From assembly GCA_030041495.1 (NCBI GenBank), contig JASHNT010000141.1, positions 62,001 through 126,000 on the forward strand: DNA of 64,000 nucleotides. The letters run 5' to 3'. Source of the DNA: Bryobacteraceae bacterium (GTDB lineage Bacteria; Acidobacteriota; Terriglobia; Bryobacterales; Bryobacteraceae). The notes under the pieces are model-generated. The model was given only the letters and a program-made list of their open reading frames with translations, had not been told where the DNA came from and ran no database searches. The position numbers and the translations under genes were made by a program. The stretch's first letter is position 1, and each line of letters begins with the position of its first letter. Below are positions 1-64,000 of the stretch, one piece after another.

Positions 1-738
1 CGGAATCCGCACCATCTCGCGAGTGCGGCGCATGCCGTTCAGGCCGAACACCGGGTCCTCGTAATAGTCGTTGCGGATATCCTCGATCGCCTGGCCGAAG
101 CGAATGGCCTGCTCGGTGGACCAGACCGCATTGGGATCGAAGCGGAAGGAATCGCCAGGAAACGCCGCGGTCAGCGCTCGATATGCTTCCAGCTCAAAAT
201 CGGGATGAAACACACCGCCCTTGAGCTTATGAGTGGTGAATCCGTAGCGCTGTTTCATCGCGCGCGTGGTCTCGACCAATTGATCGATGGTTCGCACTTC
301 GCCGGCTCCGGTGCGGGGATTTGGATAGCGGAAGAAACAATAGGTCGCAAAGGGCACTCGATCGCGCAAGCGCCCGCCCAGAATCTCGCTCACCGGCACT
401 CCCCATGCCTGCCCCAAAATATCGAGGCACGCAAATTCGAGCGCGGCGAGAACCTGGGTGCGATTGTTGTACAAGGACGCGGTGGGGTTCGCGATCAGGA
501 ATCGCATCTCCTCAAGCCGAGCCGGATCGCGGCCGACTAGATAGGCCTTCATCGCCCGGAACGTTGCTTCGGCCGACTCGCCTCCGCCGCCCATCTCGCC
601 CAGGCCGATCAGGCCGTTGTCGGTCTCCACTTCGACGATAGTGCGCACGAGACGCCCCCAATGGCAGCCATTGGCGTGGCGCAGAGGAGCTTCCAGAGGA
701 ACAGTGACCGTGGTGGAGCGAATATCGCGAATTTGCAA
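1..738 (-). CDS. Glucarate dehydratase-like enolase-superfamily enzyme (truncated by window edge)
   Basis: The frame is open from about 738 to base 1, so 246 residues of the N-terminal part are visible and the C-terminus lies outside. It reads as an enolase-superfamily acid sugar dehydratase: an N-terminal capping domain ([12 protein letters not shown] near residue 12), then the barrel with a KxK motif (THKLKGG, K171/K173), a metal-ligand Asp in FDPNAVW (D201) and Glu in YYEDP (E227). The order and spacing match the glucarate dehydratase group, which dehydrates D-glucarate or L-idarate to a 5-keto-4-deoxy acid. The start is uncertain: I chose TTG at 738 because the following residues fit the family N-terminus, but no good Shine-Dalgarno site precedes it. 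It diverges from the GH3 operon with about 45 bases between starts, so sugar-acid use linked to plant polymer degradation is plausible. Confidence 0.8.
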
Positions 739-783
739 GCTAAGGTCAATCGTACAACAATGGACCTTTGGAGGCCCCTCCAA

Positions 784-3291
784 ATGTTCCGATCCGCCTT
801 CGTTTTTCTGATCAGCGCAGGGGTATGGGCGCAAACTCCGGCGTATTTGAATCCCGATCTGCCGCCGGAGCAGCGCGCCGCAGATCTGGTTTCGCGCATG
901 ACGCTCGAGGAAAAGGTTCAGCAGATGGAAGACAACTTCGGCGGACGCAATGGCGGCGAGCCGGGAATTCCGCGCCTGAACATCGCCCCGTACGATTTCT
1001 GGAACGAAGCGCTGCATGGAGTCGCGCGGGCCGGGCAAGCAACTGTTTTCCCCCAGGCTATTGGTCTCGCCGCGAGTTGGGACACGGACATGATGCATCG
1101 CATCGCCGACGTGATCTCGACCGAAGCTCGCGCCAAATACAATGAAGCCCAGCGCGATAAGGATTACAGCCGCTATCACGGCCTCACCTTCTGGTCGCCG
1201 AACATCAACATTTTTCGCGATCCTCGCTGGGGCCGCGGCCAAGAAACCTACGGCGAGGACCCGTTTCTCACGGCGCGGATGGCCGTTGCCTTCATTAAAG
1301 GGATGCAGGGCGACGATCCGCATTACTTCAAAGTGATCGCGACGGCGAAACACTTCGCCGTGCACAGCGGACCGGAATCCACCCGTCACACGGTTGATGT
1401 GAAAGTGAGCACTCGCGATCTCGAAAGCACCTATCTGCCCGCATTTCACGCCGCCGTGGTCGAAGGCAAAGTCGATTCCGTCATGTGTGCCTACAACAGC
1501 ATTGACGGCATGCCCGCGTGCGCCAATCAGACTCTGCTCGAAAACTATTTGCGCGGCAAGTGGGGATTTCAGGGCTACATCGTCAGCGATTGCGGCGCGG
1601 TGACCGATATTTTCCGCGGCCACAAATATGAGCCCGATGCACCAGCGGCGGCGGCTGTCGCCGTGAAGACCGGCACGGATTTTGCCTGTGACACGCAATA
1701 CGCCAACTTGCCGGAAGCCGTTAAGCAGGGGCTGATCACGGAAACTCAGATCAATAAATCTTTGGAGCGATTGCTCGTCGCCCGAATCAAGCTGGGCATG
1801 TTCGACCCTCCGGAGCGCGTGCCGTTCTCCAAAATTCCTTATTCCGAAGTCGATTCCGCGGAGCACCGCAAGCTCGCCCTGGAAGCAGCGCGCAAGTCGA
1901 TCGTGCTGCTGAAGAATCAGAATCTGATTCTGCCGGTGAAGGCTTCCATCAAGAAGATCGCCGTAATCGGACCCTCGGCGGATGACGTTGATGCGTTACT
2001 CGGCAATTACAACGGATTTTCATCGCATGAAGTTTCGCCGCTCGAAGGCATAGAGAAGCAGTTCAAAGGCAAGGCCGAGATTCATTACGCCTTGGGCGCG
2101 ACATACACAAGCCAAACGGCGGCGATGGTTCCGGTAAGTGCGCTCAGCGGGATCACGGCGGAGTACTTCGACAATCCGGATTTGCAGGGTCAGCCGAAGC
2201 TGAAGCAGACGGAGCCGCGACCCTTTTATCAACCGGGTCCGCTAGACCCAGCTCTGAAGGCCGCCGGTATCCCGGATAGGGTTTTTTCGATTCGCTGGAC
2301 CGGGACGTTAAGAGCCCCGGTGACCGGCGGGTACTTGATACCAGCGCCAGCCGCCGGCAGAACGCAGCTTTTTCTGGACGACAAAGAAGTGAACGGGGCC
2401 GGGCCGGCGGCACTGAATTTGGAGGCGGGGCACGCGTACAAGCTGCGCGTCGACTTTCGGGCTGCGAACGCAGGAAACGCACTGCGGCTGAGGTGGATTC
2501 CTCCGGAGGCTCCGCTCCTCACCGAAGCTGTCGATGCAGTCAGAAACGCCGACCTAGCCATCGCCTTCGTGGGCTTGAGTCCGAATCTTGAGGGAGAGGA
2601 GATGAACATCGACATCCCCGGCTTCTCCGGCGGTGACCGCACCAGCCTCGATTTACCCGAGCAACAGCAAAAATTGATCCAAGCGGCCATCGGCACCGGC
2701 AAGCCCGTCGTGGTCGTTCTCACCAGTGGCAGCGCGATCGCCGTGAACTACGCTGCCGAGCACGCCGCGGCGCTGCTTGAAGCTTGGTACAACGGCGAAG
2801 AAGCCGGAACCGCCATCGCGGAAACGCTTGCCGGCGTGAACAATCCCGGCGGCCGTCTGCCGGTCACGTTCTATAAGAACGCCGGTCAATTGCCTCCTTT
2901 CGATGACTATGCAATGCAGAATCGGACCTACCGCTACTTCAAGGGCGAGCCTCTGTACACCTTCGGCTTCGGCCTCAGCTACTCCAAGTTCAGTTACTCC
3001 AATTTGCGCGCGCAGCGTAATGGCGACGGCTCGAAGGTGAGTGTCCGCGTCAAGAACGACTCCAGCCGCGATGGCGACGAAGTGGTCCAGCTTTACATCA
3101 ACGGCGCAGGCAGTCCGGACGAGGCCATTCGCGATCTGCGCGGATTTGAACGTATCCACCTGCGCGCCGGCGAATCACGAGAGGTAACCTTCACGCTCAA
3201 TGCAGACCAAGTGCCCAAGGCAAAAACGAAAATCAGCGTCGGCGGAGGGCAGCCGCTCGGCAACGTGGCCCGCGTGGAGGGAACCCTATAA
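784..3291 (+). CDS. Secreted GH3 beta-xylosidase/beta-glucosidase with PA14 insert
   Basis: An 835-residue glycoside hydrolase family 3 enzyme. An ATG at 784 follows GGAGG (770-774) and opens a Sec signal peptide (about residues 1-18, ending at VWA); an upstream in-frame ATG at 760 lacks this. The GH3 N-domain carries [14 protein letters not shown] and the nucleophile motif YIVSDCGAV (D269). A PA14 domain interrupts the C-domain at about 455-575 ([11 protein letters not shown]), and a fibronectin III-like domain closes the protein at about 740-806 after [12 protein letters not shown]. This layout is typical of GH3 beta-xylosidases/beta-glucosidases that release terminal sugars from oligosaccharides; the exact substrate cannot be read from sequence. 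It is the first gene of an apparent operon, with only two bases before the first tannase-family gene, suggesting joint attack on feruloylated or phenolic glycosides. Confidence 0.93.
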
Positions 3292-3293
3292 AA

Positions 3294-4814
3294 ATGCGCA
3301 CTCTGACACTTCTCGCGATTCCGATCTTCAGCGCGCACCTGTGGGCAGACGCTTGCGTCGATCTGCAATATAAACTCGATGTTCTGCTTCCGGCGGGCAC
3401 GACTGTGACTCTGTCCAGGACCATCCCGGCGGGAGCCTACACCGCTCCCGGCAACGGCAAGCAAGCGCCGCCGAACTTTAGCGATCTGCCGGCATTCTGC
3501 CGCGTCGCGGTGACGCTCAAACCCACCAGTGATTCCGACATCAAGATGGAAGTCTGGATGCCGATCGCAAACTGGAACGGCAAGCTGGAGGGCAACGGCA
3601 ACGGCGGCTGGACCGGCTCCATCAATCCCGCGACCTTGGCGGCGGGGCTGCGCCGCAACTACGCCACCGCGATGACCGACACCGGCCACGAAGGCGGCAG
3701 CGGCAGCTTCGCGCTGGGTCATCCGGAAAAGCTGATCGACTTCGGCTACCGCGCCACGCACGCCATGACTGTGGACGCCAAAGAGATCATCAAGGCTTTC
3801 TACGGCCGAGAGCCGGGCGTCTCTTACTTCAATGGCTGCTCTGCCGGGGGCAAACAGGGATTGACCGAAGCGCAACTGTTCCCGGCGGATTACAACGGCA
3901 TCATCGCCGGCGCCCCCGGCAACAACTGGACGCACATGATGGCGCAAATCGTTTGGGTGGCGCAGGCAGTGCACAAAAGCGATGCCAGCTATATTCCTCC
4001 CGCGAAATACCCCGCGATTCATCAGGCGGCTCTGGCGGCTTGCGATGCAACGGACGGTCTCAAAGACGGCTTGATCGAAGATCCCACCAAATGCAAATTC
4101 GATCCCAAAACCATTCAATGCAAGCGCAAGGACGATGCCGATTGGTGCCTCACCGCGACGCAAGTGGAAGCCGCGCGCAAGATTTATGAACCGCTGCTCA
4201 ATCCCCGCACCAAGCAGCAAATCTACCCCGGATTCGAGCCGGGCAGCGAACTCGGTTGGGGGCAATTGGTCGCCGGTCCCACTCCCACAACATTTGCCAC
4301 GGATTTGTTTAAATACGTGGTGTTCAAGAATCCGGACTGGGATTACAAGACACTGAACTTCGATAGCGACATTGAGCTGGCGGACACGACCGATAACGGC
4401 GTCAATAACGCCACCGATCCCAACCTTACGGATTATTTCGGGCGCGGCGGGAAGCTCTTGCAATACCACGGCTGGGCCGATCAACTGATCGCGCCCCTCA
4501 ACAGTCCCGAATATTACATGAGCGTGGAAAAGGCAGTCGGCGACTCCGCCAAGGTCAACGCCTCTTACCGGCTGTTCATGGTCCCCGGCATGAGCCATTG
4601 CCAGGGCGGCGAAGGACCTAGCAACTTTGATATGCTCACGGCCTTGGAGCAGTGGGTGGAGCAGGGCAAAGCGCCGGACCGGATCTTGGCGTCGCACATG
4701 ACCAGCGGCAAAGTGGACCGGACCCGGCCGCTGTGCCCATACCCGCAAGTGGCAGTCTACAACGGAAAGGGGAGTATAGACGATGCGCAGAACTTCACTT
4801 GTAAACTACGTTAG
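3294..4814 (+). CDS. Tannase/feruloyl esterase family protein, copy 1
   Basis: A 506-residue secreted serine esterase of the tannase/feruloyl esterase B family. A signal peptide (MRTLTLLAIPIFSAHLWA) is followed by the esterase domain. The catalytic set has the family's CS-D-HC layout: C182-S183 in NGCSAGGKQG, D396 in YHGWADQ, and H435-C436 in GMSHCQGG, the two cysteines expected to bridge the active site. Known members cleave ester bonds of gallic or hydroxycinnamic acids; the actual ester here is not known. Its start lies two bases after the GH3 stop. The last 32 bases overlap the start of copy 2. Copies 2 and 3 are clearly related paralogues, so this is a tandem array. Confidence 0.93.
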   Translation: MRTLTLLAIPIFSAHLWADACVDLQYKLDVLLPAGTTVTLSRTIPAGAYTAPGNGKQAPPNFSDLPAFCRVAVTLKPTSDSDIKMEVWMPIANWNGKLEGNGNGGWTGSINPATLAAGLRRNYATAMTDTGHEGGSGSFALGHPEKLIDFGYRATHAMTVDAKEIIKAFYGREPGVSYFNGCSAGGKQGLTEAQLFPADYNGIIAGAPGNNWTHMMAQIVWVAQAVHKSDASYIPPAKYPAIHQAALAACDATDGLKDGLIEDPTKCKFDPKTIQCKRKDDADWCLTATQVEAARKIYEPLLNPRTKQQIYPGFEPGSELGWGQLVAGPTPTTFATDLFKYVVFKNPDWDYKTLNFDSDIELADTTDNGVNNATDPNLTDYFGRGGKLLQYHGWADQLIAPLNSPEYYMSVEKAVGDSAKVNASYRLFMVPGMSHCQGGEGPSNFDMLTALEQWVEQGKAPDRILASHMTSGKVDRTRPLCPYPQVAVYNGKGSIDDAQNFTCKLR

Positions 4815-6321
4815 CCTGGCCGCGGCCCTCGGAATGGCCACGGTGGTGTCCGGGGCGACTTGCGAAAGCTTGAGCTCGCTTAAATTGGCCGGCACCACAA
4901 TCACCGCCGCGGAATCCGTGGCCGCGGGAGCGTTCACTCCACCCGCTCCGCCGGCGGGAAGAGGCCGCGGAGCTCGCGGCGGCGGAGGCAATCCCTACGC
5001 GGATCTTCCTGCTTTCTGCCGGGTCGCGGCGACCGTGAAGCCCTCCAGCGATTCCGACATCAAAATCGAAGTATGGATGCCCGCCAGCGGCTGGAACAAC
5101 AAGTTCGAGGCCGAAGGCAACGGAGCCTGGACCGGATCCATCGCGGAAAATACGCTCGCCGGCGCGCTCCGTCTCGGCTATGCGACTTCCATGACCGATA
5201 CCGGTCACGAAGGCGGTAGCGCCAGCTTCGCATTGGGCCATCCGGAAAAGCAGATCGATTTCGGCTATCGCGCCGTGCATGAGCTCGCCGTCCAGAGCAA
5301 GGCAATTATCACGGCATTCTACGGCCAAGCTCCCAAGTACTCCTATTGGAACGGCTGCTCGGCCGGCGGCAAGCAGGGGTTGAAGGAAGCGCAGATGTTC
5401 CCTGCCGATTTCGACGGTATCATCGCAGGCACGCCGGTCAATGATTGGGTGGGGCGCTCGCTGGGCGCTGTTTGGTTCGCGCAGGCCACGCATGAAAGCG
5501 AAGGCAGCCTGATCCCGCGCGAGAAGTTGGCCGCCGTTCACAAGGCCGCTCTCGATGCTTGCGATGCGCTTGACGGCGTCAAGGACGGCGTGATCGAAAA
5601 TCCCGAGACGTGCAAGTTCGATCCGGTAACCATCCAGTGCAAGGGCGCCGATTCTGACGATTGCCTGACTCCCGCGCAGGTCGCCACCGCGCGCAAGATC
5701 TATTCCGGCGCGATCAACCCGCGTACCAAGGAAGTGATCTTCCCGGGCCTGGAGCCTGGCAGCGAGCTCGGATGGGGCACGCAGGCCGGGCCGAATCCGT
5801 TCACTCCGGGGCTCGACGAATTCAAGTATGTCGTCTTCAAAAATCCTGACTGGGACTACAAGACCTTTAACTTCGATTCGGACGTAACCGCGGCCGTGAA
5901 AGCCGACAACAACATGATGAACGCCATGGATCCGAATCTGAAGGCCTACTTCGATCGCGGCGGAAAGATCCTGCAATATCACGGCTGGGCGGATCAGCAG
6001 ATGTCGCCGGGCAACAGCCCCAAGTACTACAAGAGCGTACTGGCCAAGCTGGGCGGACCCAGCAAGGTCATGAATAACTACCGCCTGTTCATGGTTCCGG
6101 GTATGGGGCATTGCGGCGGCGGCGAGGGCGCTACCGATACTTTCGACAAGCGCGCGATTCTGGCAGCCTGGGTGGAGCAGAACAAGGCTCCGGACAAGAT
6201 CATCGCGTCAACCAGAGATGACAAGAAGACCCGGCCGCTGTGCCCTTATCCCGAAGTTGCGGTTTACAACGGAAGCGGGAGCACCGACGATGCCGCGAAC
6301 TTCTCCTGCAAAGCGAAGTAG
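4783..6321 (+). CDS. Tannase/feruloyl esterase family protein, copy 2
   Basis: A 512-residue paralogue of the preceding gene. It has a signal peptide (to about residue 24, VVSGA), a Gly/Arg-rich loop near residues 55-68, and the CS-D-HC catalytic set: S193 in NGCSAGGKQG, D404 in YHGWADQ and H443 in GMGHCGGG. The ATG at 4783 is preceded by AAGGGGAG and lies inside the previous gene's conserved C-terminal coding sequence for DDAQNF, one base out of frame; the overlap is 32 bases. This makes translational coupling likely. Substrate is presumably a phenolic ester, but not defined. Compared with copy 1 it has an extra glycine-rich insertion before the first conserved block (DLPAFCRVAA). Confidence 0.93.
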   Translation: MRRTSLVNYVSLAAALGMATVVSGATCESLSSLKLAGTTITAAESVAAGAFTPPAPPAGRGRGARGGGGNPYADLPAFCRVAATVKPSSDSDIKIEVWMPASGWNNKFEAEGNGAWTGSIAENTLAGALRLGYATSMTDTGHEGGSASFALGHPEKQIDFGYRAVHELAVQSKAIITAFYGQAPKYSYWNGCSAGGKQGLKEAQMFPADFDGIIAGTPVNDWVGRSLGAVWFAQATHESEGSLIPREKLAAVHKAALDACDALDGVKDGVIENPETCKFDPVTIQCKGADSDDCLTPAQVATARKIYSGAINPRTKEVIFPGLEPGSELGWGTQAGPNPFTPGLDEFKYVVFKNPDWDYKTFNFDSDVTAAVKADNNMMNAMDPNLKAYFDRGGKILQYHGWADQQMSPGNSPKYYKSVLAKLGGPSKVMNNYRLFMVPGMGHCGGGEGATDTFDKRAILAAWVEQNKAPDKIIASTRDDKKTRPLCPYPEVAVYNGSGSTDDAANFSCKAK

Positions 6322-7816
6322 GACGCTCTGCGCCTTTTGGGCAACTCTCGCGATTCCGGCCTTTGGCGCGGCTTCGTGCGAGAGCCTTAGCTCGCTCGCG
6401 CTCAAAGAAGGTACCGTCACACTGGCTCGGACCGTCCCCGCGGGAACCTTCCAAGCGCCGGGGGCCCGCGCAGGCGGCCGAGGAGCCGCGGGCTATGCGA
6501 ATCTGCCGGCCTTTTGCCGCGTCGCGGCGACTCTCAAGCCATCGAGCGATTCCGAAATCAAAATCGAGGTCTGGATGCCGGAGGCCGCTTGGAACCAGGC
6601 CCTGGAGTCCGTTGGCAACGGCGCATGGGCCGGGACAATCTCCTATCCCGCTATGGCGACGGCTTTGGGTGCGGGGTATGCGGCGGCCAGCACCGATACC
6701 GGCCACACCGGCAACAGCGTTCGCTTCATCGACGATCATCCGGAGAAAGTGGTCGATTTCGCTTATCGCGCCGTGCACGAGATGACGGTCGCGGCCAAGG
6801 CTATCGCGGCCGGTTACTACGGCCAGGCTGCGAAGCATTCGTATTTCAACGGATGCTCCACCGGGGGCCGGCAAGCTCTGACGGAGGCTGAGCGCTACTC
6901 TAACGATTACGACGGCATCATCGCCGGCGACCCCGACGTGGCAGCTTCGCGCGTCCATGCCGCGCAGCTCTATGCGGCGCAGGCCGCGCACTCGAGCGAC
7001 GCCAGCTACATTCCTCCGGCGAAATATGCGGCTCTACACGCTGCGGCTCTGGAAGCTTGCGACGCACTGGATGGCGTTAAGGATAGGCTTATCGGCGACC
7101 CGGAACGGTGCAAATTCGATCCCCAGGGTCTTTTGTGCAAAGGCGCGGATGAACCCACTTGCCTGACCCCCGCGCAAGTCGAGACGGCAAAAAAGACTTA
7201 CGCAGGGGCGAAGGCGGGCAAGGAAGTGTTGTGGGGTCTCGATCCCGGCAGCGAAGCCGGCTGGGCCTCGCTCTCCGGTCCGCAGCCGTTGGGAATCGCG
7301 CTCGAAACGTATCAGTATCTGGTCTACAAAGATCCCAAGTGGGACTACAAGACGCTCGACCCGGCCAAGGACGTGCCCGCCGCGGACAAAGCTCTCGGCC
7401 CCATCGGTATGGACGCCTCCAACGCCGACCTGCGGCCATTCTTCTCGCATGGCGGCAAGCTGATCATGTATCACGGCTGGGCCGATCCCGGTATTCCGCC
7501 GGGATTCAGCGTGGAGTACTACAAGAACGCAGTCGCCAAGACCGGCCCGAAAAAAGCAGGGGATCAAATCCGCCTGTTCATGGTCCCTGGCATGGGGCAT
7601 TGCGCCGGTGGCGACGGTCCCAACACCTTCAACTCCATGGCCGCGCTAGCGCAATGGGTGGAGCAAAGGAAGGCTCCCGATGAAATCATCGCTTCGCACG
7701 CCACGCGTGGGCAGGTCGACCGCACGCGGCCACTCTGCCCGTATCCGCAAATCGCCGTGTACAAAGGCTCCGGCAGCACGGATGAAGCTGCGAATTTTTC
7801 GTGCAAGGCGCGGTAG
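6290..7816 (+). CDS. Tannase/feruloyl esterase family protein, copy 3
   Basis: A 508-residue third paralogue in the array. I place the start at ATG 6290 because it yields a signal peptide (basic N-region MPRTSPAKRSRT, then a hydrophobic stretch to AFGAA) and because the site is equivalent to the start of copy 2; an in-frame ATG 24 codons earlier lies deep in copy 2. The catalytic set is S190 (NGCSTGGRQ), D399 (YHGWADPG) and H437 (GMGHCAGG). It differs from copies 1 and 2 in replacing SAGG by STGG and in lacking the block around INPRTK, hinting at different substrate preference. It overlaps copy 2 by exactly 32 bases, the same as the copy 1/2 overlap. Its end abuts the convergent gene at 7817. 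Confidence 0.92.
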   Translation: MPRTSPAKRSRTLCAFWATLAIPAFGAASCESLSSLALKEGTVTLARTVPAGTFQAPGARAGGRGAAGYANLPAFCRVAATLKPSSDSEIKIEVWMPEAAWNQALESVGNGAWAGTISYPAMATALGAGYAAASTDTGHTGNSVRFIDDHPEKVVDFAYRAVHEMTVAAKAIAAGYYGQAAKHSYFNGCSTGGRQALTEAERYSNDYDGIIAGDPDVAASRVHAAQLYAAQAAHSSDASYIPPAKYAALHAAALEACDALDGVKDRLIGDPERCKFDPQGLLCKGADEPTCLTPAQVETAKKTYAGAKAGKEVLWGLDPGSEAGWASLSGPQPLGIALETYQYLVYKDPKWDYKTLDPAKDVPAADKALGPIGMDASNADLRPFFSHGGKLIMYHGWADPGIPPGFSVEYYKNAVAKTGPKKAGDQIRLFMVPGMGHCAGGDGPNTFNSMAALAQWVEQRKAPDEIIASHATRGQVDRTRPLCPYPQIAVYKGSGSTDEAANFSCKAR

Positions 7817-8179
7817 CTACGCTTCTCGCACCAGCACTGTCAGAATCAGCGATACGACGCTTACGATAATCGCGCCCAAAAATGCGGGCAGAAAACCGTC
7901 GACATAAAATCCGACGTGGAACCAATCCACCGCGATCGCCGATGCCAGCCACAGCGCGAATCCGTTGATCACCAGGGAAAACAAACCCAGCGTCAGGATG
8001 ATCAAGGGGCAGGAGAGCAGCTTCAGGATCGGCCGCACTGTGGCGTTGATCAATCCCAGGATCACCGCCATCGCCGCGAACGCGGTCCATCCATCAGGAC
8101 GCACACGAATTCCGGGCACCAGCTCCGCGGCAATGAACAACGAGAGACTGGTGATGACCCACCGCAGTAAGAGTTTCAT
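7817..8179 (-). CDS. Four-TM membrane protein of the phage holin superfamily IV/YvlD type
   Basis: A 120-residue integral membrane protein with four predicted hydrophobic segments (about residues 5-22, 32-52, 58-80 and 92-115). The pattern MAVILGLINATVRPILKLLSCP followed by LGLFSLVINGFALWL, shortened here, is characteristic of the PF04020 family, called phage holin family IV or YvlD and widespread on chromosomes without any phage. The biochemical role is not established. No phage genes are nearby, so calling it a lysis holin is not justified. Its stop codon directly abuts the stop of the convergent tannase-family gene. An upstream gene on the same strand begins 30 bases away, as a separate unit or in readthrough. 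Confidence 0.75.
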   Translation of the reverse strand: MKLLLRWVITSLSLFIAAELVPGIRVRPDGWTAFAAMAVILGLINATVRPILKLLSCPLIILTLGLFSLVINGFALWLASAIAVDWFHVGFYVDGFLPAFLGAIIVSVVSLILTVLVREA

Positions 8180-8209
8180 GAGACCCCCGGCGTCCTCCGA
8201 GTAAAAGAT

Positions 8210-11200
8210 TCAATCCGATGCCACTGCGTTTTGGGAAGGCGAGCCATCCGAAGAGACTCGCACCGACTCCGAATTGAGCAGCGCGGCGCGGATCGGGCTT
8301 TCACGCGGTAGGGAATCGGCCAGCTCCCGCAGAATCGCCGTCGCTTGTGCGCGATGATGGGCGGCCGCCGCACCATCGCCCGTAGAGCAGTAGAGTTCGA
8401 AAGCAGTCGCGTGCAATCGCCACGAGACGGCCGGCGCTGGATTGCGGTGCAGCAGGGAGAATCCACGACTTAAAGCCTCCCCGGCACGGTCCCAGTCCTG
8501 GCGGCGAATCGCCACGCAGGCCTCCAGACGCTCGGCCGCCGCTTTCACCGCCGGATCCGCCGTTGACCGCGCCGCTTCCATGAACGCGGCCGCCTCGGCT
8601 TCCGCCTCGGCCACGGAGCCCTGTTCCAGCAGAGCCAGGCTCAATCCCATGCGCGCGATCATCCGCCAGTACCAGTCCATAAAAAAGCGCGGACGTAGAT
8701 CCCGGCCGCAGGCTTTGGTGAAGAGATTCACGGCATGCTCCGCGGAGCCAGTGCCCAACGCGGCAAACGCGGCGGTAATCATCGCCATCGTACGCACCTG
8801 GCCAGCAGGTTCCTCGTTGTGCGCGGACAACAGCGCCTCGGCTAGCTGAGCCGCACCCTGATAATCGCACGCCTGTAATTGGAGCCACGCCGCCAGCGCT
8901 TGAAAGATTTCGCGCCACGGTGCGTTGCCGTTGTTCTCCGCCGCGCTCTGCGCCGCCGTAATGACCCGCTGGCACTCCCCCCAGCGGCCCAAATGCAGCA
9001 GCGCGAGCGCCATTGAAGAATGAGCGGAAAGATATACCACCAGGTTGTCGGTTTCAAGCGAACTGGAAATTCCAGCCTCCGCCGTGCGGCATGAATCCTC
9101 ATAGCGGCCCAGAGCCCACTCTACGTGCGCGTACAGGATTTCGTAGTAAGCCGGCATGTCGTTGCTCAGAGCGCGGATACGCTGCCGCGCTGCTTCGCAG
9201 ACATCGGCGTCTTCCGCGCTTAAGCCGCTGGTGACGATGCGCCAGCAGGCGGCCAGCATTTCCGCGCGAGCCTCCAGCAGCGGATCGTCGTGCGTGCGGC
9301 TCACCTCCAGCGCGCGTTCGCAGACCGCGATGCAGCGGTCCGGGTCACGGAACGCGAGCACTCTCGCCAGCCGCGTCAGCGCGTTCACCTGCGCAGCCTT
9401 GAGACCCGCTTGCGCCGAAAGTTCCGCGGCGCGCTGGTCCACGTCGCCGGACTGCTCCATCTCGCCCTGCGCGTACAGTGCGTTGCTAATCCGTTCCAAA
9501 ATCTGAATTTCGAGCGCGGCACGGGATTCCGGCGCGATGTGCGGAAGCAACTCCAGCGCCTGCCGCAGCAATTCGACGGATTCCGTGTGTGCGTAGCGGC
9601 GCGCGGCGTTGCCTGCCGTCAGGATCAGATAATGAATGGCGCGGCGATAGTCGTGCCCAGCTTGAAAATGGGAAGCCAGCTCCGCGGCCACGGACGCATC
9701 GCCTGCGTCAATTAAGCCCTCCATCCGCCTGGCGATCTGCAGGTGAAACTGCCGCCGCTGGCTGGCGGGCAAATGTGCGTCCAGGGCTTCGCGATACAGG
9801 TTGTGCCGGAATTCGTACTGCGCGGAGGCTGACCCGCCGGGCAACTCCTGCGCGCCGGAGCGCAGCAGCAACTGCCGGCGCAGCGCCAAGCCTTCGCATA
9901 TTTCTTCCACCCGGCTGGGATCGTCGGCCAGCGCGGCGCTCACCGCCCAGGCCGAAAAGCGCCTGCCGGCGACGCTTGCGGCGCGCAGGACGCTCTGCTC
10001 CCGCGCATCCAGTTCCTCGATCTGCGCTTCCAGCATCTGCCGCAGAGTTTCCGGGATGTCGGAATCCAACCGGTCCAGGCGTTCCGTGGAAAGCCACCCC
10101 CCGTGCTCTTCGCGAATCAGCCCCTTCTCGATCAGTTGCTCTACCAGGGCCACCATAAATAGCGGATTCCCGTCGGAGCGGCGGTGGATCACGCTGGCCA
10201 GCAGCCTGGCCAGTCCGCTGGCTGCAAACCTCGTAGTGAGAAACTCCTCAACCTCGCCTTCGGTCAGCCGCTCCAGGGCGATTTCGCGGCACAAGCGGTG
10301 CACCAGCAGGTCCTGCTTCAGCGATTTCAACGGACTCCCCGAAAGAATCACCTCCACCGGACGGTACGTCGCCACCAGCATGAGTTTGGCGGCCGCTCTG
10401 CGGCGGCCCAAGGCGGAGATTAAATCCAAAGTCGAGCTGTCCACCCAATGCAAATCTTCCAGGATCAGGATCAGTGGCTCTTGCGCGGTCAGGCTTTCGA
10501 TGGCTTCGCAGAATTCGCGCACCATGCGTTCCCGCGTCGCGCCCAGAATCTCGCGTTGCAGAGCTTCGCGCCGCTCCGCTTTGACCGCGCCCGGAAACTG
10601 CACCAGCCATGCGGGCGCGAGCCGCGCCAGAGTTTCCACCACCGTTTCCGAATCCGCTCCAGCCATCCAATGCCCCAGCGCGTCCAGCACCGGATAATAG
10701 GCTTCCTTGCCCCCAAACCCCTCCATGGATTGCCCCCGCGCCACGCGCGATCCGCGCGCTTCGCATTGACACTGGAAGGCGTCAGCCAGCGTAGTCTTGC
10801 CAATCCCCGGTTCGCCCGTCACGAAGACAATCTGGCGGCTACCGCCCTCGGCTGCCTCAAGATAGGCGTTGAGCGCTTCAAGGGCGCGGCGTCGCCCGAC
10901 TACGTTGCCGCCAAGCGGTGTCCTTTCCGTCCGCCGTCCATTCGCAACCGCCTCGTCAGCGGTCACATCTCTTACCGGCGCGATGAACTGGTAGCCGCGC
11001 TTCGGATAGGTCGCGATGAAACGAGGGTTTTTGGGCGGATCCTCCAGCACCCTCCGGATCTCCAGGATGTACTTGCGGAGAACTTCCGGTTGGACGTATG
11101 TGTCCTTCCATAACCCATCCAGGATCTGCTCCTGGGTCACCAGCCGTCCGGCGTTTTCGACCAGCAGTTGGAGAAGCGAAAAGACCTTGGGAGGCAGCAG

Positions 11201-11269
11201 GATACGCTCGTCGTACCGCCACAGGCACTGATTGGTTTGGTCGAGCCGGAATGGGGGGAAGCTCTTCAT
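8210..11269 (-). CDS. Winged-helix transcriptional regulator with AAA ATPase and TPR-like domains
   Basis: A 1019-residue regulator. Residues 1-100 form an OmpR/CadC-type winged helix (FRLDQTNQCLWR, LLPPKVFSLLQLLVENAG, PKRGYQF). Next is an ATPase module with Walker A TGEPGIGKTT (around residue 145) and Walker B ILILEDLHWVD, as in AfsR/MalT-like STAND ATPases. The rest (about 520-1000) is alpha-helical with Ala/Leu-rich repeats resembling tetratricopeptide repeats. The ATG at 11269 follows AAAGG with suitable spacing; an upstream in-frame start at 11329 is less likely. Such proteins usually activate transcription in response to a ligand sensed by the C-terminal repeats. The target is unknown; the tannase operon is a neighbour but on the other strand, so a link is only a guess. 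Confidence 0.88.
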   Translation of the reverse strand: MKSFPPFRLDQTNQCLWRYDERILLPPKVFSLLQLLVENAGRLVTQEQILDGLWKDTYVQPEVLRKYILEIRRVLEDPPKNPRFIATYPKRGYQFIAPVRDVTADEAVANGRRTERTPLGGNVVGRRRALEALNAYLEAAEGGSRQIVFVTGEPGIGKTTLADAFQCQCEARGSRVARGQSMEGFGGKEAYYPVLDALGHWMAGADSETVVETLARLAPAWLVQFPGAVKAERREALQREILGATRERMVREFCEAIESLTAQEPLILILEDLHWVDSSTLDLISALGRRRAAAKLMLVATYRPVEVILSGSPLKSLKQDLLVHRLCREIALERLTEGEVEEFLTTRFAASGLARLLASVIHRRSDGNPLFMVALVEQLIEKGLIREEHGGWLSTERLDRLDSDIPETLRQMLEAQIEELDAREQSVLRAASVAGRRFSAWAVSAALADDPSRVEEICEGLALRRQLLLRSGAQELPGGSASAQYEFRHNLYREALDAHLPASQRRQFHLQIARRMEGLIDAGDASVAAELASHFQAGHDYRRAIHYLILTAGNAARRYAHTESVELLRQALELLPHIAPESRAALEIQILERISNALYAQGEMEQSGDVDQRAAELSAQAGLKAAQVNALTRLARVLAFRDPDRCIAVCERALEVSRTHDDPLLEARAEMLAACWRIVTSGLSAEDADVCEAARQRIRALSNDMPAYYEILYAHVEWALGRYEDSCRTAEAGISSSLETDNLVVYLSAHSSMALALLHLGRWGECQRVITAAQSAAENNGNAPWREIFQALAAWLQLQACDYQGAAQLAEALLSAHNEEPAGQVRTMAMITAAFAALGTGSAEHAVNLFTKACGRDLRPRFFMDWYWRMIARMGLSLALLEQGSVAEAEAEAAAFMEAARSTADPAVKAAAERLEACVAIRRQDWDRAGEALSRGFSLLHRNPAPAVSWRLHATAFELYCSTGDGAAAAHHRAQATAILRELADSLPRESPIRAALLNSESVRVSSDGSPSQNAVASD

Positions 11270-11426
11270 TTCGGCCTTTGTTGCCTTACCGCGATTATAC
11301 AGTGGTACGGGACTACCGGGCCTCCACACGCAAACTCAACGGAAACTCAACGGTACTTTCACGTCTTTGCGGCACCACTCGCGTATGCTTGGAACTGCAA
11401 ACACAGAGGACTTAGTCAATAGGAAG

Positions 11427-11494
11427 CGCTGGCGAGGAGTGAGACGGTTTCGCGCGGCAGATGCGAAACCGCTCGGAGGAGCTTCTCGCCAGCG
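11427..11494. repeat. Long two-step inverted repeat (hairpin)
   Basis: The outer arms CGCTGGCGAG (11427-11436) and CTCGCCAGCG (11485-11494) are perfect complements, and inside them CGGTTTCGC (11445-11453) pairs with GCGAAACCG (11463-11471). The structure sits between the regulator's start and the end of the gene at 11519-12034, both on the minus strand. No T-run follows on the minus strand, so it is not a standard intrinsic terminator. It could be a mobile REP-like element, a transcript-end structure or a binding site. Confidence 0.6.
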
Positions 11495-11518
11495 ACTTCT
11501 TACATACGAGGGCACCGG

Positions 11519-12034
11519 CTATTTGACCCCGAGCTCTACCATCTTCGCCTTCAGTTCATCGCTGATGCTGGCGCTATAGGTACCCTGACGCTTCCACACT
11601 ATCTTTCCGCTCTTATCGAATAACGCCACTACCGGCAACGATTCCTTCTGTACGTCCAGAATCCGCTTCCATTCCTCAGCGTCTTTGGAGATCACCAAAC
11701 TGCGCTCCATCAGTTCCTTGGGAGTGCCTTTGCGCATGCTAACACGGAGCGCCCCCCGCGCCACCGCCGGTGCGCTTTGGAGATTCACCACCGACCACGC
11801 ATTGACATTGTCGCCGGAAAGCGACTCCAACCACACCGCGACACGGTCCGTGGAATCCTTTCCGAAACCGAAGACGCACGCTGCGGCCGCGCCAAGCATC
11901 ACACCCGGGAAGTCGACTCTCTTGCCGTTGATCGTTTCCGCCCTGTCATTTGGAAGGTCTTGCGCTCCGTCCTGCGCCGACGCGGCCAAACACCCCAACA
12001 GCGTACACGCCAACCAAATCCTTCGTTGAGTCAT
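11519..12034 (-). CDS. Secreted hypothetical protein, possibly thioredoxin-fold without CXXC
   Basis: A 171-residue protein with a clear signal peptide (MTQRRIWLACTLLGCLAASA). The mature part contains GVMLGAAAACVFGFGKDSTDRVAVWLESL and ends with SLPVVALFDKSGKIVWKRQG and SDELKAKMVELG, shortened here, an arrangement resembling the beta-strand/helix layout of thioredoxin-like or ATP10-like proteins. No CXXC redox motif is present, so a redox function is not supported. It is a single gene with a hairpin downstream. I do not recognise a named family with certainty. Confidence 0.6.
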   Translation of the reverse strand: MTQRRIWLACTLLGCLAASAQDGAQDLPNDRAETINGKRVDFPGVMLGAAAACVFGFGKDSTDRVAVWLESLSGDNVNAWSVVNLQSAPAVARGALRVSMRKGTPKELMERSLVISKDAEEWKRILDVQKESLPVVALFDKSGKIVWKRQGTYSASISDELKAKMVELGVK

Positions 12035-12234
12035 GCTGATTCGATTGAACCGCCTCCGTCCCCTCTATTCTCGCGCGCTTCGCGGGAATGTAGTGCGGCG
12101 TTCGACGAGGCTCCTACTGAAGCGATCAGCTCGTGAGCCGCGGAACTCCTAGAAGTAGCCGGGAGCGGTCGCTCCCATGGGAGTTAGAGGGGGTCTTTCG
12201 GAGTGCTTGGAATCCCAACCGATTGAAATCTTTT

Positions 12235-12286
12235 GGTTGCGAGGGTTTGCAACGCTCCGAAAGTACTCGTCTTTCAGTTCCGTTTG
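12235..12286. repeat. Imperfect direct repeat, copy left of hicA
   Basis: This stretch shares GCAACGCTC, GAAA, GTACT and CCGTTT blocks, in order and similar spacing, with 12709-12758. The two copies bracket the hicBA cassette almost exactly (hicA ends at 12291, hicB starts at 12667). They could be footprints of insertion or recombination of the cassette. On the minus strand the shared core reads GAGCGTTGCAAA. Confidence 0.5.
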
Positions 12287-12290
12287 TGAC

Positions 12291-12479
12291 TCAGTTCTCA
12301 AGCGGTGCTGCGAGTTTCTTAAGGATATGCTTAGCGAGAAATTCGTTGATCTCCCGATGCCGGGGAATCGGCTGAGAGATCCCGGTCTTGGGGTTGGTAT
12401 ACCAGTCGTGGTTTCCACCGTGCCGAACGAGCCTGCAACCCGATTCCTCCAGCTTGCGGATCAAGTCGGTGCGCTTCAT
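12291..12479 (-). CDS. hicA: HicA family mRNA interferase toxin
   Basis: A 62-residue protein that covers the full YcfA/HicA fold: MKRTDLIRKLEESGCRLVR, shortened here, then the catalytic-type HGGNHDWYTNP with the conserved glycine pair and histidine, and PIPRHREINEFLAKHILKKL. HicA toxins cleave mRNA in the ribosome-independent manner of double-stranded-RNA-binding-fold RNases. Its start overlaps the stop of hicB by four bases (12476-12479), the normal hicB-hicA coupling for this orientation. The gene is intact, so the module is likely functional. A second, decayed HicBA pair lies near 51 kb and belongs to a different subfamily. Confidence 0.88.
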   Translation of the reverse strand: MKRTDLIRKLEESGCRLVRHGGNHDWYTNPKTGISQPIPRHREINEFLAKHILKKLAAPLEN

Positions 12480-12667
12480 CCGAGCGTCAGTTCAGCGACC
12501 CGCCGGATGCCTGGAATCTCGCCACCCGTCAGGTCTCGATACAGATCCCGGAGGTTGTCCTGAAGCTCCGCCAACGTCTCGCCCTGAGTCAAATAGTCGG
12601 GGAAATCCTCGAAGTAGCCAAGCCACATGCCATGATCCTGCCAATGGACGTAACGGGCGCTGCTCAT
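12476..12667 (-). CDS. hicB: HicB family antitoxin
   Basis: A 63-residue protein with the HicB partial RNase H-like fold signature: YVHWQDHGMWLGYFEDFPDYLTQGETLAEL, shortened here, with the typical GYFEDFPDY and TQGETLAEL elements and a helix DNLRDLYRDL. It is a short HicB without an obvious C-terminal helix-turn-helix, so autoregulation would need the complex or another mode. It precedes and overlaps hicA. The cassette sits between two imperfect direct repeats. Confidence 0.85.
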   Translation of the reverse strand: MSSARYVHWQDHGMWLGYFEDFPDYLTQGETLAELQDNLRDLYRDLTGGEIPGIRRVAELTLG

Positions 12668-12708
12668 GCGACCATTCTACCGCCGGAAGATTCGTGGGAG
12701 GGTGCGTT

Positions 12709-12758
12709 GGATGCGGGGGTTTTGCAACGCTCAGAAATGTACTGAGGCTGCCGTTTCG
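12709..12758. repeat. Imperfect direct repeat, copy right of hicB
   Basis: Partner of 12235-12286: GGATGCGGGGGTTTTGCAAC compares with GGTTGCGAGGGTTTGCAAC, followed in both by CGCTC, GAAA, GTACT and CCGTTT. It begins about 40 bases before the hicB start. Identity is imperfect with small gaps, so this is an old or functionally constrained repeat rather than a fresh target-site duplication. Confidence 0.5.
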
Positions 12759-12811
12759 ATTGGCACTGGTCACCACGATCAGGGTCACGCCTCGACGGGA
12801 CCGTTCTTTCG

Positions 12812-13090
12812 CTAGTCAGTAAAAGCTTTCGTTCTCCAGCTATACCCATAGGGTTGTTGCAGCCCTTGGGCATTTCGAGACCATCCGCTCGGCCTCTCGT
12901 TCGCTGACTGAAGCAGAAAGGAGAAAGTGATCGTGCCAAGTAATCCGTCCCACCCCAAGCTGATCTTCGTCGCCGCCGGATCTAACTGAATTGTCCTGAA
13001 CGCCCGCCCGATGATCTCGCACAGCGCAGAAGTGTTCGGCTGACCTAAGACAACGATCGGAGCGAAGAAAAATGTGATGACAAAGGACAA
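12812..13090 (-). CDS. Small putative secreted protein, unknown
   Basis: A 92-residue reading frame beginning with TTG at 13090, preceded by AAAGGAG at good spacing. The N-terminus (MSFVITFFFAPIVVLGQPN) looks like a signal peptide. The middle has IGRAFRTIQLDPAATKISLG and the end lacks recognisable motifs. I do not recognise the family, and the C-terminus may be altered. It is the only plausible gene in the 470-base stretch between hicB and the initiator tRNA; the remainder of that stretch holds the right-hand repeat copy and nothing else I can name. Confidence 0.45.
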   Translation of the reverse strand: MSFVITFFFAPIVVLGQPNTSALCEIIGRAFRTIQLDPAATKISLGWDGLLGTITFSFLLQSANERPSGWSRNAQGLQQPYGYSWRTKAFTD

Positions 13091-13137
13091 CCCTCTCCTT
13101 TGAATGTGAGGGTATCACGGAAGTAGATGTATCTTTT

Positions 13138-13214
<77 letters not shown>

Positions 13215-13274
13215 CGACTATGGTAGCGTAGCGCCGGGGATGGGTCAAATTTTCGGAAGCCATTCCGGCGCGAA

Positions 13275-14876
13275 CTAGTGGAGCGGCTCCGGCGATAGCG
13301 TCACTGTTGCCGTGGACCCTGGCGTGAGATCGACGGTTTGCCACTGGCCGCGCGCGAGCCAGAGCGCTTCCACTGTTTCGAACGAAAGTGGCCCCGGCGG
13401 AGGCGGCGAGCCGGTGGCCAGCACAGCGTACCGGCCGGGCGCCAGGTACGAAGACGTCCAGAGGCCCTGCGCGTCGGCTGTGCCGAATCGCAGCGTAGCG
13501 GCGAGCGTGGATTCCGAATCGGGGCTCGCCGGGGATATCACGACGTTCGCCCGCTGAACCGGATTGCCGTCCTTGTCTGTCACTCTGGCGGCGATTCTCG
13601 CACCGTCGGTACCCAGAGTGATGAGGAGGGTTCCTCCACCGGCCTGAATTGTCGCGCCGCCGGGCAATGCTGCACCGTTGTACAGCATCTGCTTCATGTA
13701 GGCTCCGGGCGGGACTTGGTCGACTTGAATGGCGACCTCGCCGCTCAAGAGCGGAGTCATCAGGGAAAACGGCCCGGGAATCGGGAAACGGTGCGAAATG
13801 GCAGGGCCGAGCATGCCTGCACCGAGCCACAGCGAAAGAGCAGAATCATCCGGCGCCAGCGTGGGCGGCGTTCCGTCCCAGACAACTTGGCCGGTGAGCG
13901 AAATTCCACGCGCCACCGGCGCGATGGTCACGCGATCGACGTCGCCGTCGAGGATGGTGATGGACGCGGTTCCAAGAGCGTTTCCCATCCGGCCACGCGG
14001 ATTCAACGCAAGCGAATAATCGCCGGGATACAGATCGCAAATACGAAATCTGCCATCGGGGCCGAGATCGGTCTGAGTGACGCCGACCGAAGGAGGGCGA
14101 TCCGTGAGAGTGAGGTGCGCGCCGTCCGGCGATCCCAGGCTTGGTAGGTCCGCGGCGCCCGAAACACAATAAGGCGGCGAGCGCAGCAACCGGATGTCGA
14201 TGTGGTCGCGGGTGTCGTTGGATTCGAGGGGAACGGCAAGAGCGGGAGAATCGGCGCCGGGATAGAAAGTCGGAATAGGGATGCCCTTGCGTTCCGCCGG
14301 GTCCCCGGGCTCATCGGAAATGGGCTCCGTTTCGCGGGTTCGATCGAGCTGAGCCCGAAGGATATAGCCGTGGCCGGCTTCGAGGCCGTCGATGTAATAC
14401 TGACCATCGGGTGTGGTGTTGCCGTCGCCGCTGTCTGCGCGAACGTATTGCAGCTTGCCCATCCAATAAACGCGCTTGTAAGCCTCCACGGACACTCCGG
14501 CGATGGGATTTCCTTCCTGGTCGGTGACGCGGCCGGAGATGTGGCCTCCGGTGCGCAGGTGGATTTCGACGGGCTGCGCGTTAGGATCGGCGCTGACATT
14601 TACTTCCTGCGTCATGTTGCCGCCGAGGAAGAGATGGAACACGCGGATGCGTGTCGGCCCAACGGGCAGGCCGCTGAAAGCGAAGAGACCTTCGGCGTCC
14701 GTGGTCGCTTCGGTCCTCTCGGCCCCGTTCAGCAGGAGAACTTCGGCATCGGCAAGCGGCACGCCGGTGCTCGCGTCGCGGACGATGCCGTGAAGCGAAG
14801 CCGTGGCCGGAGGCGTCTGGCCGCAAAGGAAAGCCGCGGCCGCGCCAAGAAGCAACGCCACTCGCCAGGCAGACAT
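13275..14876 (-). CDS. Secreted protein with carboxypeptidase regulatory-like domains
   Basis: A 533-residue protein starting at ATG 14876 with a signal peptide (MSAWRVALLLGAAAAFLCGQ). Residues 25-100 form a carboxypeptidase-regulatory-like beta sandwich (LHGIVRDASTGVPLADAEV, AEGLFAFSGLPVG), and a second follows (HISGRVTDQEGNPIAGVSVEA). Further Ig-like repeats are seen (GISLTGQVVWDG, ARIAARVTDKDGNPVQRANV). Such proteins are abundant in acidobacteria as exported, probably cell-surface or periplasmic, binding scaffolds. No catalytic motif is visible. An in-frame extension upstream to 14990 overlaps the STAS gene and is not needed. It lies 10 bases downstream of the STAS gene and may be co-transcribed with it. 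Confidence 0.75.
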   Translation of the reverse strand: MSAWRVALLLGAAAAFLCGQTPPATASLHGIVRDASTGVPLADAEVLLLNGAERTEATTDAEGLFAFSGLPVGPTRIRVFHLFLGGNMTQEVNVSADPNAQPVEIHLRTGGHISGRVTDQEGNPIAGVSVEAYKRVYWMGKLQYVRADSGDGNTTPDGQYYIDGLEAGHGYILRAQLDRTRETEPISDEPGDPAERKGIPIPTFYPGADSPALAVPLESNDTRDHIDIRLLRSPPYCVSGAADLPSLGSPDGAHLTLTDRPPSVGVTQTDLGPDGRFRICDLYPGDYSLALNPRGRMGNALGTASITILDGDVDRVTIAPVARGISLTGQVVWDGTPPTLAPDDSALSLWLGAGMLGPAISHRFPIPGPFSLMTPLLSGEVAIQVDQVPPGAYMKQMLYNGAALPGGATIQAGGGTLLITLGTDGARIAARVTDKDGNPVQRANVVISPASPDSESTLAATLRFGTADAQGLWTSSYLAPGRYAVLATGSPPPPGPLSFETVEALWLARGQWQTVDLTPGSTATVTLSPEPLH

Positions 14877-14886
14877 CCGGAAAACC

Positions 14887-15252
14887 TCAAATGATGCGGA
14901 AGGTGTTATCGCCCGCCGCTTCAAACAGCGTGAACAGATTGGTGATCGAAAACAGTTGGCGGACCTGTTTACCCAGGTTGACCAGCTCAAATTCGCAACC
15001 GGCGCGCTTGGCCGATACAGCCAGGCTGACGATGGAGCCGAGTCCCATGCTGTCCAGACGCGTCAGTTCGGTCAAGTCCAGGACCACGCGCTTATGCCGG
15101 GCCAGCAACGGCTTTACTTGGCCGTGAAGAATTTCGGTCTGCCCCGCGACCAACAACCCGCGGCAGTGCACGACCACGATGGAATTGGGGGCGTCGGCCC
15201 GGGTCTCGAGCTCGATGGTAAAGCGCGGAGCAGTGGGGTTGGGGCTCGCCAT
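14887..15252 (-). CDS. STAS-domain protein (anti-sigma factor antagonist type)
   Basis: A 121-residue single STAS domain. The strand SIVVVHCRGLLVAGQTEIL is followed by the diagnostic phospho-acceptor segment LDLTELTRLDSMGLGSIVS, in which the Ser after LD is the expected target of a partner-switching kinase, and the C-terminal ELVNLGKQVRQLFSITNL. Anti-anti-sigma factors of this kind bind an anti-sigma kinase when unphosphorylated. No RsbW-like kinase is nearby. The ATG lies three bases after the TAA that would naturally end the upstream hydrolase frame, so the two were probably translated together before that gene acquired its premature stop. Confidence 0.85.
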   Translation of the reverse strand: MASPNPTAPRFTIELETRADAPNSIVVVHCRGLLVAGQTEILHGQVKPLLARHKRVVLDLTELTRLDSMGLGSIVSLAVSAKRAGCEFELVNLGKQVRQLFSITNLFTLFEAAGDNTFRII

Positions 15253-15255
15253 GGG

Positions 15256-16068
15256 TTAAAACTTTTGCTTAGCGAGGAATGCCAACAGAATCCGGTTGAA
15301 TTCGTCCGGTTTTTCGAGCATCAGGAAGTGACCGGTTCCGGGAATCTCCGTGTACTAGGCGCTGGGGAAATGCGAGAGGACATCGGCGCGGCTGGCGATC
15401 TGCGATGGGCCGGCGTAGATGGCGAGAATCGGGACCATGTGGATGTCGGTGGTTTGGCCGGCAGGCTCGCGCGAGGCGTTCATCGCTCCGACCGCTGTCG
15501 CTTCGGGAGCGGCCAGCATCATGTGCAGAACTTTGGTCTGGACTTCAGGCGAGGTTCCGGCGACGAAGAAGGAATGGATCATCGCTTCGCGCACGGTGCG
15601 GCCATTCGGACCGGCCATCATCGCGCCTTGGTTCGCCATGGCCGCGGCCTGGGCGGGAGGCAGAGGCATCAGTCCATCGGCAAACACGAGCGCGATTGTG
15701 TGCTGCGGATACAAATGCGCATAACGCAGAATGACCGGGGTGCCCATGCTGTGTCCGACGAGAACGACCCGATCGGCATTCACCTCTGCACGCACGGCTT
15801 CCACGGCGCGGGCAAAAAGATCCATGGAGAACTTGGGGTCCTTGGGCGAATCGCTCTTGCCGTGGCCGGGTAGGTCGAGAGTCACCACCCGGTAGTGTTT
15901 GGCGAGCGCGGGGACCTGCTCCGTCCAGGTGGTTTCGTCGCAGGTGTAGCCGTGCACCAGGATGACGGTTTTCGATCCCGCGCCAGTGACCGTCGAATGG
16001 ATGTTGACGCCGTCGACGCTCGCCGCCGAAAGCGAGACGGAGACGAATAGCGCGAGAAGGTATCGCAC
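15256..16068 (-). pseudogene. Alpha/beta-hydrolase interrupted by an in-frame TAG
   Basis: The frame starts at ATG 16068 with a signal peptide (MRYLLALFVSVSLSAASV) and shows an alpha/beta-hydrolase: oxyanion HGYTCDETTW, nucleophile LVGHSMGTP, cap region, then LSHFPSA followed by TAG at 15355-15357. Reading on in the same frame gives YTEIPGTGHFLMLEKPDEFN and an ending LLAFLAKQKF before TAA at 15256-15258. The part after TAG carries the catalytic His (GTGHFLM) and the usual C-terminal helix, so the 237-residue product would lack its triad His. The natural stop sits three bases before the STAS start. Possible explanations are nonsense mutation, readthrough or a sequence error. The enzyme's substrate is unknown. 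Confidence 0.85.
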
Positions 16069-16151
16069 GGAGTTCAGTTTACTCCAAAGAGGAGCCCGTG
16101 CCGCGCCGGAATGGTGCGTGCCCGGGCTCCAAGTTTTTACGCGCGAACCGC

Positions 16152-17363
16152 TTACGCCTTCGGCGGACCCTCCTGAACCACCTGCGAGAGTGCGGCATTG
16201 TACTTCTGCATCTCCTCATAGGTGCCGACGGTGACGCGAATGCGATCCGGCCACTCCGGCCAGCGATTTGCGCCGGCCAGCATGACTTTCTTGGCCGCCA
16301 TCGCCGTGCCGATCTGCTCCGCGGTGAACCCGTTGATCGAGATCATGAAGAAATTCGAGACCGACGGGATGTAGGAAACGCCGATCTTCTCCATGTGCTC
16401 GAAGGCTAGGTCGCGGTTGCGCTTGTTGATGCCGACGCGCTCCGGCAGCATGGCGGGCAGTATCTTCATGCTGGCCGCCGCGCAGGCGGTCGCGGTGACG
16501 GGGAGATGTCCTCCCCGGCCGAACTCGGCGACCTTAGACAACAGATCCGGACGGCCGTAAAGAGCGCCGGCGCGAAGGCCAGCCATGCCGTAGATCTTGG
16601 AGAATGTGCGCAAGATCACAACGTCTTTGTCGTCGCGGACGTAATGGGTGGAATAGACGTCCTCGCCGGCAAAGTGCACGTAGGCTTCATCAATCACCAG
16701 CACGGCATCCTTGGGTTTGTTAGCCAGGATGTAATCGAAATCGGCCTTCGAGGTCAGAGTGCCGGTGGGATTATTGGGATTGCAGATGTAATAAGCTCCG
16801 GCGTTGGGATCGGCTTTGACCATTGCCTCCACGTCATGCGAGAAGTCCGTCCGGAGCGGCACGTGAACCACCTTGTTGCCGATGAACCGCCCCGCGCCGG
16901 AGCCGTAGCCGGGGCTGCCCATCACCCACGGCCGCGTGGGCGAGCAGAATGCCGCCACGCAATTTGCCAGCGGGATGCTGGAACCGGGGTATCCATTGAC
17001 GTAGCCCGGCTTGACGTTTTCCGTGGTTTCCAGCAGACCCTGAAAATCCATGTTTTCGCCGCGAGGATCGTAGCGCCAGCCCAGTGGCCCGACCTTGGCC
17101 ATGGCTTCGATGCCCTCCTTGGTCGGTCCCATCGGGTTTTCGTTGGAGGTGATGCGGATTACCTCCGGGTCGTAAGGCGCCTGGCTGCCGCCGCCACCGG
17201 CTCTGCGAAAGCCGCGGGTGCGGCCCTGCTCGGCTTGCTGGGCCATGGCGAATTCATTGAAGAACGGGACGGCCGCAGCGGTGCCCATGGCGATCCGGCC
17301 GATTTGGCGGCGCGAATAGCCTCGTTCGAGTAGCGATTCCTGTGTCTTTCGGGTAAGCATCAT
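16152..17363 (-). CDS. Tat-exported histidinol-phosphate aminotransferase-like PLP enzyme
   Basis: A roughly 403-residue class I/II aminotransferase. The start is ATG 17363, preceded by AGGAG nine bases away; a GTG start at 17390 has no such site. The N-terminus carries a twin-arginine signal (YSRRQIGRIAMGTAAAVPFF). Fold-type I features follow: ITSNENPMGPT (substrate loop), YICNPNNPTG, VLVIDEAYVHF (Asp for the PLP nitrogen), and FSKIYGMAGLRAG, in which the Lys forms the Schiff base. It is most like HisC in sequence, but export argues against histidine biosynthesis. Acidobacterial genomes do encode such secreted PLP enzymes; substrate and cofactor-loading route remain unknown. Confidence 0.85.
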   Translation of the reverse strand: MMLTRKTQESLLERGYSRRQIGRIAMGTAAAVPFFNEFAMAQQAEQGRTRGFRRAGGGGSQAPYDPEVIRITSNENPMGPTKEGIEAMAKVGPLGWRYDPRGENMDFQGLLETTENVKPGYVNGYPGSSIPLANCVAAFCSPTRPWVMGSPGYGSGAGRFIGNKVVHVPLRTDFSHDVEAMVKADPNAGAYYICNPNNPTGTLTSKADFDYILANKPKDAVLVIDEAYVHFAGEDVYSTHYVRDDKDVVILRTFSKIYGMAGLRAGALYGRPDLLSKVAEFGRGGHLPVTATACAAASMKILPAMLPERVGINKRNRDLAFEHMEKIGVSYIPSVSNFFMISINGFTAEQIGTAMAAKKVMLAGANRWPEWPDRIRVTVGTYEEMQKYNAALSQVVQEGPPKA

Positions 17364-17573
17364 GCGCTTGATCTCCTGGAGTGCGGACACTCCGTGCTAA
17401 GAAGTTGGATTTTTTTAGGAGATGCGCCGGTTGACTTGCGGCGCAAAAACGAAGGCTGCTGACCCGGAGCCCGACGGAGAACGGACCTGCTGCTGGGTGG
17501 TCCGCTTAAAGATGTCTAGAAAGGATGATACCGGCCTTCTTGTCCTCGTGTCAAGGGAGGCTCGCTGCGACGG

Positions 17574-18968
17574 CTAGCGTCGCCGGTACCAGCCGACGGC
17601 CTGGCGCGAGACGACGCCCTGACTGGCGAGCGGTACGTCGGTGACGCCTGCGAGCTTTATAGAGCCGCCAGGGAGCTCCGGTAGGCGGTCATTGGTGAGC
17701 AGGAGGCCGCCGGGCTTCAGCATCGCTCCAGCGTTCTCGAGTGCCAGCGTCTGCTCGAAGGCGTCGTAATAGACGAAGATGTTGGTGGCGATCATCAGGT
17801 CGAAGCGTTCCGCCGGAGCAAGATTGGCACGCTCCAGAACGATGTTCAAATCCTGAGGTTCCAAGGCCAGCACGACCGGGGGACGAATCTCCACGGCTCG
17901 CGTTTCCAGTCCCCGGCCGCCGTTGAGCGATTGAAAGATATCCGGGGGACGGATGGGCGCCACCGTCATTCCCACTTGATCGCCGAGGGATTTCCAATAG
18001 GCGACGACATCGTCGGGCCAGGGCCGCGCGATGTCCCGCGGCAACTGGATAACGTAGCCGGCGCCTTTGCGGGCCCGCTCCCGGGCATGCTGGATGTGAT
18101 CGATCACCCGCGAGCTGATATCGAAAACGGACACCGAAACCGCGCCGCCTCTCGCCAGCTTCAAGCGCAGCAGCGAATCGTAGAAGGCGAACGGCTGCAG
18201 GGTCTGTTGGGGATAGTAGTCGTAGCCGGACGCTTCGTTTTTGTCGATGAAGTCGAGGCCCGGACCGATCACCGCAACTTCACCTACTTGGCCCTCGCGC
18301 AATAGGCCGCGCTTTTTGAGATCGCGCAATGTCTGCTCGATCGAGAAATTGGGGAAGATGCCGGTATCGAGCGAGACGCCACGGTCGGCAAACAAGGAGG
18401 CGCGGTCGAGCAGGGCGGCCGGGTCGCTGGCGGCGACCGTTTTGCGATCCGCTTCCGCGGCACGCCGGGCGAAGGTGCGCGCTTCCTCGGCCACGCGCTC
18501 GAGATTGCTGAGGATGAACATGCCGGTCTCGCGAGCGCCTTCGGGCGTTTCCGGATCGAGACCGCGGGCCCGCAGAACGCCGCTCAGGAATTCAAGGCGC
18601 TCATTACCGGCCGGCTGGCGCAGCCCAGCGACCAGGTCATCCACGCGTGCCTTGAGGATTCCCGCTTTTGAAGCCTCGGTGAGGTTCTCCATCAGGATTC
18701 GGGGTTGATGCGTGAATGAGGTCCCGAACAGCAGGAGGTTGACCATGGAGTCCAGATCGCCTTGCTCGAGCCGGGCGCGGATGGCCTTGTCCTGCTGCCG
18801 GGCCCAGGCGTCCCAGCGGGCCTCCGTCGCGTTCTTGAGCTCGGCGGGAAGCTTGTCGCGCTGTGCTTCGAGCGCCGGCTTGGCGTCGGCGTAGGAAAGG
18901 AAGGACCGGCCAGCGGCGAATGCGCCGATAGCGACGCAAAAGACCGCCGGAACCCAGGGAAGGCGCAT
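17574..18968 (-). CDS. Membrane-anchored SAM-methyltransferase-like protein
   Basis: A 464-residue protein with an N-terminal hydrophobic segment (residues 4-22, PWVPAVFCVAIGAFAAG), likely a signal or anchor. Residues 25-230 are helical and charged. The C-terminal half looks like a class I methyltransferase: VGEVAVIGPGLDFIDKNEAS resembles motif I, VSVFDISSRVIDHI fits motif II, and FDLMIATNIFVYYDAFEQ with MLKPGGLLLTND fits motifs IV-VI. The glycine loop GPGLDF is less glycine-rich than usual, so activity is not certain. The periplasmic topology implied by the N-terminus would be odd for a SAM-dependent enzyme unless the segment is a membrane anchor with the domain inside. Confidence 0.65.
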   Translation of the reverse strand: MRLPWVPAVFCVAIGAFAAGRSFLSYADAKPALEAQRDKLPAELKNATEARWDAWARQQDKAIRARLEQGDLDSMVNLLLFGTSFTHQPRILMENLTEASKAGILKARVDDLVAGLRQPAGNERLEFLSGVLRARGLDPETPEGARETGMFILSNLERVAEEARTFARRAAEADRKTVAASDPAALLDRASLFADRGVSLDTGIFPNFSIEQTLRDLKKRGLLREGQVGEVAVIGPGLDFIDKNEASGYDYYPQQTLQPFAFYDSLLRLKLARGGAVSVSVFDISSRVIDHIQHARERARKGAGYVIQLPRDIARPWPDDVVAYWKSLGDQVGMTVAPIRPPDIFQSLNGGRGLETRAVEIRPPVVLALEPQDLNIVLERANLAPAERFDLMIATNIFVYYDAFEQTLALENAGAMLKPGGLLLTNDRLPELPGGSIKLAGVTDVPLASQGVVSRQAVGWYRRR

Positions 18969-19009
18969 GTGACCTTCCCAGAATAAACCAGCCGGGGGCG
19001 AATGATCGG

Positions 19010-22000
19010 CTAGAACGAGAAACGCGCGATCAGCGTGCCGGTGCGCGGCGCGAGAATCGCCGAGGTGGCTTGGGTAGGCGCGGCGTAGTATGTTCCGGGA
19101 GCCAGATACGCATTGATGACGCCGAACCCATTCACATAGATCCCCTGGCCATTCTTCTGAGCCGGAATGCCGGGATTCACGCCCAGGCCGTTGGTTAACG
19201 GGGCAGGCATCAAGGTCCGGTTAAAGATGTTGACGAATTCGGCGCGGATATAGAAATCCATGCGCTCTTTGATCCGGAAGTGGCGCCCGAGGTTGGCGTT
19301 CTCGGTGGGAGTTCGCGGCGCACGGAAGTTGCTATAGAGAGTGCCGGGGGCGGCGCAGACTGAGTTGACCAGGCAGGGCGTCCAGGCTTTGGGATTGAGC
19401 ACTTGAGTGTCGTACGGGTTATAACTGCCCAGGTTGTTGGGGTTCACACCGGAGGTATAGAAGGGCTGGCCGGGAACCGGCACATCCTCGCTGGGCAGGA
19501 ACTCGGGATAGGTAGTGCTCAGCGGAGGAGACAGGAATTCGCCGCTCTGATAATTAGCGAAGCCGCCGATCTGCCAATCCCGTGTGATGACGTCGAGAAT
19601 TTTCGGGAAATAGTGGGTGTTCGGCGTAGTGTAAATGAAGTTGAAGTTCAAATCCAGCGGCGGCAGTTGTTGCAGCACCCACTGCTCGCTGGTGTGATTG
19701 AAGAAGTCCTGAACCTGATTGGGCGGTGCGCCGAAGCCGAGGCCGGAGCTGGGGCTGGCGTAACCTTTGGCCCACGTGAAGGTTCCACCAGCCTGAAGAC
19801 CGTGCGAGAAGCGCTTGGTGGCTTTCATCTGCAAGGAGTCGTACATGGAAGCTCCAGTGGGCGATTCGGCAGGCTCCAGTGCGCCAAACTGCGGGTAGGG
19901 ATACAGCGCGCCCTGAAGCGATGTGGTAGTGGGGAATCCCGAGTAGGGAAGGATGTTCTTGATGCCGCGCGAGGCCAGGGTCTGGATCACGGCCGGACTG
20001 CTGAGCGGCTGCGTCAGTAGCGCACGGTCAGCGTCGTTGTTGTAGCTGGTGCTGGAGCAGACGGTGTAGGAGTTGGAGGCGCAAGGGCCGGTTCCGGGGT
20101 AAGGGAACAATCCGTACAGTGCGTATTCTTGCGCGGAGGTCTGGCTCAGGAATCCGTACGGTCCGGAGATCCAGACCGCGTGATTGCCGACATAGGCCGC
20201 TTCGAGGATGAAGTTGTTCGTGATCTCCCGCTGAATGCTGAAGCTGTACTGGTTCACGCGGGGCGGGCGGTTTTGCTGCGGGTCGGGAACGTAGGGCGTG
20301 TTGCCCGCCGCTCCCAGCAGGTCACCGGGAATCGGATAGATGCTGGCATTATTGACGACTGGCCAGGTTGGCGTCGCGATAAACCCGGGAGCGGAGTCGC
20401 TCACATAGGCGTTCACAACGTTGTTCGGAGAGTTCACGCCGGCCGTGCCCACCGTAGCTCCAGCCGGATATCCGACGAACTGGTAGACAAACCCCCAGCC
20501 ACCGCGCAGCACGGTTTTGGGCGTAAGTTGATACGCTACGCCGATGCGAGGTCCGAACGCATACGGATAGGCAGAGGAATAGAAATTACAGTTGCAGGTT
20601 TGTGCATATTGGGTGGCGCCGAGTCTGCCTCCCGCGTTGGCATTCGGGATATTTTCAGCGAGTTGTCCCAATCGGCCGTATTGCTCCATCTCCGGAGTAT
20701 CGTAATCCCAGCGCAGGCCGTAATCGACCGTCAACTTACGCGTGGCTTTCCAGGAGTCCTGCGCGTACAGTCCCCAGACCTGCTGTCCTTCGCGGTAATT
20801 CTCCTGCGGAGTTTGGGTGCTGCTGGTGTAATCGCCCAACAGGAAGCTGGCGTAACCGAACCCTTCCGTGTAGTTGTTGAAGCTATTGGTGGGAATGAAC
20901 GGTTCGCAGGTGGAAGTGGCGACACAGTAGGTGGGGGACCCGGCGTTGGCGCCGACCGCCATGGTAACGCCGGCGAAGTTCCCCGTAAAGTCTTGCTCCA
21001 AATAAACCTCTGCGCCAGCTTTGTAGGTGTGCTTCCCGTGGACCCAGGTCAGGCTGCCGACGAAGCTGGGCTTTTCCTCGTAGTCCAGCGTTTGGATCTG
21101 GCCGGACGTGCCGACGTTCTGCATGCCTCCGGTGGCGTTGGTGCAACCGATGATGAACGGGCTGGTGGAGCACAAGCCGGTGATGCTGGGGAACTGGCGG
21201 TTAATCAGAAAGCCGGAGAGGTTGAACGCACTGGGGTCGAAGCTGAGAAACGGGGCGCGGTCGCTGAAGCTGGTGTGCATGTAGCCCGCGCCTAAGTGCA
21301 GCAGCAGCGTCGGCGTGAGGGTACGGTCATAGTTCAGGCGCTCCGTATACGTGGGAATGAAGGTGCCGCGATAGCCGCCGATTTCGGCGGGAAGGCCGTC
21401 GGCGTTCCCCAGCGGCGAAGAGATTTGGCTCTGCGTGTTGTTCTCCGAGTAGTAGAACGATAATTTATCCTGCGCGTCGACATTGTGGTCGATTTTTACG
21501 GCTGGAATAGCGGAGTAGCGATTGCCGCCGATGATGCCGGCATAATTGCCGGAGAGAAGATTGGCGTCGGTGGGCTGCGGGAACAGGGCTTGGAACTTCG
21601 CCGAGATCGGATCGATACGGGTTGCGGGAATCTGGTTGTTCATGAACGGGCTGGCTGTCCCGACGCCGTTCACCGTCGAGCGCGATAAGGGGTCGAAGAT
21701 TTCGTTGGCGTAGAGGGGGTTGCCCGCTGGATCGAGCTGGACCGTGGGGCTGCCGAGCGGCGCGGTCTGGACTCCAAGGCCCGCGCACAGGCTGCAAGTC
21801 CCGTTGGCCGAGATAGCGGAGAAGTCGCCGTTACGGTAGGCGGTGGTTGGCACCGTGTCGGTGAAGTTGTAGGAAGCGTGCTCCAGATATTCTTCATAGC
21901 TGAAGAAAAAGAAACTCTTGTTGTGGCCATTGTAGAGCTTGGGAATGTCAATCGGTCCGCCTAAAGTGCCTCCGAAATCGTTGCGGCGGTTGATCGGCCG

Positions 22001-22867
22001 GACCTTGCCCACACCGTCCGTGTTTATGCTGAACGGATCACCCGCGTTCAAGTCTTCGTTGACGAAATAGTCGAAGCCACTGCCGTGATATTGGTTGGTT
22101 CCGGACTTCATGGTCATGTTGATGACGACCGAGCCGGCTTGACCGAATTCGGGAGCATAGTTGCTGGTCTGGTAAGCGACTTCCTGAATCGAATCGGCGC
22201 CGGGCTGGGCCATCTGGGTGTAATCGTAGGTTCCGAAGATGCGGGAAGTGGAATCCTGGCCTTCGATGCGCATGGTCTCGGTCATGCTGCCGTTGCTGGT
22301 CCCGCCCAGGCCGTTGATGGCGAACTGACCGCTGCTGGCATAGGTGCTAACTCCGGGCAGAGTCAGCAGCGTGTTGTACGGGTTACGGTAGCCGGAGGTG
22401 CCCGCGTTAACCGTTCCGACTCCCAGCAGAGGCAGCTCATCCATCTGCTGAATGGTGACGTTGGTGGCTAGTTCGCCGCTTTCCGTCTTAAGCAGAGAAG
22501 CCTCTCCGGTGACGGTGACGGATTCGTTCGTAGCGCCCAATTGGAGGGGGATGTCTTCGCGCACGATGCCTTGCGCCTGGACGGTGATGTTGGAGTGGCT
22601 GTAACTCTTGAAACCCTGCACGGTGGCCTGAACCGTATACCGGCCGACCGGCAGGTCTGTGATAGTGTAAATCCCGGCGCTGGTGGTAGCGGCGGAATAA
22701 ACGACTCCGGTCTCCGCGTTCCTCGCTGTCACTTGCGCGGCGGCGACTACAGCCCCGGCGGGATCGGTTACAGTACCGGTGATCGTGCCGTTGCCGACCT
22801 GAGCCGTTGCGAGCGGAGCGACTGCGGCGAGAAAAACAAGCCATCGCAAAGACCAACCTGTGCGCAT
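19010..22867 (-). CDS. Oar-like TonB-dependent outer membrane receptor with carboxypeptidase regulatory-like N-domain
   Basis: A 1285-residue outer membrane protein. ATG 22867 follows AGGAGG and begins a signal peptide (MRTGWSLRWLVFLAAVAPLA). Residues 25-110 form a regulatory-like domain (GTITGTVTDPAGAVVAAAQV, IYTITDLPVGRYTV). A plug-like region follows (LLTLPGVSTYASSGQFAING, ESVTVTGEASLLKTESGEL), and the rest is a long beta-barrel rich in aromatic strand ends, finishing with ARFSF, the terminal Phe expected for barrel insertion. These acidobacterial receptors probably import large or complex substrates, but ligands are mostly unknown. It is monocistronic, with a possible promoter about 120 bases upstream. 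Confidence 0.9.
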   Translation of the reverse strand: MRTGWSLRWLVFLAAVAPLATAQVGNGTITGTVTDPAGAVVAAAQVTARNAETGVVYSAATTSAGIYTITDLPVGRYTVQATVQGFKSYSHSNITVQAQGIVREDIPLQLGATNESVTVTGEASLLKTESGELATNVTIQQMDELPLLGVGTVNAGTSGYRNPYNTLLTLPGVSTYASSGQFAINGLGGTSNGSMTETMRIEGQDSTSRIFGTYDYTQMAQPGADSIQEVAYQTSNYAPEFGQAGSVVINMTMKSGTNQYHGSGFDYFVNEDLNAGDPFSINTDGVGKVRPINRRNDFGGTLGGPIDIPKLYNGHNKSFFFFSYEEYLEHASYNFTDTVPTTAYRNGDFSAISANGTCSLCAGLGVQTAPLGSPTVQLDPAGNPLYANEIFDPLSRSTVNGVGTASPFMNNQIPATRIDPISAKFQALFPQPTDANLLSGNYAGIIGGNRYSAIPAVKIDHNVDAQDKLSFYYSENNTQSQISSPLGNADGLPAEIGGYRGTFIPTYTERLNYDRTLTPTLLLHLGAGYMHTSFSDRAPFLSFDPSAFNLSGFLINRQFPSITGLCSTSPFIIGCTNATGGMQNVGTSGQIQTLDYEEKPSFVGSLTWVHGKHTYKAGAEVYLEQDFTGNFAGVTMAVGANAGSPTYCVATSTCEPFIPTNSFNNYTEGFGYASFLLGDYTSSTQTPQENYREGQQVWGLYAQDSWKATRKLTVDYGLRWDYDTPEMEQYGRLGQLAENIPNANAGGRLGATQYAQTCNCNFYSSAYPYAFGPRIGVAYQLTPKTVLRGGWGFVYQFVGYPAGATVGTAGVNSPNNVVNAYVSDSAPGFIATPTWPVVNNASIYPIPGDLLGAAGNTPYVPDPQQNRPPRVNQYSFSIQREITNNFILEAAYVGNHAVWISGPYGFLSQTSAQEYALYGLFPYPGTGPCASNSYTVCSSTSYNNDADRALLTQPLSSPAVIQTLASRGIKNILPYSGFPTTTSLQGALYPYPQFGALEPAESPTGASMYDSLQMKATKRFSHGLQAGGTFTWAKGYASPSSGLGFGAPPNQVQDFFNHTSEQWVLQQLPPLDLNFNFIYTTPNTHYFPKILDVITRDWQIGGFANYQSGEFLSPPLSTTYPEFLPSEDVPVPGQPFYTSGVNPNNLGSYNPYDTQVLNPKAWTPCLVNSVCAAPGTLYSNFRAPRTPTENANLGRHFRIKERMDFYIRAEFVNIFNRTLMPAPLTNGLGVNPGIPAQKNGQGIYVNGFGVINAYLAPGTYYAAPTQATSAILAPRTGTLIARFSF

Positions 22868-23204
22868 ACAACCTCCTAGTGGCGGCCTCCGACGGGAGAC
22901 GCAAGTGGGAGCCTGCCTGATTTTTGAAATGCGACCTAAAGCAAGTCTGGAAGCAGTATAAAACCCAGATGTCCCAAATCGCAATATATCGAGGGTCTGT
23001 AAATAGACAAATTGAAACACTTTAAATGATTATGCTTTTCGTATCAGAAGTAATTCACTGGTTATGCGCGAAATGCATAGGGGGGCTACTGGAGTTTTCT
23101 CCGCCACGTGTCCAGACGCATGTTCCGAATGGCAGACAACAGGCACTGGCGGACGGAAACTTGAAACGCAAGCGGACTCAAGACCGTCTAAGCTGTGGCG
23201 TTTT
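22868..23204. other. Intergenic region upstream of the TonB-dependent receptor
   Basis: This 337-base stretch has lower GC than its surroundings and no convincing gene. It carries the receptor's leader and probable promoter near 22983-23010. The 180 bases closest to the permease stop show no recognisable RNA or terminator; short frames on the plus strand have no coding character. Confidence 0.6.
22983..23010 (-). promoter_or_regulatory. Candidate promoter of the TonB-dependent receptor gene
   Basis: On the minus strand TTGTCT (23010-23005) and TATATT (22988-22983) are separated by 16 bases, a fair match to a housekeeping -35/-10 pair in an AT-rich stretch. It would give a leader of about 110 bases. 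A second TATACT lies closer to the gene, so the start site is not settled. Confidence 0.35.
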
Positions 23205-24680
23205 TCAATTCAACCAACGAGCGGAAAAAACGATGAGGGCGGCTGCAAGCCACCCAGCCGCATAAATGGGCTGCGCGCCCCATCCGGCGACGGCGGAGTG
23301 CATCAATCCGAACCAAGCGAAGATAGCCGCAATCAAACACCACAGCGCCGCACGGCCGAATCTGCGGTCGATAATTTCCGTGACCAGCGCCGATACCGCC
23401 AAAACCAGGAACAGGAATCCGTTACCGAGTCCCTGCACCGACTTCCAATAAATAGAGCCGTCAAGCGCGGAGACAACCGATGGATTCGCCGCTTGCAATT
23501 TCAGCGCGGGAAGAGCTGAATTAATGGCCGAAGACACTACCGCTCCTGCGGGCAGCATAAAACCGAGCAGCACGGCGCTCAGATACTTGCGATCTACCCG
23601 ATTGAGCGTCGCCGTGCCGACTCCGACCGCAATGTAAGCGATCATGGCAGCCAGGATCGACCAGGGAAACAACTGGGCGATCCATAGCGTGAGTCCGGCG
23701 CCGGCGATCAGCACGTACACGACGGGGCTCCAGAATGCGTAGCCGATCCTGGCACCCATGGCCTTGTAAGGAGGGTGCAACGCGTAGATCACAGGCGAGA
23801 CGGCGCTGCCGAGCAGTCCGCAAACCAGTGTGCCGAGGCCATCGCAGGCCACAATCGCGCGCGCGTCGTAATCGTCGCCGGCTGAAGCCGCTCCTTCCAC
23901 CGCGGCAATGTCTTGCAGGACCTGATAAATCGCAATGGGAACGATCACCGAGAAGAAAGGCACAGCCTGGCGCATGGCCTGAAGGGGCGCGGCCAGCAGC
24001 GAAAAGGGAGCGGCGAAAGCGAGCCCCGGCGATCCCGGATGCACGTAACCAACGCCCAGCGCGGCGGCCAGAGGAATCAGCCACGCGGCGAGAAACGGCG
24101 GGATCTTCCACTTGGTGATGGGCACGCGGCCCAGCACTCCCACGGCAATGATCGCCAACGCGACGATGCCCACGAACGGCTGGTCGAAGATGCGCTGCAG
24201 CAGCACCAGGGCGAGGTAGCTGTACATGGCGGCTCCGAAAACCGTCATGGTGGCCGGCGGCGGAATGAAACGGCGCAGCACGCCGGCCAGAGGCGCCGCG
24301 CCGAGCTTCAGGATTCCGGTCCAAGTGACTGCTGCCGCACCCGCCGACCACGCTCGCGCGGCGTCATGAGTTTCCAGGTACACCGGAAGCATCACTGCCA
24401 GTGTGAATGCCAGAATGGCCGGGACGTTGTTGCCGTAGACATGGGCCGTAACGTCGGTGCGGCCCTGGCGGCGCGCGAGATTCATCGCCAGCCACGCCAG
24501 ACCCATCGATCCAATCAGGTAGCCGGCCGCGTAACCGGGAAGCAAGTGCGCGGCGCTGAACTCACGCGCGATCCCGGCGGGAGCCAGCAGGAACACGGGA
24601 ATCACCACCTGCGCGAGATTGAAGCCGACCTGGACAACGGTCGCGTCGACATCGCCGCGGGTGAGCCGGAACGGGCTCAT
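23205..24680 (-). CDS. NCS2-like permease
   Basis: A 491-residue polytopic membrane protein with about 12-14 hydrophobic segments. The central GDDYDARAIVACDGLGTLVCG followed by GLLGSAVSPVIYALHPP, shortened here, resembles the substrate-binding segment and small-residue-rich stretch of nucleobase/ascorbate (NCS2) and AzgA-type permeases. The N-terminal FNLAQVVIPVFLLAPAGI also fits. Substrate is unknown. It starts 13 bases after the decarboxylase-like gene and is probably in the same operon, which might point to an aromatic or heterocyclic acid as cargo; this is inference. Confidence 0.7.
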   Translation of the reverse strand: MSPFRLTRGDVDATVVQVGFNLAQVVIPVFLLAPAGIAREFSAAHLLPGYAAGYLIGSMGLAWLAMNLARRQGRTDVTAHVYGNNVPAILAFTLAVMLPVYLETHDAARAWSAGAAAVTWTGILKLGAAPLAGVLRRFIPPPATMTVFGAAMYSYLALVLLQRIFDQPFVGIVALAIIAVGVLGRVPITKWKIPPFLAAWLIPLAAALGVGYVHPGSPGLAFAAPFSLLAAPLQAMRQAVPFFSVIVPIAIYQVLQDIAAVEGAASAGDDYDARAIVACDGLGTLVCGLLGSAVSPVIYALHPPYKAMGARIGYAFWSPVVYVLIAGAGLTLWIAQLFPWSILAAMIAYIAVGVGTATLNRVDRKYLSAVLLGFMLPAGAVVSSAINSALPALKLQAANPSVVSALDGSIYWKSVQGLGNGFLFLVLAVSALVTEIIDRRFGRAALWCLIAAIFAWFGLMHSAVAGWGAQPIYAAGWLAAALIVFSARWLN

Positions 24681-24693
24681 ATCTTACTGGGGT

Positions 24694-25686
24694 TCATATC
24701 TTAAACGCCTCGAGCGATTCCGGAGCGAATAATTCCTCGGGTTTCAGTTGGCGTTTCGAGAGCCCCTGCTCAAAGGAGTACCGCAAGAAGGTGTTCAGGA
24801 CGTGGCGATTCGGATCGAGGCCGTAGGGCCAGAAATCGCGCGTTCCCATGACGCGCTCGGTCTCCTCGACGTGCGCCGTGAGCCACGGCAGCATGCACTT
24901 GAGCGCGCCGGTCTCATGGAGATCGCCATAGGTCCGGCGCTGCGATTCGGCGAAAGCCTTCATCAAAGACTGAATCACCCAGGGGTTCTCGCGATACACA
25001 TCACGGCGAATGGCGATCACGTGCATGATGGGGAAGATGCGCGTCTTGGCGAAGTATTGGCGCTCGACCGTAGCGTAGTCCGGAAACAGCCGCAGCACGT
25101 TCTTGGACCGGCCGAAACTGGAAGGAGCACGAGCGGTGTAGAGCGCATCGATCTCGCCGGTTTCGAGCATGTGCGAAAGCGTTTTATCTTCGGGGATGGC
25201 TTGGGCGTGAAATTCAGGCGGGAGCGAGAGAGGGATTTTTTCCGGACGTCCGGGCTGCTCCTCGCCGCCGCTGAAATAGGTGGGACTGGAGACCGGCACG
25301 CCGTACTCGTCGCTCATGATGCCGCGAATCCAGGCCGGCGCGGTCATCTGATATTCGGGATTGCCAACGCGCTTTCCGGCCAGATCCTTGGGCTCGCGAA
25401 TGCCGCTCCCCGAATGGATGTAGATACAGGAGTGGCGGAAACTGCGCGAGGGGAACACCGGGATCGCGATGAACGGCGCATCGTCGCGGAACAGGGAAAC
25501 GGTGTAGGAAGACAGCGACAATTCAGCCACCTCAAATTCGCGATGGCGCAGCATGCGGAAGAAAGTCTCTTCCACGGGCAGCGTCAAGTAATTGAGATTG
25601 ACGCCATCCGGCGTAACGCTGCCATCGGCGAGGGCTCGGGTGCGGTCGTAGTTCCAGCAGGCTAGAGTGAGGTGCAGCTTGGCCAT
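24694..25686 (-). CDS. 4,5-dihydroxyphthalate decarboxylase-like/substrate-binding fold protein
   Basis: A 330-residue protein starting at ATG 25686 (preceded by GGGAG). The sequence MAKLHLTLACWNYDRTRALADG, shortened to its start here, with VEETFFRMLRHREFEVAELS, DLAGKRVGNPEYQMTAPAWI and GEIDALYTARAPSSF is the pattern of proteins annotated as 4,5-dihydroxyphthalate decarboxylase, which share the periplasmic binding protein (NMT1/THI5-like) fold. It lacks a signal peptide, fitting a cytoplasmic enzyme or sensor rather than a transport receptor. The link to a permease gene downstream and to a divergent muconolactone-isomerase-like gene suggests aromatic acid metabolism, but the true reaction is unproven. 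Confidence 0.7.
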   Translation of the reverse strand: MAKLHLTLACWNYDRTRALADGSVTPDGVNLNYLTLPVEETFFRMLRHREFEVAELSLSSYTVSLFRDDAPFIAIPVFPSRSFRHSCIYIHSGSGIREPKDLAGKRVGNPEYQMTAPAWIRGIMSDEYGVPVSSPTYFSGGEEQPGRPEKIPLSLPPEFHAQAIPEDKTLSHMLETGEIDALYTARAPSSFGRSKNVLRLFPDYATVERQYFAKTRIFPIMHVIAIRRDVYRENPWVIQSLMKAFAESQRRTYGDLHETGALKCMLPWLTAHVEETERVMGTRDFWPYGLDPNRHVLNTFLRYSFEQGLSKRQLKPEELFAPESLEAFKI

Positions 25687-25745
25687 GAGCGGCTCCCTAT
25701 TGTGATTTGGTCCAACCTGATAGACTACACCGCTGCAAGAACCCG

Positions 25746-25764
25746 TATAATCGACCCTTGGAGG
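25746..25764 (+). promoter_or_regulatory. -10 box and Shine-Dalgarno of the muconolactone-isomerase-like gene
   Basis: A consensus TATAAT lies at 25746-25751 and GGAGG at 25760-25764, just ahead of the GTG start at 25769. The leader would be only about ten bases before the start. No convincing -35 is seen at 16-18 bases upstream, so activation by a regulator bound in the 82-base divergent region is possible. Confidence 0.5.
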
Positions 25765-25768
25765 CATC

Positions 25769-26056
25769 GTGAAATTTTTAGTGCTTTGGCACCTCGATGT
25801 AGGCCGCCCCGGCCCGGAGCTTATCAAGGCCATCGCCGAGCAGCCCAACTACGGCAAGAAGTTGGAAGCTGAGGGCAAGCTCGAATGCCGCTACCACGTA
25901 ATCGGCAAGCATGGCGGCGCGTGGATCTACAAAGTCAAATCTAATGAGGAGCTCGATCTGCTCCTGGCCATGGCGCCGGTTTACAACTACGCCGCCTACG
26001 AAGTCCTGCCGCTGGCGGACATGAGCGATCCCGCGACGCTGCTCGGCAAGCGCTGA
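25769..26056 (+). CDS. Muconolactone delta-isomerase-like ferredoxin-fold protein
   Basis: A 95-residue protein with a GTG start after GGAGG. The sequence MKFLVLWHLDVGRPG, LEAEGKLECRYHVIGKHGGA and EELDLLLAMAPVYNYAAYEV matches the size and dimeric alpha/beta ferredoxin-like pattern of the muconolactone delta-isomerase family (PF02426), where short strands frame a small active site. True muconolactone isomerase acts in the catechol branch of the beta-ketoadipate pathway; many relatives have unknown reactions. It diverges from the decarboxylase-like gene, so both may serve the same aromatic pathway. Confidence 0.65.
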   Translation: MKFLVLWHLDVGRPGPELIKAIAEQPNYGKKLEAEGKLECRYHVIGKHGGAWIYKVKSNEELDLLLAMAPVYNYAAYEVLPLADMSDPATLLGKR

Positions 26057-26189
26057 TTTGTCCCGGCGCGGCTCCTGCCACGGAGACGCAGGAATTGGCT
26101 CCCGCTTTGAGGAGGTCGGCGCAGGATTGTTCATGTTTCTCTTGGTTACCGTTTTTCAGCACGCGGCGCGACGCCCATCGAAAGAAAGA

Positions 26190-26387
26190 ATGGCTGAAAT
26201 GACCGCTGCGCTCAAGAAATTTGTGGAGCGGAAGAAACTGTTGGCTCTCGGCTTGACGGTGCTGTTGTTGTCGCTGGCCGCGGCCGATGTCTTGAGCTTT
26301 GCGTTTGAAGTGTTTCAGCAGAGCATCCGCGGCTCACTTTCATCGCTCCCGCCTCCCGCGGCGTTTTACTCAGAGGTTTTACGGTAA
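26190..26387 (+). CDS. Small single-pass membrane protein
   Basis: A 65-residue protein with a charged N-terminus (MAEMTAALKKFVERKK) followed by one hydrophobic helix (LLALGLTVLLLSLAAADVLS) and a short tail. The start at 26190 is preceded by a weak purine-rich stretch (GAAAGAAAGA); longer versions from 26058 or 26133 are possible but add only low-complexity residues. I do not recognise the family. Its stop overlaps the ATG of the next small membrane gene (TAATG), suggesting the two act together. Confidence 0.5.
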   Translation: MAEMTAALKKFVERKKLLALGLTVLLLSLAAADVLSFAFEVFQQSIRGSLSSLPPPAAFYSEVLR

Positions 26388-26646
26388 TGATCTTCACCGA
26401 TATCCTGATTCTCATCTTGTCGCCGCTGGTTTCCGACTCCTATGAACGGTCTTGCGCAACGGCGCTTTCGTGATCTCCACCATCCTGATCCGTTTCTCGC
26501 TAACCGCGGGATTTCCTTACGGAGTTGCCCCGGGAATCGTCGGCATGATCTTTGGAATCCCAACGGTCCTGATCTACAACTACAACCCCCGCCTCCATCC
26601 GGTCACTTTGAACGCTGTGCCACGTAGCCTGCACCCGCGCAGCTAG
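26387..26646 (+). pseudogene. Small membrane protein gene split by a one-base shift
   Basis: From ATG 26387 the frame reads MIFTDILILILSPLVSDSYE and stops after 29 residues. Skipping back one base near 26448-26450 continues naturally as LRNGAFVISTILIRFSLTAG, then FPYGVAPGIVGMIFGIPTVL and IYNYNP, a second hydrophobic unit with a stop at 26646. The two halves fit a single protein of about 86 residues with two or three membrane segments, so a base seems missing after GAACGG. A TTG at 26452 could start the second half alone. Sequence error is equally possible. Confidence 0.55.
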
Positions 26647-26695
26647 ACTGGTTGGTGCGGCCCGCGTTACCGGACGGTAGCCGGTTGGGGGATAT

Positions 26696-27403
26696 TTGGA
26701 TCACATACTCGAAGTCGAGCGTCTGTCTGTCCGTTTTGGCGACAACCTGGTTCTGAACGACCTCTCTTTTCAAGTCGCCAAAGGCAGCTCCCTGGCCGTC
26801 ATCGGGCCCAATGGCGTGGGCAAGACCGTTCTGCTGCAGGCGCTGCTGGGATGGGTCCCTTCGAGCGGCTCAATCCGCTGGGCCCCCGAGGTCACCTTTG
26901 GCTACGTTCCGCAGAAGCTGGATATCGACCGCGACGTGCCCATCACGGGTATGGATTTTCTCGCCGCGCGCGCGAGCTTGACGCGCGAAGCCGGCCGGCA
27001 TACAGGACCGGCGACCGCGAATATTCTGGACCTGGTCGGCATCCCCAGAGAGGCCAGCCAAAAGATGATCGGCACGCTCTCCGGCGGACAATTCCAGCGT
27101 CTGCTGTTGGCCTTCGCACTGCTGGGCGACCCCAACGTGCTAATGCTCGACGAGCCAACCGCCGGAATCGACCAGCCCGGCCAGAAGCAGTTGAACGAGC
27201 TGATCCGGCGACTTCAGCAGGAGCGCGGCATCACGGTGCTGTTCATCTCGCATGAGCTCTCCGTGGTGTACGAGCACTCGACCGAAGTGCTGTGCCTGGG
27301 CCACGGAAAGGCCCGCATCGGATCGCCCCGCAAGATCCTCACCCCGTCTCTCCTGAACGAGATCTATGGAACCGCCATGGACTACCACATCCATGAGCAT
27401 TGA
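26696..27403 (+). CDS. ABC transporter ATP-binding protein, metal-ion type
   Basis: A 235-residue ABC ATPase. Walker A is GPNGVGKT (around residue 39), the signature LSGGQFQR, Walker B VLMLDEPTAG and the H-loop FISHEL are all intact. Similarity of the overall layout and the partner permease places it in the zinc/manganese/iron (ZnuC/MntB-like) uptake class. The start is TTG at 26696 after GGGGGAT; the residues MDHILEVERLSVRFGDN fit the family N-terminus. The permease ATG lies inside its last codons (11-base overlap). A solute-binding protein is absent from the neighbourhood. Confidence 0.9.
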   Translation: MDHILEVERLSVRFGDNLVLNDLSFQVAKGSSLAVIGPNGVGKTVLLQALLGWVPSSGSIRWAPEVTFGYVPQKLDIDRDVPITGMDFLAARASLTREAGRHTGPATANILDLVGIPREASQKMIGTLSGGQFQRLLLAFALLGDPNVLMLDEPTAGIDQPGQKQLNELIRRLQQERGITVLFISHELSVVYEHSTEVLCLGHGKARIGSPRKILTPSLLNEIYGTAMDYHIHEH

Positions 27404-28145
27404 GAGTCTTCTGCTTTCGTTGGCCATGGCGGTTGCGGCCGGGCTGGTGGGATGCTTCGCGGTGATGCGGCGGATGGCGCTTGCCGCCGACGCTCTTTCG
27501 CACGTCGCTCTGCCCGGCATCGGCATCGCTCTGGCGCTGCACATCAATCCCGTGTTCGGCGCGGCCGCGATGTTGTTTTTCGGAGCGTTGCTGGTCTGGG
27601 CCCTGGAAGGGAAATCGCACGTGGGCGCGGAGGCCATCATCGGAGTCCTGTTCTCCGTGGCTCTCGCTATTGGCAGCATGACGACCTCCGGAGAAGAATT
27701 GATCGAGGCTCTCTTCGGAGGCATGGGCGTCCTGCGCTGGCCCGAGCTGGTCTTCGGCATTCTGGCGTCGACCGCGGTGGTGCTCTTCATGGTTATCCAG
27801 CGCAACAAGCTGGTGGTGATGCTGGTATCTCCGGAGGTCGCGCGCACCGCCGGCATCGACGTGCGGCGTCTCAACCTCCTGTTCCTGGAAACTTTCGCCC
27901 TCACCATCGCGCTGGGGATGCGCTATATGGGCGTGCTGCTCATGGGAGCCTTGATCATTATTCCGGCGGTGACCGCCAAGCGCCTGGCGCGCAACCTGAC
28001 GGCGATGCTCCAATCCGCCGTTGCCATCTCGGTCTTCGCTACCCTGGGCGGAACTCTGCTGGCCGCTTGGCTGCATCGCGAGACAGGGCCGCTGATCGTC
28101 ATCGTTGCCGCGGCCTGTTTCCTGGCCTCCTTCTTGCGCCGCTGA
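27393..28145 (+). CDS. ABC-3 family metal transporter permease
   Basis: A 250-residue membrane protein with about seven to eight segments. The diagnostic ADALSHVALPGIGIAL near residue 31, IGVLFSVALAIGSM and MRYMGVLLMGALIIIPAVTA, the coupling helix region, identify the ABC-3 (ZnuB/MntC) family. The ATG at 27393 overlaps the ATPase gene, supporting translational coupling. The metal is unknown. No Zur/Fur or MntR-type operator was recognised upstream. A convergent cupin gene ends 15 bases beyond its stop. Confidence 0.9.
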   Translation: MSIESLLLSLAMAVAAGLVGCFAVMRRMALAADALSHVALPGIGIALALHINPVFGAAAMLFFGALLVWALEGKSHVGAEAIIGVLFSVALAIGSMTTSGEELIEALFGGMGVLRWPELVFGILASTAVVLFMVIQRNKLVVMLVSPEVARTAGIDVRRLNLLFLETFALTIALGMRYMGVLLMGALIIIPAVTAKRLARNLTAMLQSAVAISVFATLGGTLLAAWLHRETGPLIVIVAAACFLASFLRR

Positions 28146-28160
28146 CGCAGCCCGGTTCCT

Positions 28161-28556
28161 TCACCGCCGATACTGTTCGCCGCTAACCTTTTCCATCCAG
28201 TCGACCACCTTGCCGTTGAGCCTCTCCTGAATCGCGATGTGCGTCATCGCCGTGGTGGGCGTCGCTCCGTGCCAGTGCTTCTCGCCCGGCGCGAACCACA
28301 CTACATCGCCCGGCCGGATCTCCTCCACCGGCCCGCCCTCGCGCTGCGCCCAACCGCATCCCGCGGTCACGATCAGCGTTTGGCCGAGTGGATGCGTATG
28401 CCAGGCCGTCCGCGCGCCCGGCTCGAAGGTGACGCTGGCGGCTTGCACCAGCGCCGGATCGGGCGCTTGAAGCAGCAAATCGATCCGCACCGTTCCCGTG
28501 AACCACTCGGCCGGCCCTTTGGCCGAAGCCTGAGAGCCGGCCCTCTTGATCTCCAT
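28161..28556 (-). CDS. Cupin of the manganese-dependent hydroxynitrile lyase type
   Basis: A 131-residue single-domain cupin. Motif 1 ([14 protein letters not shown]) supplies H53, H55 and Q59 and motif 2 (GEKHWHGA) supplies H94, the same residues and numbering as the metal ligands of the characterised cupin (R)-hydroxynitrile lyase of Granulicella tundricola, another acidobacterium. The N-terminus ([11 protein letters not shown]) and C-terminus ([11 protein letters not shown]) also correspond. That family catalyses cyanohydrin cleavage or formation in vitro, but its natural role is uncertain and may be another small-molecule reaction. The gene ends convergently with the ABC permease and starts 17 bases after the SRPBCC gene stop. 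Confidence 0.85.
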
Positions 28557-28573
28557 CTGTCGAAGTCCTCTTC

Positions 28574-29038
28574 TCAGTTTGGCGCAGTTTTTTCTTCCTT
28601 CTTGTTAGGGTACCCCTTGCCGGTGGTGATCAGACTCTTCAAGCTTCCGCCAATCAAGGAGCCCCATGCGTTGGAGCAGACGCCGAAGCATTCATACTCG
28701 GGCACCAGCCCCAAGTGAGTGAAACGAATTTGCGTTTCGCCGCCGGCTCGAGAGATTTCGAAAATGACGCTCGTGCCTTTCCACTCGGTCCGGTCTTGCG
28801 TGAAGCTGAAGTAATTGTCTAGCACCAGCCAGACCGTCTTCTCGCCCGGAATCGCCTTGGTCACTCTCATCTTGCAGCGATGCATGTCCTTATAGTGGTA
28901 GCTGAACTCATCGCCGGGCTTTTCCGTGCCGCCTTCGATTTCTTCGGACCACCATCCGCGAGGGTTACTGATGGCGGCAAAGGCCTCTTCCGGAGTCTGG
29001 GGCACTGAAAAGGTCGCCGTGAAATTTTGACCGTTCAT
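28574..29038 (-). CDS. SRPBCC/AHSA1-like domain protein
   Basis: A 154-residue protein starting at ATG 29038 with GAGGAGAG upstream. The sequence has the START/Bet v1-like pattern of the AHSA1 family: [49 protein letters not shown] and a C-terminal helix around [15 protein letters not shown]. Such proteins bind hydrophobic ligands in a helix-grip cavity; function is unknown. Its start overlaps the stop of the remnant of a second copy directly upstream, indicating a former tandem pair. It is probably co-transcribed with the cupin. Confidence 0.8.
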
Positions 29039-29142
29039 GATGCGCTCTCCTCCTCTTTTTTGATGGGCTGGCCTTTGCCGGTGGTGATCAGGCCGTGCAG
29101 GCTCTCGTTGACGTAGAAGCCCCACGCGCCGGAGCAGCAATG
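29035..29142 (-). pseudogene. C-terminal remnant of a second SRPBCC gene
   Basis: Directly upstream of the SRPBCC gene the minus strand encodes CCSGAWGFYVNESLHGLITT, then [14 protein letters not shown] and TGA. This corresponds to the C-terminal part of the intact neighbour ([20 protein letters not shown] then KGYPNKKEE). The rest of the gene is missing upstream. Its TGA overlaps the ATG of the intact copy. This points to tandem duplication followed by deletion of most of the first copy. Confidence 0.8.
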
Positions 29143-29317
29143 TAGCGGGCCTCGAACGGTCCTGGCACGGGCAAACTGGTCAGATTTCCATTTTCTCTAC
29201 ACTCCCATTACGCTCAGGATGCGAGTTGCACGAGCCGCGCTTCGTGTCTCAAGTATCCCGACGCTCTTGTTCCGCGCGCTGGTCTGTGCAATAATCCGCA
29301 GGGCTGAGGGGTGATTT

Positions 29318-30853
29318 ATGAAATGGTTTGTGTTCCTGCTTGCGGCAACTGCCGCCTCGGCGCAATCGGCGAATCAATGTGCGGATTTGATGCGGTTCCA
29401 AATGCCCGGCGCGACGATCGAGATCACGCGCGCGGCAGTAGTGGCCGCCGGACCGGCTCGCGGCGGTCGCGGAGGCCCCGGCCCGATGTTGCCGGCGCAT
29501 TGCCGCGTCGACGGAATCGCCGACAAGCGCACCGGAGCAGACGGGAGAACCTACGGCATCCGCTTCGCAGTCGCGCTGCCGGAGCCTTGGAACGGCGATT
29601 TCTTGCAGCAGGGCGGCGGCGGATTGAATGGAACCGTCGGGGAGCCGATCGGCAACCAAGCCGTCGGCGACAAGCCGGCGTTGGCTCGCGGCTTCGCGGT
29701 CGCCTCGAGCGACACCGGGCATCAGAGCTCGGGCGGAGGCTTCGACGGCAGTTTCATGCAGGACCAGCAAGCCGCTCTCGATTTCGAGTTCGTGGCCATC
29801 GGCCGCCTGACGGTGATCGCCAAGCAGATCATCGCGACCTATTACGGCAAGCCGGCGGTGCATTCGTATTATGTCGGCTGTTCGACCGGCGGCCGCGAGG
29901 CGATGCTCATGTCGCAGCGCTATCCGCTGTACTTCGACGGGATCGTCGCCGGATCGCCGGCGATGCGCACCGGGCATTCGAACCTGGCCACGCGCGCGGT
30001 TACCGTGGCGCTGAACGCGATCGCGCCGAAGGATGCGAACGGCAAACCCGGACCCGCGCTTTCCGACAGCGACAAGAAAGCCGTGATCGCGAAGCTGCTC
30101 GACGAATGCGACGCACTTGACGGCGCCAAGGACGGCATGATCTTCGATGCGACGGGTTGCAACTTCCGGCCTCGCGACCTGCAATGCGCGGGAGCGAAGG
30201 CGGACGGGTGCCTTTCGCCCGGCCAGGTGGCTGCCATTGAAAAGGGCTTCGCTGGTCCGGAAGATTCGCGGGGCAAACAGGTTTACCCTGGCTGGTTCTA
30301 TGACACCGGAATCGCGGCGCAGGGCGGCGGCATCCCCGGCCTCCTGAATCCTGGCCCTAGCCCCGTGGGAGGTCCCACTACGGCGACCACCCAGGATGTC
30401 GACGCGGACGAGGCGAGAGTAGAAGACAATCCTACCTCGCGCATCGGCGACAGCTACACGTGGGTGAACCTGAACAGCTTCTCTTCGCACGGAGGCAAGC
30501 TGATCTTCTATCACGGTCTGAGCGATCCGTGGTTTTCCGCCAAAGACACGATCGATTACTACCAGCGCATGACGGCAGCCAACGGCGGCTCATCGAAAGT
30601 GATGCAATGGGGCCGCCTGTTCTTGTCGCCCGGCATGGGGCATTGCGCCGGCGGCAGCGCCACGCTCGATAACTTCGACATGCTGACGGCCGCGGTCAAC
30701 TGGGTGGAGAAGGGGCACGCTCCGGAGTCCGTGATGGCTACCGGCCGCGATTTCCCTGGACGCAGCCGGCCTCTGTGCCCGTTCCCCACACATGCCCAAT
30801 ACAACGGTACCGGCAACCTAGAAGACGGGGCGAACTATTCGTGCAAGCAGTAA
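29318..30853 (+). CDS. Tannase/feruloyl esterase family protein, copy 4 (distant)
   Basis: A 511-residue secreted esterase with signal peptide MKWFVFLLAATAASAQ. The CS-D-HC catalytic set is present: S189 in VGCSTGGREAM, D403 in YHGLSDPW and H442 in GMGHCAGG. It is clearly more divergent than the three tandem copies at 3.3-7.8 kb: insertions around residues 330-370 and the C-terminus (GTGNLEDGANYSCKQ) lacks the embedded start codon. A glycine-rich RGGRGGPGP loop follows the first strand region. It is likely an esterase for aromatic esters, acting outside the cytoplasm; no operon partner overlaps it. Confidence 0.9.
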   Translation: MKWFVFLLAATAASAQSANQCADLMRFQMPGATIEITRAAVVAAGPARGGRGGPGPMLPAHCRVDGIADKRTGADGRTYGIRFAVALPEPWNGDFLQQGGGGLNGTVGEPIGNQAVGDKPALARGFAVASSDTGHQSSGGGFDGSFMQDQQAALDFEFVAIGRLTVIAKQIIATYYGKPAVHSYYVGCSTGGREAMLMSQRYPLYFDGIVAGSPAMRTGHSNLATRAVTVALNAIAPKDANGKPGPALSDSDKKAVIAKLLDECDALDGAKDGMIFDATGCNFRPRDLQCAGAKADGCLSPGQVAAIEKGFAGPEDSRGKQVYPGWFYDTGIAAQGGGIPGLLNPGPSPVGGPTTATTQDVDADEARVEDNPTSRIGDSYTWVNLNSFSSHGGKLIFYHGLSDPWFSAKDTIDYYQRMTAANGGSSKVMQWGRLFLSPGMGHCAGGSATLDNFDMLTAAVNWVEKGHAPESVMATGRDFPGRSRPLCPFPTHAQYNGTGNLEDGANYSCKQ

Positions 30854-30930
30854 ACGCCGAGGCAATCCCCGGCCCAAATCCTTCGAAAACTTGACCCGAG
30901 ACCCAATCTGTTATATTCCTATCGACTGGT

Positions 30931-31794
30931 ATGAAATCAGTGCTCCTTCTTTCCGTGCTGTCCGCCGCGGCGGTTTCCGCTCAGCCAAAGCTCACCCTCA
31001 AGGTCCATACCGGAAAAGGGCAGACCGGCTACGACGTGAACTCGACCATGATCGCGGGCGAGAAAGACATGCTGGTCATCGATCCTCAGTTCACTCTGAG
31101 CGAGGCTCACAAGCTCGCCGCGGAGATTTTGGAATCGAAGAAGAACCTGGCGTTGATCTACGTCACGCATCCGCACCCCGACCATTTATTCGGGTTGGCG
31201 GTCCTACATCAGGCGTTTCCCATGGCGAAAATAGTTGCGCTTCCGGCTACGGTGAACGCCGCTAAAACCGGATGGCCCGCGCGGCAGAAATTCTGGTTCC
31301 CCACTTACGGCAACAATATTCCGGGACCCGATCCGGTGCTGCCTGAAGAACTCACCGAGCCCTATCTCACGTTTGAAGGCGAGCGATTCCCCGTTACCGG
31401 CCCATTGCAGGGCGCAGATGGACCCGGGAACAGCTTCGTATCCATTCCATCTCTCAAGGCCGTGGTGACTGGCGACATCGTTTTCGACCACGTCTATTTC
31501 GGCGTTCCGAAGGATGCCGCTCGAGAAAACTGGGAGAAGACCATCGATCAAATCGCAGCCCTTCACCCTGCGATTGTGGTTCCCGGTCACCAGGGTCCGG
31601 GAGCCACAGACGATATGTCCGCGGTCACGTTCATGAAGCGGTACATCGAAGACTGGGACAAAAATGCCGCTGCGTCCCATTCGGCAGCCGAGATGAAGGC
31701 CAAGGTGCTCGCGCAATATCCAAACCTCGGAATGGAGTACACGCTCAATGACCGCGTCGCGGCGTATTTCCCGCCGGCTGCGAAAGGAAACTGA
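30931..31794 (+). CDS. Secreted MBL-fold metallo-hydrolase
   Basis: A 287-residue protein with signal peptide MKSVLLLSVLSAAAVSAQ. The metal-binding motif THPHPDHLFG carries the HxHxDH signature of the metallo-beta-lactamase superfamily; TGDIVFDHVYFG supplies the bridging Asp region and IVVPGHQGPG the final His. Members act on lactones, thioesters, beta-lactams and others, so the substrate is undefined. Export suggests a periplasmic role. A gene for a secreted protein follows after 26 bases. Confidence 0.85.
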   Translation: MKSVLLLSVLSAAAVSAQPKLTLKVHTGKGQTGYDVNSTMIAGEKDMLVIDPQFTLSEAHKLAAEILESKKNLALIYVTHPHPDHLFGLAVLHQAFPMAKIVALPATVNAAKTGWPARQKFWFPTYGNNIPGPDPVLPEELTEPYLTFEGERFPVTGPLQGADGPGNSFVSIPSLKAVVTGDIVFDHVYFGVPKDAARENWEKTIDQIAALHPAIVVPGHQGPGATDDMSAVTFMKRYIEDWDKNAAASHSAAEMKAKVLAQYPNLGMEYTLNDRVAAYFPPAAKGN

Positions 31795-31820
31795 GGCTAG
31801 AATAGACGAAAGGCCCTTTC

Positions 31821-32627
31821 ATGCGTAACCTGCTCTGTTGGAAACTTGCTCCTGTGTTCGTTTTCGCTGCGCTCGCTCCAGCGCAGTACCTTGGCTACCC
31901 GACCGCCGGCGTCCCCAAGACGCCCGACGGCAAACCCGATCTCACCGCTCCTGCGCCGCGCACCGCGGACGGCAAGCCGGACTTTTCGGGAATGTGGGGA
32001 TGGGAGACTCGCCCGCCGTGCGGGGCGCGCTGCGGCGACACCCAAATCTCACGCGAGTTCATCAATATCGCCTCCACCCTCAAAGGCGGTCTGCCGTATC
32101 AGCCCTGGGCTGCGGACGTCGTGAAGGAACGCAGCGGCAACCAGGTTCTCGATCCCAACGTTCACTGCATGCCGCGCGGAGCTGCGCGCATCTGGACCGA
32201 CGATTATTACAAGCGGATCTACATGGTCCCGGGCGTGGCGATGATCATTTTGACCGAGCGCAACATGCAGTATCGCCAGATCTTCATGGACGGACGGGGG
32301 CTTCCGCAGGATCCCAATCCGACCTGGAACGGATATTCCACGGCAAGATGGGATGGCGACACCCTGGTTATCGAAACTACCGGCTTCAAGGATGGACTGT
32401 GGCTGGATGCAAACGGGGATCCGCTTACCGAAGCCGGCAAGATGATCGAGAGAATCCGCCGGCCCAACTTCGGAACTCTGCAGATCGAAATCACCATCGA
32501 CGATCCCAAAGCCTATACCAAGCCGTGGACCGTTACGCTGAACCAGCCGATTGTGCTGGACAGCGAACTCCTCGACTACTACTGTCTTGAGAATGAGCGC
32601 GACGCGGTCCACATGTCGGGCAGGTAA
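31821..32627 (+). CDS. Secreted protein of unknown function (TPDGKPDL type)
   Basis: A 268-residue exported protein (MRNLLCWKLAPVFVFAALAPAQ). The repeated phrase TPDGKPDLTAPAPRTADGKP, followed by DFSGMWGWE, is a hallmark of a large acidobacterial/planctomycete family of unknown function. It contains HCMPRGAARIW and WDGDTLVIETTGFKDG, conserved blocks in that family. No enzymatic motif is known to me. It is probably co-transcribed with the MBL-fold gene. Its stop is the last point of conserved gene order before the accessory islet begins. Confidence 0.7.
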   Translation: MRNLLCWKLAPVFVFAALAPAQYLGYPTAGVPKTPDGKPDLTAPAPRTADGKPDFSGMWGWETRPPCGARCGDTQISREFINIASTLKGGLPYQPWAADVVKERSGNQVLDPNVHCMPRGAARIWTDDYYKRIYMVPGVAMIILTERNMQYRQIFMDGRGLPQDPNPTWNGYSTARWDGDTLVIETTGFKDGLWLDANGDPLTEAGKMIERIRRPNFGTLQIEITIDDPKAYTKPWTVTLNQPIVLDSELLDYYCLENERDAVHMSGR

Positions 32628-32640
32628 GGCCTCAAGCGTC

Positions 32641-32775
32641 TACCTCACAATCGGCTCCGGAATCGCTTCGCCGTGCGCGCGAGGGTCGGAGGCCGCGTAG
32701 TTCGTCTTGGTTTTGGAATCGTGAAGGATCGCCTGGCCGCGGCTTATCTCCTGCGTGTATTCGCGGCAGATGCGG
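32641..32775 (-). pseudogene. Duplicated 3' end of gamma-glutamyltransferase gene
   Basis: These 135 bases repeat the last 45 codons of the gamma-glutamyltransferase gene at 35055-36731 (matching 35056-35190) with about 6 differences. The reading frame is still open and ends at the same point with TAG instead of TAA. Similarity stops abruptly at 32775. The copy has no upstream gene. It marks the left border of the islet. Confidence 0.9.
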
Positions 32776-33128
32776 GCAAACGCTCATAGCGCTCCCTCAC
32801 GCACGCGATTGCTTGAGTTTTGAATTGGGAGGCGGCGCCGGCATGCACGTGAGGAAGGCTTTCAGGTAAGCGTCGACGAATGGGAAGAGCGCTTGCTGAG
32901 CGCGTTGTGACACGGTAGTGTCCTTGTTGATCCGCACGGCAGATTGCCGCAACACCGACGTTTCGCAGAGCAGCGTCACGCTCAAACCGAGCACGGAGCT
33001 AAAATGGGTGGCTTATGAAGCACGGAGAGCCGCCCCTCCGGTGTGCCATGCCGGTATTGGCGCCAGTTCTTGCGTGAGTATTCAACGGTTGGGGTCAGAA
33101 CCTCTCAGCGCCAGTACGCGTCTGGTCC
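32776..33128. other. Stretch without a firm gene between the ggt fragment and the beta-propeller frame
   Basis: The 353 bases hold only a doubtful minus-strand frame (32797-32994). The part from 32995 to 33128 is non-coding in appearance, and the plus-strand frame leading into the beta-propeller opens after a TGA near 33074. No RNA, repeat or promoter was recognised. Confidence 0.5.
32797..32994 (-). pseudogene. Possible C-terminal gene fragment, unknown family
   Basis: A 65-codon frame on the minus strand (RINKDTTVSQRAQQALFPFV and DAYLKAFLTCMPAPP) looks protein-like at its end but has no good start or Shine-Dalgarno site, and upstream sequence continues in frame without an obvious beginning. 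I do not recognise it. It could be the tail of a gene destroyed when the islet formed. Confidence 0.3.
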
Positions 33129-34100
33129 GTGGGCCCGTTGATGAGTCCGCAAAGCGTGGCGGGCATCGCTTTCGGCGCTGAAGGCGCAAGAGTGACGGCC
33201 CCTCGATTGGATCCTCAAACGGGGTCAGCCTTTGCGGCGACACGTAGCGTTGTCTTTGCCGGTGACCGCATCATCCTCGCCTCGATGGAGGGTCTTAGGA
33301 GAGTAGAGGGAGCGAGCATTCCGGAGAGAGTCTACGAGGTTCTATCGTTCGATGTGCGAACGGGCGAGGTGAAGGACAGGAGCGAGGTATACGCGTTTGG
33401 ATCATTGAAAGTATTTGCGACAAATGACGGCCACGCCATCATCTCAGGGCGCAAGCTTATGCAACTCACGCCGGATCTCAAAGATGCAGGTAGTTTCGAC
33501 AACGGGAACAAGTCCTGGAGGGTCGAAAACATATCGCCGGATGGGTCGACGCTCGGAAACGCGACGAATCCCGGTTTCGAACTAATCGATGCGCGTACGT
33601 TCCAGTCAGTACGGCTTTCAGATTTACCGACGACGGAGACAAGCCTGAGTTCGAGGGCGATCGTTAGCGATAGTCCGCGGTGGATCAAAGATTATCCCAA
33701 TGCAAAGAGCTTCATCACCCTGACCGATGAAAAAGGCCAGCACTTAATTTTTCACGGTGATTGCGGCGGAAGGCCACAGTTTCTCCGCAATGATCGCATA
33801 CTCACGGCCACCTGCAAAGCGGCACGAATACTGGACACCCAAGGCAATGTCCTAAGGACGATAACATTTCACGGCTCCGTCGCCTTCGCCGGCGTCTCGC
33901 AGAACGGGAAGCGGTTTGCCCTCCAGGTTGGAAGCAGACCAGAGCGTTTCGTTGTTTATTCGACTGATACCGGTGAGCCCGTCGCGCAGGTAGCGCCCGA
34001 TGAACAGCCGCAGGCGCAATCGTGGACTGCATTCTCTCCAGACGGCACGATGATTGTCGTTGGATCGCCGCTTAAGCTGACACTGTACCGCCTCCCCTAA
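33129..34100 (+). CDS. Beta-propeller-like protein without its N-terminus
   Basis: A 323-residue frame rich in short beta strands with repeats such as VVFAGDRIILASMEGL, FATNDGHAIISGRKLMQLTP, RILDTQGNVLRTITFHG and SWTAFSPDGTMIVVGSP, the style of WD40/PQQ-like propeller proteins common in acidobacteria. No signal peptide is seen, and the frame begins with a poor GTG start after an in-frame stop near 33074, whereas related proteins are normally exported. I infer a 5'-truncated gene. It sits within the islet between the ggt fragment and the toxin-antitoxin genes. Confidence 0.5.
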   Translation: MGPLMSPQSVAGIAFGAEGARVTAPRLDPQTGSAFAATRSVVFAGDRIILASMEGLRRVEGASIPERVYEVLSFDVRTGEVKDRSEVYAFGSLKVFATNDGHAIISGRKLMQLTPDLKDAGSFDNGNKSWRVENISPDGSTLGNATNPGFELIDARTFQSVRLSDLPTTETSLSSRAIVSDSPRWIKDYPNAKSFITLTDEKGQHLIFHGDCGGRPQFLRNDRILTATCKAARILDTQGNVLRTITFHGSVAFAGVSQNGKRFALQVGSRPERFVVYSTDTGEPVAQVAPDEQPQAQSWTAFSPDGTMIVVGSPLKLTLYRLP

Positions 34101-34300
34101 CGAGCGCTGCCAGAGCAATGGGGCGACCACACGAATCAGGTCGGGAAAGCACCCCTAGCGGCCGCGCCCTGGGCGACGATGTCGGCGCCAGGTCCGCCGG
34201 AATTCCGCATCCTTCCGAACCCAAGCGTCCGCTGTATGATTTCCGGATCGCCGGTGACGAGGTCCCGTAATGGGCCAGTTGCTCAGACTTCGTGCGTTGT

Positions 34301-34618
34301 TCATTCGGCCGCTAACGCCCGGCGCACGATGGCCGGCTCCTTCGCGATTACTGTCAGGTAAGCCCGCGCGGCGGAATCGGGCTGCCGCCCACCCTGCTCC
34401 CATTCCTGTAAGGCGCGCTTGCTGATGCCGTAGGCCCGCGCGAATTCAGTCTGCGACATCTTGACCCTTTTACGAATTGCCTTGACGTCGACCGGTTTAG
34501 GCCAGACCTGCTCCAACTCTACCTTGCCCCGCTGATGAGCCAGGACTAGCTTCATTCCCTCGATCAGGTCTTCGCCGAAGGTCGCCGCTTTCTTCTTGAC
34601 CGTTGCTTTCCTGGGCAC
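34301..34618 (-). CDS. XRE/HigA-type antitoxin
   Basis: A 105-residue DNA-binding antitoxin. The C-terminal half has a Cro/CI helix-turn-helix: IRKRVKMSQTEFARAYGISK and RALQEWEQGGRQPD, the usual layout of antitoxins paired with PF06296 toxins. The N-terminal arm (EDLIEGMKLVLAHQRG) is likely the toxin-neutralising part. It starts one base after the toxin gene stop and so is translationally coupled, in toxin-first order as in HigBA. It probably binds the palindrome in front of the toxin gene to repress the pair. Confidence 0.88.
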   Translation of the reverse strand: MPRKATVKKKAATFGEDLIEGMKLVLAHQRGKVELEQVWPKPVDVKAIRKRVKMSQTEFARAYGISKRALQEWEQGGRQPDSAARAYLTVIAKEPAIVRRALAAE

Positions 34619-34619
34619 T

Positions 34620-34964
34620 CTATTGCGCTCCTTTCAGGTAGGCTGCGATCTGCCGCAGAGCCTTCTTCTCATCCGCGGTCAGATCCGTTTTGACGTTTTT
34701 GGCGTAACACCGGACCAGGTAGACGCGCGCCGCAAACACGACGTACAGGTAGATGATCCGGGCGCCGCCGCGTTTTCCTTTGCCCTTCGCCGCCCAGCGC
34801 AGTTTACGCACTCCGCCCGACCCCGGTATCACGTCCCCGGCATCGGGGTGGTCAATCAGGTAGACGGCAAGCGCCTCGATGCCAGCGGCCCCGATAAGCT
34901 CCGTAGCCTCTGCCTTGAACTTCGGCAGTTGCAGGACCGTGATCTCGGGCGCATCGTCCACCAC
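34620..34964 (-). CDS. RelE/HigB-type toxin (PF06296)
   Basis: A 114-residue toxin. The pattern ITVLQLPKFKAEATELIGAA, GVRKLRWAAKGKGKRGGARI and IYLYVVFAARVYLVRCYAKN, with C-terminal DLTADEKKALRQIAAYLK, matches the COG4737/PF06296 group of RelE-like ribosome-dependent mRNA interferases. A double GTG marks the start at 34964. It leads the two-gene operon with the XRE antitoxin. A perfect inverted repeat and a -10-like box stand 6-24 bases upstream. Intact in length and frame. Confidence 0.88.
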   Translation of the reverse strand: MVDDAPEITVLQLPKFKAEATELIGAAGIEALAVYLIDHPDAGDVIPGSGGVRKLRWAAKGKGKRGGARIIYLYVVFAARVYLVRCYAKNVKTDLTADEKKALRQIAAYLKGAQ

Positions 34965-34969
34965 TCAAG

Positions 34970-34988
34970 AGTATACCGCAATGCGGTA
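34970..34988 (-). promoter_or_regulatory. Operator palindrome overlapping the -10 box of the toxin-antitoxin operon
   Basis: TACCGCAATGCGGTA (34974-34988) is a perfect 7+1+7 inverted repeat. On the minus strand it overlaps TATACT (34975-34970), a near-consensus -10 box just before the toxin's GTG. This is the expected architecture for autorepression by the XRE antitoxin. Confidence 0.7.
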
Positions 34989-35003
34989 CAATTGAGCCGC
35001 TAA

Positions 35004-35048
35004 TTTACACGTGGGAGGTCACAGGATCGAGTCCTGTCCCGCCCACCA
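35004..35048 (+). pseudogene. 3' half of a tRNA gene, probably tRNA-Val(UAC)
   Basis: The sequence begins with an anticodon-loop-like TTTACAC, then GTGGG (3' anticodon stem), AGGTC, a T arm ACAGG ATCGAGT CCTGT, the 3' acceptor strand CCCGCCC, discriminator A and encoded CCA. No 5' half precedes it; the operator of the toxin operon lies there instead. Breaks at the anticodon loop are typical of attachment sites used by tyrosine integrases. It sits seven bases from the gamma-glutamyltransferase stop. Confidence 0.85.
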
Positions 35049-35054
35049 TCCCTC

Positions 35055-36731
35055 TTACCTCACAATCGGCTCCGGAATCGCTTCGCCGTCTGCGCGAGGG
35101 TCGGAGGCCGCGTAGTTCGTCTTGGTTTTGGAATCGTGAAGGATCGCCTGGCCGCGGCCCATCTCTTGCGTGTATTCGCGGCGGATGCGGATTTCGTGGC
35201 CGCGCTCGGAGAGCTGCTGGAGCGTAGCGGTGGGAACGCGCACTTCAATCGACACGTCGCAGCCGCCCGAGTTTTTCTTGGTGAAGCGCGGAGCTTCCAG
35301 CGCCTGCTGGATGTTCATTCCGTAATCGACGATGTTCGACACGAACTGCGCATGCGCCAGGGGTTGATTCGCGCCGCCCATGATGCCGAAGCCGATGTGC
35401 TGATCCCCGCGCTCCATGAAGCCGGGCATGATCGTATGAAACGGTCGCTTGCCGCCAGCGAGCACGTTGGGGGAATGCGGATCGAACGAAAAGAGCGCGC
35501 CGCGATTCTGCAAAATGAACCCCATTCCTTCGGCCGTAATGCCCGAGCCGAATTCGCTATAGACGCTCTCGATCCAACTTGCCATGTTGCCGTCTTTGTC
35601 GATGACCGTGAGGTAAGTCGTGTTGCTTCCGACCGGATCTCCATTGGGAACGTCGCAATGGGCGTGCAACGGGTCAATGAGCGCGGCGCGCTTCTTCGCA
35701 TAATCCTTCGAAACCAGACCATCGACGGGAACTTTGAAGACGCGCGGATCGGCATTATAGCGGCGGACATCGGCGTAGGCGAGTTTCATGGCTTCGATAC
35801 GTTTGTGCATTTCTGGCGCGCTGAAGGGCCCCAACGGCGAAGCCGGCGTCACCTCCATGATGTTGAGCATTTCCAGCGCAGCCACGCCCTGGCTGTTGGG
35901 CGGGAGCTCGTAAATCTTCCAGCCCCGATAGTCACTTGAAATCGGCGTGACCCATTCGGAGGAGTAATCTGCGAGATCCTCAGCCGTCATCGTCCCGCCA
36001 AGCTCGTGCGAGGTTTTCAAAATCGCGGCTGCGATGCCACCCTTGTAAAACGCAGTCGGGCCTTGATCCGCCAGCACGCGCAACGCGTGGCCGATGTCGG
36101 GATTCTTGAAGACATCGCCGACCTTGGGGACTTTTCCTCCCGGTAGGAACACGCGCATGGATTCAGAATCGTTCTTAAGGCGTCCGGCTTCCTCGGCCCA
36201 GGATTCCTGAATCGCTTCGGTTACCGGGAAGCCTTGCTCGGCATAAGCGATCGCGGATTGAAAAAGGTCCTTCCAGGGAAGCTTGCCGTAACGCTGGTGC
36301 ATCTTGCCCCAACCCTCGACTGCGCCAGGCACGGTGAAGCTGTGAATCCCCGCTTGCGGCATCGACTTGAACCCTTGTTTCGCCAGAAATTCGGGGGAAA
36401 GCCCCTTCGGCGCGGGACCGGAGGCGTTGAGTCCTACTAGCTTGCCGGTGTTCGCCTCCCAATAGATGACAAAAAGATCGCCTCCGAGGCCGGTCTTCAT
36501 CGGCTCGACCACCGCCAGTACTGCATTCGCGGCGATCGCGGCATCGGCAGCCGATCCGCCCTTGGCGAGAATCTGCGCCGCGGCCGAGGAAGCCAGCGTC
36601 TGACTGGTTGCCGCAATGCCCTGCTCCGAGATCACCATGGAGCGCCCGTAATTGCGGCCCTGACCGAACAGAGGAACGCTCAGCGTCAATACGCAGAAAG
36701 CCGAGAAGCACGCGCATTCGCAGATCATCAT
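35055..36731 (-). CDS. ggt: Secreted gamma-glutamyltransferase
   Basis: A roughly 558-residue enzyme of the gamma-glutamyltranspeptidase family. A signal peptide (MMICECACFSAFCVLTLSVP) leads the mature N-terminal half (SEQGIAATSQTLAS, GGSAADAAIAANAVLAVVEP). Autoprocessing should occur before the nucleophile Thr near residue 370 in SNTTYLTVIDKDGN; downstream FGSGITAEGMGF and PRFTKKNSGG are seen. The enzyme transfers or hydrolyses gamma-glutamyl groups of glutathione and related peptides in the periplasm. The exact start among consecutive ATGs is not settled. Its last 45 codons are duplicated 2.4 kb away across the accessory islet. Confidence 0.9.
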   Translation of the reverse strand: MMICECACFSAFCVLTLSVPLFGQGRNYGRSMVISEQGIAATSQTLASSAAAQILAKGGSAADAAIAANAVLAVVEPMKTGLGGDLFVIYWEANTGKLVGLNASGPAPKGLSPEFLAKQGFKSMPQAGIHSFTVPGAVEGWGKMHQRYGKLPWKDLFQSAIAYAEQGFPVTEAIQESWAEEAGRLKNDSESMRVFLPGGKVPKVGDVFKNPDIGHALRVLADQGPTAFYKGGIAAAILKTSHELGGTMTAEDLADYSSEWVTPISSDYRGWKIYELPPNSQGVAALEMLNIMEVTPASPLGPFSAPEMHKRIEAMKLAYADVRRYNADPRVFKVPVDGLVSKDYAKKRAALIDPLHAHCDVPNGDPVGSNTTYLTVIDKDGNMASWIESVYSEFGSGITAEGMGFILQNRGALFSFDPHSPNVLAGGKRPFHTIMPGFMERGDQHIGFGIMGGANQPLAHAQFVSNIVDYGMNIQQALEAPRFTKKNSGGCDVSIEVRVPTATLQQLSERGHEIRIRREYTQEMGRGQAILHDSKTKTNYAASDPRADGEAIPEPIVR

Positions 36732-36794
36732 GATGGTGGCTATTCTATCCCGGACGCAATTCAAAGGTGGAAATGAGCGCTTCCTCCGCGCACT

Positions 36795-37697
36795 TCACGC
36801 GGAGGGGCGGGTTTCGCCTTTAACCTGGGTGCGGTGCAGGATGCGCCGGCAAACCGGATCAAAGGCATCGCGGCGATGCATGGTGCAGCGGTTGTCCCAC
36901 AGCACCAGATCGCGGGGCCGCCAATTGTGGCTCCAGGTGAGCTGCTCTGCGGTCGCGTACTGCCAGAGTTCATCGAGTAGCGCTTCGGATTCGGCCAGAG
37001 GAAGTCCGCCAACATACGCATTGCGGCGGCGGCCCAGATACAGCGCGGTGCGGCCCGACTCCGGATGCTTTGTCAGGAGCGGGTGATACACTCCGGCTGA
37101 AGTTAGCGGATCGTCGATCGCCGGCATGCCGTGCCGGAGATAGCCGCCGCTGTTATAGGTTCCGTCATGCTTGAGACCGAGGCCTGAAATCCGGCTTCGC
37201 AACTCGCCCGGCAACCGTTCGCATGCTTCATACATGTTGCAAAAATAAGTATCGCCCCCGGCTGGAGGCGTTTCCAGCGCGTACAGCATGCTGGCCTTGG
37301 GAGGAATTTCCAGGTACGACATGTCGGTGTGCCACACGGCTTCGCCAGCGCCGAGGCTGCCGATCGGCACTCCATTCTCGATCACGTTCGAAACCACGTA
37401 AATCTCCGGGTGTCCCTCCACGAAGCGCCGGCCGGTTTCCTGAACAGGCGCCCAGTCGAGCTCGCCGAAACGGCGGCTGAAACGGATGAGATCCCCGTCG
37501 CTGAGTTGTTGGCCACGAAATAACAGGACCAGATGATCGAGCCAGGCTGCGTGGATCGCCTCAAAATCGCGGGCACCGAGGTCCCGCAGATCCAACGGCC
37601 CTGCTGCGCCGCTAATCTCAGCCGCGAGCGCATGCCCGGAGGGAGTGATCATCACGCGGGACGACTTAGCAGATTGAGCTGTAACGGAGGGATCCAT
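36795..37697 (-). CDS. TauD/TfdA-family Fe(II)/2-oxoglutarate dioxygenase
   Basis: About 300 residues. The iron-binding triad is seen in EAVWHTDMSYLEIPP (H-x-D) and in NRCTMHRRDAF (distal His), with the 2-oxoglutarate-binding Arg in RRILHRTQVKG. The N-terminus resembles the family from ITPSGHALAAEISG onwards. Members hydroxylate sulfonates, aryloxy acids or other small acids, so the substrate remains open. I used ATG 37697; TTG 37709 is an alternative and neither has a strong ribosome site. It lies 63 bases upstream of ggt on the same strand and may be co-transcribed. Confidence 0.85.
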   Translation of the reverse strand: MDPSVTAQSAKSSRVMITPSGHALAAEISGAAGPLDLRDLGARDFEAIHAAWLDHLVLLFRGQQLSDGDLIRFSRRFGELDWAPVQETGRRFVEGHPEIYVVSNVIENGVPIGSLGAGEAVWHTDMSYLEIPPKASMLYALETPPAGGDTYFCNMYEACERLPGELRSRISGLGLKHDGTYNSGGYLRHGMPAIDDPLTSAGVYHPLLTKHPESGRTALYLGRRRNAYVGGLPLAESEALLDELWQYATAEQLTWSHNWRPRDLVLWDNRCTMHRRDAFDPVCRRILHRTQVKGETRPSA

Positions 37698-37875
37698 TCC
37701 AACCGACAATCTATCAGAGCCGGCGCTGTATTATCCGGCAACCGTCGCCAACTTCAGACCTGACTGAGATCGTCGCCGCTGGAGTCTTCAAGGGTTCACT
37801 CGGAAGGAGGCTTCCTGTCACTATGAGAAGGTGCGTCCGCGAGAATCTTGTACTGATTGTGCGCGGTGACCCGGC

Positions 37876-39192
37876 ATGGTATCGGATCACCCTATGACAG
37901 AGCAGCGGGGATGGTACATGTACGACTTCGCGCAGTCGGCATTCTCTACCACTGTCGTCACGCTGTTCCTGGGGCCGTATTTGACCGCGTTGGCCAAGTC
38001 CGCTGCCGACTCCCGCGGCATGGTGCATCCTTTCGGCCTGGTTGTCGACGCGCGCAGCTACTGGAGCTATCTGGTGAGCCTGTCGGTCATCCTGCAGGTG
38101 ATCGTTCTGCCGGTCATCGGCGCAGTGGCGGACTACGGCCGACGAAAGAAGCAAGTGTTGGCGGCCGCGGCGTACCTTGGCGCGGCGGCCACAGTGGCCA
38201 TGTTCCTCCTGCGGGGCGAACGCTATCTGCTCGGGGGCGCTTTGTTTCTAATCGCCAATGTCAGCTTCGGCGCAGGGGTCGTCATCTACAACTCGTTCCT
38301 TCCGGAGATCGCGCCGCGGGAGGATCGGGACGAAGTCTCGTCGAAAGGATGGGCCACGGGATACCTGGGAGGCGGGACGCTGCTGCTGTTGAATCTGTTG
38401 CTGTACCTGAATGCGGAGCGAGTCGGGATCAGTGAGGCGACGGCAGTCCGCATCAGCTTGAGCTCCGCAGGCATATGGTGGGCCGCATTTACGGTTTTTC
38501 CGCTCCTCGCGCTTCACAATCGCGGACCTGCGCGAGCGCTCGGCGCAGGACGGAGCGCGACTGTAGCGGTGTTACGGCATCTGGGCCAGACCCTGCGTGA
38601 AGTCCGCTATTATCCCCAGACTCTGAGGTTCATGATCGCCTTTCTTCTGTACAACGATGCGATTCAGACCGTTGTCACCATGGCGACGCAATTCGGCAAT
38701 GACGAACTGAAGATCCCCGTTTCTCAATTGACGCTGGCGATCCTAATGGTGCAGTTCGTGGCCTTCTTCGGCGCGCTGGGATTTAAGTGGCTGGCCGCTC
38801 GAATCACCGCGAAACGCGCCGTCGTAGTAAGCCTAGTCATTTGGACCGCGGTGCTCGTATACATTTACGTGGCCGTGAAAACGACGCTCCAGTTCTTCGT
38901 GATGGCGGCGGTGGTTGCGTTGGTTCTCGGCGGTAGCCAGGCACTCAGCCGCTCCCTCTACGCCCAGTTGATCCCGAGGTCCAAGGAAGCCGAATATTAT
39001 GGCATCTATGAAGTTACCGACAAGGGCACAAGCTGGTTGTGCCCCATGTTTTTCGGGCTGGCGCTGCAGTTCACCCGGAGCTACAGAATCGCGATTCTCT
39101 CGTTAATCCTGTTCTTCCTGGCCGGCCTGCTGGTCCTGCTGAAGGTGGATGTGGAGCGCGGCGAACGGGAGGTGGCGCAAAGCATTCCTTGA
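37876..39192 (+). CDS. UMF1-family MFS transporter
   Basis: A 438-residue MFS protein with 12 hydrophobic segments. The N-terminal GWYMYDFAQSAFSTTVVTLF and PVIGAVADYGRRKK, the early YNSFLPEIAP and the late LYAQLIPRSKEAEYYGIYEV and TDKGTSWLCPMFFG are characteristic of the UMF1/Atg22-like family, whose cargo in bacteria is mostly unknown. ATG 37876 or 37894 may be the start. It diverges from the dioxygenase gene across about 180 bases. Confidence 0.85.
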   Translation: MVSDHPMTEQRGWYMYDFAQSAFSTTVVTLFLGPYLTALAKSAADSRGMVHPFGLVVDARSYWSYLVSLSVILQVIVLPVIGAVADYGRRKKQVLAAAAYLGAAATVAMFLLRGERYLLGGALFLIANVSFGAGVVIYNSFLPEIAPREDRDEVSSKGWATGYLGGGTLLLLNLLLYLNAERVGISEATAVRISLSSAGIWWAAFTVFPLLALHNRGPARALGAGRSATVAVLRHLGQTLREVRYYPQTLRFMIAFLLYNDAIQTVVTMATQFGNDELKIPVSQLTLAILMVQFVAFFGALGFKWLAARITAKRAVVVSLVIWTAVLVYIYVAVKTTLQFFVMAAVVALVLGGSQALSRSLYAQLIPRSKEAEYYGIYEVTDKGTSWLCPMFFGLALQFTRSYRIAILSLILFFLAGLLVLLKVDVERGEREVAQSIP

Positions 39193-39290
39193 AGCCTCTT
39201 CAGCCAAGCGCCCGGACGCGGCCTTTCGATCGATTCAATCGCTCGCCGCGGGGCCGTGAGCGCTCGCAATTTCGCCCGCTTATTCGAGCG

Positions 39291-41945
39291 TCAGACCGGA
39301 GTGGAGGCGGGCGTAACGCTTTCGCGTGAGGCGGCGTCGACTGCTCTGGCCAGTGCGCGCAATTGGCAGGCGAGTTCAGCTTGATTGGCTTCCGCGGCGG
39401 ACTTTTCGATCCTACGCCCGAATTCCTCGATTTCCGGGAATCCGTACCCACGGCCGGTACCCTTCAGGTTGTGTCCAAAGCGGCGAATCAGTTCGAAGTT
39501 GCCGCATGTGAGATTCACGAGCGCATCCTCGACTTGACGGACTTTCGATTCCAGATAGGCCGGAACAAGAGATTTAACGGCCTCAGGGACTTCGATTCGA
39601 GCGGGCGCCGAGCACCGGCGGGAATAACGATCGATGGTTTCAATCAGGGTGGCTTGATCGACTGGCTTGGCGACGTGCGCGACGCATCCGTCGTCCAGGC
39701 AGGCGCGGACTTCTTCGGCCACAGCGCTGGCGGAAAGAGCAACAATGGGCACATCCGGGGTCAAGGAGGCCGCCTGCCATTCCCGGATTCTGCGCACCGC
39801 GGCGTGACCATCCATTACGGGCATGTCGATGTCCATAAGGATCAGATCGAACGGTGCGGCATCCGCGGCGGCTGCCGTTACCACGCTCACGGCCTGCTCG
39901 CCGTTGTCGGCGAAGTGGAGGTCGAGTGGCTGCCCACGGAGGTAGCAATGGAATAGCGCGCGGTTGTCGACTTCGTCCTCGGCGATCAAGACCCGCAGCG
40001 GCCTGAGATGGCGTGGCCCTGCCGTACGTGGCACCGAGACCGGGCAGGCGGTGACGGATTGTGTATCTAAGATGAGGGGCACAGTAAAATAAAAGGAGCT
40101 CCCGGCTCCCGGACTGCTTTCGACGCCGATTTCGCCGCCCATTAATTGCACCAATTCGTGGCAAATCGCCAACCCAAGGCCGCTGCCGGCACTGCGTGGC
40201 CTGCCTGGCCCAAGCGGAACCTGCACGAACGGCGCGAAGATTTTCTTCTGATCGCCGACAGCGATGCCTGGTCCGCTGTCGGTGATCTCCAGACGGAGAA
40301 AGGTCGAACCAGGGCCGGGAACGACCGCGGCCTGCACGTCTACCCGGCCCTCTTGCGTAAATTTGAGAGCGTTGCTGAGCAGATTGGTAAGCACCTGCTG
40401 GATGCGCAAAGGATCTCCGGCGAGTGAATCAGGAATCTCGGGCGGAATAGACACGCCCAAAGTGATTTCCTTGCGCGAAGCAGATTCAAAAAACGTCCGC
40501 GCGACGTCGTCAACGACTTGGCGGAGCCGGAAGCCGGTGCGCTCTATGCGGACGGCGCCGGCTTCGATTCGCGAGAAATCCAAAAAATCGTTGATGAGCG
40601 CGACCAGGCGGCGGGAGTTGCGCCGGAACATATGTACATATTCGGTTTGGTCGGGGTCAAGCGGCGTTTGGGACAGCAGGTCAGCGGAGCCGAGGATCGC
40701 ATTGAGCGGCGTGCGGATGTCGTGGCTGATCTTGGCCAGGAATTCGGTTCTCGCCCTGCTGGAAGCGAGGGCGGCGTCGCGGGCTTGAATCAGGGCTTGC
40801 TCAGCCTGGCGCTGAAGAGTGATGTCGCGCACAAAGATATGGTAATGGCCGTCCTGTTCCGGACCGGCGGGTTCCGAACCGGCCAAGGGCAGGAGCGTGA
40901 TCGACACGTCAGTAATGGATGAGTCCGGGCGGCAAATCCGGGCTTCGACCTCGAAGCGTTCCGAGCGGCTCATCCACTCGATGGCTTCTTCAACGCGCGC
41001 GCGATCCTCAGGGCAACCGGTGGAGAGGAACTCAAGGGGATAAGTCGAGGGTGCACTGTCGCTTAGCCCCACCAAGTCCGCGAACGCCTTATTGAAGCAG
41101 GTGAGGCGGCCCGAGGAATCGGATAGTGCGATCCCTTGGAGGGCGTTCTCCAACGCGCTGGTCCGGGTGCGAAGAATCGCCGCGGTGCGCAGGATGCCTT
41201 CGTTGAGCATTCCAATTTCGTCCTGGCCAGCGGGATCATGGTCAAGCGGCACGCCGGCGGAAAGTCTAGCCAAATTCTCTTTGACCTTTGCGATACGCGA
41301 GGTGATGCCGGAGGCGAACAGCATGGAAATGACCAATCCTCCGAACACGCCGCCTACCGCGCAAATTCCAATCACCAGAGACAGGCGCAGGTGCAGGGCA
41401 TGTACCTGCGATAGAACCTGCTGGTTTGTCCGGCTTTCTTCGGAAAGCATCTGGGTGAAGAGTGACTCCATGGCAGCACGATCTTTCTGGGCGGCGAAAA
41501 CCTCCTTCCGTTGCTCTTGCGGCGATAGCACCCCTGCGCGGAGCCGCCCGATCGCATCGAAAATCATTTCAACGCGCTGGCGCTCCAGAGCCTCGATCGT
41601 TCGCAGACTCTCCTGCTGGGCCGGGCTCCCTGCGATCAACCCCGCGAGCTTCCGGCAGGTCGCATCGAAAACCGCAAAGGAATCGCGGATGCGGGAGGCG
41701 AGGCGCTCGTCGCCCCCGATCAGGTACCCACGAATGGATGCACTGGCATCGGCTTCCTCGACTCTGAGTTCCTGAATCGTCGCCGCCGATTCGACCCGTT
41801 GATTGACCTCCTTCTCTGCCGTCTCAATCCGAGAGCCTACGAAGTACGCAGCGCAGGCGATGAGGACGGTCGCGGCGGCCGGGGTGGCCACCACGATGAG
41901 GCCCTTTCTGCCGAGCTTGATATCGGACCAGCACCCCAGACGCAT
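39291..41945 (-). CDS. Hybrid sensor histidine kinase with CHASE3, HAMP, PAS, receiver and HPt domains
   Basis: An 884-residue phosphorelay protein. Residues 10-30 and about 180-200 are membrane helices enclosing a CHASE3-like periplasmic domain; HAMP (about 200-255) and PAS (about 265-385) follow. HisKA has H408 in AKISHDIRTPLNAI, the HATPase has N-box NLLSNALKF and G-boxes DSGPGIA and GSGLGL, the receiver has D705 in LILMDIDMPVMDG, and a C-terminal HPt has H825 in RFGHNLKGTGRG. It thus holds three relay sites in one chain. Its ATG follows the stop of the upstream receiver gene by one base, so the two are coupled. The output target is not known. Confidence 0.92.
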   Translation of the reverse strand: MRLGCWSDIKLGRKGLIVVATPAAATVLIACAAYFVGSRIETAEKEVNQRVESAATIQELRVEEADASASIRGYLIGGDERLASRIRDSFAVFDATCRKLAGLIAGSPAQQESLRTIEALERQRVEMIFDAIGRLRAGVLSPQEQRKEVFAAQKDRAAMESLFTQMLSEESRTNQQVLSQVHALHLRLSLVIGICAVGGVFGGLVISMLFASGITSRIAKVKENLARLSAGVPLDHDPAGQDEIGMLNEGILRTAAILRTRTSALENALQGIALSDSSGRLTCFNKAFADLVGLSDSAPSTYPLEFLSTGCPEDRARVEEAIEWMSRSERFEVEARICRPDSSITDVSITLLPLAGSEPAGPEQDGHYHIFVRDITLQRQAEQALIQARDAALASSRARTEFLAKISHDIRTPLNAILGSADLLSQTPLDPDQTEYVHMFRRNSRRLVALINDFLDFSRIEAGAVRIERTGFRLRQVVDDVARTFFESASRKEITLGVSIPPEIPDSLAGDPLRIQQVLTNLLSNALKFTQEGRVDVQAAVVPGPGSTFLRLEITDSGPGIAVGDQKKIFAPFVQVPLGPGRPRSAGSGLGLAICHELVQLMGGEIGVESSPGAGSSFYFTVPLILDTQSVTACPVSVPRTAGPRHLRPLRVLIAEDEVDNRALFHCYLRGQPLDLHFADNGEQAVSVVTAAAADAAPFDLILMDIDMPVMDGHAAVRRIREWQAASLTPDVPIVALSASAVAEEVRACLDDGCVAHVAKPVDQATLIETIDRYSRRCSAPARIEVPEAVKSLVPAYLESKVRQVEDALVNLTCGNFELIRRFGHNLKGTGRGYGFPEIEEFGRRIEKSAAEANQAELACQLRALARAVDAASRESVTPASTPV

Positions 41946-41946
41946 T

Positions 41947-42396
41947 TTAACGTTCAAGAAGATCGAGAACCACGGTGGGCAGCCGCTCGATTTCGGATTT
42001 TGAAAGCACCGCGTCCGCACCCAGGATGGAAGAGATTTGCAGATAAAGGCTGCCGGAAGGCACCCCGGAAACCGACAGCACCTTCAAATGGGAGTAGGAA
42101 TCTCTCATCTCCTTGATTACTTCCAGACCGTCGCGGCCCGGCATGAAAATATCCAGAACGACGGCGTGCACACCCTGCGAATGGAGCTTGAGGTAGTTCA
42201 GCGCCTCGCGGCCGGTTTCGGCTTCGGCGACGGAGATCCCGAGAGGGGCTAGCAGGCCTTTCGCCAACGCACGAAAATGCGGATCGTCATCGACGATCAG
42301 CACACACGGCTGCGGGAGGGGGGCCGCGGCGACCGCGGATGGGGTTCCGAGCGATAGGGCCGCGGGAGATGTTTGCGCAGTTGAGATAAGGGGCAT
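41947..42396 (-). CDS. Single-domain response regulator
   Basis: About 149 residues from ATG 42396, or 173 from GTG 42468. A receiver domain fills the C-terminal 120 residues: acidic pocket VLIVDDDPHF, phospho-acceptor D82 in VVLDIFMPGRDG, switch VLSVSG and Lys in AVLSKSEIE. No output domain is present, so it may act as an intermediate in the phosphorelay with the hybrid kinase encoded one base downstream. An Ala/Pro-rich leader precedes the domain. Confidence 0.85.
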   Translation of the reverse strand: MPLISTAQTSPAALSLGTPSAVAAAPLPQPCVLIVDDDPHFRALAKGLLAPLGISVAEAETGREALNYLKLHSQGVHAVVLDIFMPGRDGLEVIKEMRDSYSHLKVLSVSGVPSGSLYLQISSILGADAVLSKSEIERLPTVVLDLLER

Positions 42397-42483
42397 GCGA
42401 GACGCATCGGCAGCAATCCTAGAAATAAGAATTCTTTTTTTTGTCCCGCCGGACGATGAGGTTCTCACTGCCGGAGACTAAAA

Positions 42484-43669
42484 GTGATCCTAGTCACAGC
42501 TTCACCAGACGCTGAATTTCATAGAGAGATCGTTGGCGCCTTGCAAGGGCGATTTCGTTTCGACGGGCATTGGCAGGTCGGGTACGGGGAGCTCACGCGG
42601 CTGCGCACGGCTTCGCCGGATCAACAATATGTTCTCGCCCTCGATTTCACCGATCCAGCCCGCGCGATGGTAATGGCGCGCGCCATCGACAGCCGTTCCG
42701 AGTTCGCTACGCTGGCCGTGGGCGGAGGTGGAACTCGCGAGGACTTACTCCAACTAATGCAGGTGGGAATACGCGACGTAGTACCTCATGACAGCCCGGA
42801 GGAACTGCGACAGGCCACGCGGCGGGCGGTTAGCAAGCTGACCTCACCTGAGGAGTTGCGGGCGGACCTGTGTGCCTTTCTGCCGGCCAAACCCGGATGC
42901 GGGGCTACGACCCTGGCTACGCACGCCATGTCCGTGGCGGCGCGGCTGACCAGCGAGCCGACGCTGCTGCTGGATTTCGACTTGCGTCTGGGAGTCACAT
43001 CCTTTCTGTTAAAGGCTAGCGGGCATCATACGATTGTGGACGCGTTGCGCGAGGCCCATCACTTGGACCCGGATTTATGGGCGAGCCTGGTCACGCAAGC
43101 CGGGAAGCTGCATTTGATCGGTTCGGGACCAGTGAATTACTCCCAGCACTTCCCGCCGGAGAGCTTCGCGGACATTCTTCAGTTCGCGGTGCAAATCTAT
43201 TCCTATGTCGCGGTGGATTTGCCAGGGACGATGGAAGCGCATGAAGTCGAGAACCCTGCTGCGCTCGAAGCGGATCTACCTGATCTGCACGACCGATATC
43301 GGAGCTCTCCATTTGGCGCACCGGAAATCGGAGTGGCTGCGGGATCTGGGCCTGACCGAAAAGGTGACGTTGGTTTTGAATTGCGTTGAGCGCCGCAGCG
43401 GATTGAGCGTGGCCGATATCGAGCGGATCATTCAACTGCCGGTGCGGCACCTGGTGCCGGCGGCTGCATCGGAGATTGCGCGCGCGGCGCAGCAGGGGGC
43501 AGTGATCGAGGGAGGTTCGGCGATGGCCAAGGAAATTGGCAAAATCGCGTCCGAAATTGTTTCCGTGGAGCCGATCGCATCCAAGCCGAATCCGCTGCGC
43601 CGTTTTGTCGAGTATTTCTCGGTTAGCGCCGCCCGCGACGCGCGGGCTCAGTCGACACGGATGCAATAG
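42484..43669 (+). pseudogene. CpaE/MinD-like ATPase gene with a +1 frameshift
   Basis: The first 256 codons encode an N-terminal receiver-like domain (MILVTASPDAEFHREIVGAL) and a MinD-like domain with the CpaE-type deviant P-loop LPAKPGCGATTLATHA, LLLDFDLRLG and YVAVDLPGTMEAHEVE. At about 43252 the homologous sequence continues one base later: TLLRSKRIYLICTTDIGALH, then LNCVERRSGLSVADIERIIQ, typical for the C-terminal half of CpaE. As given, frame 1 stops at 43389 after an unrelated tail. A one-base insertion in GAGAACCC explains it. CpaE-like proteins localise Flp/Tad pilus machinery, but no tad genes are in view. Frameshift, programmed shift and sequencing error are all possible. Confidence 0.85.
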
Positions 43670-43688
43670 AAAGGAGCACGCTGCTGTC

Positions 43689-44768
43689 ATGACTTCTGAA
43701 GCCATGTTGCCGCTGCTGGATCATTTATGTAACGAGGCGCGAAACTCCATGCAGGCAGCATTTGGTTTGGCGGAGCTTCAACCCGAGCCGGTCGCCCAAC
43801 CGGAATGGCACGCCTGGCTGCAGGCCAGCCGCTCCAGCGCCGACCGCCTGTTGCGCACCATCGACGATTTGCGCGAACTGGCGGCTGGCCCGCCTCAGGT
43901 AAGGGAATCGGCCGAGCAGTTTGATCTGACGCTATGCGTGGGCGAGGTCGCCCTAGTGTTGAACTTCGCTGGGGAAAGCGACGGCGCAAAGCTGATGGTG
44001 GACCCCAAGAACCAACCCGTGCTGATCTATCATCCTCGTCAAGCTCTGGAGCAACTGCTGGCGAGGGTGCTCAAACTGGTCTGGAAACTGACGTCCTCGG
44101 GAACCGCCGGTGTTTCTGTCGAGGCGGCCGAACAGGATCGCGTGCGCCTGAGTATCTTCATGCCGGACGCAGCGCCAGCGCACAAGCTTTCCGTTTGGAT
44201 GAATGCGACCGAAGGGTGCGTGCCACGCGAGACCTCGGAGTCCGGCCTGATCCTGGCAGCGATGGTAGCCGGGAATCGTCTTCGGGCTCTGGGCGCATCG
44301 GTCGAGTTCGTGGACCATACGATCGTGATCCATTTCAGGACGCACATGGAAGGGCTACGCGAGGAAGGTGCGGAGAGGGAGACTCCGGCGCTGCAGGTAC
44401 TGGTGGCGGAGGACTGCGATGAAAGCTACGCGCTAACCGCTCTGCAACTTCGAAATGAGAAGGTGGATCGCGCGCCGACCGGGCTGGATGCGGTGAAACA
44501 GGTCAAGCAACGGCGGTTCGATGTGGTGTTCATGGATGTTCAGATGCCTGGCGTGGACGGTTACGAGGCCATTCGTCAGATCCGGGACTGGGAGACGATT
44601 TCGGGGAACGCACGTACGCCGATCGTGGTGCTGTCCTCCGACGATCTGGCCACGCAAACCAGACGGGCCGCCCAATCCGGCTGCAGTGGGTTTTTGCGCA
44701 AGCCGGTCCGAATGCACGAGTTGAGAGAGGTTCTGGAACCGCTGCGAGCGCTGCATGGCGCCCGGTGA
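43689..44768 (+). CDS. Kinase-like/receiver fusion protein
   Basis: A 359-residue protein. The N-terminal 240 residues resemble a histidine-kinase dimerisation and ATPase region without good N- or G-boxes (LLDHLCNEARNSMQAAFGLA, YHPRQALEQLLARVLKLVW), so kinase activity is doubtful. The C-terminal 115 residues are a receiver: LVAEDCDESY, D283 in VVFMDVQMPGVDG, VLSSDD and LRKPVRMHEL. ATG 43689 is 19 bases after the CpaE-like gene with AAAGGAG just upstream. It may take phosphoryl groups from the neighbouring hybrid kinase's HPt. Confidence 0.8.
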   Translation: MTSEAMLPLLDHLCNEARNSMQAAFGLAELQPEPVAQPEWHAWLQASRSSADRLLRTIDDLRELAAGPPQVRESAEQFDLTLCVGEVALVLNFAGESDGAKLMVDPKNQPVLIYHPRQALEQLLARVLKLVWKLTSSGTAGVSVEAAEQDRVRLSIFMPDAAPAHKLSVWMNATEGCVPRETSESGLILAAMVAGNRLRALGASVEFVDHTIVIHFRTHMEGLREEGAERETPALQVLVAEDCDESYALTALQLRNEKVDRAPTGLDAVKQVKQRRFDVVFMDVQMPGVDGYEAIRQIRDWETISGNARTPIVVLSSDDLATQTRRAAQSGCSGFLRKPVRMHELREVLEPLRALHGAR

Positions 44769-44776
44769 GGCAAGAG

Positions 44777-44854
44777 TGGTCGGGGCGAGTGGATTCGAAC
44801 CACCGACCTCCTGGTCCCGAACCAGGCGCTCTAGCCAGGCTGAGCCACGCCCCG
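44777..44854 (-). tRNA. tRNA-Pro (CGG)
   Basis: A 78-nucleotide cloverleaf with encoded CCA at 44777-44779. Acceptor strands CGGGGCG and CGCCCCG pair, the anticodon loop is TTCGGGA with anticodon CGG, the anticodon stem is CTGGT/ACCAG, and the T arm is GGTGG TTCGAAT CCACT with one weak pair. Confidence 0.95.
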
Positions 44855-44996
44855 AACTTGCTTCATTCTACCGTATACGGAGCGCACATCACCACTTACG
44901 CGGAAAACGGAGCGCGGCGGCGCAAGCCGTCAAACAGCACGGATGCCGCCGCGCCCTTAGCGGGCTTATACTAGCGACTGAAAGGGGCTCCCGAGC

Positions 44997-45464
44997 ATGG
45001 AACTTCTGGTCAACGGCGCCCGGCATCAGGTGGATGCGAGCCCGGATCGCACTCTGCTCACCGTGCTCCGCGATGAGTTGGATCTCACCGGAACCAAATA
45101 CGGTTGCGGCGAGGGCCAATGCGGAGCGTGCACGGTTCTGATCGCCGGCCTGCCGGCACGAGCCTGCCAGACGCGCGCCGCGGCGATCAACGGCAAAGCC
45201 ATCACCACCATCGAGGGGCTCGCCAAGAACGGACGCCTGCATCCGTTGCAGGAGGCGTTTCTCGACCAGCAGGCGATGCAGTGCGGTTACTGTACGCCGG
45301 GGATGATTTTGTCGGGAGTAGCGCTGCTCGCGAAAACAGCGAACCCCAGCCGCGAGGAGATCATCGGCGCGATGCAAGGCAACGTATGCCGTTGCGGAAC
45401 GTATCCTCGGATCATTGCGGCCATAGAGGCCGCGGGGCGGAGGATGAAAGGAGCCGCGGCATGA
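44997..45464 (+). CDS. Molybdenum hydroxylase 2Fe-2S subunit (IorA-like)
   Basis: A 155-residue protein with two 2Fe-2S domains of the xanthine oxidase superfamily. The plant-ferredoxin-like cluster uses C37, C42, C45 and C57 (GCGEGQCGACTVL) and the helical domain uses C96, C99, C131 and C133 (MQCGYCTPG, NVCRCGTYP). It transfers electrons from the molybdenum site in the large subunit encoded next, with which it overlaps by four bases (ATGA). No FAD subunit gene is adjacent, as in isoquinoline 1-oxidoreductase-type enzymes that pass electrons to cytochromes. Confidence 0.93.
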   Translation: MELLVNGARHQVDASPDRTLLTVLRDELDLTGTKYGCGEGQCGACTVLIAGLPARACQTRAAAINGKAITTIEGLAKNGRLHPLQEAFLDQQAMQCGYCTPGMILSGVALLAKTANPSREEIIGAMQGNVCRCGTYPRIIAAIEAAGRRMKGAAA

Positions 45465-47608
45465 CATTCGAACCGGAGCGCTATGAACTGACGGCCAAGC
45501 CGCTTCACGCCTTTGAATCAAACTGGGAACCGGACCGGCGAGACTTCTTCAAAAACCTGGGCGGCGGCATCGTGGTCGCGGTACTGCTTTCGAATTCCGC
45601 CAGAGCGCAGGAATCTGGCGGAGGACGCGGTGGGCGAGGTTTCCGCCAGCCTCCGGCACCGCAGGAGGTCGGCGCGTGGCTGCATATCGACACGAATGGC
45701 GGCGTGACGGCGTTCACCGGCAAGGGGGAAGTCGGCCAGAACGCCCGCACTTCGCTGAGCATGGCAGTCGCGGAGGAACTGGGGGCGCCCCTGAGCTCAG
45801 TGGAACTGGTGATGGGCGACACGGACCGGACTCCCTTCGACTTCGGAACGGTCGGGAGCCGCACCACCCCTGACATGGTTCCGCAGCTTCGCCGCGCGGC
45901 TGCGGCCGCACGACAAGCCTTAATCGAGGTCGCGGCAGCGAAGTGGAGCGTCCCGGCCAGCGAGTTGCAGGCGGAAAACGGCGTAGTGACCGATGGCAAA
46001 CAATCGGCTGCGTTTGGAGAGTTGGCTCGCGATCAGCAGATCTACAAACGCGTAGCGTCGGAAAGCGGAGTCAGGCCGGCGACGCAATGGACGGTGATGG
46101 GCAAGTCCACGCCCAAGGTCAACGGCCGGGCGATCGTCACCGGACAGCACCAGTACACGTTCGACATGAGGCTACCGGGAATGCTCTACGGGCGCGTGCT
46201 GCGGCCGGAGACCTTCGGTGCCATATTAGCGTCGCTTGACGCGTCAACAGCAAAGCAGATGGCGGGAGTGAGCGTGGTTCGTGATGGCGATTTCGCCGGC
46301 GTGACCGCTCCGACCACCAGCGCGGCGGCCTCGGCCCTGGCGGCGTTGCGGGCGGAATGGAAGAACACTCCGCAAACTTCGGCCCGCACCTTGTTCACCG
46401 ACATCAAGGAACCGGTGAGCGCCAGCCCTGCCATCGATAAGGCGCTGGCCGAGGCACACCACAAGCTTCAACGGACCTATCCGGTCGCTTATATCGCGCA
46501 CACTCCACTGGAGCCTCGTGCGGCATTAGCGCGTTGGGACGGGGACAAGCTGACGGTCTGGACCGGGACCCAGCGGCCATTCGGAGTCCGCACCGAGCTC
46601 GCGCAGGCGTTCCGCATCCCGGAAGAAAACGTGCGCGTGATCATGCCCGATACCGGCTCGGGCTACGGTGGCAAGCACACGGGAGATGCCGCACTGGAAG
46701 CGGCTCGGCTAGCGAAATCGGCCGGTCAGCCGGTGAAGGTGACCTGGACTCGCCAAGAGGAGTTCACTTGGGCGTATTTCCGTCCTGCAGGCGTGATCGA
46801 TGTGCGCAGCGCCGTCGACAGCAAAGGCAAGCTGACCGCGTGGGAGTTCCATAATTTCAATTCCGGCAATTCGGGAATGAACACGTACTACGACGTGGCC
46901 AATAAGCGCGTCGAGTTTCACAACACGAAGAGCCCTCTGCGCCAGGGGTCGTATCGCGGTCTGGCAGCAACGGCCAATCATTTCGCCCGCGAAGCGCACA
47001 TGAGCGAGCTGGCGGCGCAGGCCGGAATCGACCCATTCGAGTTCCGGATGAAGAATCTGAGCGATGCCCGTCTGAAGGCCGTGCTGCAAGCCGCGGCGGA
47101 CAAGTTCGGCTGGGGCAAGAAGCACGCCGCAGCGGGAATGGGTTTCGGCATCGCCGCGGGGTTCGAAAAGGGTGGTTATGTGGCGACGTGTGCCGAGGTG
47201 AGCGTGCAACCGGGGCGCGAGCCTCGCATCCTGCGGTTGACCGAAGCCTTCGAGTGCGGAGCCATCGTCAATCCTGGCCATCTGCACACGCAGGTGGAAG
47301 GTGCGATGATCATGGGCCTCGGCGGAGCTTTATTTGAAGCAATCGATTTCGCCGACGGCAAGATCCTGAATCCGCACTTGGCGCGCTACCGGGTGCCCCG
47401 GTTTCGAGATGTCCCCCCGCAAATCGACGTGGTTTTGGTGGATCGCAAGGACCTGCCCTCGGCGGGCGCGGGCGAGACTCCGATTGTGGGCGTGGCGCCC
47501 GCGATTGCAGGCGCCATTCATATGGCCACGGGCGAGTGGCGGCGGTCACTGCCGATGATGGTTTTGAGCGCCGGCGGTTCAGCGCAATCCGGCGGAGCTG
47601 CATTCTAG
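45461..47608 (+). CDS. Molybdenum hydroxylase large subunit (IorB-like), Tat-exported
   Basis: A 715-residue molybdopterin-binding subunit of the isoquinoline 1-oxidoreductase/aldehyde oxidase type. After 25 residues a twin-arginine signal appears (DRRDFFKNLGGGIVVAVLLS). Conserved pieces include GKGEVGQNARTSLSMAVAEE, SRTTPDMVPQLR, GSGYGGKHTGDAALEAARLA, LRQGSYRGLAATAN and the catalytic Glu in GAGETPIVGVAP (E672). It should hydroxylate N-heterocycles or oxidise aldehydes at the molybdenum cofactor in the periplasm; the small subunit would be carried across with it. Substrate unknown. Confidence 0.92.
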   Translation: MTFEPERYELTAKPLHAFESNWEPDRRDFFKNLGGGIVVAVLLSNSARAQESGGGRGGRGFRQPPAPQEVGAWLHIDTNGGVTAFTGKGEVGQNARTSLSMAVAEELGAPLSSVELVMGDTDRTPFDFGTVGSRTTPDMVPQLRRAAAAARQALIEVAAAKWSVPASELQAENGVVTDGKQSAAFGELARDQQIYKRVASESGVRPATQWTVMGKSTPKVNGRAIVTGQHQYTFDMRLPGMLYGRVLRPETFGAILASLDASTAKQMAGVSVVRDGDFAGVTAPTTSAAASALAALRAEWKNTPQTSARTLFTDIKEPVSASPAIDKALAEAHHKLQRTYPVAYIAHTPLEPRAALARWDGDKLTVWTGTQRPFGVRTELAQAFRIPEENVRVIMPDTGSGYGGKHTGDAALEAARLAKSAGQPVKVTWTRQEEFTWAYFRPAGVIDVRSAVDSKGKLTAWEFHNFNSGNSGMNTYYDVANKRVEFHNTKSPLRQGSYRGLAATANHFAREAHMSELAAQAGIDPFEFRMKNLSDARLKAVLQAAADKFGWGKKHAAAGMGFGIAAGFEKGGYVATCAEVSVQPGREPRILRLTEAFECGAIVNPGHLHTQVEGAMIMGLGGALFEAIDFADGKILNPHLARYRVPRFRDVPPQIDVVLVDRKDLPSAGAGETPIVGVAPAIAGAIHMATGEWRRSLPMMVLSAGGSAQSGGAAF

Positions 47609-47625
47609 CTCCCGCCGTTTGGTTC

Positions 47626-48141
47626 CTACGCTTTCGCCGCCGAGGACCGGCGCGAACCCGTGCTCTTTTGCGCGGAAATGTTCAATATGCCGTTGTCCAT
47701 GGTGGCGCTTACCTGGCTGGTATCGATAGATGAAGACAAGTCGAAACGCCGGAACAGCATGCGCGAGTCGACATCGCTGTAAACGATGCTGCCCTGCCCG
47801 CTGGCGGAAGCCAGGCTGGTGTTCATAGTGCTCCGCAAAATCAGCGAGTCCGACGTCGCGATCACCTCCAGATTGCTGGAGCTGCACCCCGGCGTGGCAA
47901 CCTGGATGTTGAACTGTTGATCGTTTTCCGAGAGCGTCGCCTCGGGCACGCAGAACAGGTCGCGTTCCGCCTGAAGCCAGTTGCGAGTGGCATCGCCGCT
48001 GGACCCTCCCCCACTTTGCGACAGTTGGTTCGCGCGATTGCGAATCGCGTTCGTAATACTGTTGAGGCTCTCCAGGGAACTGCTGCTGTCTGCCCTTACC
48101 ACCGGGACTTGCGTTCCTTGAGACGCCGTTGCTTGAGCCAT
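47626..48141 (-). CDS. Hsp20-like protein with DUF2934-like N-terminus
   Basis: A 171-residue protein. Residues 28-62 (AIRNRANQLSQSG, GDATRNWLQAERDLF) match the short DUF2934 motif found in soil bacteria, and residues 65-165 form an alpha-crystallin-like beta sandwich (QFNIQVATPGCSSSNLEVIA, LILRSTMN, LFRRFDLSSSIDTSQVSAT, MDNGILNISAQK). The domain lacks a recognisable C-terminal IXI motif, so oligomerisation may differ from usual small heat shock proteins. It ends convergently with the molybdenum hydroxylase gene. Likely a stress-related holdase. Confidence 0.75.
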   Translation of the reverse strand: MAQATASQGTQVPVVRADSSSSLESLNSITNAIRNRANQLSQSGGGSSGDATRNWLQAERDLFCVPEATLSENDQQFNIQVATPGCSSSNLEVIATSDSLILRSTMNTSLASASGQGSIVYSDVDSRMLFRRFDLSSSIDTSQVSATMDNGILNISAQKSTGSRRSSAAKA

Positions 48142-48188
48142 TTTTCAAAGCCCTCCACAACTTGAGTGGAACGAGCGGGCAAATGTTC

Positions 48189-49196
48189 TTAGGGAACAAT
48201 CACAGCGGCGCCGTCTACGGCGTCGTTTTTGAGCGCTAATAATGCGTCATTGGCCTGCGCCAGAGGGAATACCGTCACACGCGGGCGCAGACCGATTTCA
48301 GCGGCCAATTCAAGAAACTCCCGAGCGTCTGTACGTGTCATGTTGGCCACGCTGCGGATTTGGCGTTCCCCCCAGAGGAACTGGTCGTAGTCAAATTCCG
48401 GCATCCGATCCAGGTGAATGGCGTTGATCGCCACCACTCCGCCCTTGCGCAGGCTGCTCAACGCCGCAATGACCACATCCCCGCTGGGGGCGAACGTGAC
48501 CGCGCGGTCCAGGGCGACCGGAGGGCGGTCACGCTCCGCGCCAACCCAATCGGCGCCCAGAGAGGCGGCCAGTCTTCGATGAGACTCGCCGCGAGTGCTG
48601 ACGAACACCTCGCAGTTCCACGCCTTCAATACGGGCAGGGCCAGGTGCGCGGAGGCTCCGAAACCGAAGAGACCCACGCGCTCGCCCTTTTCGACTCCGG
48701 CGACGCGCAGGCTGCGGAAGCCGATGACACCCGCGCACAGCAACGGCGCGGCGGAGAGATCGTCGAGCGCACCGGGTAGCGGAACGGTGAAGTCCGCACG
48801 AGCGACGGCGAACTCGGCGTAGCCACCGTCAACGCTGTAGCCGGTGAAGACCGACGCATCGCAGAGATTCTCTTCGCCACGGAGGCAATACCGGCAAGAG
48901 CCGTCGGTCCCGCCCAGCCAGGAAACGCCGACGCGTGAGCCATTTTGAAGGCCGCCTCCGGCACCTTGAACGTCGCCGCCGGCGACCACCTCCCCGACAA
49001 TCTGATGGCCGGGAATGATGCTCGGCTGGCGCGGTGGCAATTCGCCTTCCACGATATGCAGGTCCGTGCGGCAGATCCCGCAGGCCTTGACGCGCAGAAG
49101 GAGTTGACCTGGTCCCGGTTCAGGCCGCGGACCCTCGCCGATCGTCAGAGGCCGTTTTTGGATCGGCCGCGGCGCGAGTAACGACGCAGCCAGCAC
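48189..49196 (-). CDS. Zinc-dependent alcohol dehydrogenase
   Basis: A 335-residue medium-chain dehydrogenase/reductase. The catalytic zinc site (KACGICRTDLHIVEGELPP, with PGHQIVGEV) and the structural zinc cysteines (GSCRYCLRGEENLC) are intact; the nucleotide fold shows VGLFGFGASAHLALPVLKAW, a GxGxxA-type loop. It resembles AdhA-type enzymes that reduce aldehydes or oxidise alcohols with NAD(P). The GTG start lies one base after the stop of the universal stress protein gene, so the two are coupled. Confidence 0.88.
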   Translation of the reverse strand: MLAASLLAPRPIQKRPLTIGEGPRPEPGPGQLLLRVKACGICRTDLHIVEGELPPRQPSIIPGHQIVGEVVAGGDVQGAGGGLQNGSRVGVSWLGGTDGSCRYCLRGEENLCDASVFTGYSVDGGYAEFAVARADFTVPLPGALDDLSAAPLLCAGVIGFRSLRVAGVEKGERVGLFGFGASAHLALPVLKAWNCEVFVSTRGESHRRLAASLGADWVGAERDRPPVALDRAVTFAPSGDVVIAALSSLRKGGVVAINAIHLDRMPEFDYDQFLWGERQIRSVANMTRTDAREFLELAAEIGLRPRVTVFPLAQANDALLALKNDAVDGAAVIVP

Positions 49197-49197
49197 G

Positions 49198-50055
49198 TTA
49201 CAAACTCAACACCGGGCACGGCGATTGCCGGATGATTTCATACGACTGGGTGCGCAGCCGGCCGAACGTCTCGTGCATGACACCACGCCCTATTACCAGT
49301 AGATCCGATTTATGGTCAAGCGCGATCTGGCGCACCACCCGCCCGACTCCACCCGCCATGACAGAGGCTTCGAGGTTTGTTCCGGCCTCGGCCTGCAGTT
49401 TCGCCATATCCTTGCGCGCGGCATCCAACAGGAACAGGCTGAACTCGTCGCCGCCGGTGTCGGCGAGCTGGCGCTCGGCGCCAGGGACAGCATGAACCAG
49501 CCGCAGCCCGGCGCCGAACTCCTTGGCGAGGGCCACGGCTTGGCGCAGCACGGGAGCTTGCTCCGCGCCCCGGTCCACCGCGACCAGGATGTTGCGGCAG
49601 GGAAGATGCTCTTTCATGGAGGCCCGCTCGGCATGCGGCGCGGTCCACACCGCGCAAGCGGCATCGTGTAGAACCTTGGAGACCACCGAACCCAGCAACA
49701 GCGTCCGGAACTTCCCATAGCCGTGCGTAGGCATCATGACCAAGTCGACGCCGTGTTCCCGCGCGTAGTCTGAGATGGTCACAGCGGCGTCGCCCTGTTC
49801 GACCACGATTTCAGCGCCCGGCGCTTTCAAGAATTCAGCGAGCCGGCTCTTGATCACCGGTTCCAGCGCCGGAAAGTCGAACATCACGGGGAAAGAGCGG
49901 TCGACGCCGCCCAGCGAGTCGGCAGGGATTGCCACAACGTTCAGCAGCGTCAGCTTGGCTCCAAATTGATCCACCATGGCCTTGATGTAGGGACACAAGG
50001 ACCGGGAGCGCTCGGAGAAATCGACGGGAAACAGGATATGTCGGAAGGTACCCAT
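49198..50055 (-). CDS. Universal stress protein, tandem UspA domains
   Basis: A 285-residue protein with two Usp domains. The first begins FRHILFPVDFSERSRSL and carries MMPTHGYGKFRTLLLGSVVS; the second begins CRNILVAVDRGAEQAPVLRQ and carries DLLVIGRGVMHETFGRLRTQ. The GXXG(9)G(S/T)-type loop in the first domain suggests ATP binding; the second is less complete. It leads a two-gene operon with an alcohol dehydrogenase, a pairing that suggests a role in stress or redox conditions. Confidence 0.85.
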   Translation of the reverse strand: MGTFRHILFPVDFSERSRSLCPYIKAMVDQFGAKLTLLNVVAIPADSLGGVDRSFPVMFDFPALEPVIKSRLAEFLKAPGAEIVVEQGDAAVTISDYAREHGVDLVMMPTHGYGKFRTLLLGSVVSKVLHDAACAVWTAPHAERASMKEHLPCRNILVAVDRGAEQAPVLRQAVALAKEFGAGLRLVHAVPGAERQLADTGGDEFSLFLLDAARKDMAKLQAEAGTNLEASVMAGGVGRVVRQIALDHKSDLLVIGRGVMHETFGRLRTQSYEIIRQSPCPVLSL

Positions 50056-50210
50056 GTTGGTTTTGTCCGCCAGTTAAGGGCGATCCGGCATGCAACACAG
50101 TCTGCGCATGCATGGCCCCCCACGCGCGCATTATATACTACGCGCAGGGTTGAACACGGACTGCAGGGAGACAGCGTCGGCGCGGCTATCGTTTCTCTTA
50201 GGGAGGCAAA

Positions 50211-50726
50211 ATGCGCAAATACCTATTCGTAGCGGCGGGTTTATTGGTCTTGACGGCGGCTGAGACCAAGCCAACCCAAGCCACCTACATCACCGGCAGC
50301 GAAATCCAGGCGACCTTGAAAAAGGCGCCCGTCGACAGTGCAACCGATCAACAGATGCGTGTGGTGGACGTGGGCAAGACCAACGTCGGCGTAGGTGTGG
50401 TGTACCGCTCGGCGAAAGCGAATCAGTCGGCCGTCGAGCATGACAATATCACCGAGGTGTATCAGATTCTCGAGGGCACGGGAACGATGTTGACCGGCGG
50501 TGAGATTGTTGCGGCAGACGGCAAGACAATCGCGCACGATTCGAAGGGACCCAGCGGACCGAGCTCGCGCGGCGCCTCGATTCGCGGAGGCACGAGCCAC
50601 AAGGTCGGCCCCGGCGACATCATTATCATTCCGCCGGGCGTCGCGCACCTGTTCACCCAAATCGACGGGACCATCAAATATGCCGTGGTCCGCGTGGACC
50701 CGGACCGGGTGCTGCCGGTGAAGTGA
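50211..50726 (+). CDS. Secreted cupin-domain protein
   Basis: A 171-residue protein with signal peptide MRKYLFVAAGLLVLTAAE. A single cupin barrel spans about residues 55-165; motif 1 is unusual (VEHDNITEVYQILEGTGTML) and motif 2 is GDIIIIPPGVAHLF. The metal-binding His/Glu pattern is partly kept (H-N-x-E-x-Y, H). Function unknown; the family is frequent in acidobacteria and proteobacteria as exported cupins. It diverges from the universal stress protein gene. Confidence 0.75.
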   Translation: MRKYLFVAAGLLVLTAAETKPTQATYITGSEIQATLKKAPVDSATDQQMRVVDVGKTNVGVGVVYRSAKANQSAVEHDNITEVYQILEGTGTMLTGGEIVAADGKTIAHDSKGPSGPSSRGASIRGGTSHKVGPGDIIIIPPGVAHLFTQIDGTIKYAVVRVDPDRVLPVK

Positions 50727-50753
50727 GGCACGTCCTGACAGCGAACGGAGCAG

Positions 50754-50972
50754 TCAGCCAAGACCCTCCCATTCAGTGCGATCAGCACCTGCTTTTGAGA
50801 AGCCTGAACAGCAACCCGTGCTAATGTCGCCTTGGTGCGGATTCGGGATTCCGAGACGAATGGTGCCTCTGGTCATGAACTGGTGCCTCGCGCCTGAGAA
50901 CGGTCCAGTGAAGCCTAGTTTCCGCAGCTGCCCACTCAGATCCCTTCTGCCGATTGGACCGATCGGAGGCAC
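50754..50972 (-). pseudogene. Decayed HicA-family toxin gene
   Basis: The frame starts with GTG at 50972, directly after the hicB-like TAA. Its first part is a clear HicA of the larger subfamily: GRRDLSGQLRKLGFTGPFSG, ARHQFMTRGTIRLGIPNP, HQGDI. After that, seven codons (GCCSGFS) look out of frame: reading one base later gives LLFRLLK, the expected helix, before the sequence returns to AGADRTEWEGLG, the usual end. Compensating small deletions explain this. The His in KHQFM-type position is present. The product would have a scrambled helix and is unlikely to be normal. Confidence 0.7.
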
Positions 50973-51211
50973 TTAGGCAACTTCGCGGATGGTAAGATCG
51001 ATACCCTCGATCGGCGGATGAGCATGCTTCTTGCGAGGCTTAGCACTAACCAATCCTGAACCACCCGCTCCAACTCCTCGCGGCAGGATTCCAAGCTGGC
51101 GCCCCTCGCACAGACGCACTGCAAACTCGGGGACGGTCCCGTAAATACTCCCATCCTCCATCAACTCGTATGAGCTTGCCGCAAGGCCGCTTGAATGTAC
51201 TTGATGAGCAC
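50973..51211 (-). pseudogene. Decayed HicB-family antitoxin gene
   Basis: No single frame spans this gene, but three frames together give a complete HicB: VLIKYIQAALRQAH, then YELMEDGSIYGTVPEFAVR, then ASLESCREELERVVQDWLVL, then HAHPPIEGIDLTIREVA and TAA at 50975-50973. Joining them requires about three one-base indels (near GCTCATACG, GAGGGGCGCC and CTCGCAAGAAG). The arrangement ahead of a HicA-like gene confirms a former hicBA operon. A GTG near 51211 is the likely original start. It could be decay or clustered sequence errors. Confidence 0.75.
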
Positions 51212-51236
51212 GCCTGAAAAACAGGGATAGCCGGTA

Positions 51237-52697
51237 TTAAGCTGCTGCCGCGCGGGCGATGTCGCCGGCGTTCGCCAATTTCTCCGCGTTCCAGCACAGG
51301 TCGATTGTCTTGCGAGCTTGCGCGGCCGGCAGGATACCGCTCGACAAATCGAGAAACTTGGCCTCGATGGCGGCGTCGGTGAGCGGATTTTCCAGGCTCC
51401 CAATGACCTTGTCGATGGATTTCTCCAAGCGGCGCCCGTCCTTCAACGTGATCGCAATCTTCACCTGAGCCTCGCCGACCGTGGGATCGACCGTCGCTGT
51501 TGCACGGTCGCGCAGCGCGACGATTTGCGGATCGCGCACCAGTGTGTCGCTGAACTCGCGCTCGCCCGCAGCGCCCTTGACGATCGCCACAGCCGCGGCG
51601 TAGTAGACGCTAAACTTGCCTTCGAGGCCCGTTTGCGGAGTCTTCTTGCCCGTGAGCTCCAGCACCAAAGGGTGGACTCGCAGATCGATGCGCTCAATCT
51701 GATCGGCGGTCAGCTTGTATTGGTTGCGAAGCTGGATGCAGCCGTCAATCGCGGGATGAATCACCACGCCGCAGGCGAAGGGTTTGTAGGTGTTGAGCGA
51801 GATTTCGTAAGTCTGCCCAAGCATCTTTGTGAGCTCGGTGTAATCGCGCGAGGTGGAGAGCACATTCATCCAGCCGGCCTTGGCTTCCAGAGGCTGATTC
51901 GAGCTGGTGAAATTGCGCGCAGCCAGCAATGCCGCGGTGAGGCCGTTCTGTGCGGCGCGGCCCGGATGGAAGCTCTTGGTCATGGTGCCGAACATTTCCT
52001 TCAAGCCCACCGGCTGCGTGGCGGCGAGCCCGAGTGCCCACACCATCTGCTGCTGGTTCAGGCCGAGCAATTTGCCCACCGAAGCGGCGGAGCCGAAGAC
52101 TCCGCACGTTCCGGTGATGTGCCAGCCAGCGTCGTAGTGCGCCGGATAAACCGCGTTGCCGATGCGGCATTCGGCTTCGACCCCCAGCACCAGCGCGTGC
52201 ATGAAGTCGCGGCCGGAGACCGGACGATACTCGGACAACGCGAGAATCGCGGAGGCGACCGGCCCCGCGGGATGGATCACGGTGCGCAGATGCGTGTCGT
52301 CGTAATCGAAGATATGCGACGCGATGCCGTTGATCAGCGCGGCGTTCAAAATATCCATGCGCTCCTTGCGGCCCAGCAGAGTGGCCTGCGCAGGGCCGGC
52401 GAAGGGCGCAAGCGCGCTGACGGCGATATCGACGGTCTCATGCCGCGATCCGCCGACGGCGCACGCGGCCCAGTTGAGCAACGTCCGCGCGGCTTCCTTG
52501 TTGACCAGATGCGGAACGTCTTCGGGCTTGGAAGCAAGCACGAAACTCGCCAGCTTGCGGGTGACATCTTTGCCTGCGGCCGCTTCCGCGGCGGCCGATC
52601 CAGACTTGCGTTGATCGGCTTTCGCGTCGTCCGCTTTCGCGTCCGCGGCAGCGCCGGCCAGGGCCATGCCTCGAATAAAATTGCGCCGGTCCAACAT
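51237..52697 (-). CDS. Tat-exported MmgE/PrpD-family protein
   Basis: A 486-residue protein of the MmgE/PrpD (2-methylcitrate dehydratase-like) superfamily. It starts with a twin-arginine signal (MLDRRNFIRGMALAGAAA) followed by an Ala/Lys/Asp-rich linker. Family blocks include LLNWAACAVGGSRHETVD, NGIASHIFDYDDTH, HPAGPVASAILAL, GWHITGTCGVFGSAA and KPFACGVVIHPAIDG. Known members dehydrate or isomerise small tricarboxylic or dicarboxylic acids; the exported location makes the usual propionate role unlikely, and the substrate is unknown. Confidence 0.88.
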   Translation of the reverse strand: MLDRRNFIRGMALAGAAADAKADDAKADQRKSGSAAAEAAAGKDVTRKLASFVLASKPEDVPHLVNKEAARTLLNWAACAVGGSRHETVDIAVSALAPFAGPAQATLLGRKERMDILNAALINGIASHIFDYDDTHLRTVIHPAGPVASAILALSEYRPVSGRDFMHALVLGVEAECRIGNAVYPAHYDAGWHITGTCGVFGSAASVGKLLGLNQQQMVWALGLAATQPVGLKEMFGTMTKSFHPGRAAQNGLTAALLAARNFTSSNQPLEAKAGWMNVLSTSRDYTELTKMLGQTYEISLNTYKPFACGVVIHPAIDGCIQLRNQYKLTADQIERIDLRVHPLVLELTGKKTPQTGLEGKFSVYYAAAVAIVKGAAGEREFSDTLVRDPQIVALRDRATATVDPTVGEAQVKIAITLKDGRRLEKSIDKVIGSLENPLTDAAIEAKFLDLSSGILPAAQARKTIDLCWNAEKLANAGDIARAAAA

Positions 52698-52709
52698 AGG
52701 GAGAGAATA

Positions 52710-53168
52710 TCAGGGCCCGAACTCGAGGTCGAGCGAGGTACCCGGCTCGACTGCGAACCACCGGGTGAACAGCTCGCTGCGGAGTTTGCGGATCCGCGCC
52801 AGATCTTCGTCCTTTAAAGGACATACCGAATAAGGATTGAACTCCGCGGCAGTGTGGATGACGCCTTCCGCACGCTCCATGGAAAGCAGACCGACGATTT
52901 GCTCGGCGACGCCTGCTTCGGGAGGCAGCTTCCCGCGCGAGCCTTTGCCGGTGGTGTCGTCAATGTCCCAGCCGGAGGCAATGAGTCCGAAAAATCCAGC
53001 GCGAAGTCTAAGCACGGATTCGACCGCGTAGTGGGTCAAGTCGTGCAGAGCGAAGTATGCGGCATGGCGCTCAGTCTGCTTCTGCCAGGTGATGGAGCCG
53101 TCCGCGCGCGTGCAGCGCAGCACGCCGCCGCCATCGGAGCGCTTGGTGATCTGAATCTTTAGCACCAC
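52710..53168 (-). CDS. Conserved hypothetical protein
   Basis: A 152-residue soluble protein. Visible features are ITKRSDGGGVLRCTRADGSI, TWQKQTERHAAYFALHDLTH, YAVESVLRLRAGFFGLIASG and WDIDDTTGKGSRGKLPPEAG. The HxxYFALHDLTH segment is conserved in a family found in many bacteria, but I know no function. No signal peptide or membrane segment. It starts close to the divergent lactonase-like gene (20 bases) and ends 12 bases before the MmgE/PrpD gene on the same strand. Confidence 0.7.
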   Translation of the reverse strand: MVLKIQITKRSDGGGVLRCTRADGSITWQKQTERHAAYFALHDLTHYAVESVLRLRAGFFGLIASGWDIDDTTGKGSRGKLPPEAGVAEQIVGLLSMERAEGVIHTAAEFNPYSVCPLKDEDLARIRKLRSELFTRWFAVEPGTSLDLEFGP

Positions 53169-53188
53169 TACCAGCTAAGATAGCCGAT

Positions 53189-53983
53189 ATGCCCGCCGAT
53201 TCGCAGTGGGAAGTCTACGCCATCCGCTACGCGCATCATCCGCGTCCGGCGCGTGAGAATTTTTTGGGCCCTTTGCCGGCCGATATTCATGAGGGCGTCA
53301 TGCCGCTCGATTATTTCGTCTGGGCGGTGAAAACCGGAGACCGGGCCTATGTTCTCGACACGGGGTTCGATGAGGCGATGGCCCGCAAACGCGGCCGCGA
53401 GTTCCTGCACTCGCCTGGCGACGGATTGCGCGCCATCGGCATTGATCCGGCGCAAGTGGCGGACGTGGTTTTGTCGCACATGCACTACGATCATTGCGGC
53501 AATCACGAGCTGTTGCCCAACGCCCGTTATCACGTGCAGGATCGAGAAATGATGTTTGCAACCGGCCGCCACATGTGCCACTCTCACATGCGCATGCCTT
53601 TCGAGGAAGAAGACGTGGTGGCGATGGTGCGGAAATTGTTTCGCGGTCGCGTTGTATTTCACAGTGGCGACGAAGCACTGGCGCCCGGGCTGAGCCTGCA
53701 CTATGTTGGCGGCCACTCGATGGGCCTGCAGATGCTGCGGGTGAACACGCGGAGGGGATGGGTGATGCTCGCCGCGGACGCCGCGCATCTCTACGCCAAC
53801 CTCGAGCGCGGCATACCTTACCCGATCCTCTACAATGCCGCCGAGGTGATTGAAGGCTACCGTCGCGCCTACGCACTGGCGAGTTCGCCCGAGCACGTGA
53901 TCCCCGGCCATGATCCTCTAGTGATGGAGCGCTACCCCGCGGCTTCGCCCGAGTTACGCGGGTGGGTTGCGCGGCTTGATTAA
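53189..53983 (+). CDS. N-acyl homoserine lactonase-like MBL-fold hydrolase
   Basis: A 264-residue cytoplasmic MBL-fold protein. The di-metal motif is SHMHYDHCGNH (HxHxDH), followed by YVGGHSMG, AADAAHLY and IPGHDP for the remaining ligands. The overall length and the N-terminal DYFVWAVKTGDRAYVLDTGF fit the AttM/AiiB-like lactonase family, which opens homoserine or other lactones; quorum-signal hydrolysis is only one possibility. It diverges from a hypothetical gene and overlaps the convergent esterase gene by four bases. Confidence 0.85.
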   Translation: MPADSQWEVYAIRYAHHPRPARENFLGPLPADIHEGVMPLDYFVWAVKTGDRAYVLDTGFDEAMARKRGREFLHSPGDGLRAIGIDPAQVADVVLSHMHYDHCGNHELLPNARYHVQDREMMFATGRHMCHSHMRMPFEEEDVVAMVRKLFRGRVVFHSGDEALAPGLSLHYVGGHSMGLQMLRVNTRRGWVMLAADAAHLYANLERGIPYPILYNAAEVIEGYRRAYALASSPEHVIPGHDPLVMERYPAASPELRGWVARLD

Positions 53984-56076
53984 TCGAGCGGCAACGGGTC
54001 GGCCGGCGCGCGCTCGACCAGCTTCACGCGATCGGAGGCTCGGGAGAAAACATAGCCGAGCTGCTTGCGGAACTCATCCGCGGGAATCCGCGCTCCGGTC
54101 GCGTCCCTGGGATCGATCACGGTCACGCTTCGCGGCGCGAGCGCCATCAGCAAATCGCCCATGTCGTATTTGGCGAGCACGCCGGGAATCGCGATTTCAG
54201 GAATATTGCGGTGCAGCGGTTGATCCAGCACCATCCGGTAAGCCGCGAGCGTATTTTCAATCACCACGTTCCTGATCCGCGGGTCGAGCACGGCGGCGTG
54301 CAGCGCCACCGCGCCCATCGCCCCGCTGCCGTAAGCGGTGATGGCTTTCGAATCCACGTCGCCGCGATCGGTCAGCCAGTCCACCGCGCGAATGGCGTCA
54401 TCGACGCGCATGCCCAGAATGGTCTTGCCCACCAAAGCTGCGCGCAGCGAAAGGAGATTGAATGCTCCCAGATAGGGCGACTTCAGACCCTCAGTCCCCG
54501 GAGGCGAGGGCTTGGGGCCAAGCGCCATCACCACATGCCCGGACTTGGCGAGGCGATCGAAATCCCCGCCCACGCCGGCCAGCTTTTCCGGCTGCGAATC
54601 CAGCATCAACACGGCCGGCTTCAGACCGGCCGCGGAGGGGACAGCAACGAACGCCGGCGCCTCGCCGTCCTCGCTTTGCAAAGTGATTTTCTCAACTCGA
54701 TAACCTTCCCGCTGCTCGGTCGAAAGTGTTGCGGCAACCGGCGGACGAGTACTGGGCCGCGCGACCACTCCCGCCAGCCCCCGAATGTCTTCGGCAACCT
54801 CCGTGGCGGAGGGATGCGTTTTCGGGAGATTCGCCGCCGCATGGGACTGGATGATGGACGGAACCGTGTCTCCACCAATCGAAGTCGAGACCTGGCCGGT
54901 GGGCGTACACAACAGCTCCGCCGGATTCTGAATGCGCAGCGAGGTGAAAGGAGCGCCGCCGGCAGGAGCATTTTTCAGATAATGCAAAAAGAACCCCAGA
55001 ATCGCGGGAGAAATCGGACCCAAGTTGCCATGGCCTCCCGGTCCTGTGATCCACTGGAGCTTGTCTTCCGCGCCGTACAACTTGTAAAAGCGCGCGGCTT
55101 CTTCGCGAGTCTGCTTGGCTCCCTCGAAGGGGAACATGTCGTTGGTGGTGGAGATGATCGCGTATGGTTTGGGCGCGAACAGCTCCACCCAATCCCCAAA
55201 ATCGAGACCCTCTTCGATGAAGTGCGGAATGCTCTGTTCAGCTTCCTGGACGCCGGTGGCCGAAGGCAGCAGTTCCTTGAATGAGGTGATGTAGCAGGCG
55301 ACACCGGCTACTTTGACCCGATCGTCGAGCGCGGCCAGATACGCCGTCGATGTCCCGCCTCCGGAGCAACCCAGCGCGCCGATCGCCTGCGCATTTACAT
55401 CGCGGCGGCTGATCAAATAGTCGATGCCGCGCATCGAGTCGTTGATGAAATACCGCGCGACGTCCTCGCCGAGCAACATAGCCGGAACATTCACTTCGCC
55501 ATGCTCGCCAGTCGAACCGCCGATAGTGGATTTTTTTTCGCCGGGGTCGAAATATTGCAGCCGTTCGCCCTGCCCCAACGGGTCGATGGCAAGCGCGATT
55601 ACGCCCGCGCGCGCGAAATTTCCGCCGAAAGAGTATTGGCTCTGCTTGCCGCTGGCTTCGTGACCGGGCGCGAGCAATACGGCGGGAAACGGCCCATTGC
55701 CGCCGGCGGGAAGATACAGGTTTGCGGTTACCCACAATCCGGGGAGGCTTTCGTATGCCAGCTTTTCGATGCGAAATCCGTCTTCGGAAAGACTGCCGAA
55801 CTGCTTCACCGCAACCGGTCCGTGATGCTCCGGAAGGCCGCCGATTAAATTGAGGACGGTCTCGCGGACGTGCGCTTTTCGGCGCTCGGCGTCAGCCCGG
55901 GTTTGAAGATGCGCGATGGCCGAGGCGCGCTCGGCGAGTTGTTGATCCGCGATCGCGTCCAGTGTTTCGATCAGCTTCTTACGTGCGCTGTTGTCCGGCG
56001 CGGGCGTTTGCGCCAGCGCCCAAACGGCACACGCAGCGGCGAGCGCTCCGGCTCGCGCAACTCGATTCACCGGCAT
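53980..56076 (-). CDS. Secreted two-domain alpha/beta-hydrolase (acetylxylan esterase-like)
   Basis: A 698-residue exported protein. ATG 56076 follows GAGG and leads a signal peptide (MPVNRVARAGALAAACAVWA). The first hydrolase domain (about residues 60-370) has LLAPGHEASGKQ, IDPLGQGERLQ and the nucleophile motif GALGCSGGGTS, with His in GPGGHGNLGP. A second domain (about 430-690) has YGSGAMGAVAL and DPRIRNVVIENTLAA, but its Asp/His are less clear, so it may be degenerate. The family resembles acetylxylan esterase/dienelactone hydrolase-type enzymes acting on polysaccharide esters. It has no overlap with the next gene upstream. Confidence 0.8.
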   Translation of the reverse strand: MPVNRVARAGALAAACAVWALAQTPAPDNSARKKLIETLDAIADQQLAERASAIAHLQTRADAERRKAHVRETVLNLIGGLPEHHGPVAVKQFGSLSEDGFRIEKLAYESLPGLWVTANLYLPAGGNGPFPAVLLAPGHEASGKQSQYSFGGNFARAGVIALAIDPLGQGERLQYFDPGEKKSTIGGSTGEHGEVNVPAMLLGEDVARYFINDSMRGIDYLISRRDVNAQAIGALGCSGGGTSTAYLAALDDRVKVAGVACYITSFKELLPSATGVQEAEQSIPHFIEEGLDFGDWVELFAPKPYAIISTTNDMFPFEGAKQTREEAARFYKLYGAEDKLQWITGPGGHGNLGPISPAILGFFLHYLKNAPAGGAPFTSLRIQNPAELLCTPTGQVSTSIGGDTVPSIIQSHAAANLPKTHPSATEVAEDIRGLAGVVARPSTRPPVAATLSTEQREGYRVEKITLQSEDGEAPAFVAVPSAAGLKPAVLMLDSQPEKLAGVGGDFDRLAKSGHVVMALGPKPSPPGTEGLKSPYLGAFNLLSLRAALVGKTILGMRVDDAIRAVDWLTDRGDVDSKAITAYGSGAMGAVALHAAVLDPRIRNVVIENTLAAYRMVLDQPLHRNIPEIAIPGVLAKYDMGDLLMALAPRSVTVIDPRDATGARIPADEFRKQLGYVFSRASDRVKLVERAPADPLPLD

Positions 56077-56142
56077 GCGAATCACCTCAAAGGTTGATTG
56101 TATGCCAGCGCAACGCCGCCAAGGGCTTTCTTTGATGACGGC

Positions 56143-58356
56143 TTAATTGATAACTTCGATGGGAGCTTCCCAGAACGACGCCCTCGGGCCCCCGGGATCG
56201 AGTACCGTCACCTGGCAGTTATAGATGCCGGGCTTGATGTCGGCCAGGGAGACCGTGAAGCGGAACGGCATCGGCTTGCTGTGCCAGGTGCCTCCCAGCG
56301 GCGTCGTCGCCTGAATGGGCGGCGTTTCGAAGACCTTGTTTTGGCCCTGATAGAACGCGACGTAGGCAACCACCGGGCGCGAGTTTTCGAGCGTGGCCTC
56401 GTAAGCCTGAAGGAACACGTACATATCCTTGGTTTTGGAGAACACTCGCGTCACGCTGGGGATCAACTTCTGGCCGTCCACCACCAGGGGATTGGTGGTC
56501 TCCGCGCGATCCTTGTCCTTCAGAGCGTTGTACAGCGCGTCCTTCAGATCCACGCGCTGGCTGCTCAGCACCACGCTACTGATGGGAATGCGGACGTTTT
56601 CTTCCGGCTTCATCAGATTCGGAACCACGAACTTGCTTTGGTAAGTTCCAATGCGGCCGGTTTCATTGTCGCGAGCCAAGAACTTGATGGTGTAGGTTCC
56701 GGGCAGCATTGTGAACATGGCCGGATACTCGATGGGCCGCTTAGCGAGTTCCGCCGCCGTGGCGTCGCTGACTTTGATATCGACCTTGTCGCGAATGTTG
56801 CTGACCGTAGTGCCGAAGTCGTCCTTGACTTCACCGATGAAATCGATGGTTGTACGCTCCGATCCGCCGCGCTTGGCCAGCACCAATTCACGCCCCGGGA
56901 TCTTGACCATCATTGGCACCAGATACTCGGCGCGATTGATCTGGAAGAAGTCGAGCTCCATGGCGATGGTGATCTCGGTCATTGGGTCCGGAGCCAGAAG
57001 AGCGTCTTCGAGCTGCCGTTCCTTGTCGGTCGAGTTGAACTTGTGCCAGTCTTTATTGCCGTAGTAGCCGGGCCGGTAATCCTTTGCCGTCAGAGCCGTG
57101 TTCGCCAGCGTGATCTTGATCTTGCGGTATTTTCCGTCCAGATTGCTGTTGCTGGTGTTGTAGCCGAGAATGTAATAGCTGCCGATCGATTTCTCCGCGT
57201 TGATGATGCCACGGCCAAGGTCGTTGTTGTCGAGCAGCGCCTTGCCTCCCGTGTCCGACGCCAGTGTCCACAACGTGTCTTGCGTGGTTTGCAGGCGAGT
57301 GACGTAAGCGTTCATCATCGCGCCGTTCATTGCGTTAGCTCCGCTCCCGATCCTGGTAGTTCCATCGCCCATCGGAGGCATCGCCACCAGGCCGCGCGCA
57401 TCCACCGGCCAGAAGGAAACGTTTGCCCGGATGGCCGTGTTTTCGGTGGCCTGAAGCTGGGCCTGGTTATTGGTCCCGTTCAGATTGATGCCGCTGGCGA
57501 ACACCACCATCACCTTCTTTTCGTTGAGCGTACCTAGCATCTTCGCCGCGGTCTGCAGAGCCGCGAGCTGCCGGTCCGTGGTGAACAGATTGAATTCACT
57601 GTCGTCCTGCCCGAATGAGTTGCTGTCGGTCGAAGTGGCCGCGTCGTTGTTCGTTTCTCCGAATCCCTGCCCCTCGCCGACCTCGATGGTCTCGATAATG
57701 CTCATCAGTTTGTCACGATCGTCGGTGAAGTCGCACAGAACCTGCACTCCCGAGCCCTCGTACTTCATGATGGACATCAGATCCGCCGGCGACATTTGCG
57801 ACTGGATAAACTTCTCGGCGGAAGAAAGCGCGCGGATTTGATCGGACTGCGGCATCGACGTCATGTCAAAGTAGATCACCAGCAAACGCCGGTCGCGATG
57901 CGCCACCTCGCCCGGAGCTTCCGGAGCGATTTGCGTGGTCGTCAGTTTGTCCAGCGGCGCAACCACCGTCGGCGTTTCAGGACGGGTCTGCAGCGCCGGG
58001 CCGGGCTCGTCCGGGATATTTTGGTACTGCAGGAACGTGACCTGCTGCTTCACTCCGTCTTCGGTGACGACGAAATCCTCGGGTTTTAGGTTATCGACGG
58101 ATTTGCCGTTCTTATCGACCACCGTTACCTCTTCGGTGACCAAATTCAGCGTTGTGCTGAAGGTTGCCACACCGGCGCCGCCGGCAGGAGCATTCGTGCC
58201 CGGCGCGTTGGCCGGAATGGGAGGAGGCACCTTCGAAGGAGGCTGCTGAGCGCTTGCAACCATGAAAACGATCAGCGCCAGACCAAGCAGTTTTAATTTG
58301 ACGCCGCTAAGCCGCCCAGGCCCGCCAGGCAGCCAAGAAAAGCCAGATTGCCGCAT
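56143..58356 (-). CDS. VWFA-related acidobacterial-type secreted protein
   Basis: A 737-residue protein beginning at ATG 58356, which has GGAGG at ideal spacing; an in-frame ATG at 58368 has none. A long basic signal sequence leads to MVASAQQPPSK. The early block LVTEEVTVVDKNGKSVDNLK and PEDFVVTEDGVKQQVTFLQY is the signature of the VWFA-related acidobacterial family (TIGR03436). The von Willebrand A domain shows LLVIYFDMTSMPQ (a degenerate MIDAS start), VMVVFASGINL and TGGKALLDNNDLG. The C-terminal third is a beta-rich domain. It starts 13 bases after the TonB receptor gene stop and is likely co-expressed. Confidence 0.85.
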   Translation of the reverse strand: MRQSGFSWLPGGPGRLSGVKLKLLGLALIVFMVASAQQPPSKVPPPIPANAPGTNAPAGGAGVATFSTTLNLVTEEVTVVDKNGKSVDNLKPEDFVVTEDGVKQQVTFLQYQNIPDEPGPALQTRPETPTVVAPLDKLTTTQIAPEAPGEVAHRDRRLLVIYFDMTSMPQSDQIRALSSAEKFIQSQMSPADLMSIMKYEGSGVQVLCDFTDDRDKLMSIIETIEVGEGQGFGETNNDAATSTDSNSFGQDDSEFNLFTTDRQLAALQTAAKMLGTLNEKKVMVVFASGINLNGTNNQAQLQATENTAIRANVSFWPVDARGLVAMPPMGDGTTRIGSGANAMNGAMMNAYVTRLQTTQDTLWTLASDTGGKALLDNNDLGRGIINAEKSIGSYYILGYNTSNSNLDGKYRKIKITLANTALTAKDYRPGYYGNKDWHKFNSTDKERQLEDALLAPDPMTEITIAMELDFFQINRAEYLVPMMVKIPGRELVLAKRGGSERTTIDFIGEVKDDFGTTVSNIRDKVDIKVSDATAAELAKRPIEYPAMFTMLPGTYTIKFLARDNETGRIGTYQSKFVVPNLMKPEENVRIPISSVVLSSQRVDLKDALYNALKDKDRAETTNPLVVDGQKLIPSVTRVFSKTKDMYVFLQAYEATLENSRPVVAYVAFYQGQNKVFETPPIQATTPLGGTWHSKPMPFRFTVSLADIKPGIYNCQVTVLDPGGPRASFWEAPIEVIN

Positions 58357-58369
58357 AGTTACCTCCATT

Positions 58370-61300
58370 CTAAAATCTGAAGTCCGCCCGCATGGTCAGC
58401 TTACGCATGGTGTTGGCGTTGCTGGCGACCCCAAACTGGGGGGTGCCGAGCGTGTTTCCGTAGGTGGCGAACACCACGTGATTCAGCACATTGTTTGCGT
58501 TGACCTGAAAATTCAAGGTGACCCGGTCGCTTAGCCGGAAAGTCCGCTGAAGCGAGCCGTTCATCGAGAACTGCGCGGGACCGGTAATCGTGCCGACGCC
58601 CGCATCGCCGAACTGACCCGGCGCCGGCGCCGCGAATGCCGCTTTATTCAAGAACACGCCCGCTTGTTGCGAGGCGTACAGCGGCGCTCCTGTGAAATTC
58701 GGCCGTTGAACATTCTGGTTGGTCGTCCCGCCCAGCGGGAAGTTATACAGCGGCGTCTCGGGCAAGCCCGTGCCCCAGGTCGGCGTCGCCACGAAAGTCC
58801 ACTCCTTCAACGCAGCCGCCTTCCATCCGCTCAGGAATGTCCCTCCATGCAGCCCCATTCCGGAGGTGTACTGGATCTGCGGAAACGCCAGGTTCTGCCG
58901 CTGATCGAAAGTGGAAAGCCCGCGCTCCGCACTCAGGTTCAGCCAGTTTTGCGCCGGTTGTCCTTGGGTATTGGTGTCGTCGATTGCCTTGGCGTAGGTA
59001 TAAACCATCTGCGCCGTAAATCCGTTGTGCAGCCTCCGCCGCAATTGAATCGAGCCTGCCTGCCTGGTGGAATTCGCGTTCGAGGCTTCATACACAAATC
59101 CCGATGTGCACAGAGAAGAAAGCCCGGCGCAAGGCGATGTCCCGCCATACGGGTAGCTGTTCGGGTAGAAGAATTGCGCCAGATGGGTTCCCTTGATGCC
59201 CTGGTAGGTCACCACCATCTGCATCCCGCCCGGCAGGTCCTTCTGTATCGAAGCCTGCCAGTTCTGTAAGTAGGATTCCCGGAAATTCGGATCGATTCCG
59301 AACGTATCCGCGCTGAACTCGGGCGCCCCGATGAAGCCGTTCGCCAGCGTCAGCGGGCTGTTGGGGCCGTTGACCGCATTCACGCTCGAAGAAAGCGGCG
59401 CTTGTTGGTCCATCGCGCCCGCGATCTGCACGTAATTCGGACTGGTGAACGCCAAGCTGTAACCGGCGCGGACCACAAGGGAAGATCCTGAAATGGGCCT
59501 CCACGCAATGCCGACGCCAGGGTCGAGCGGGAGCCGCTCCGGGCGGATCAACGCGCTCGGATAATTCATCCCCGACACCGAACCAATCGGGTTGTAGCCT
59601 ACCACCGGCGTAATCTGCGTGAAGCCCTGAGCCACGTCCAAATTCACCAGGCGTCCATACTCTTCCGTGACCGGCTCGTAGAATTCGTAGCGCGCCGTTA
59701 AATCCAGAGTCAACGAGGAATTCACCCGCCAGTCGTCCTTGACATACAGCTCGTAGATCTTCGCCCGTAAATACTTATCCGCGTTGCCGTACGCCAGCGT
59801 GGCGGTGTCCGGAATGCCCAGCAGGAAATCCGCAAAGGAACCCACGGCGGTTCCCGGCGCGCCCGAAGCCGCGCCATTAAAGTTGAATGCGCCCCGCGCG
59901 TTGGTTTCCGTATCGAAGTTGAGGTCCTGCCATTGCACGTCTCCGCCGAACTGAATGTTGTGGCGCCCATGATTCCAGGTGTTGTCCAACGTGGGCCGGT
60001 AGGTGGTGACGCGAGTGAAGGATGGGTAGCCGTCGGCTAGCCCGGAAATTCCGCTGGCCCCAAAGTTCAGCGCTGGAGGCCCCCAGTAGGTCGGGTTCTG
60101 ATAATTCCCGAAAATACCCGCGTTGCCCGAAACATTGGTGCTGTTTTGGAAAAATGAGTAATTGTGTGCCGCATTCCGGTTGAAAGCGAGCGTTAGCTGC
60201 GTACTCATGCGCGGCGTCCACTGCCGCCGGATCTGCGGCAGGAAGTTCATTCCCAGGCTGCTGCCGGTGTCCAGGAATCCGAAAATGCTCTGGGGAGTGG
60301 TCGAACGCGAGCTTTGCAGCGCGAATATCCCGGTGATCTGGAGTTTCCGTCCCACCGCCTTTTGCATGCGAATGTTGAAGCCGTCCTGGTGTTGTTGCGT
60401 CACCTCCGCTGCTTCGTAGTTGTAGATCCCGCTGTTGAAGTTTGGGAGCGGATAAAGCCCGAGCAGAGCCGTGGCCTGCGGGCTGATCTGAGTCTGGGGA
60501 ATGATGTTGTTGGCGAATCCGGGAAGAGTTCCGCTCAAGCCCGAAAGATCCCCGGTCCGCTCCGCCTGGGTGGGCACCAAACCGTAAGCTACGTTATCGT
60601 TCCGGACCCGGGTCATGTTCCAATTGATGAAAAACGTCGGACCGTTCCGCAGCAGGTGCGGAATGCGTAGAGGACCTTGAATCGACGCGTTGATCTGATA
60701 GTCGAAGTAAGAGGGCTTGGCAACCGCCCCGCCGGTTTGCGAAAACTGCCGCGCGTCGGTGATCGAATCGCTGACGTTGGTGAAGCTCAGCAGGTAGGTG
60801 TACAACGACCGCGCCCCGCGGCGGTTGTTTCCAAACGCCGGATTTAACGCGAAGGGCGTCGACGCGCCGTTGATCTGGCTGCCGTTGACCAGGAATCCGT
60901 CCGCGGCGCGGCCGGAATCGTCCTGCGCTGGCGTCTCGGCGACGGTTTGAGCGGCAGGAGACGCTCCGCCCTCAGCAGCTTGCCCTTGAGACGGTGCTTG
61001 AGCTTGCGCCTTGGACTTGGAGCCCGACGGCGGCACCGGACGCGCGGTATTGGCGTCAGCCGGCGGAGGAGTACGTTGCTCGGTGAGCTGAGTGGCTTGA
61101 ACCTGCGCCTGTATGTCATTCAGCGACTTCATCTTAAGCTCGAATTTCGCGGCTGGGGCAGTAGGCCCCACGGTGACCTCTTGCGTCATCGGGGTGAAGC
61201 CGGACATCTCCACGCTGATGGTCCAGGTGCCGTCGGCTAAATCCGGGAAGGAATACGTGCCCATTCCATCGGTGACCGCCTGGACTTTCTTGTCGCCCTG

Positions 61301-61432
61301 CGTCGCCGTAACCGTCACGCCGGGAATCGGAAGCCCGCCCAGAGTCACGCTTCCGTGCTGTTCGGAAGCCGTAAGTGCGAAGGCGCCCAGTACCGCGGCG
61401 GCCAGCAATCGGAGGTAGCCACTAGTTTTCAT
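58370..61432 (-). CDS. TonB-dependent receptor-like protein with regulatory-like N-domain
   Basis: A 1020-residue outer membrane protein with signal peptide MKTSGYLRLLAAAVLGAFAL. A carboxypeptidase-regulatory-like domain (about 25-95, GSVTLGGLPIPGVTVTATQG) is followed by a long Pro/Gln/Ala-rich linker (about 115-170), a plug-like region (ADGFLVNGSQINGASTPFAL) and a beta-barrel ending in ADFRF with terminal Phe. It lacks the strict TonB box but belongs to the acidobacterial Oar-like receptors. It is followed by the VWA gene. An 18-base perfect palindrome lies about 220 bases upstream. Confidence 0.88.
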   Translation of the reverse strand: MKTSGYLRLLAAAVLGAFALTASEQHGSVTLGGLPIPGVTVTATQGDKKVQAVTDGMGTYSFPDLADGTWTISVEMSGFTPMTQEVTVGPTAPAAKFELKMKSLNDIQAQVQATQLTEQRTPPPADANTARPVPPSGSKSKAQAQAPSQGQAAEGGASPAAQTVAETPAQDDSGRAADGFLVNGSQINGASTPFALNPAFGNNRRGARSLYTYLLSFTNVSDSITDARQFSQTGGAVAKPSYFDYQINASIQGPLRIPHLLRNGPTFFINWNMTRVRNDNVAYGLVPTQAERTGDLSGLSGTLPGFANNIIPQTQISPQATALLGLYPLPNFNSGIYNYEAAEVTQQHQDGFNIRMQKAVGRKLQITGIFALQSSRSTTPQSIFGFLDTGSSLGMNFLPQIRRQWTPRMSTQLTLAFNRNAAHNYSFFQNSTNVSGNAGIFGNYQNPTYWGPPALNFGASGISGLADGYPSFTRVTTYRPTLDNTWNHGRHNIQFGGDVQWQDLNFDTETNARGAFNFNGAASGAPGTAVGSFADFLLGIPDTATLAYGNADKYLRAKIYELYVKDDWRVNSSLTLDLTARYEFYEPVTEEYGRLVNLDVAQGFTQITPVVGYNPIGSVSGMNYPSALIRPERLPLDPGVGIAWRPISGSSLVVRAGYSLAFTSPNYVQIAGAMDQQAPLSSSVNAVNGPNSPLTLANGFIGAPEFSADTFGIDPNFRESYLQNWQASIQKDLPGGMQMVVTYQGIKGTHLAQFFYPNSYPYGGTSPCAGLSSLCTSGFVYEASNANSTRQAGSIQLRRRLHNGFTAQMVYTYAKAIDDTNTQGQPAQNWLNLSAERGLSTFDQRQNLAFPQIQYTSGMGLHGGTFLSGWKAAALKEWTFVATPTWGTGLPETPLYNFPLGGTTNQNVQRPNFTGAPLYASQQAGVFLNKAAFAAPAPGQFGDAGVGTITGPAQFSMNGSLQRTFRLSDRVTLNFQVNANNVLNHVVFATYGNTLGTPQFGVASNANTMRKLTMRADFRF

Positions 61433-61649
61433 TGAGTCCCGCGCAAACGGAGTTCAAGCCAGGTTCGCTTTTCAGTTTAGACGCTGAGTCCCCGCAATTC
61501 GTTCGGCATTTTACGAAATTTTTCGTTCTGCAGTCGCTATACCAAAGAGTCAAGCTTTGAAAATCAACTACATCCGGATGCTGCGCCCGCTCTCGACCGT
61601 CCGCTTGTGGGACGATGTGTCCCGCTGTGAATGCATCGCACACGAGCTT

Positions 61650-61667
61650 GTACTAAATTTTTAGTAC
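61650..61667. promoter_or_regulatory. 18-base palindrome, BlaI/MecI-like operator
   Basis: GTACTAAATTTTTAGTAC is a perfect 8+2+8 inverted repeat in the region between the TIGR03435 gene stop (61683) and the TonB receptor start (61432). Its TAGTACTAA-like half sites resemble operators of the BlaI/MecI repressor family. No blaI-like gene is in this window, so the regulator would be elsewhere. Confidence 0.5.
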
Positions 61668-61682
61668 TAAACGCAGCCGATG

Positions 61683-62525
61683 TCAAGACCACCTCAATTT
61701 TCGCCCGGGGGTTCTCTCGATGTGATCGACGATCAATAGCTCCACCGGCCCGCTGCCCTGCTTCAGCCTCAAGCCCAGTTGTTTTTCCAGCGCGGTGAAA
61801 ATATCTTCACCGGAGTGCGCCTGGGTCTGGAGCGCCGATAACTTGAGCGACCGGGATGTCAAGGAACTCTCAAATTCCAGAGTGAAGTCGTAGCGGCCGG
61901 TCAAGCCAGTGCGGTCGACAATGCGCTCAGGCGCCAACCGCTGCGGATCGAATCCCTCCACGCTGCGAATCAGATCGGCGATGGAGCAGGCGCGGCAGGT
62001 CCGGCGCTGTAATCCGTTATTGCGGGCCATGCGAATCTCCGGCCGCTCGCTCGAGGCCGCCGCTTTCATCCTGGAGCCTCCCTTGACGACCGTCAATTCA
62101 TACACCAGCCCTTCCTTGGTGCTCTTGTGCAGAGTGAGCTTGAAGCGTTCTTTCAACAAATTTTGGAGCATCAGGTCGACCTGGTCCTTAGTCGCCCCCT
62201 TGCGGACGTTGGCGGTGATGTCGAACTTTTCCGAATCCAGCAACTCCGGTCCGGATACCTGCTCCGACTGAACCTGGTAAGCGTCCATGATCAAGCGCCG
62301 CAACGGCGTGCGCGAATAAAAAATCCGCCCGGGACTGGAGGTGCCTGGGCCGCCGAGCCTGCGGCCTGCTGAAACGGCCGCATTCGGATCGGAATCCACC
62401 GGTGCAGATCCCGAGGGCCTCAGGGAAGCAGCCTCGAACACCAGTGCGGGATCGGGAGCCTGGGCCTGCGCCCACAAAACAACCGGGCAACACGCGAGCA
62501 GAATCGCGCCAGTGCAGAGGCTCAT
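61683..62525 (-). CDS. TIGR03435-family secreted protein
   Basis: A 280-residue exported protein (signal peptide MSLCTGAILLACCPVVLWAQ). The TIGR03435 pattern of soil acidobacteria is clear: FEAASLRPSG, RIFYSRTPLRRLIMDAYQVQ, FDITANVRKGATKDQVDLML, LLKERFKLTLHKSTKEGLVY, a C-terminal VDRTGLTGRYDFTLEF and ALEKQLGLRLKQGSGPVELL. The family occurs in many copies per genome; function unknown. It forms a run of secreted-protein genes with the next two genes, all on the minus strand below an ECF sigma factor. Confidence 0.88.
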   Translation of the reverse strand: MSLCTGAILLACCPVVLWAQAQAPDPALVFEAASLRPSGSAPVDSDPNAAVSAGRRLGGPGTSSPGRIFYSRTPLRRLIMDAYQVQSEQVSGPELLDSEKFDITANVRKGATKDQVDLMLQNLLKERFKLTLHKSTKEGLVYELTVVKGGSRMKAAASSERPEIRMARNNGLQRRTCRACSIADLIRSVEGFDPQRLAPERIVDRTGLTGRYDFTLEFESSLTSRSLKLSALQTQAHSGEDIFTALEKQLGLRLKQGSGPVELLIVDHIERTPGRKLRWS

Positions 62526-62572
62526 TCCTTTAAGCCTATTCGATCTGGCACGACAGGACAGGCACCGCCTGC

Positions 62573-63430
62573 TTACTGTTGCTTAGCCGGCGCTGGAGCC
62601 GGCGATCTCTTCAGCATTGGCCGTGTGGTAGTGAACACATTCGACATGGTGCCAGGCATCTCCTTCACGGTGTAATCCGCCGGAATCTGGAACAGGCCTG
62701 GATCGGGCGCGCTCTGCGTGATCTTGGTGAGCTGATAAGTGGTGTCGCCGAAGCGCGGGTCGGAGTTGACGCTCTTGATGAGCATTTGCAGATCGTTCGA
62801 GGACCAGTGCTCCGTCATGACCTTGATGTCGCGATTGTTGCCGATCTGGCCCTTGGGGATGACCATGGTGGTCCGCACGCCCACTGCATTCACGCCGTTC
62901 ACGCTTTGCGTGCCGAGATTTTCCGTGGTCTCGCTCATCACGCCCTGCATGTTAGCCGCGGTATTGCCGCCAGTCCAAGGCGTTGGGGCAGTCGTGAAGG
63001 CGCTGGCGGATCCCGTGGCGTAGCCGAAAAAGTTCGTGCCGGAGTTTTTGAAAAAACGGGTCAGCAACCCGCCCTTATAGGCGGTTTTCGCGGCCGGATC
63101 CAGCGTCACGCGGGTGACGGTGCTGGGGTCGTCGATGGTGATCGTCCCGTTCATCTCTTCCACGCGAGTGCGGCCCTCGGCGTCGCGATAGAGGCGATTG
63201 GTCTGCATGTTCTCGATACGCGTGCCGTCGCCCAGGACCTGCAGCGAATGTCGCTCCTCAGTGGCCGAGAACGGTTTGTTCTTCACCACCTGGTTCCCGA
63301 ATCCTTCATCCAACACGCGGACGCCTTGCAGTACCGGGTTGCCGAGCGCTTGAAAGGTGACGCCGTCGACGCCCAGAGTTTGCGCCGACAACGGCACAAC
63401 CGCGGCCAAAATCAGAATCAGTTTTTGCAT
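62573..63430 (-). CDS. Secreted protein of unknown function
   Basis: A 285-residue protein with signal peptide MQKLILILAAVVPLSAQ. It has VLDEGFGNQVVKNKPFSATE, DGTRIENMQTNRLYRDAEGR, TRVEEMNGTITIDDP and HWSSNDLQMLIKSVNSDPRF, a style seen in acidobacterial proteins of unknown role that sit next to anti-sigma and sigma factor genes. No enzymatic motif is visible. Probably in the same unit as the neighbouring anti-sigma-like gene (45 bases apart). Confidence 0.7.
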   Translation of the reverse strand: MQKLILILAAVVPLSAQTLGVDGVTFQALGNPVLQGVRVLDEGFGNQVVKNKPFSATEERHSLQVLGDGTRIENMQTNRLYRDAEGRTRVEEMNGTITIDDPSTVTRVTLDPAAKTAYKGGLLTRFFKNSGTNFFGYATGSASAFTTAPTPWTGGNTAANMQGVMSETTENLGTQSVNGVNAVGVRTTMVIPKGQIGNNRDIKVMTEHWSSNDLQMLIKSVNSDPRFGDTTYQLTKITQSAPDPGLFQIPADYTVKEMPGTMSNVFTTTRPMLKRSPAPAPAKQQ

Positions 63431-63475
63431 GAGAGCCTCTCCTCCTTCACAATGGAGCGGACACGCCGCTCCATG

Positions 63476-63928
63476 TCAGTTAAACGACGAAATAGAAACC
63501 AAACGAACCGCGCGCGGACGGCCGTCCTGACCCACCAGCACATCAGCCTCGGCTTGCGCCCCCGGATCGGCGCTCCCGACCGGCAATCCCGCCGAGATCA
63601 GCGCGGCCACCGGCACCCGCATGCGCACGATCTCCACCCGCTCATACGGCGCGGGAGGGAGCACGTACGGAATCGGAATGAAAGGCTGATCCGATTCCGC
63701 CTCGGCCACGGAAGGCGCCGGCGGCTTCTGTCCTGGCCGGCTCTCGACGATCCACACCGCAGTGAGCGATGCCGCCACCGCCGCGGCCGCGACGGCCCAT
63801 GCTTTCGCGCGCCGGCTTCTTCGACCGCGGTCGAATTCGGCAAGCACGGCCGCCTCCACGCATCGAGGAGCCTCCGCTTCCGCCAATTCGCGTCCCAGTT
63901 CTTTAATAGCGTCATCCACCCTGCTCAT
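63476..63928 (-). CDS. Putative anti-sigma factor, single-pass membrane protein
   Basis: A 150-residue protein from ATG 63928 (GGAGGGG nine bases upstream; an in-frame ATG at 63937 is too close to that site). The first 40 residues are helical and charged (MSRVDDAIKELGRELAEAEA), as in anti-sigma domains, then a membrane helix (AKAWAVAAAAVAASLTAVWI) and a periplasmic part (RVEIVRMRVPVAALISAGLP). Its start overlaps the stop of an ECF sigma factor gene by four bases, the classic sigma/anti-sigma arrangement. It lacks a zinc-binding HxxxCxxC motif. Confidence 0.7.
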   Translation of the reverse strand: MSRVDDAIKELGRELAEAEAPRCVEAAVLAEFDRGRRSRRAKAWAVAAAAVAASLTAVWIVESRPGQKPPAPSVAEAESDQPFIPIPYVLPPAPYERVEIVRMRVPVAALISAGLPVGSADPGAQAEADVLVGQDGRPRAVRLVSISSFN

Positions 63929-64000
63929 ACCGCACATCCCCTCCCACTCCGTCTTTGTGAACAGGTCAATTTACGGGCGAGCAAGGCTCGCGCCCGGTGC
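63925..64000 (-). CDS. C-terminal end of an ECF sigma factor (truncated by window edge)
   Basis: The minus strand from 63999 reads HRARALLARKLTCSQ and ends at TGA 63927-63925. HRARALLARKL is the typical end of the sigma-70 region 4 of ECF sigma factors (normally preceded by a VKSRL-type turn outside the window). The TGA overlaps the ATG of the anti-sigma-like gene. Only 24 residues are visible. Confidence 0.65.
   Translation of the reverse strand, partial: HRARALLARKLTCSQRRSGRGCAV

Follow-up and report, generated by a model that had tools for sequence, protein, structure and literature searches.

In a tandem run of three tannase-family genes, the codons for the conserved C-terminal tail probably provide, at both gene junctions, a complete start site in the +1 frame, at which the gene for a secreted protein can begin. 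The observations behind this reading are the sequence itself, its conservation in a sister genome and the fact that the reading frames of further downstream genes open at the same codon. The run lies in a 64,000-nucleotide stretch of DNA from a soil Bryobacteraceae bacterium (Acidobacteriota; contig JASHNT010000141.1, positions 62,001 to 126,000 of the forward strand), hereafter the window, to which all coordinates refer.

Open reading frames and Pfam matches revealed a GH3 glycosidase gene followed by tannase genes of types A, B, and C, tightly packed on one strand (Table 1), with two bases between the GH3 stop and the start of copy 1, the N terminus of which is signal-peptide-like. A promoter and terminator scan of positions 400–8400 found sites no more numerous than in shuffled sequences. 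Against a PF07519 cut-off of 29.8 bits, copies 1–3 score 363–398 bits with the domain matched over its full length, and C182, S183, D396, H435, and C436 are invariant across the three copies within the stretches aligned to 6g21. The catalytic Ser/Asp/His, and the Cys pair beside the Ser and the His that is expected of PF07519, can therefore be assigned in all three, following the residue roles described in PMC6461665. By sequence, copies 1–3 are members of the Tannase/feruloyl esterase family. The last Cys of the tail aligns with the last Cys of a fungal feruloyl esterase and in both lies 22 residues past the preceding Cys. These last two Cys residues are presumably disulfide-bonded. Judged from its sequence, the tail (GSxDDAxNFxC) is conserved for the protein's own sake.

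Table 1. Features of the tannase run, in window coordinates.
Feature	Position	Strand	Evidence and remarks
GH3 glycosidase, GH3 N and C, PA14 and Fn3-like domains	661..3291	+	Pfam; 5' gene of probable operon
Copy 1 (type A), 506 aa, Tannase/feruloyl-esterase family	3294..4814	+	ORF; PF07519 397.9 bits; trees
Embedded Shine-Dalgarno-like GGGGAG (Lys-Gly-Ser codons), 8-base spacer to ATG 4783	4769..4774	+	GGG AGT kept in sister genome
Copy 1/copy 2 overlap, 32 bases, phase +1	4783..4814	+	Kept in sister genome
Copy 2 (type B), 512 aa, start inside copy 1	4783..6321	+	ORF; PF07519 375.5 bits; ortholog in sister genome
Embedded Shine-Dalgarno-like GGGAG (Gly-Ser codons), 8-base spacer to ATG 6290	6277..6281	+	GGG AGC kept in sister genome
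Copy 2/copy 3 overlap, 32 bases, phase +1	6290..6321	+	Kept in sister genome
Copy 3 (type C), 508 aa, start inside copy 2	6290..7816	+	PF07519 363.1 bits; ortholog in sister genome
ATG at first Asp codon (GAT GAA), 35 bases before end of copy 3	7782..7784	+	No Shine-Dalgarno; absent in sister genome

The original prediction described two exact 32-base overlaps, each with the downstream ATG one base out of frame within the upstream tail, and its coordinates and frames are correct. Each ATG sits at +1 of the second Asp codon (GAT followed by G) of the tail GS(I/T)DDA(Q/A)NF(T/S)C. The Gly-Ser codons GGG AGY would supply a Shine-Dalgarno sequence, GGGAG, and the second Asp codon an ATG eight bases later. 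In the shifted frame the tail stretch A-x-N-F-x reads M-(R/P)-(R/K)-(T/I)-S, the basic n-region of the next signal peptide; the proposal that the conserved tail, read one frame over, encodes the start and n-region (M-x-R/K-T/I-S) of the following gene is borne out, this feature being kept in the sister genome and recurring in other genomes. A hydrophobic stretch after two to five Lys or Arg residues follows the embedded start in all eight embedded-start proteins tested; the YceI protein described below also carries an acidic residue. Because the tails are homologous, with the same codon used and the same number of residues after it, the equal length of the two overlaps is not an independent coincidence, and in other lineages with a shorter tail the same codon gives an overlap of 26 or 29 bases. 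With neighbors on the same strand, frames offset by one and 32 bases shared, where at least six define the class, the junctions are long phase-1 unidirectional overlaps. In a survey of co-directional overlaps of at least 60 bases, all 715 of 715 were annotation errors, many of them from mispredicted starts (PMC2478687); the 32-base overlaps fall below that size range.

The sister genome (G008; Bryobacteraceae isolate JOPF104, contig JASHRP010000052.1), from the same genus as the window genome, contains both overlaps in proteins 79–81% identical to the window copies; the contig ends within its copy 1, which is partial in the comparisons. The same codon is used at just 53–61% of identical residues, and both junctions carry GGGAG, with the ATG and the 8-base gap unchanged; at junction 1 a second ATG three bases earlier makes the overlap 32 or 35 bases. 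Across the three gene pairs (copy 1 partial), the Gly codon GGG is kept at 3 of the 27 sites where either genome has it; the two Shine-Dalgarno sites are two of these three, compared with 1 of 25 elsewhere (p 0.0085). Conservation of the ATG codon alone was not significant (2 of 2 junctions versus 22 of 53 elsewhere, p 0.19). Over both overlaps, the upstream frame shows two replacements against seven silent changes, of which one falls in the stop codon, and the downstream frame no silent changes and eight replacements (p 0.002 between frames). This contrast indicates that selection acts mainly to hold the upstream tail and lets the next protein's n-region drift, with the start signal apparently held as well.

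It had also been predicted that a conserved tail keeps the next start in place, which does not follow. Tail conservation cannot fix the ATG because the Asp codon may be GAT or GAC: GAT is kept at 24 of the 55 Asp sites with GAT in either genome, and the second-Asp ATG is present in 25 of 128 homologous tails, a set not enriched for ATG tails (3 of 131 dropped). On sequence grounds, the motif offers a start, and a separate choice among synonymous codons is required to keep it.

Some unrelated genes in related bacteria seem to have taken over this site in the tail. Tails carrying both a Shine-Dalgarno-like GGRAG and the ATG were sought across the class (399 genomes), which gave 17 sites in 13 genomes, most of the sites opening short frames only. 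A DUF1175 gene (G238; 202 bits) opens from the same codon, with GGAAG upstream and an overlap of 29 bases, or 32 from a preceding ATG, and a methyltransferase gene (G408; 75 bits) does so with GGGAG and an overlap of 26 or 29 bases. A wider search yielded a YceI gene (G212:C74; 68.8 bits) from the same codon, with a 26-base overlap and no Shine-Dalgarno sequence. Near the starts in G408 and G212 there are further TTG or GTG codons in frame. In searches of 121 genomes each for other loci of the DUF1175 and methyltransferase genes, none of the 18 fetched stretches (the best nine for each) had a tannase ORF on the coding strand, so the overlap is in both cases a local arrangement. At 17 of the 18 other loci the match begins only at residue 6–40, and L293 aligned poorly. 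The first residues of both proteins were likely replaced at the tannase tails, to which this non-alignment lends weak evidence because signal-peptide ends diverge anyway. Since upstream tails are of the usual family length and the DUF1175 and methyltransferase genes have relatives away from tannases, the sequences tentatively favor 5' extension of the downstream gene over 3' extension of the upstream gene.

A second hot spot was found at the Cys codon of the tail: a GTG there, in the +2 frame, is the apparent start of amidohydrolases (L102, L129) and of a beta-lactamase-family protein (L149). The second-Asp ATG is the commonest out-of-frame ATG in tails, accounting for 85 of 174 in a 199-tail set that is enriched for such ATGs, since ATG tails were searched for (12 of 211 ORFs were dropped with motif or C terminus missing). 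Behind six further ATG tails (L252, L201, L244, L233, L054, and L103), long open +1 frames resembled embedded genes but were rejected, either because an ordinary start follows later or because the coding signal is not clear.

Tails with both the ATG and a Shine-Dalgarno sequence were used as a start, in the authors' judgement from the reading frames, in 6 of 14 cases, compared with 3 of 71 (one ambiguous) for tails with the ATG alone (p 0.0004); merging sister junctions gives 4 of 12 for the former (p 0.007). A general excess of overlaps behind tannase genes was considered and rejected, as a coding-looking frame crosses the stop of 30 of 165 tannase genes and 108 of 528 other genes at the same loci. 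Forced embedded starts showed a weak excess, at 7 of 165 versus 8 of 528 (p 0.04), in a count for which a crude coding filter removed 35 tannase ORFs and later starts were sought up to 60 bases past the stop. Two of these seven are at the Asp codon and five are GTGs at the Cys codon, one of which (L031) is doubtful and probably starts later. Given that overlaps are not commoner and that the excess of forced starts is weak, the tail is a preferred landing place and not a driver of overlap. Taken together, these sequence comparisons indicate that the conservation of the embedded Shine-Dalgarno codons and the repeated use of one codon are beyond chance.

The tail of copy 3 also contains an ATG, at 7782, which had been interpreted as the vestige of a start at the matching place. 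It lies one codon off, at 35 and not 32 bases from the end, is preceded by GGCAG where the junctions have GGGAG, and is missing in the sister genome, where copy 3 reads GACGACGCA at the corresponding site. The vestigial reading was consequently rejected, and the ATG is probably not a start. Among adjacent tannase pairs that are not embedded, an unused ATG occurs at the first Asp codon in 4 of 10 and at the second in none of 10, a sample too small to judge avoidance.

The history of the array was examined in two trees, one of 105 proteins and one of 50 (45 rows hand-picked from the 105 plus five added pieces), both built under the simpler LG+G4 model. Two identical overlaps might be expected if one junction had been copied by recent tandem duplication, and the shared family, the equal overlap length and the 68 of 95 bases common to the junctions are in keeping with this. 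In both trees, however, copies 1, 2, and 3 are old paralogs and not each other's nearest relatives, so that one junction was not simply duplicated and a recently duplicated array was rejected. Copy 1 groups with a copy from 'Acidobacteria gp5 AA63' (G135; contig QHXD01000040.1), which belongs to another family of the class (support 98 in the larger tree and 92/91 in the smaller), whereas in the 50-protein tree copies 2 and 3 each fall into a clade of orthologs from congeneric species (support 96/93 for copy 2 and 100/99 for copy 3). Moreover, neighboring B and C genes elsewhere in the genus are separated by gaps (G004, G019) or overlap by four bases (G014). Duplication of one junction was thus already disfavored and is very improbable. 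A different origin, in which an old embedded A-C array was inherited by both lineages and B was inserted later by recombination within the shared tails, leaving both new junctions embedded from the outset, is conceivable but doubtful. In gp5 AA63 the genes run X-A-C and again start at the second-Asp codon, compared with A-B-C in the window, and the conserved tail stretch could pair; against this, the lineages are just two, the A-C junction of gp5 AA63 carries large inserts and several candidate starts, the third gene there being broken, and B and C adjoin unembedded in other species of the genus. Copy X falls beside the B clade in the 105-protein tree and apart from it in the 50-protein tree. 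The 26-base overlap in gp5 AA63 has no other start within 75 bases upstream or before the mature domain, and TTG and ATG codons are in frame at -125 and -104. The named records with these junctions, the sister genome and gp5 AA63, are metagenome assemblies. The check suggested with the original prediction, whether the overlap is kept wherever copies adjoin, came out negative, and overlap was rejected as a rule for adjacent tannases: at the loci analyzed, an in-frame second-Asp ATG is found in 6 of 16 adjacent pairs, two each in the window, the sister genome and gp5 AA63 (the last counted pair of which is ambiguous and is followed by the broken gene). The other ten, none with a second-Asp ATG, comprise one 4-base overlap and nine spaced pairs, and the window genome's other tandem tannase pair is spaced.

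With regard to translation, ribosomes would most likely initiate afresh at the embedded Shine-Dalgarno sequence, which appears normal in itself and in its spacing. At junction 1 the RNA is open, with predicted folding unusually weak in both the window (z -2.5) and the sister genome (z -2.2). This does not extend to junction 2, which is ordinary in the window (z +0.25); across nine partly related sites that are used, the RNA is somewhat more open (mean z -0.95, p 0.03). Ribosomes on the upstream gene may aid embedded initiation by keeping the RNA open. One ribosome length is ∼29 bases, and with 29 bases from start codon to stop codon a terminating upstream ribosome would just clear the site. 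That the next gene is instead reached by termination-reinitiation, with the ribosome stopping and then moving back, has a parallel in the short start/stop overlaps typical of coupled genes (PMC10666635). However, the starts lie at -32, farther from the upstream stop than the few bases expected of this route, a Shine-Dalgarno sequence of its own precedes each of them, and one study cited in a review found that coupling fell as overlap grew and was nil at -25 (PMC12548453), which makes a 32-base step back, and with it this route, unlikely. It is more improbable still that the embedded ATGs are unused and the true starts are other ATG, GTG, or TTG codons. There is an ATG 19 bases past the first stop, the next start available to copy 2, with TTG codons at +7 and +16 in the sister genome, and some junctions have in-frame starts farther upstream, as for copy 3 in the window (ATG at -104, TTG at -65). 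With a later start, though, each protein would lose its n-region, and copy 2 would also lose a large part of its hydrophobic stretch; copy 3 in the window has no start up to 150 bases past the stop. The frame of copy 2 opens merely three bases 5' of its ATG, which is therefore the sole candidate upstream of the stop in the window. For copy 3, the upstream alternatives are missing in the sister genome and the embedded starts are kept; its frame opens there only at -62, leaving the ATG at -32 as the sole start before the TTG at +16.

Under fresh initiation at the embedded site, a gene for a secreted protein landing behind such a tail could start at the embedded ATG. By extension, and tentatively, the tannase C terminus might act as a portable start cassette, its DNA being able to carry Shine-Dalgarno sequence, ATG and n-region in the +1 frame, and so allow genes for secreted proteins to plug in or be shuffled behind any tannase gene by tail recombination with no start of their own, while selection holds the upstream synonymous codons for the downstream gene. 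In this family a single protein motif accounts concretely for the recurrence of gene overlaps at one and the same base, which connects a general model of overlaps, based on codon availability, with an actual protein family. An enzyme's synonymous codons are, apparently, kept for a neighbor's start, and because several genes appear to have been recruited at one homologous codon, the way overlapping genes originate can be tested directly. Gene callers and studies of synonymous rates should treat the tails of the tannase family with caution.

No description of start sites in tannase tails was found among the matches listed in the open-licence literature searched, and the apparent novelty is that a single conserved motif serves repeatedly as a start site and that, at the window junctions, its codons are preserved. 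The enzymes themselves carry no claimed novelty, as MHETase and the fungal feruloyl esterases (PF07519) share with copies 1–3 the sequence family, the catalytic Ser-Asp-His, the flanking Cys pair and the aligned C-terminal Cys. Long phase-1 overlaps are likewise already known (PMC3887535). In the codon-availability model (Sabath 2008, PMC2542354), phase-1 ATGs arise from NAT codons and phase-2 starts from Cys or Trp codons, and both hot spots in the tail, the Asp ATG and the Cys GTG, are as that model predicts. Long phase-1 overlaps formed by 5' extension (PMC2542354; PMC3887535) have the same +1-frame start from a NAT codon, here Asp GAT, followed by G, and the +2 hot spot at the Cys codon corresponds to the phase-2 route of the same model. 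The model is a statistical rule over all genes, whereas here one motif supplies the start, the Shine-Dalgarno sequence and the n-region, and the same codon is reused before related and unrelated genes. Coupled pairs at -4/-1 (PMC10666635, PMC12548453) are also co-directional neighbors with probably linked translation, but the tannase overlaps, at 26–32 bases, are past the observed range of reinitiation and the window junctions have their own Shine-Dalgarno sequences. In the coat-lysis pair of MS2, the start also lies well inside the upstream gene and translation of the latter is thought to open the RNA; there, in an RNA phage, the lysis start at -50 fits RNA unfolding and is regulated by RNA structure, whereas the tannase start is at -32 and has a Shine-Dalgarno sequence (PMC12548453).

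In the window, the stop codon of the GH3 gene and the start of tannase copy 1 are separated by only 2 bases (positions 3289-3294), and a GGAGGG motif is present in the end of the GH3 gene. Because of this spacing and motif, the GH3 gene and the three tannase genes probably form one operon. Two long open frames lie opposite the tannase genes and are most likely an effect of codon composition.

Long open frames on the strand opposite the window's tannase genes
Position	Strand	Length (aa)
4795-6111	minus	438
3093-4748	minus	551

At three loci (L102, L129, and L149), a GTG in the +2 frame lies at the conserved Cys codon of the tannase tail, ∼16-19 bases before the tannase stop, and these GTGs appear to be the starts of downstream genes. 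Pfam assigned the downstream genes at the three loci checked to amidohydrolases and a beta-lactamase-family protein. The same GTG position in L148 and L031 gives doubtful cases.

In G019, which belongs to the window's genus, a B-type tail (L053, ∼2230-2345, reverse-complement coordinates) has an ATG at its first Asp codon. The short +1 frame opened by this ATG contains a hydrophobic stretch and stops upstream of the point where the next tannase really starts. This ATG is possibly a lost embedded start.

Two records titled Bordetella parapertussis, L101 and L126 (CALQCC020000007.1 and CALQCC020000020.1), carry DNA resembling Bryobacteraceae and are probably a mislabelled metagenome bin; L126 and contig C20 of G014, also of the window's genus, are both 77800 bases long.

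In the tannase array of G135, from another family of the class (locus L078, contig C559), a palindromic repeat of ∼80 bases, identified by eye, lies within the signal-peptide n-region after an embedded start (∼5925-6003); it is in frame, lengthening the n-region with the reading frame intact. The third tannase gene (7472-8997) is broken, with additional repeat-like inserts in its start region, and its embedded-ATG frame is still open as far as the start of the mature domain.
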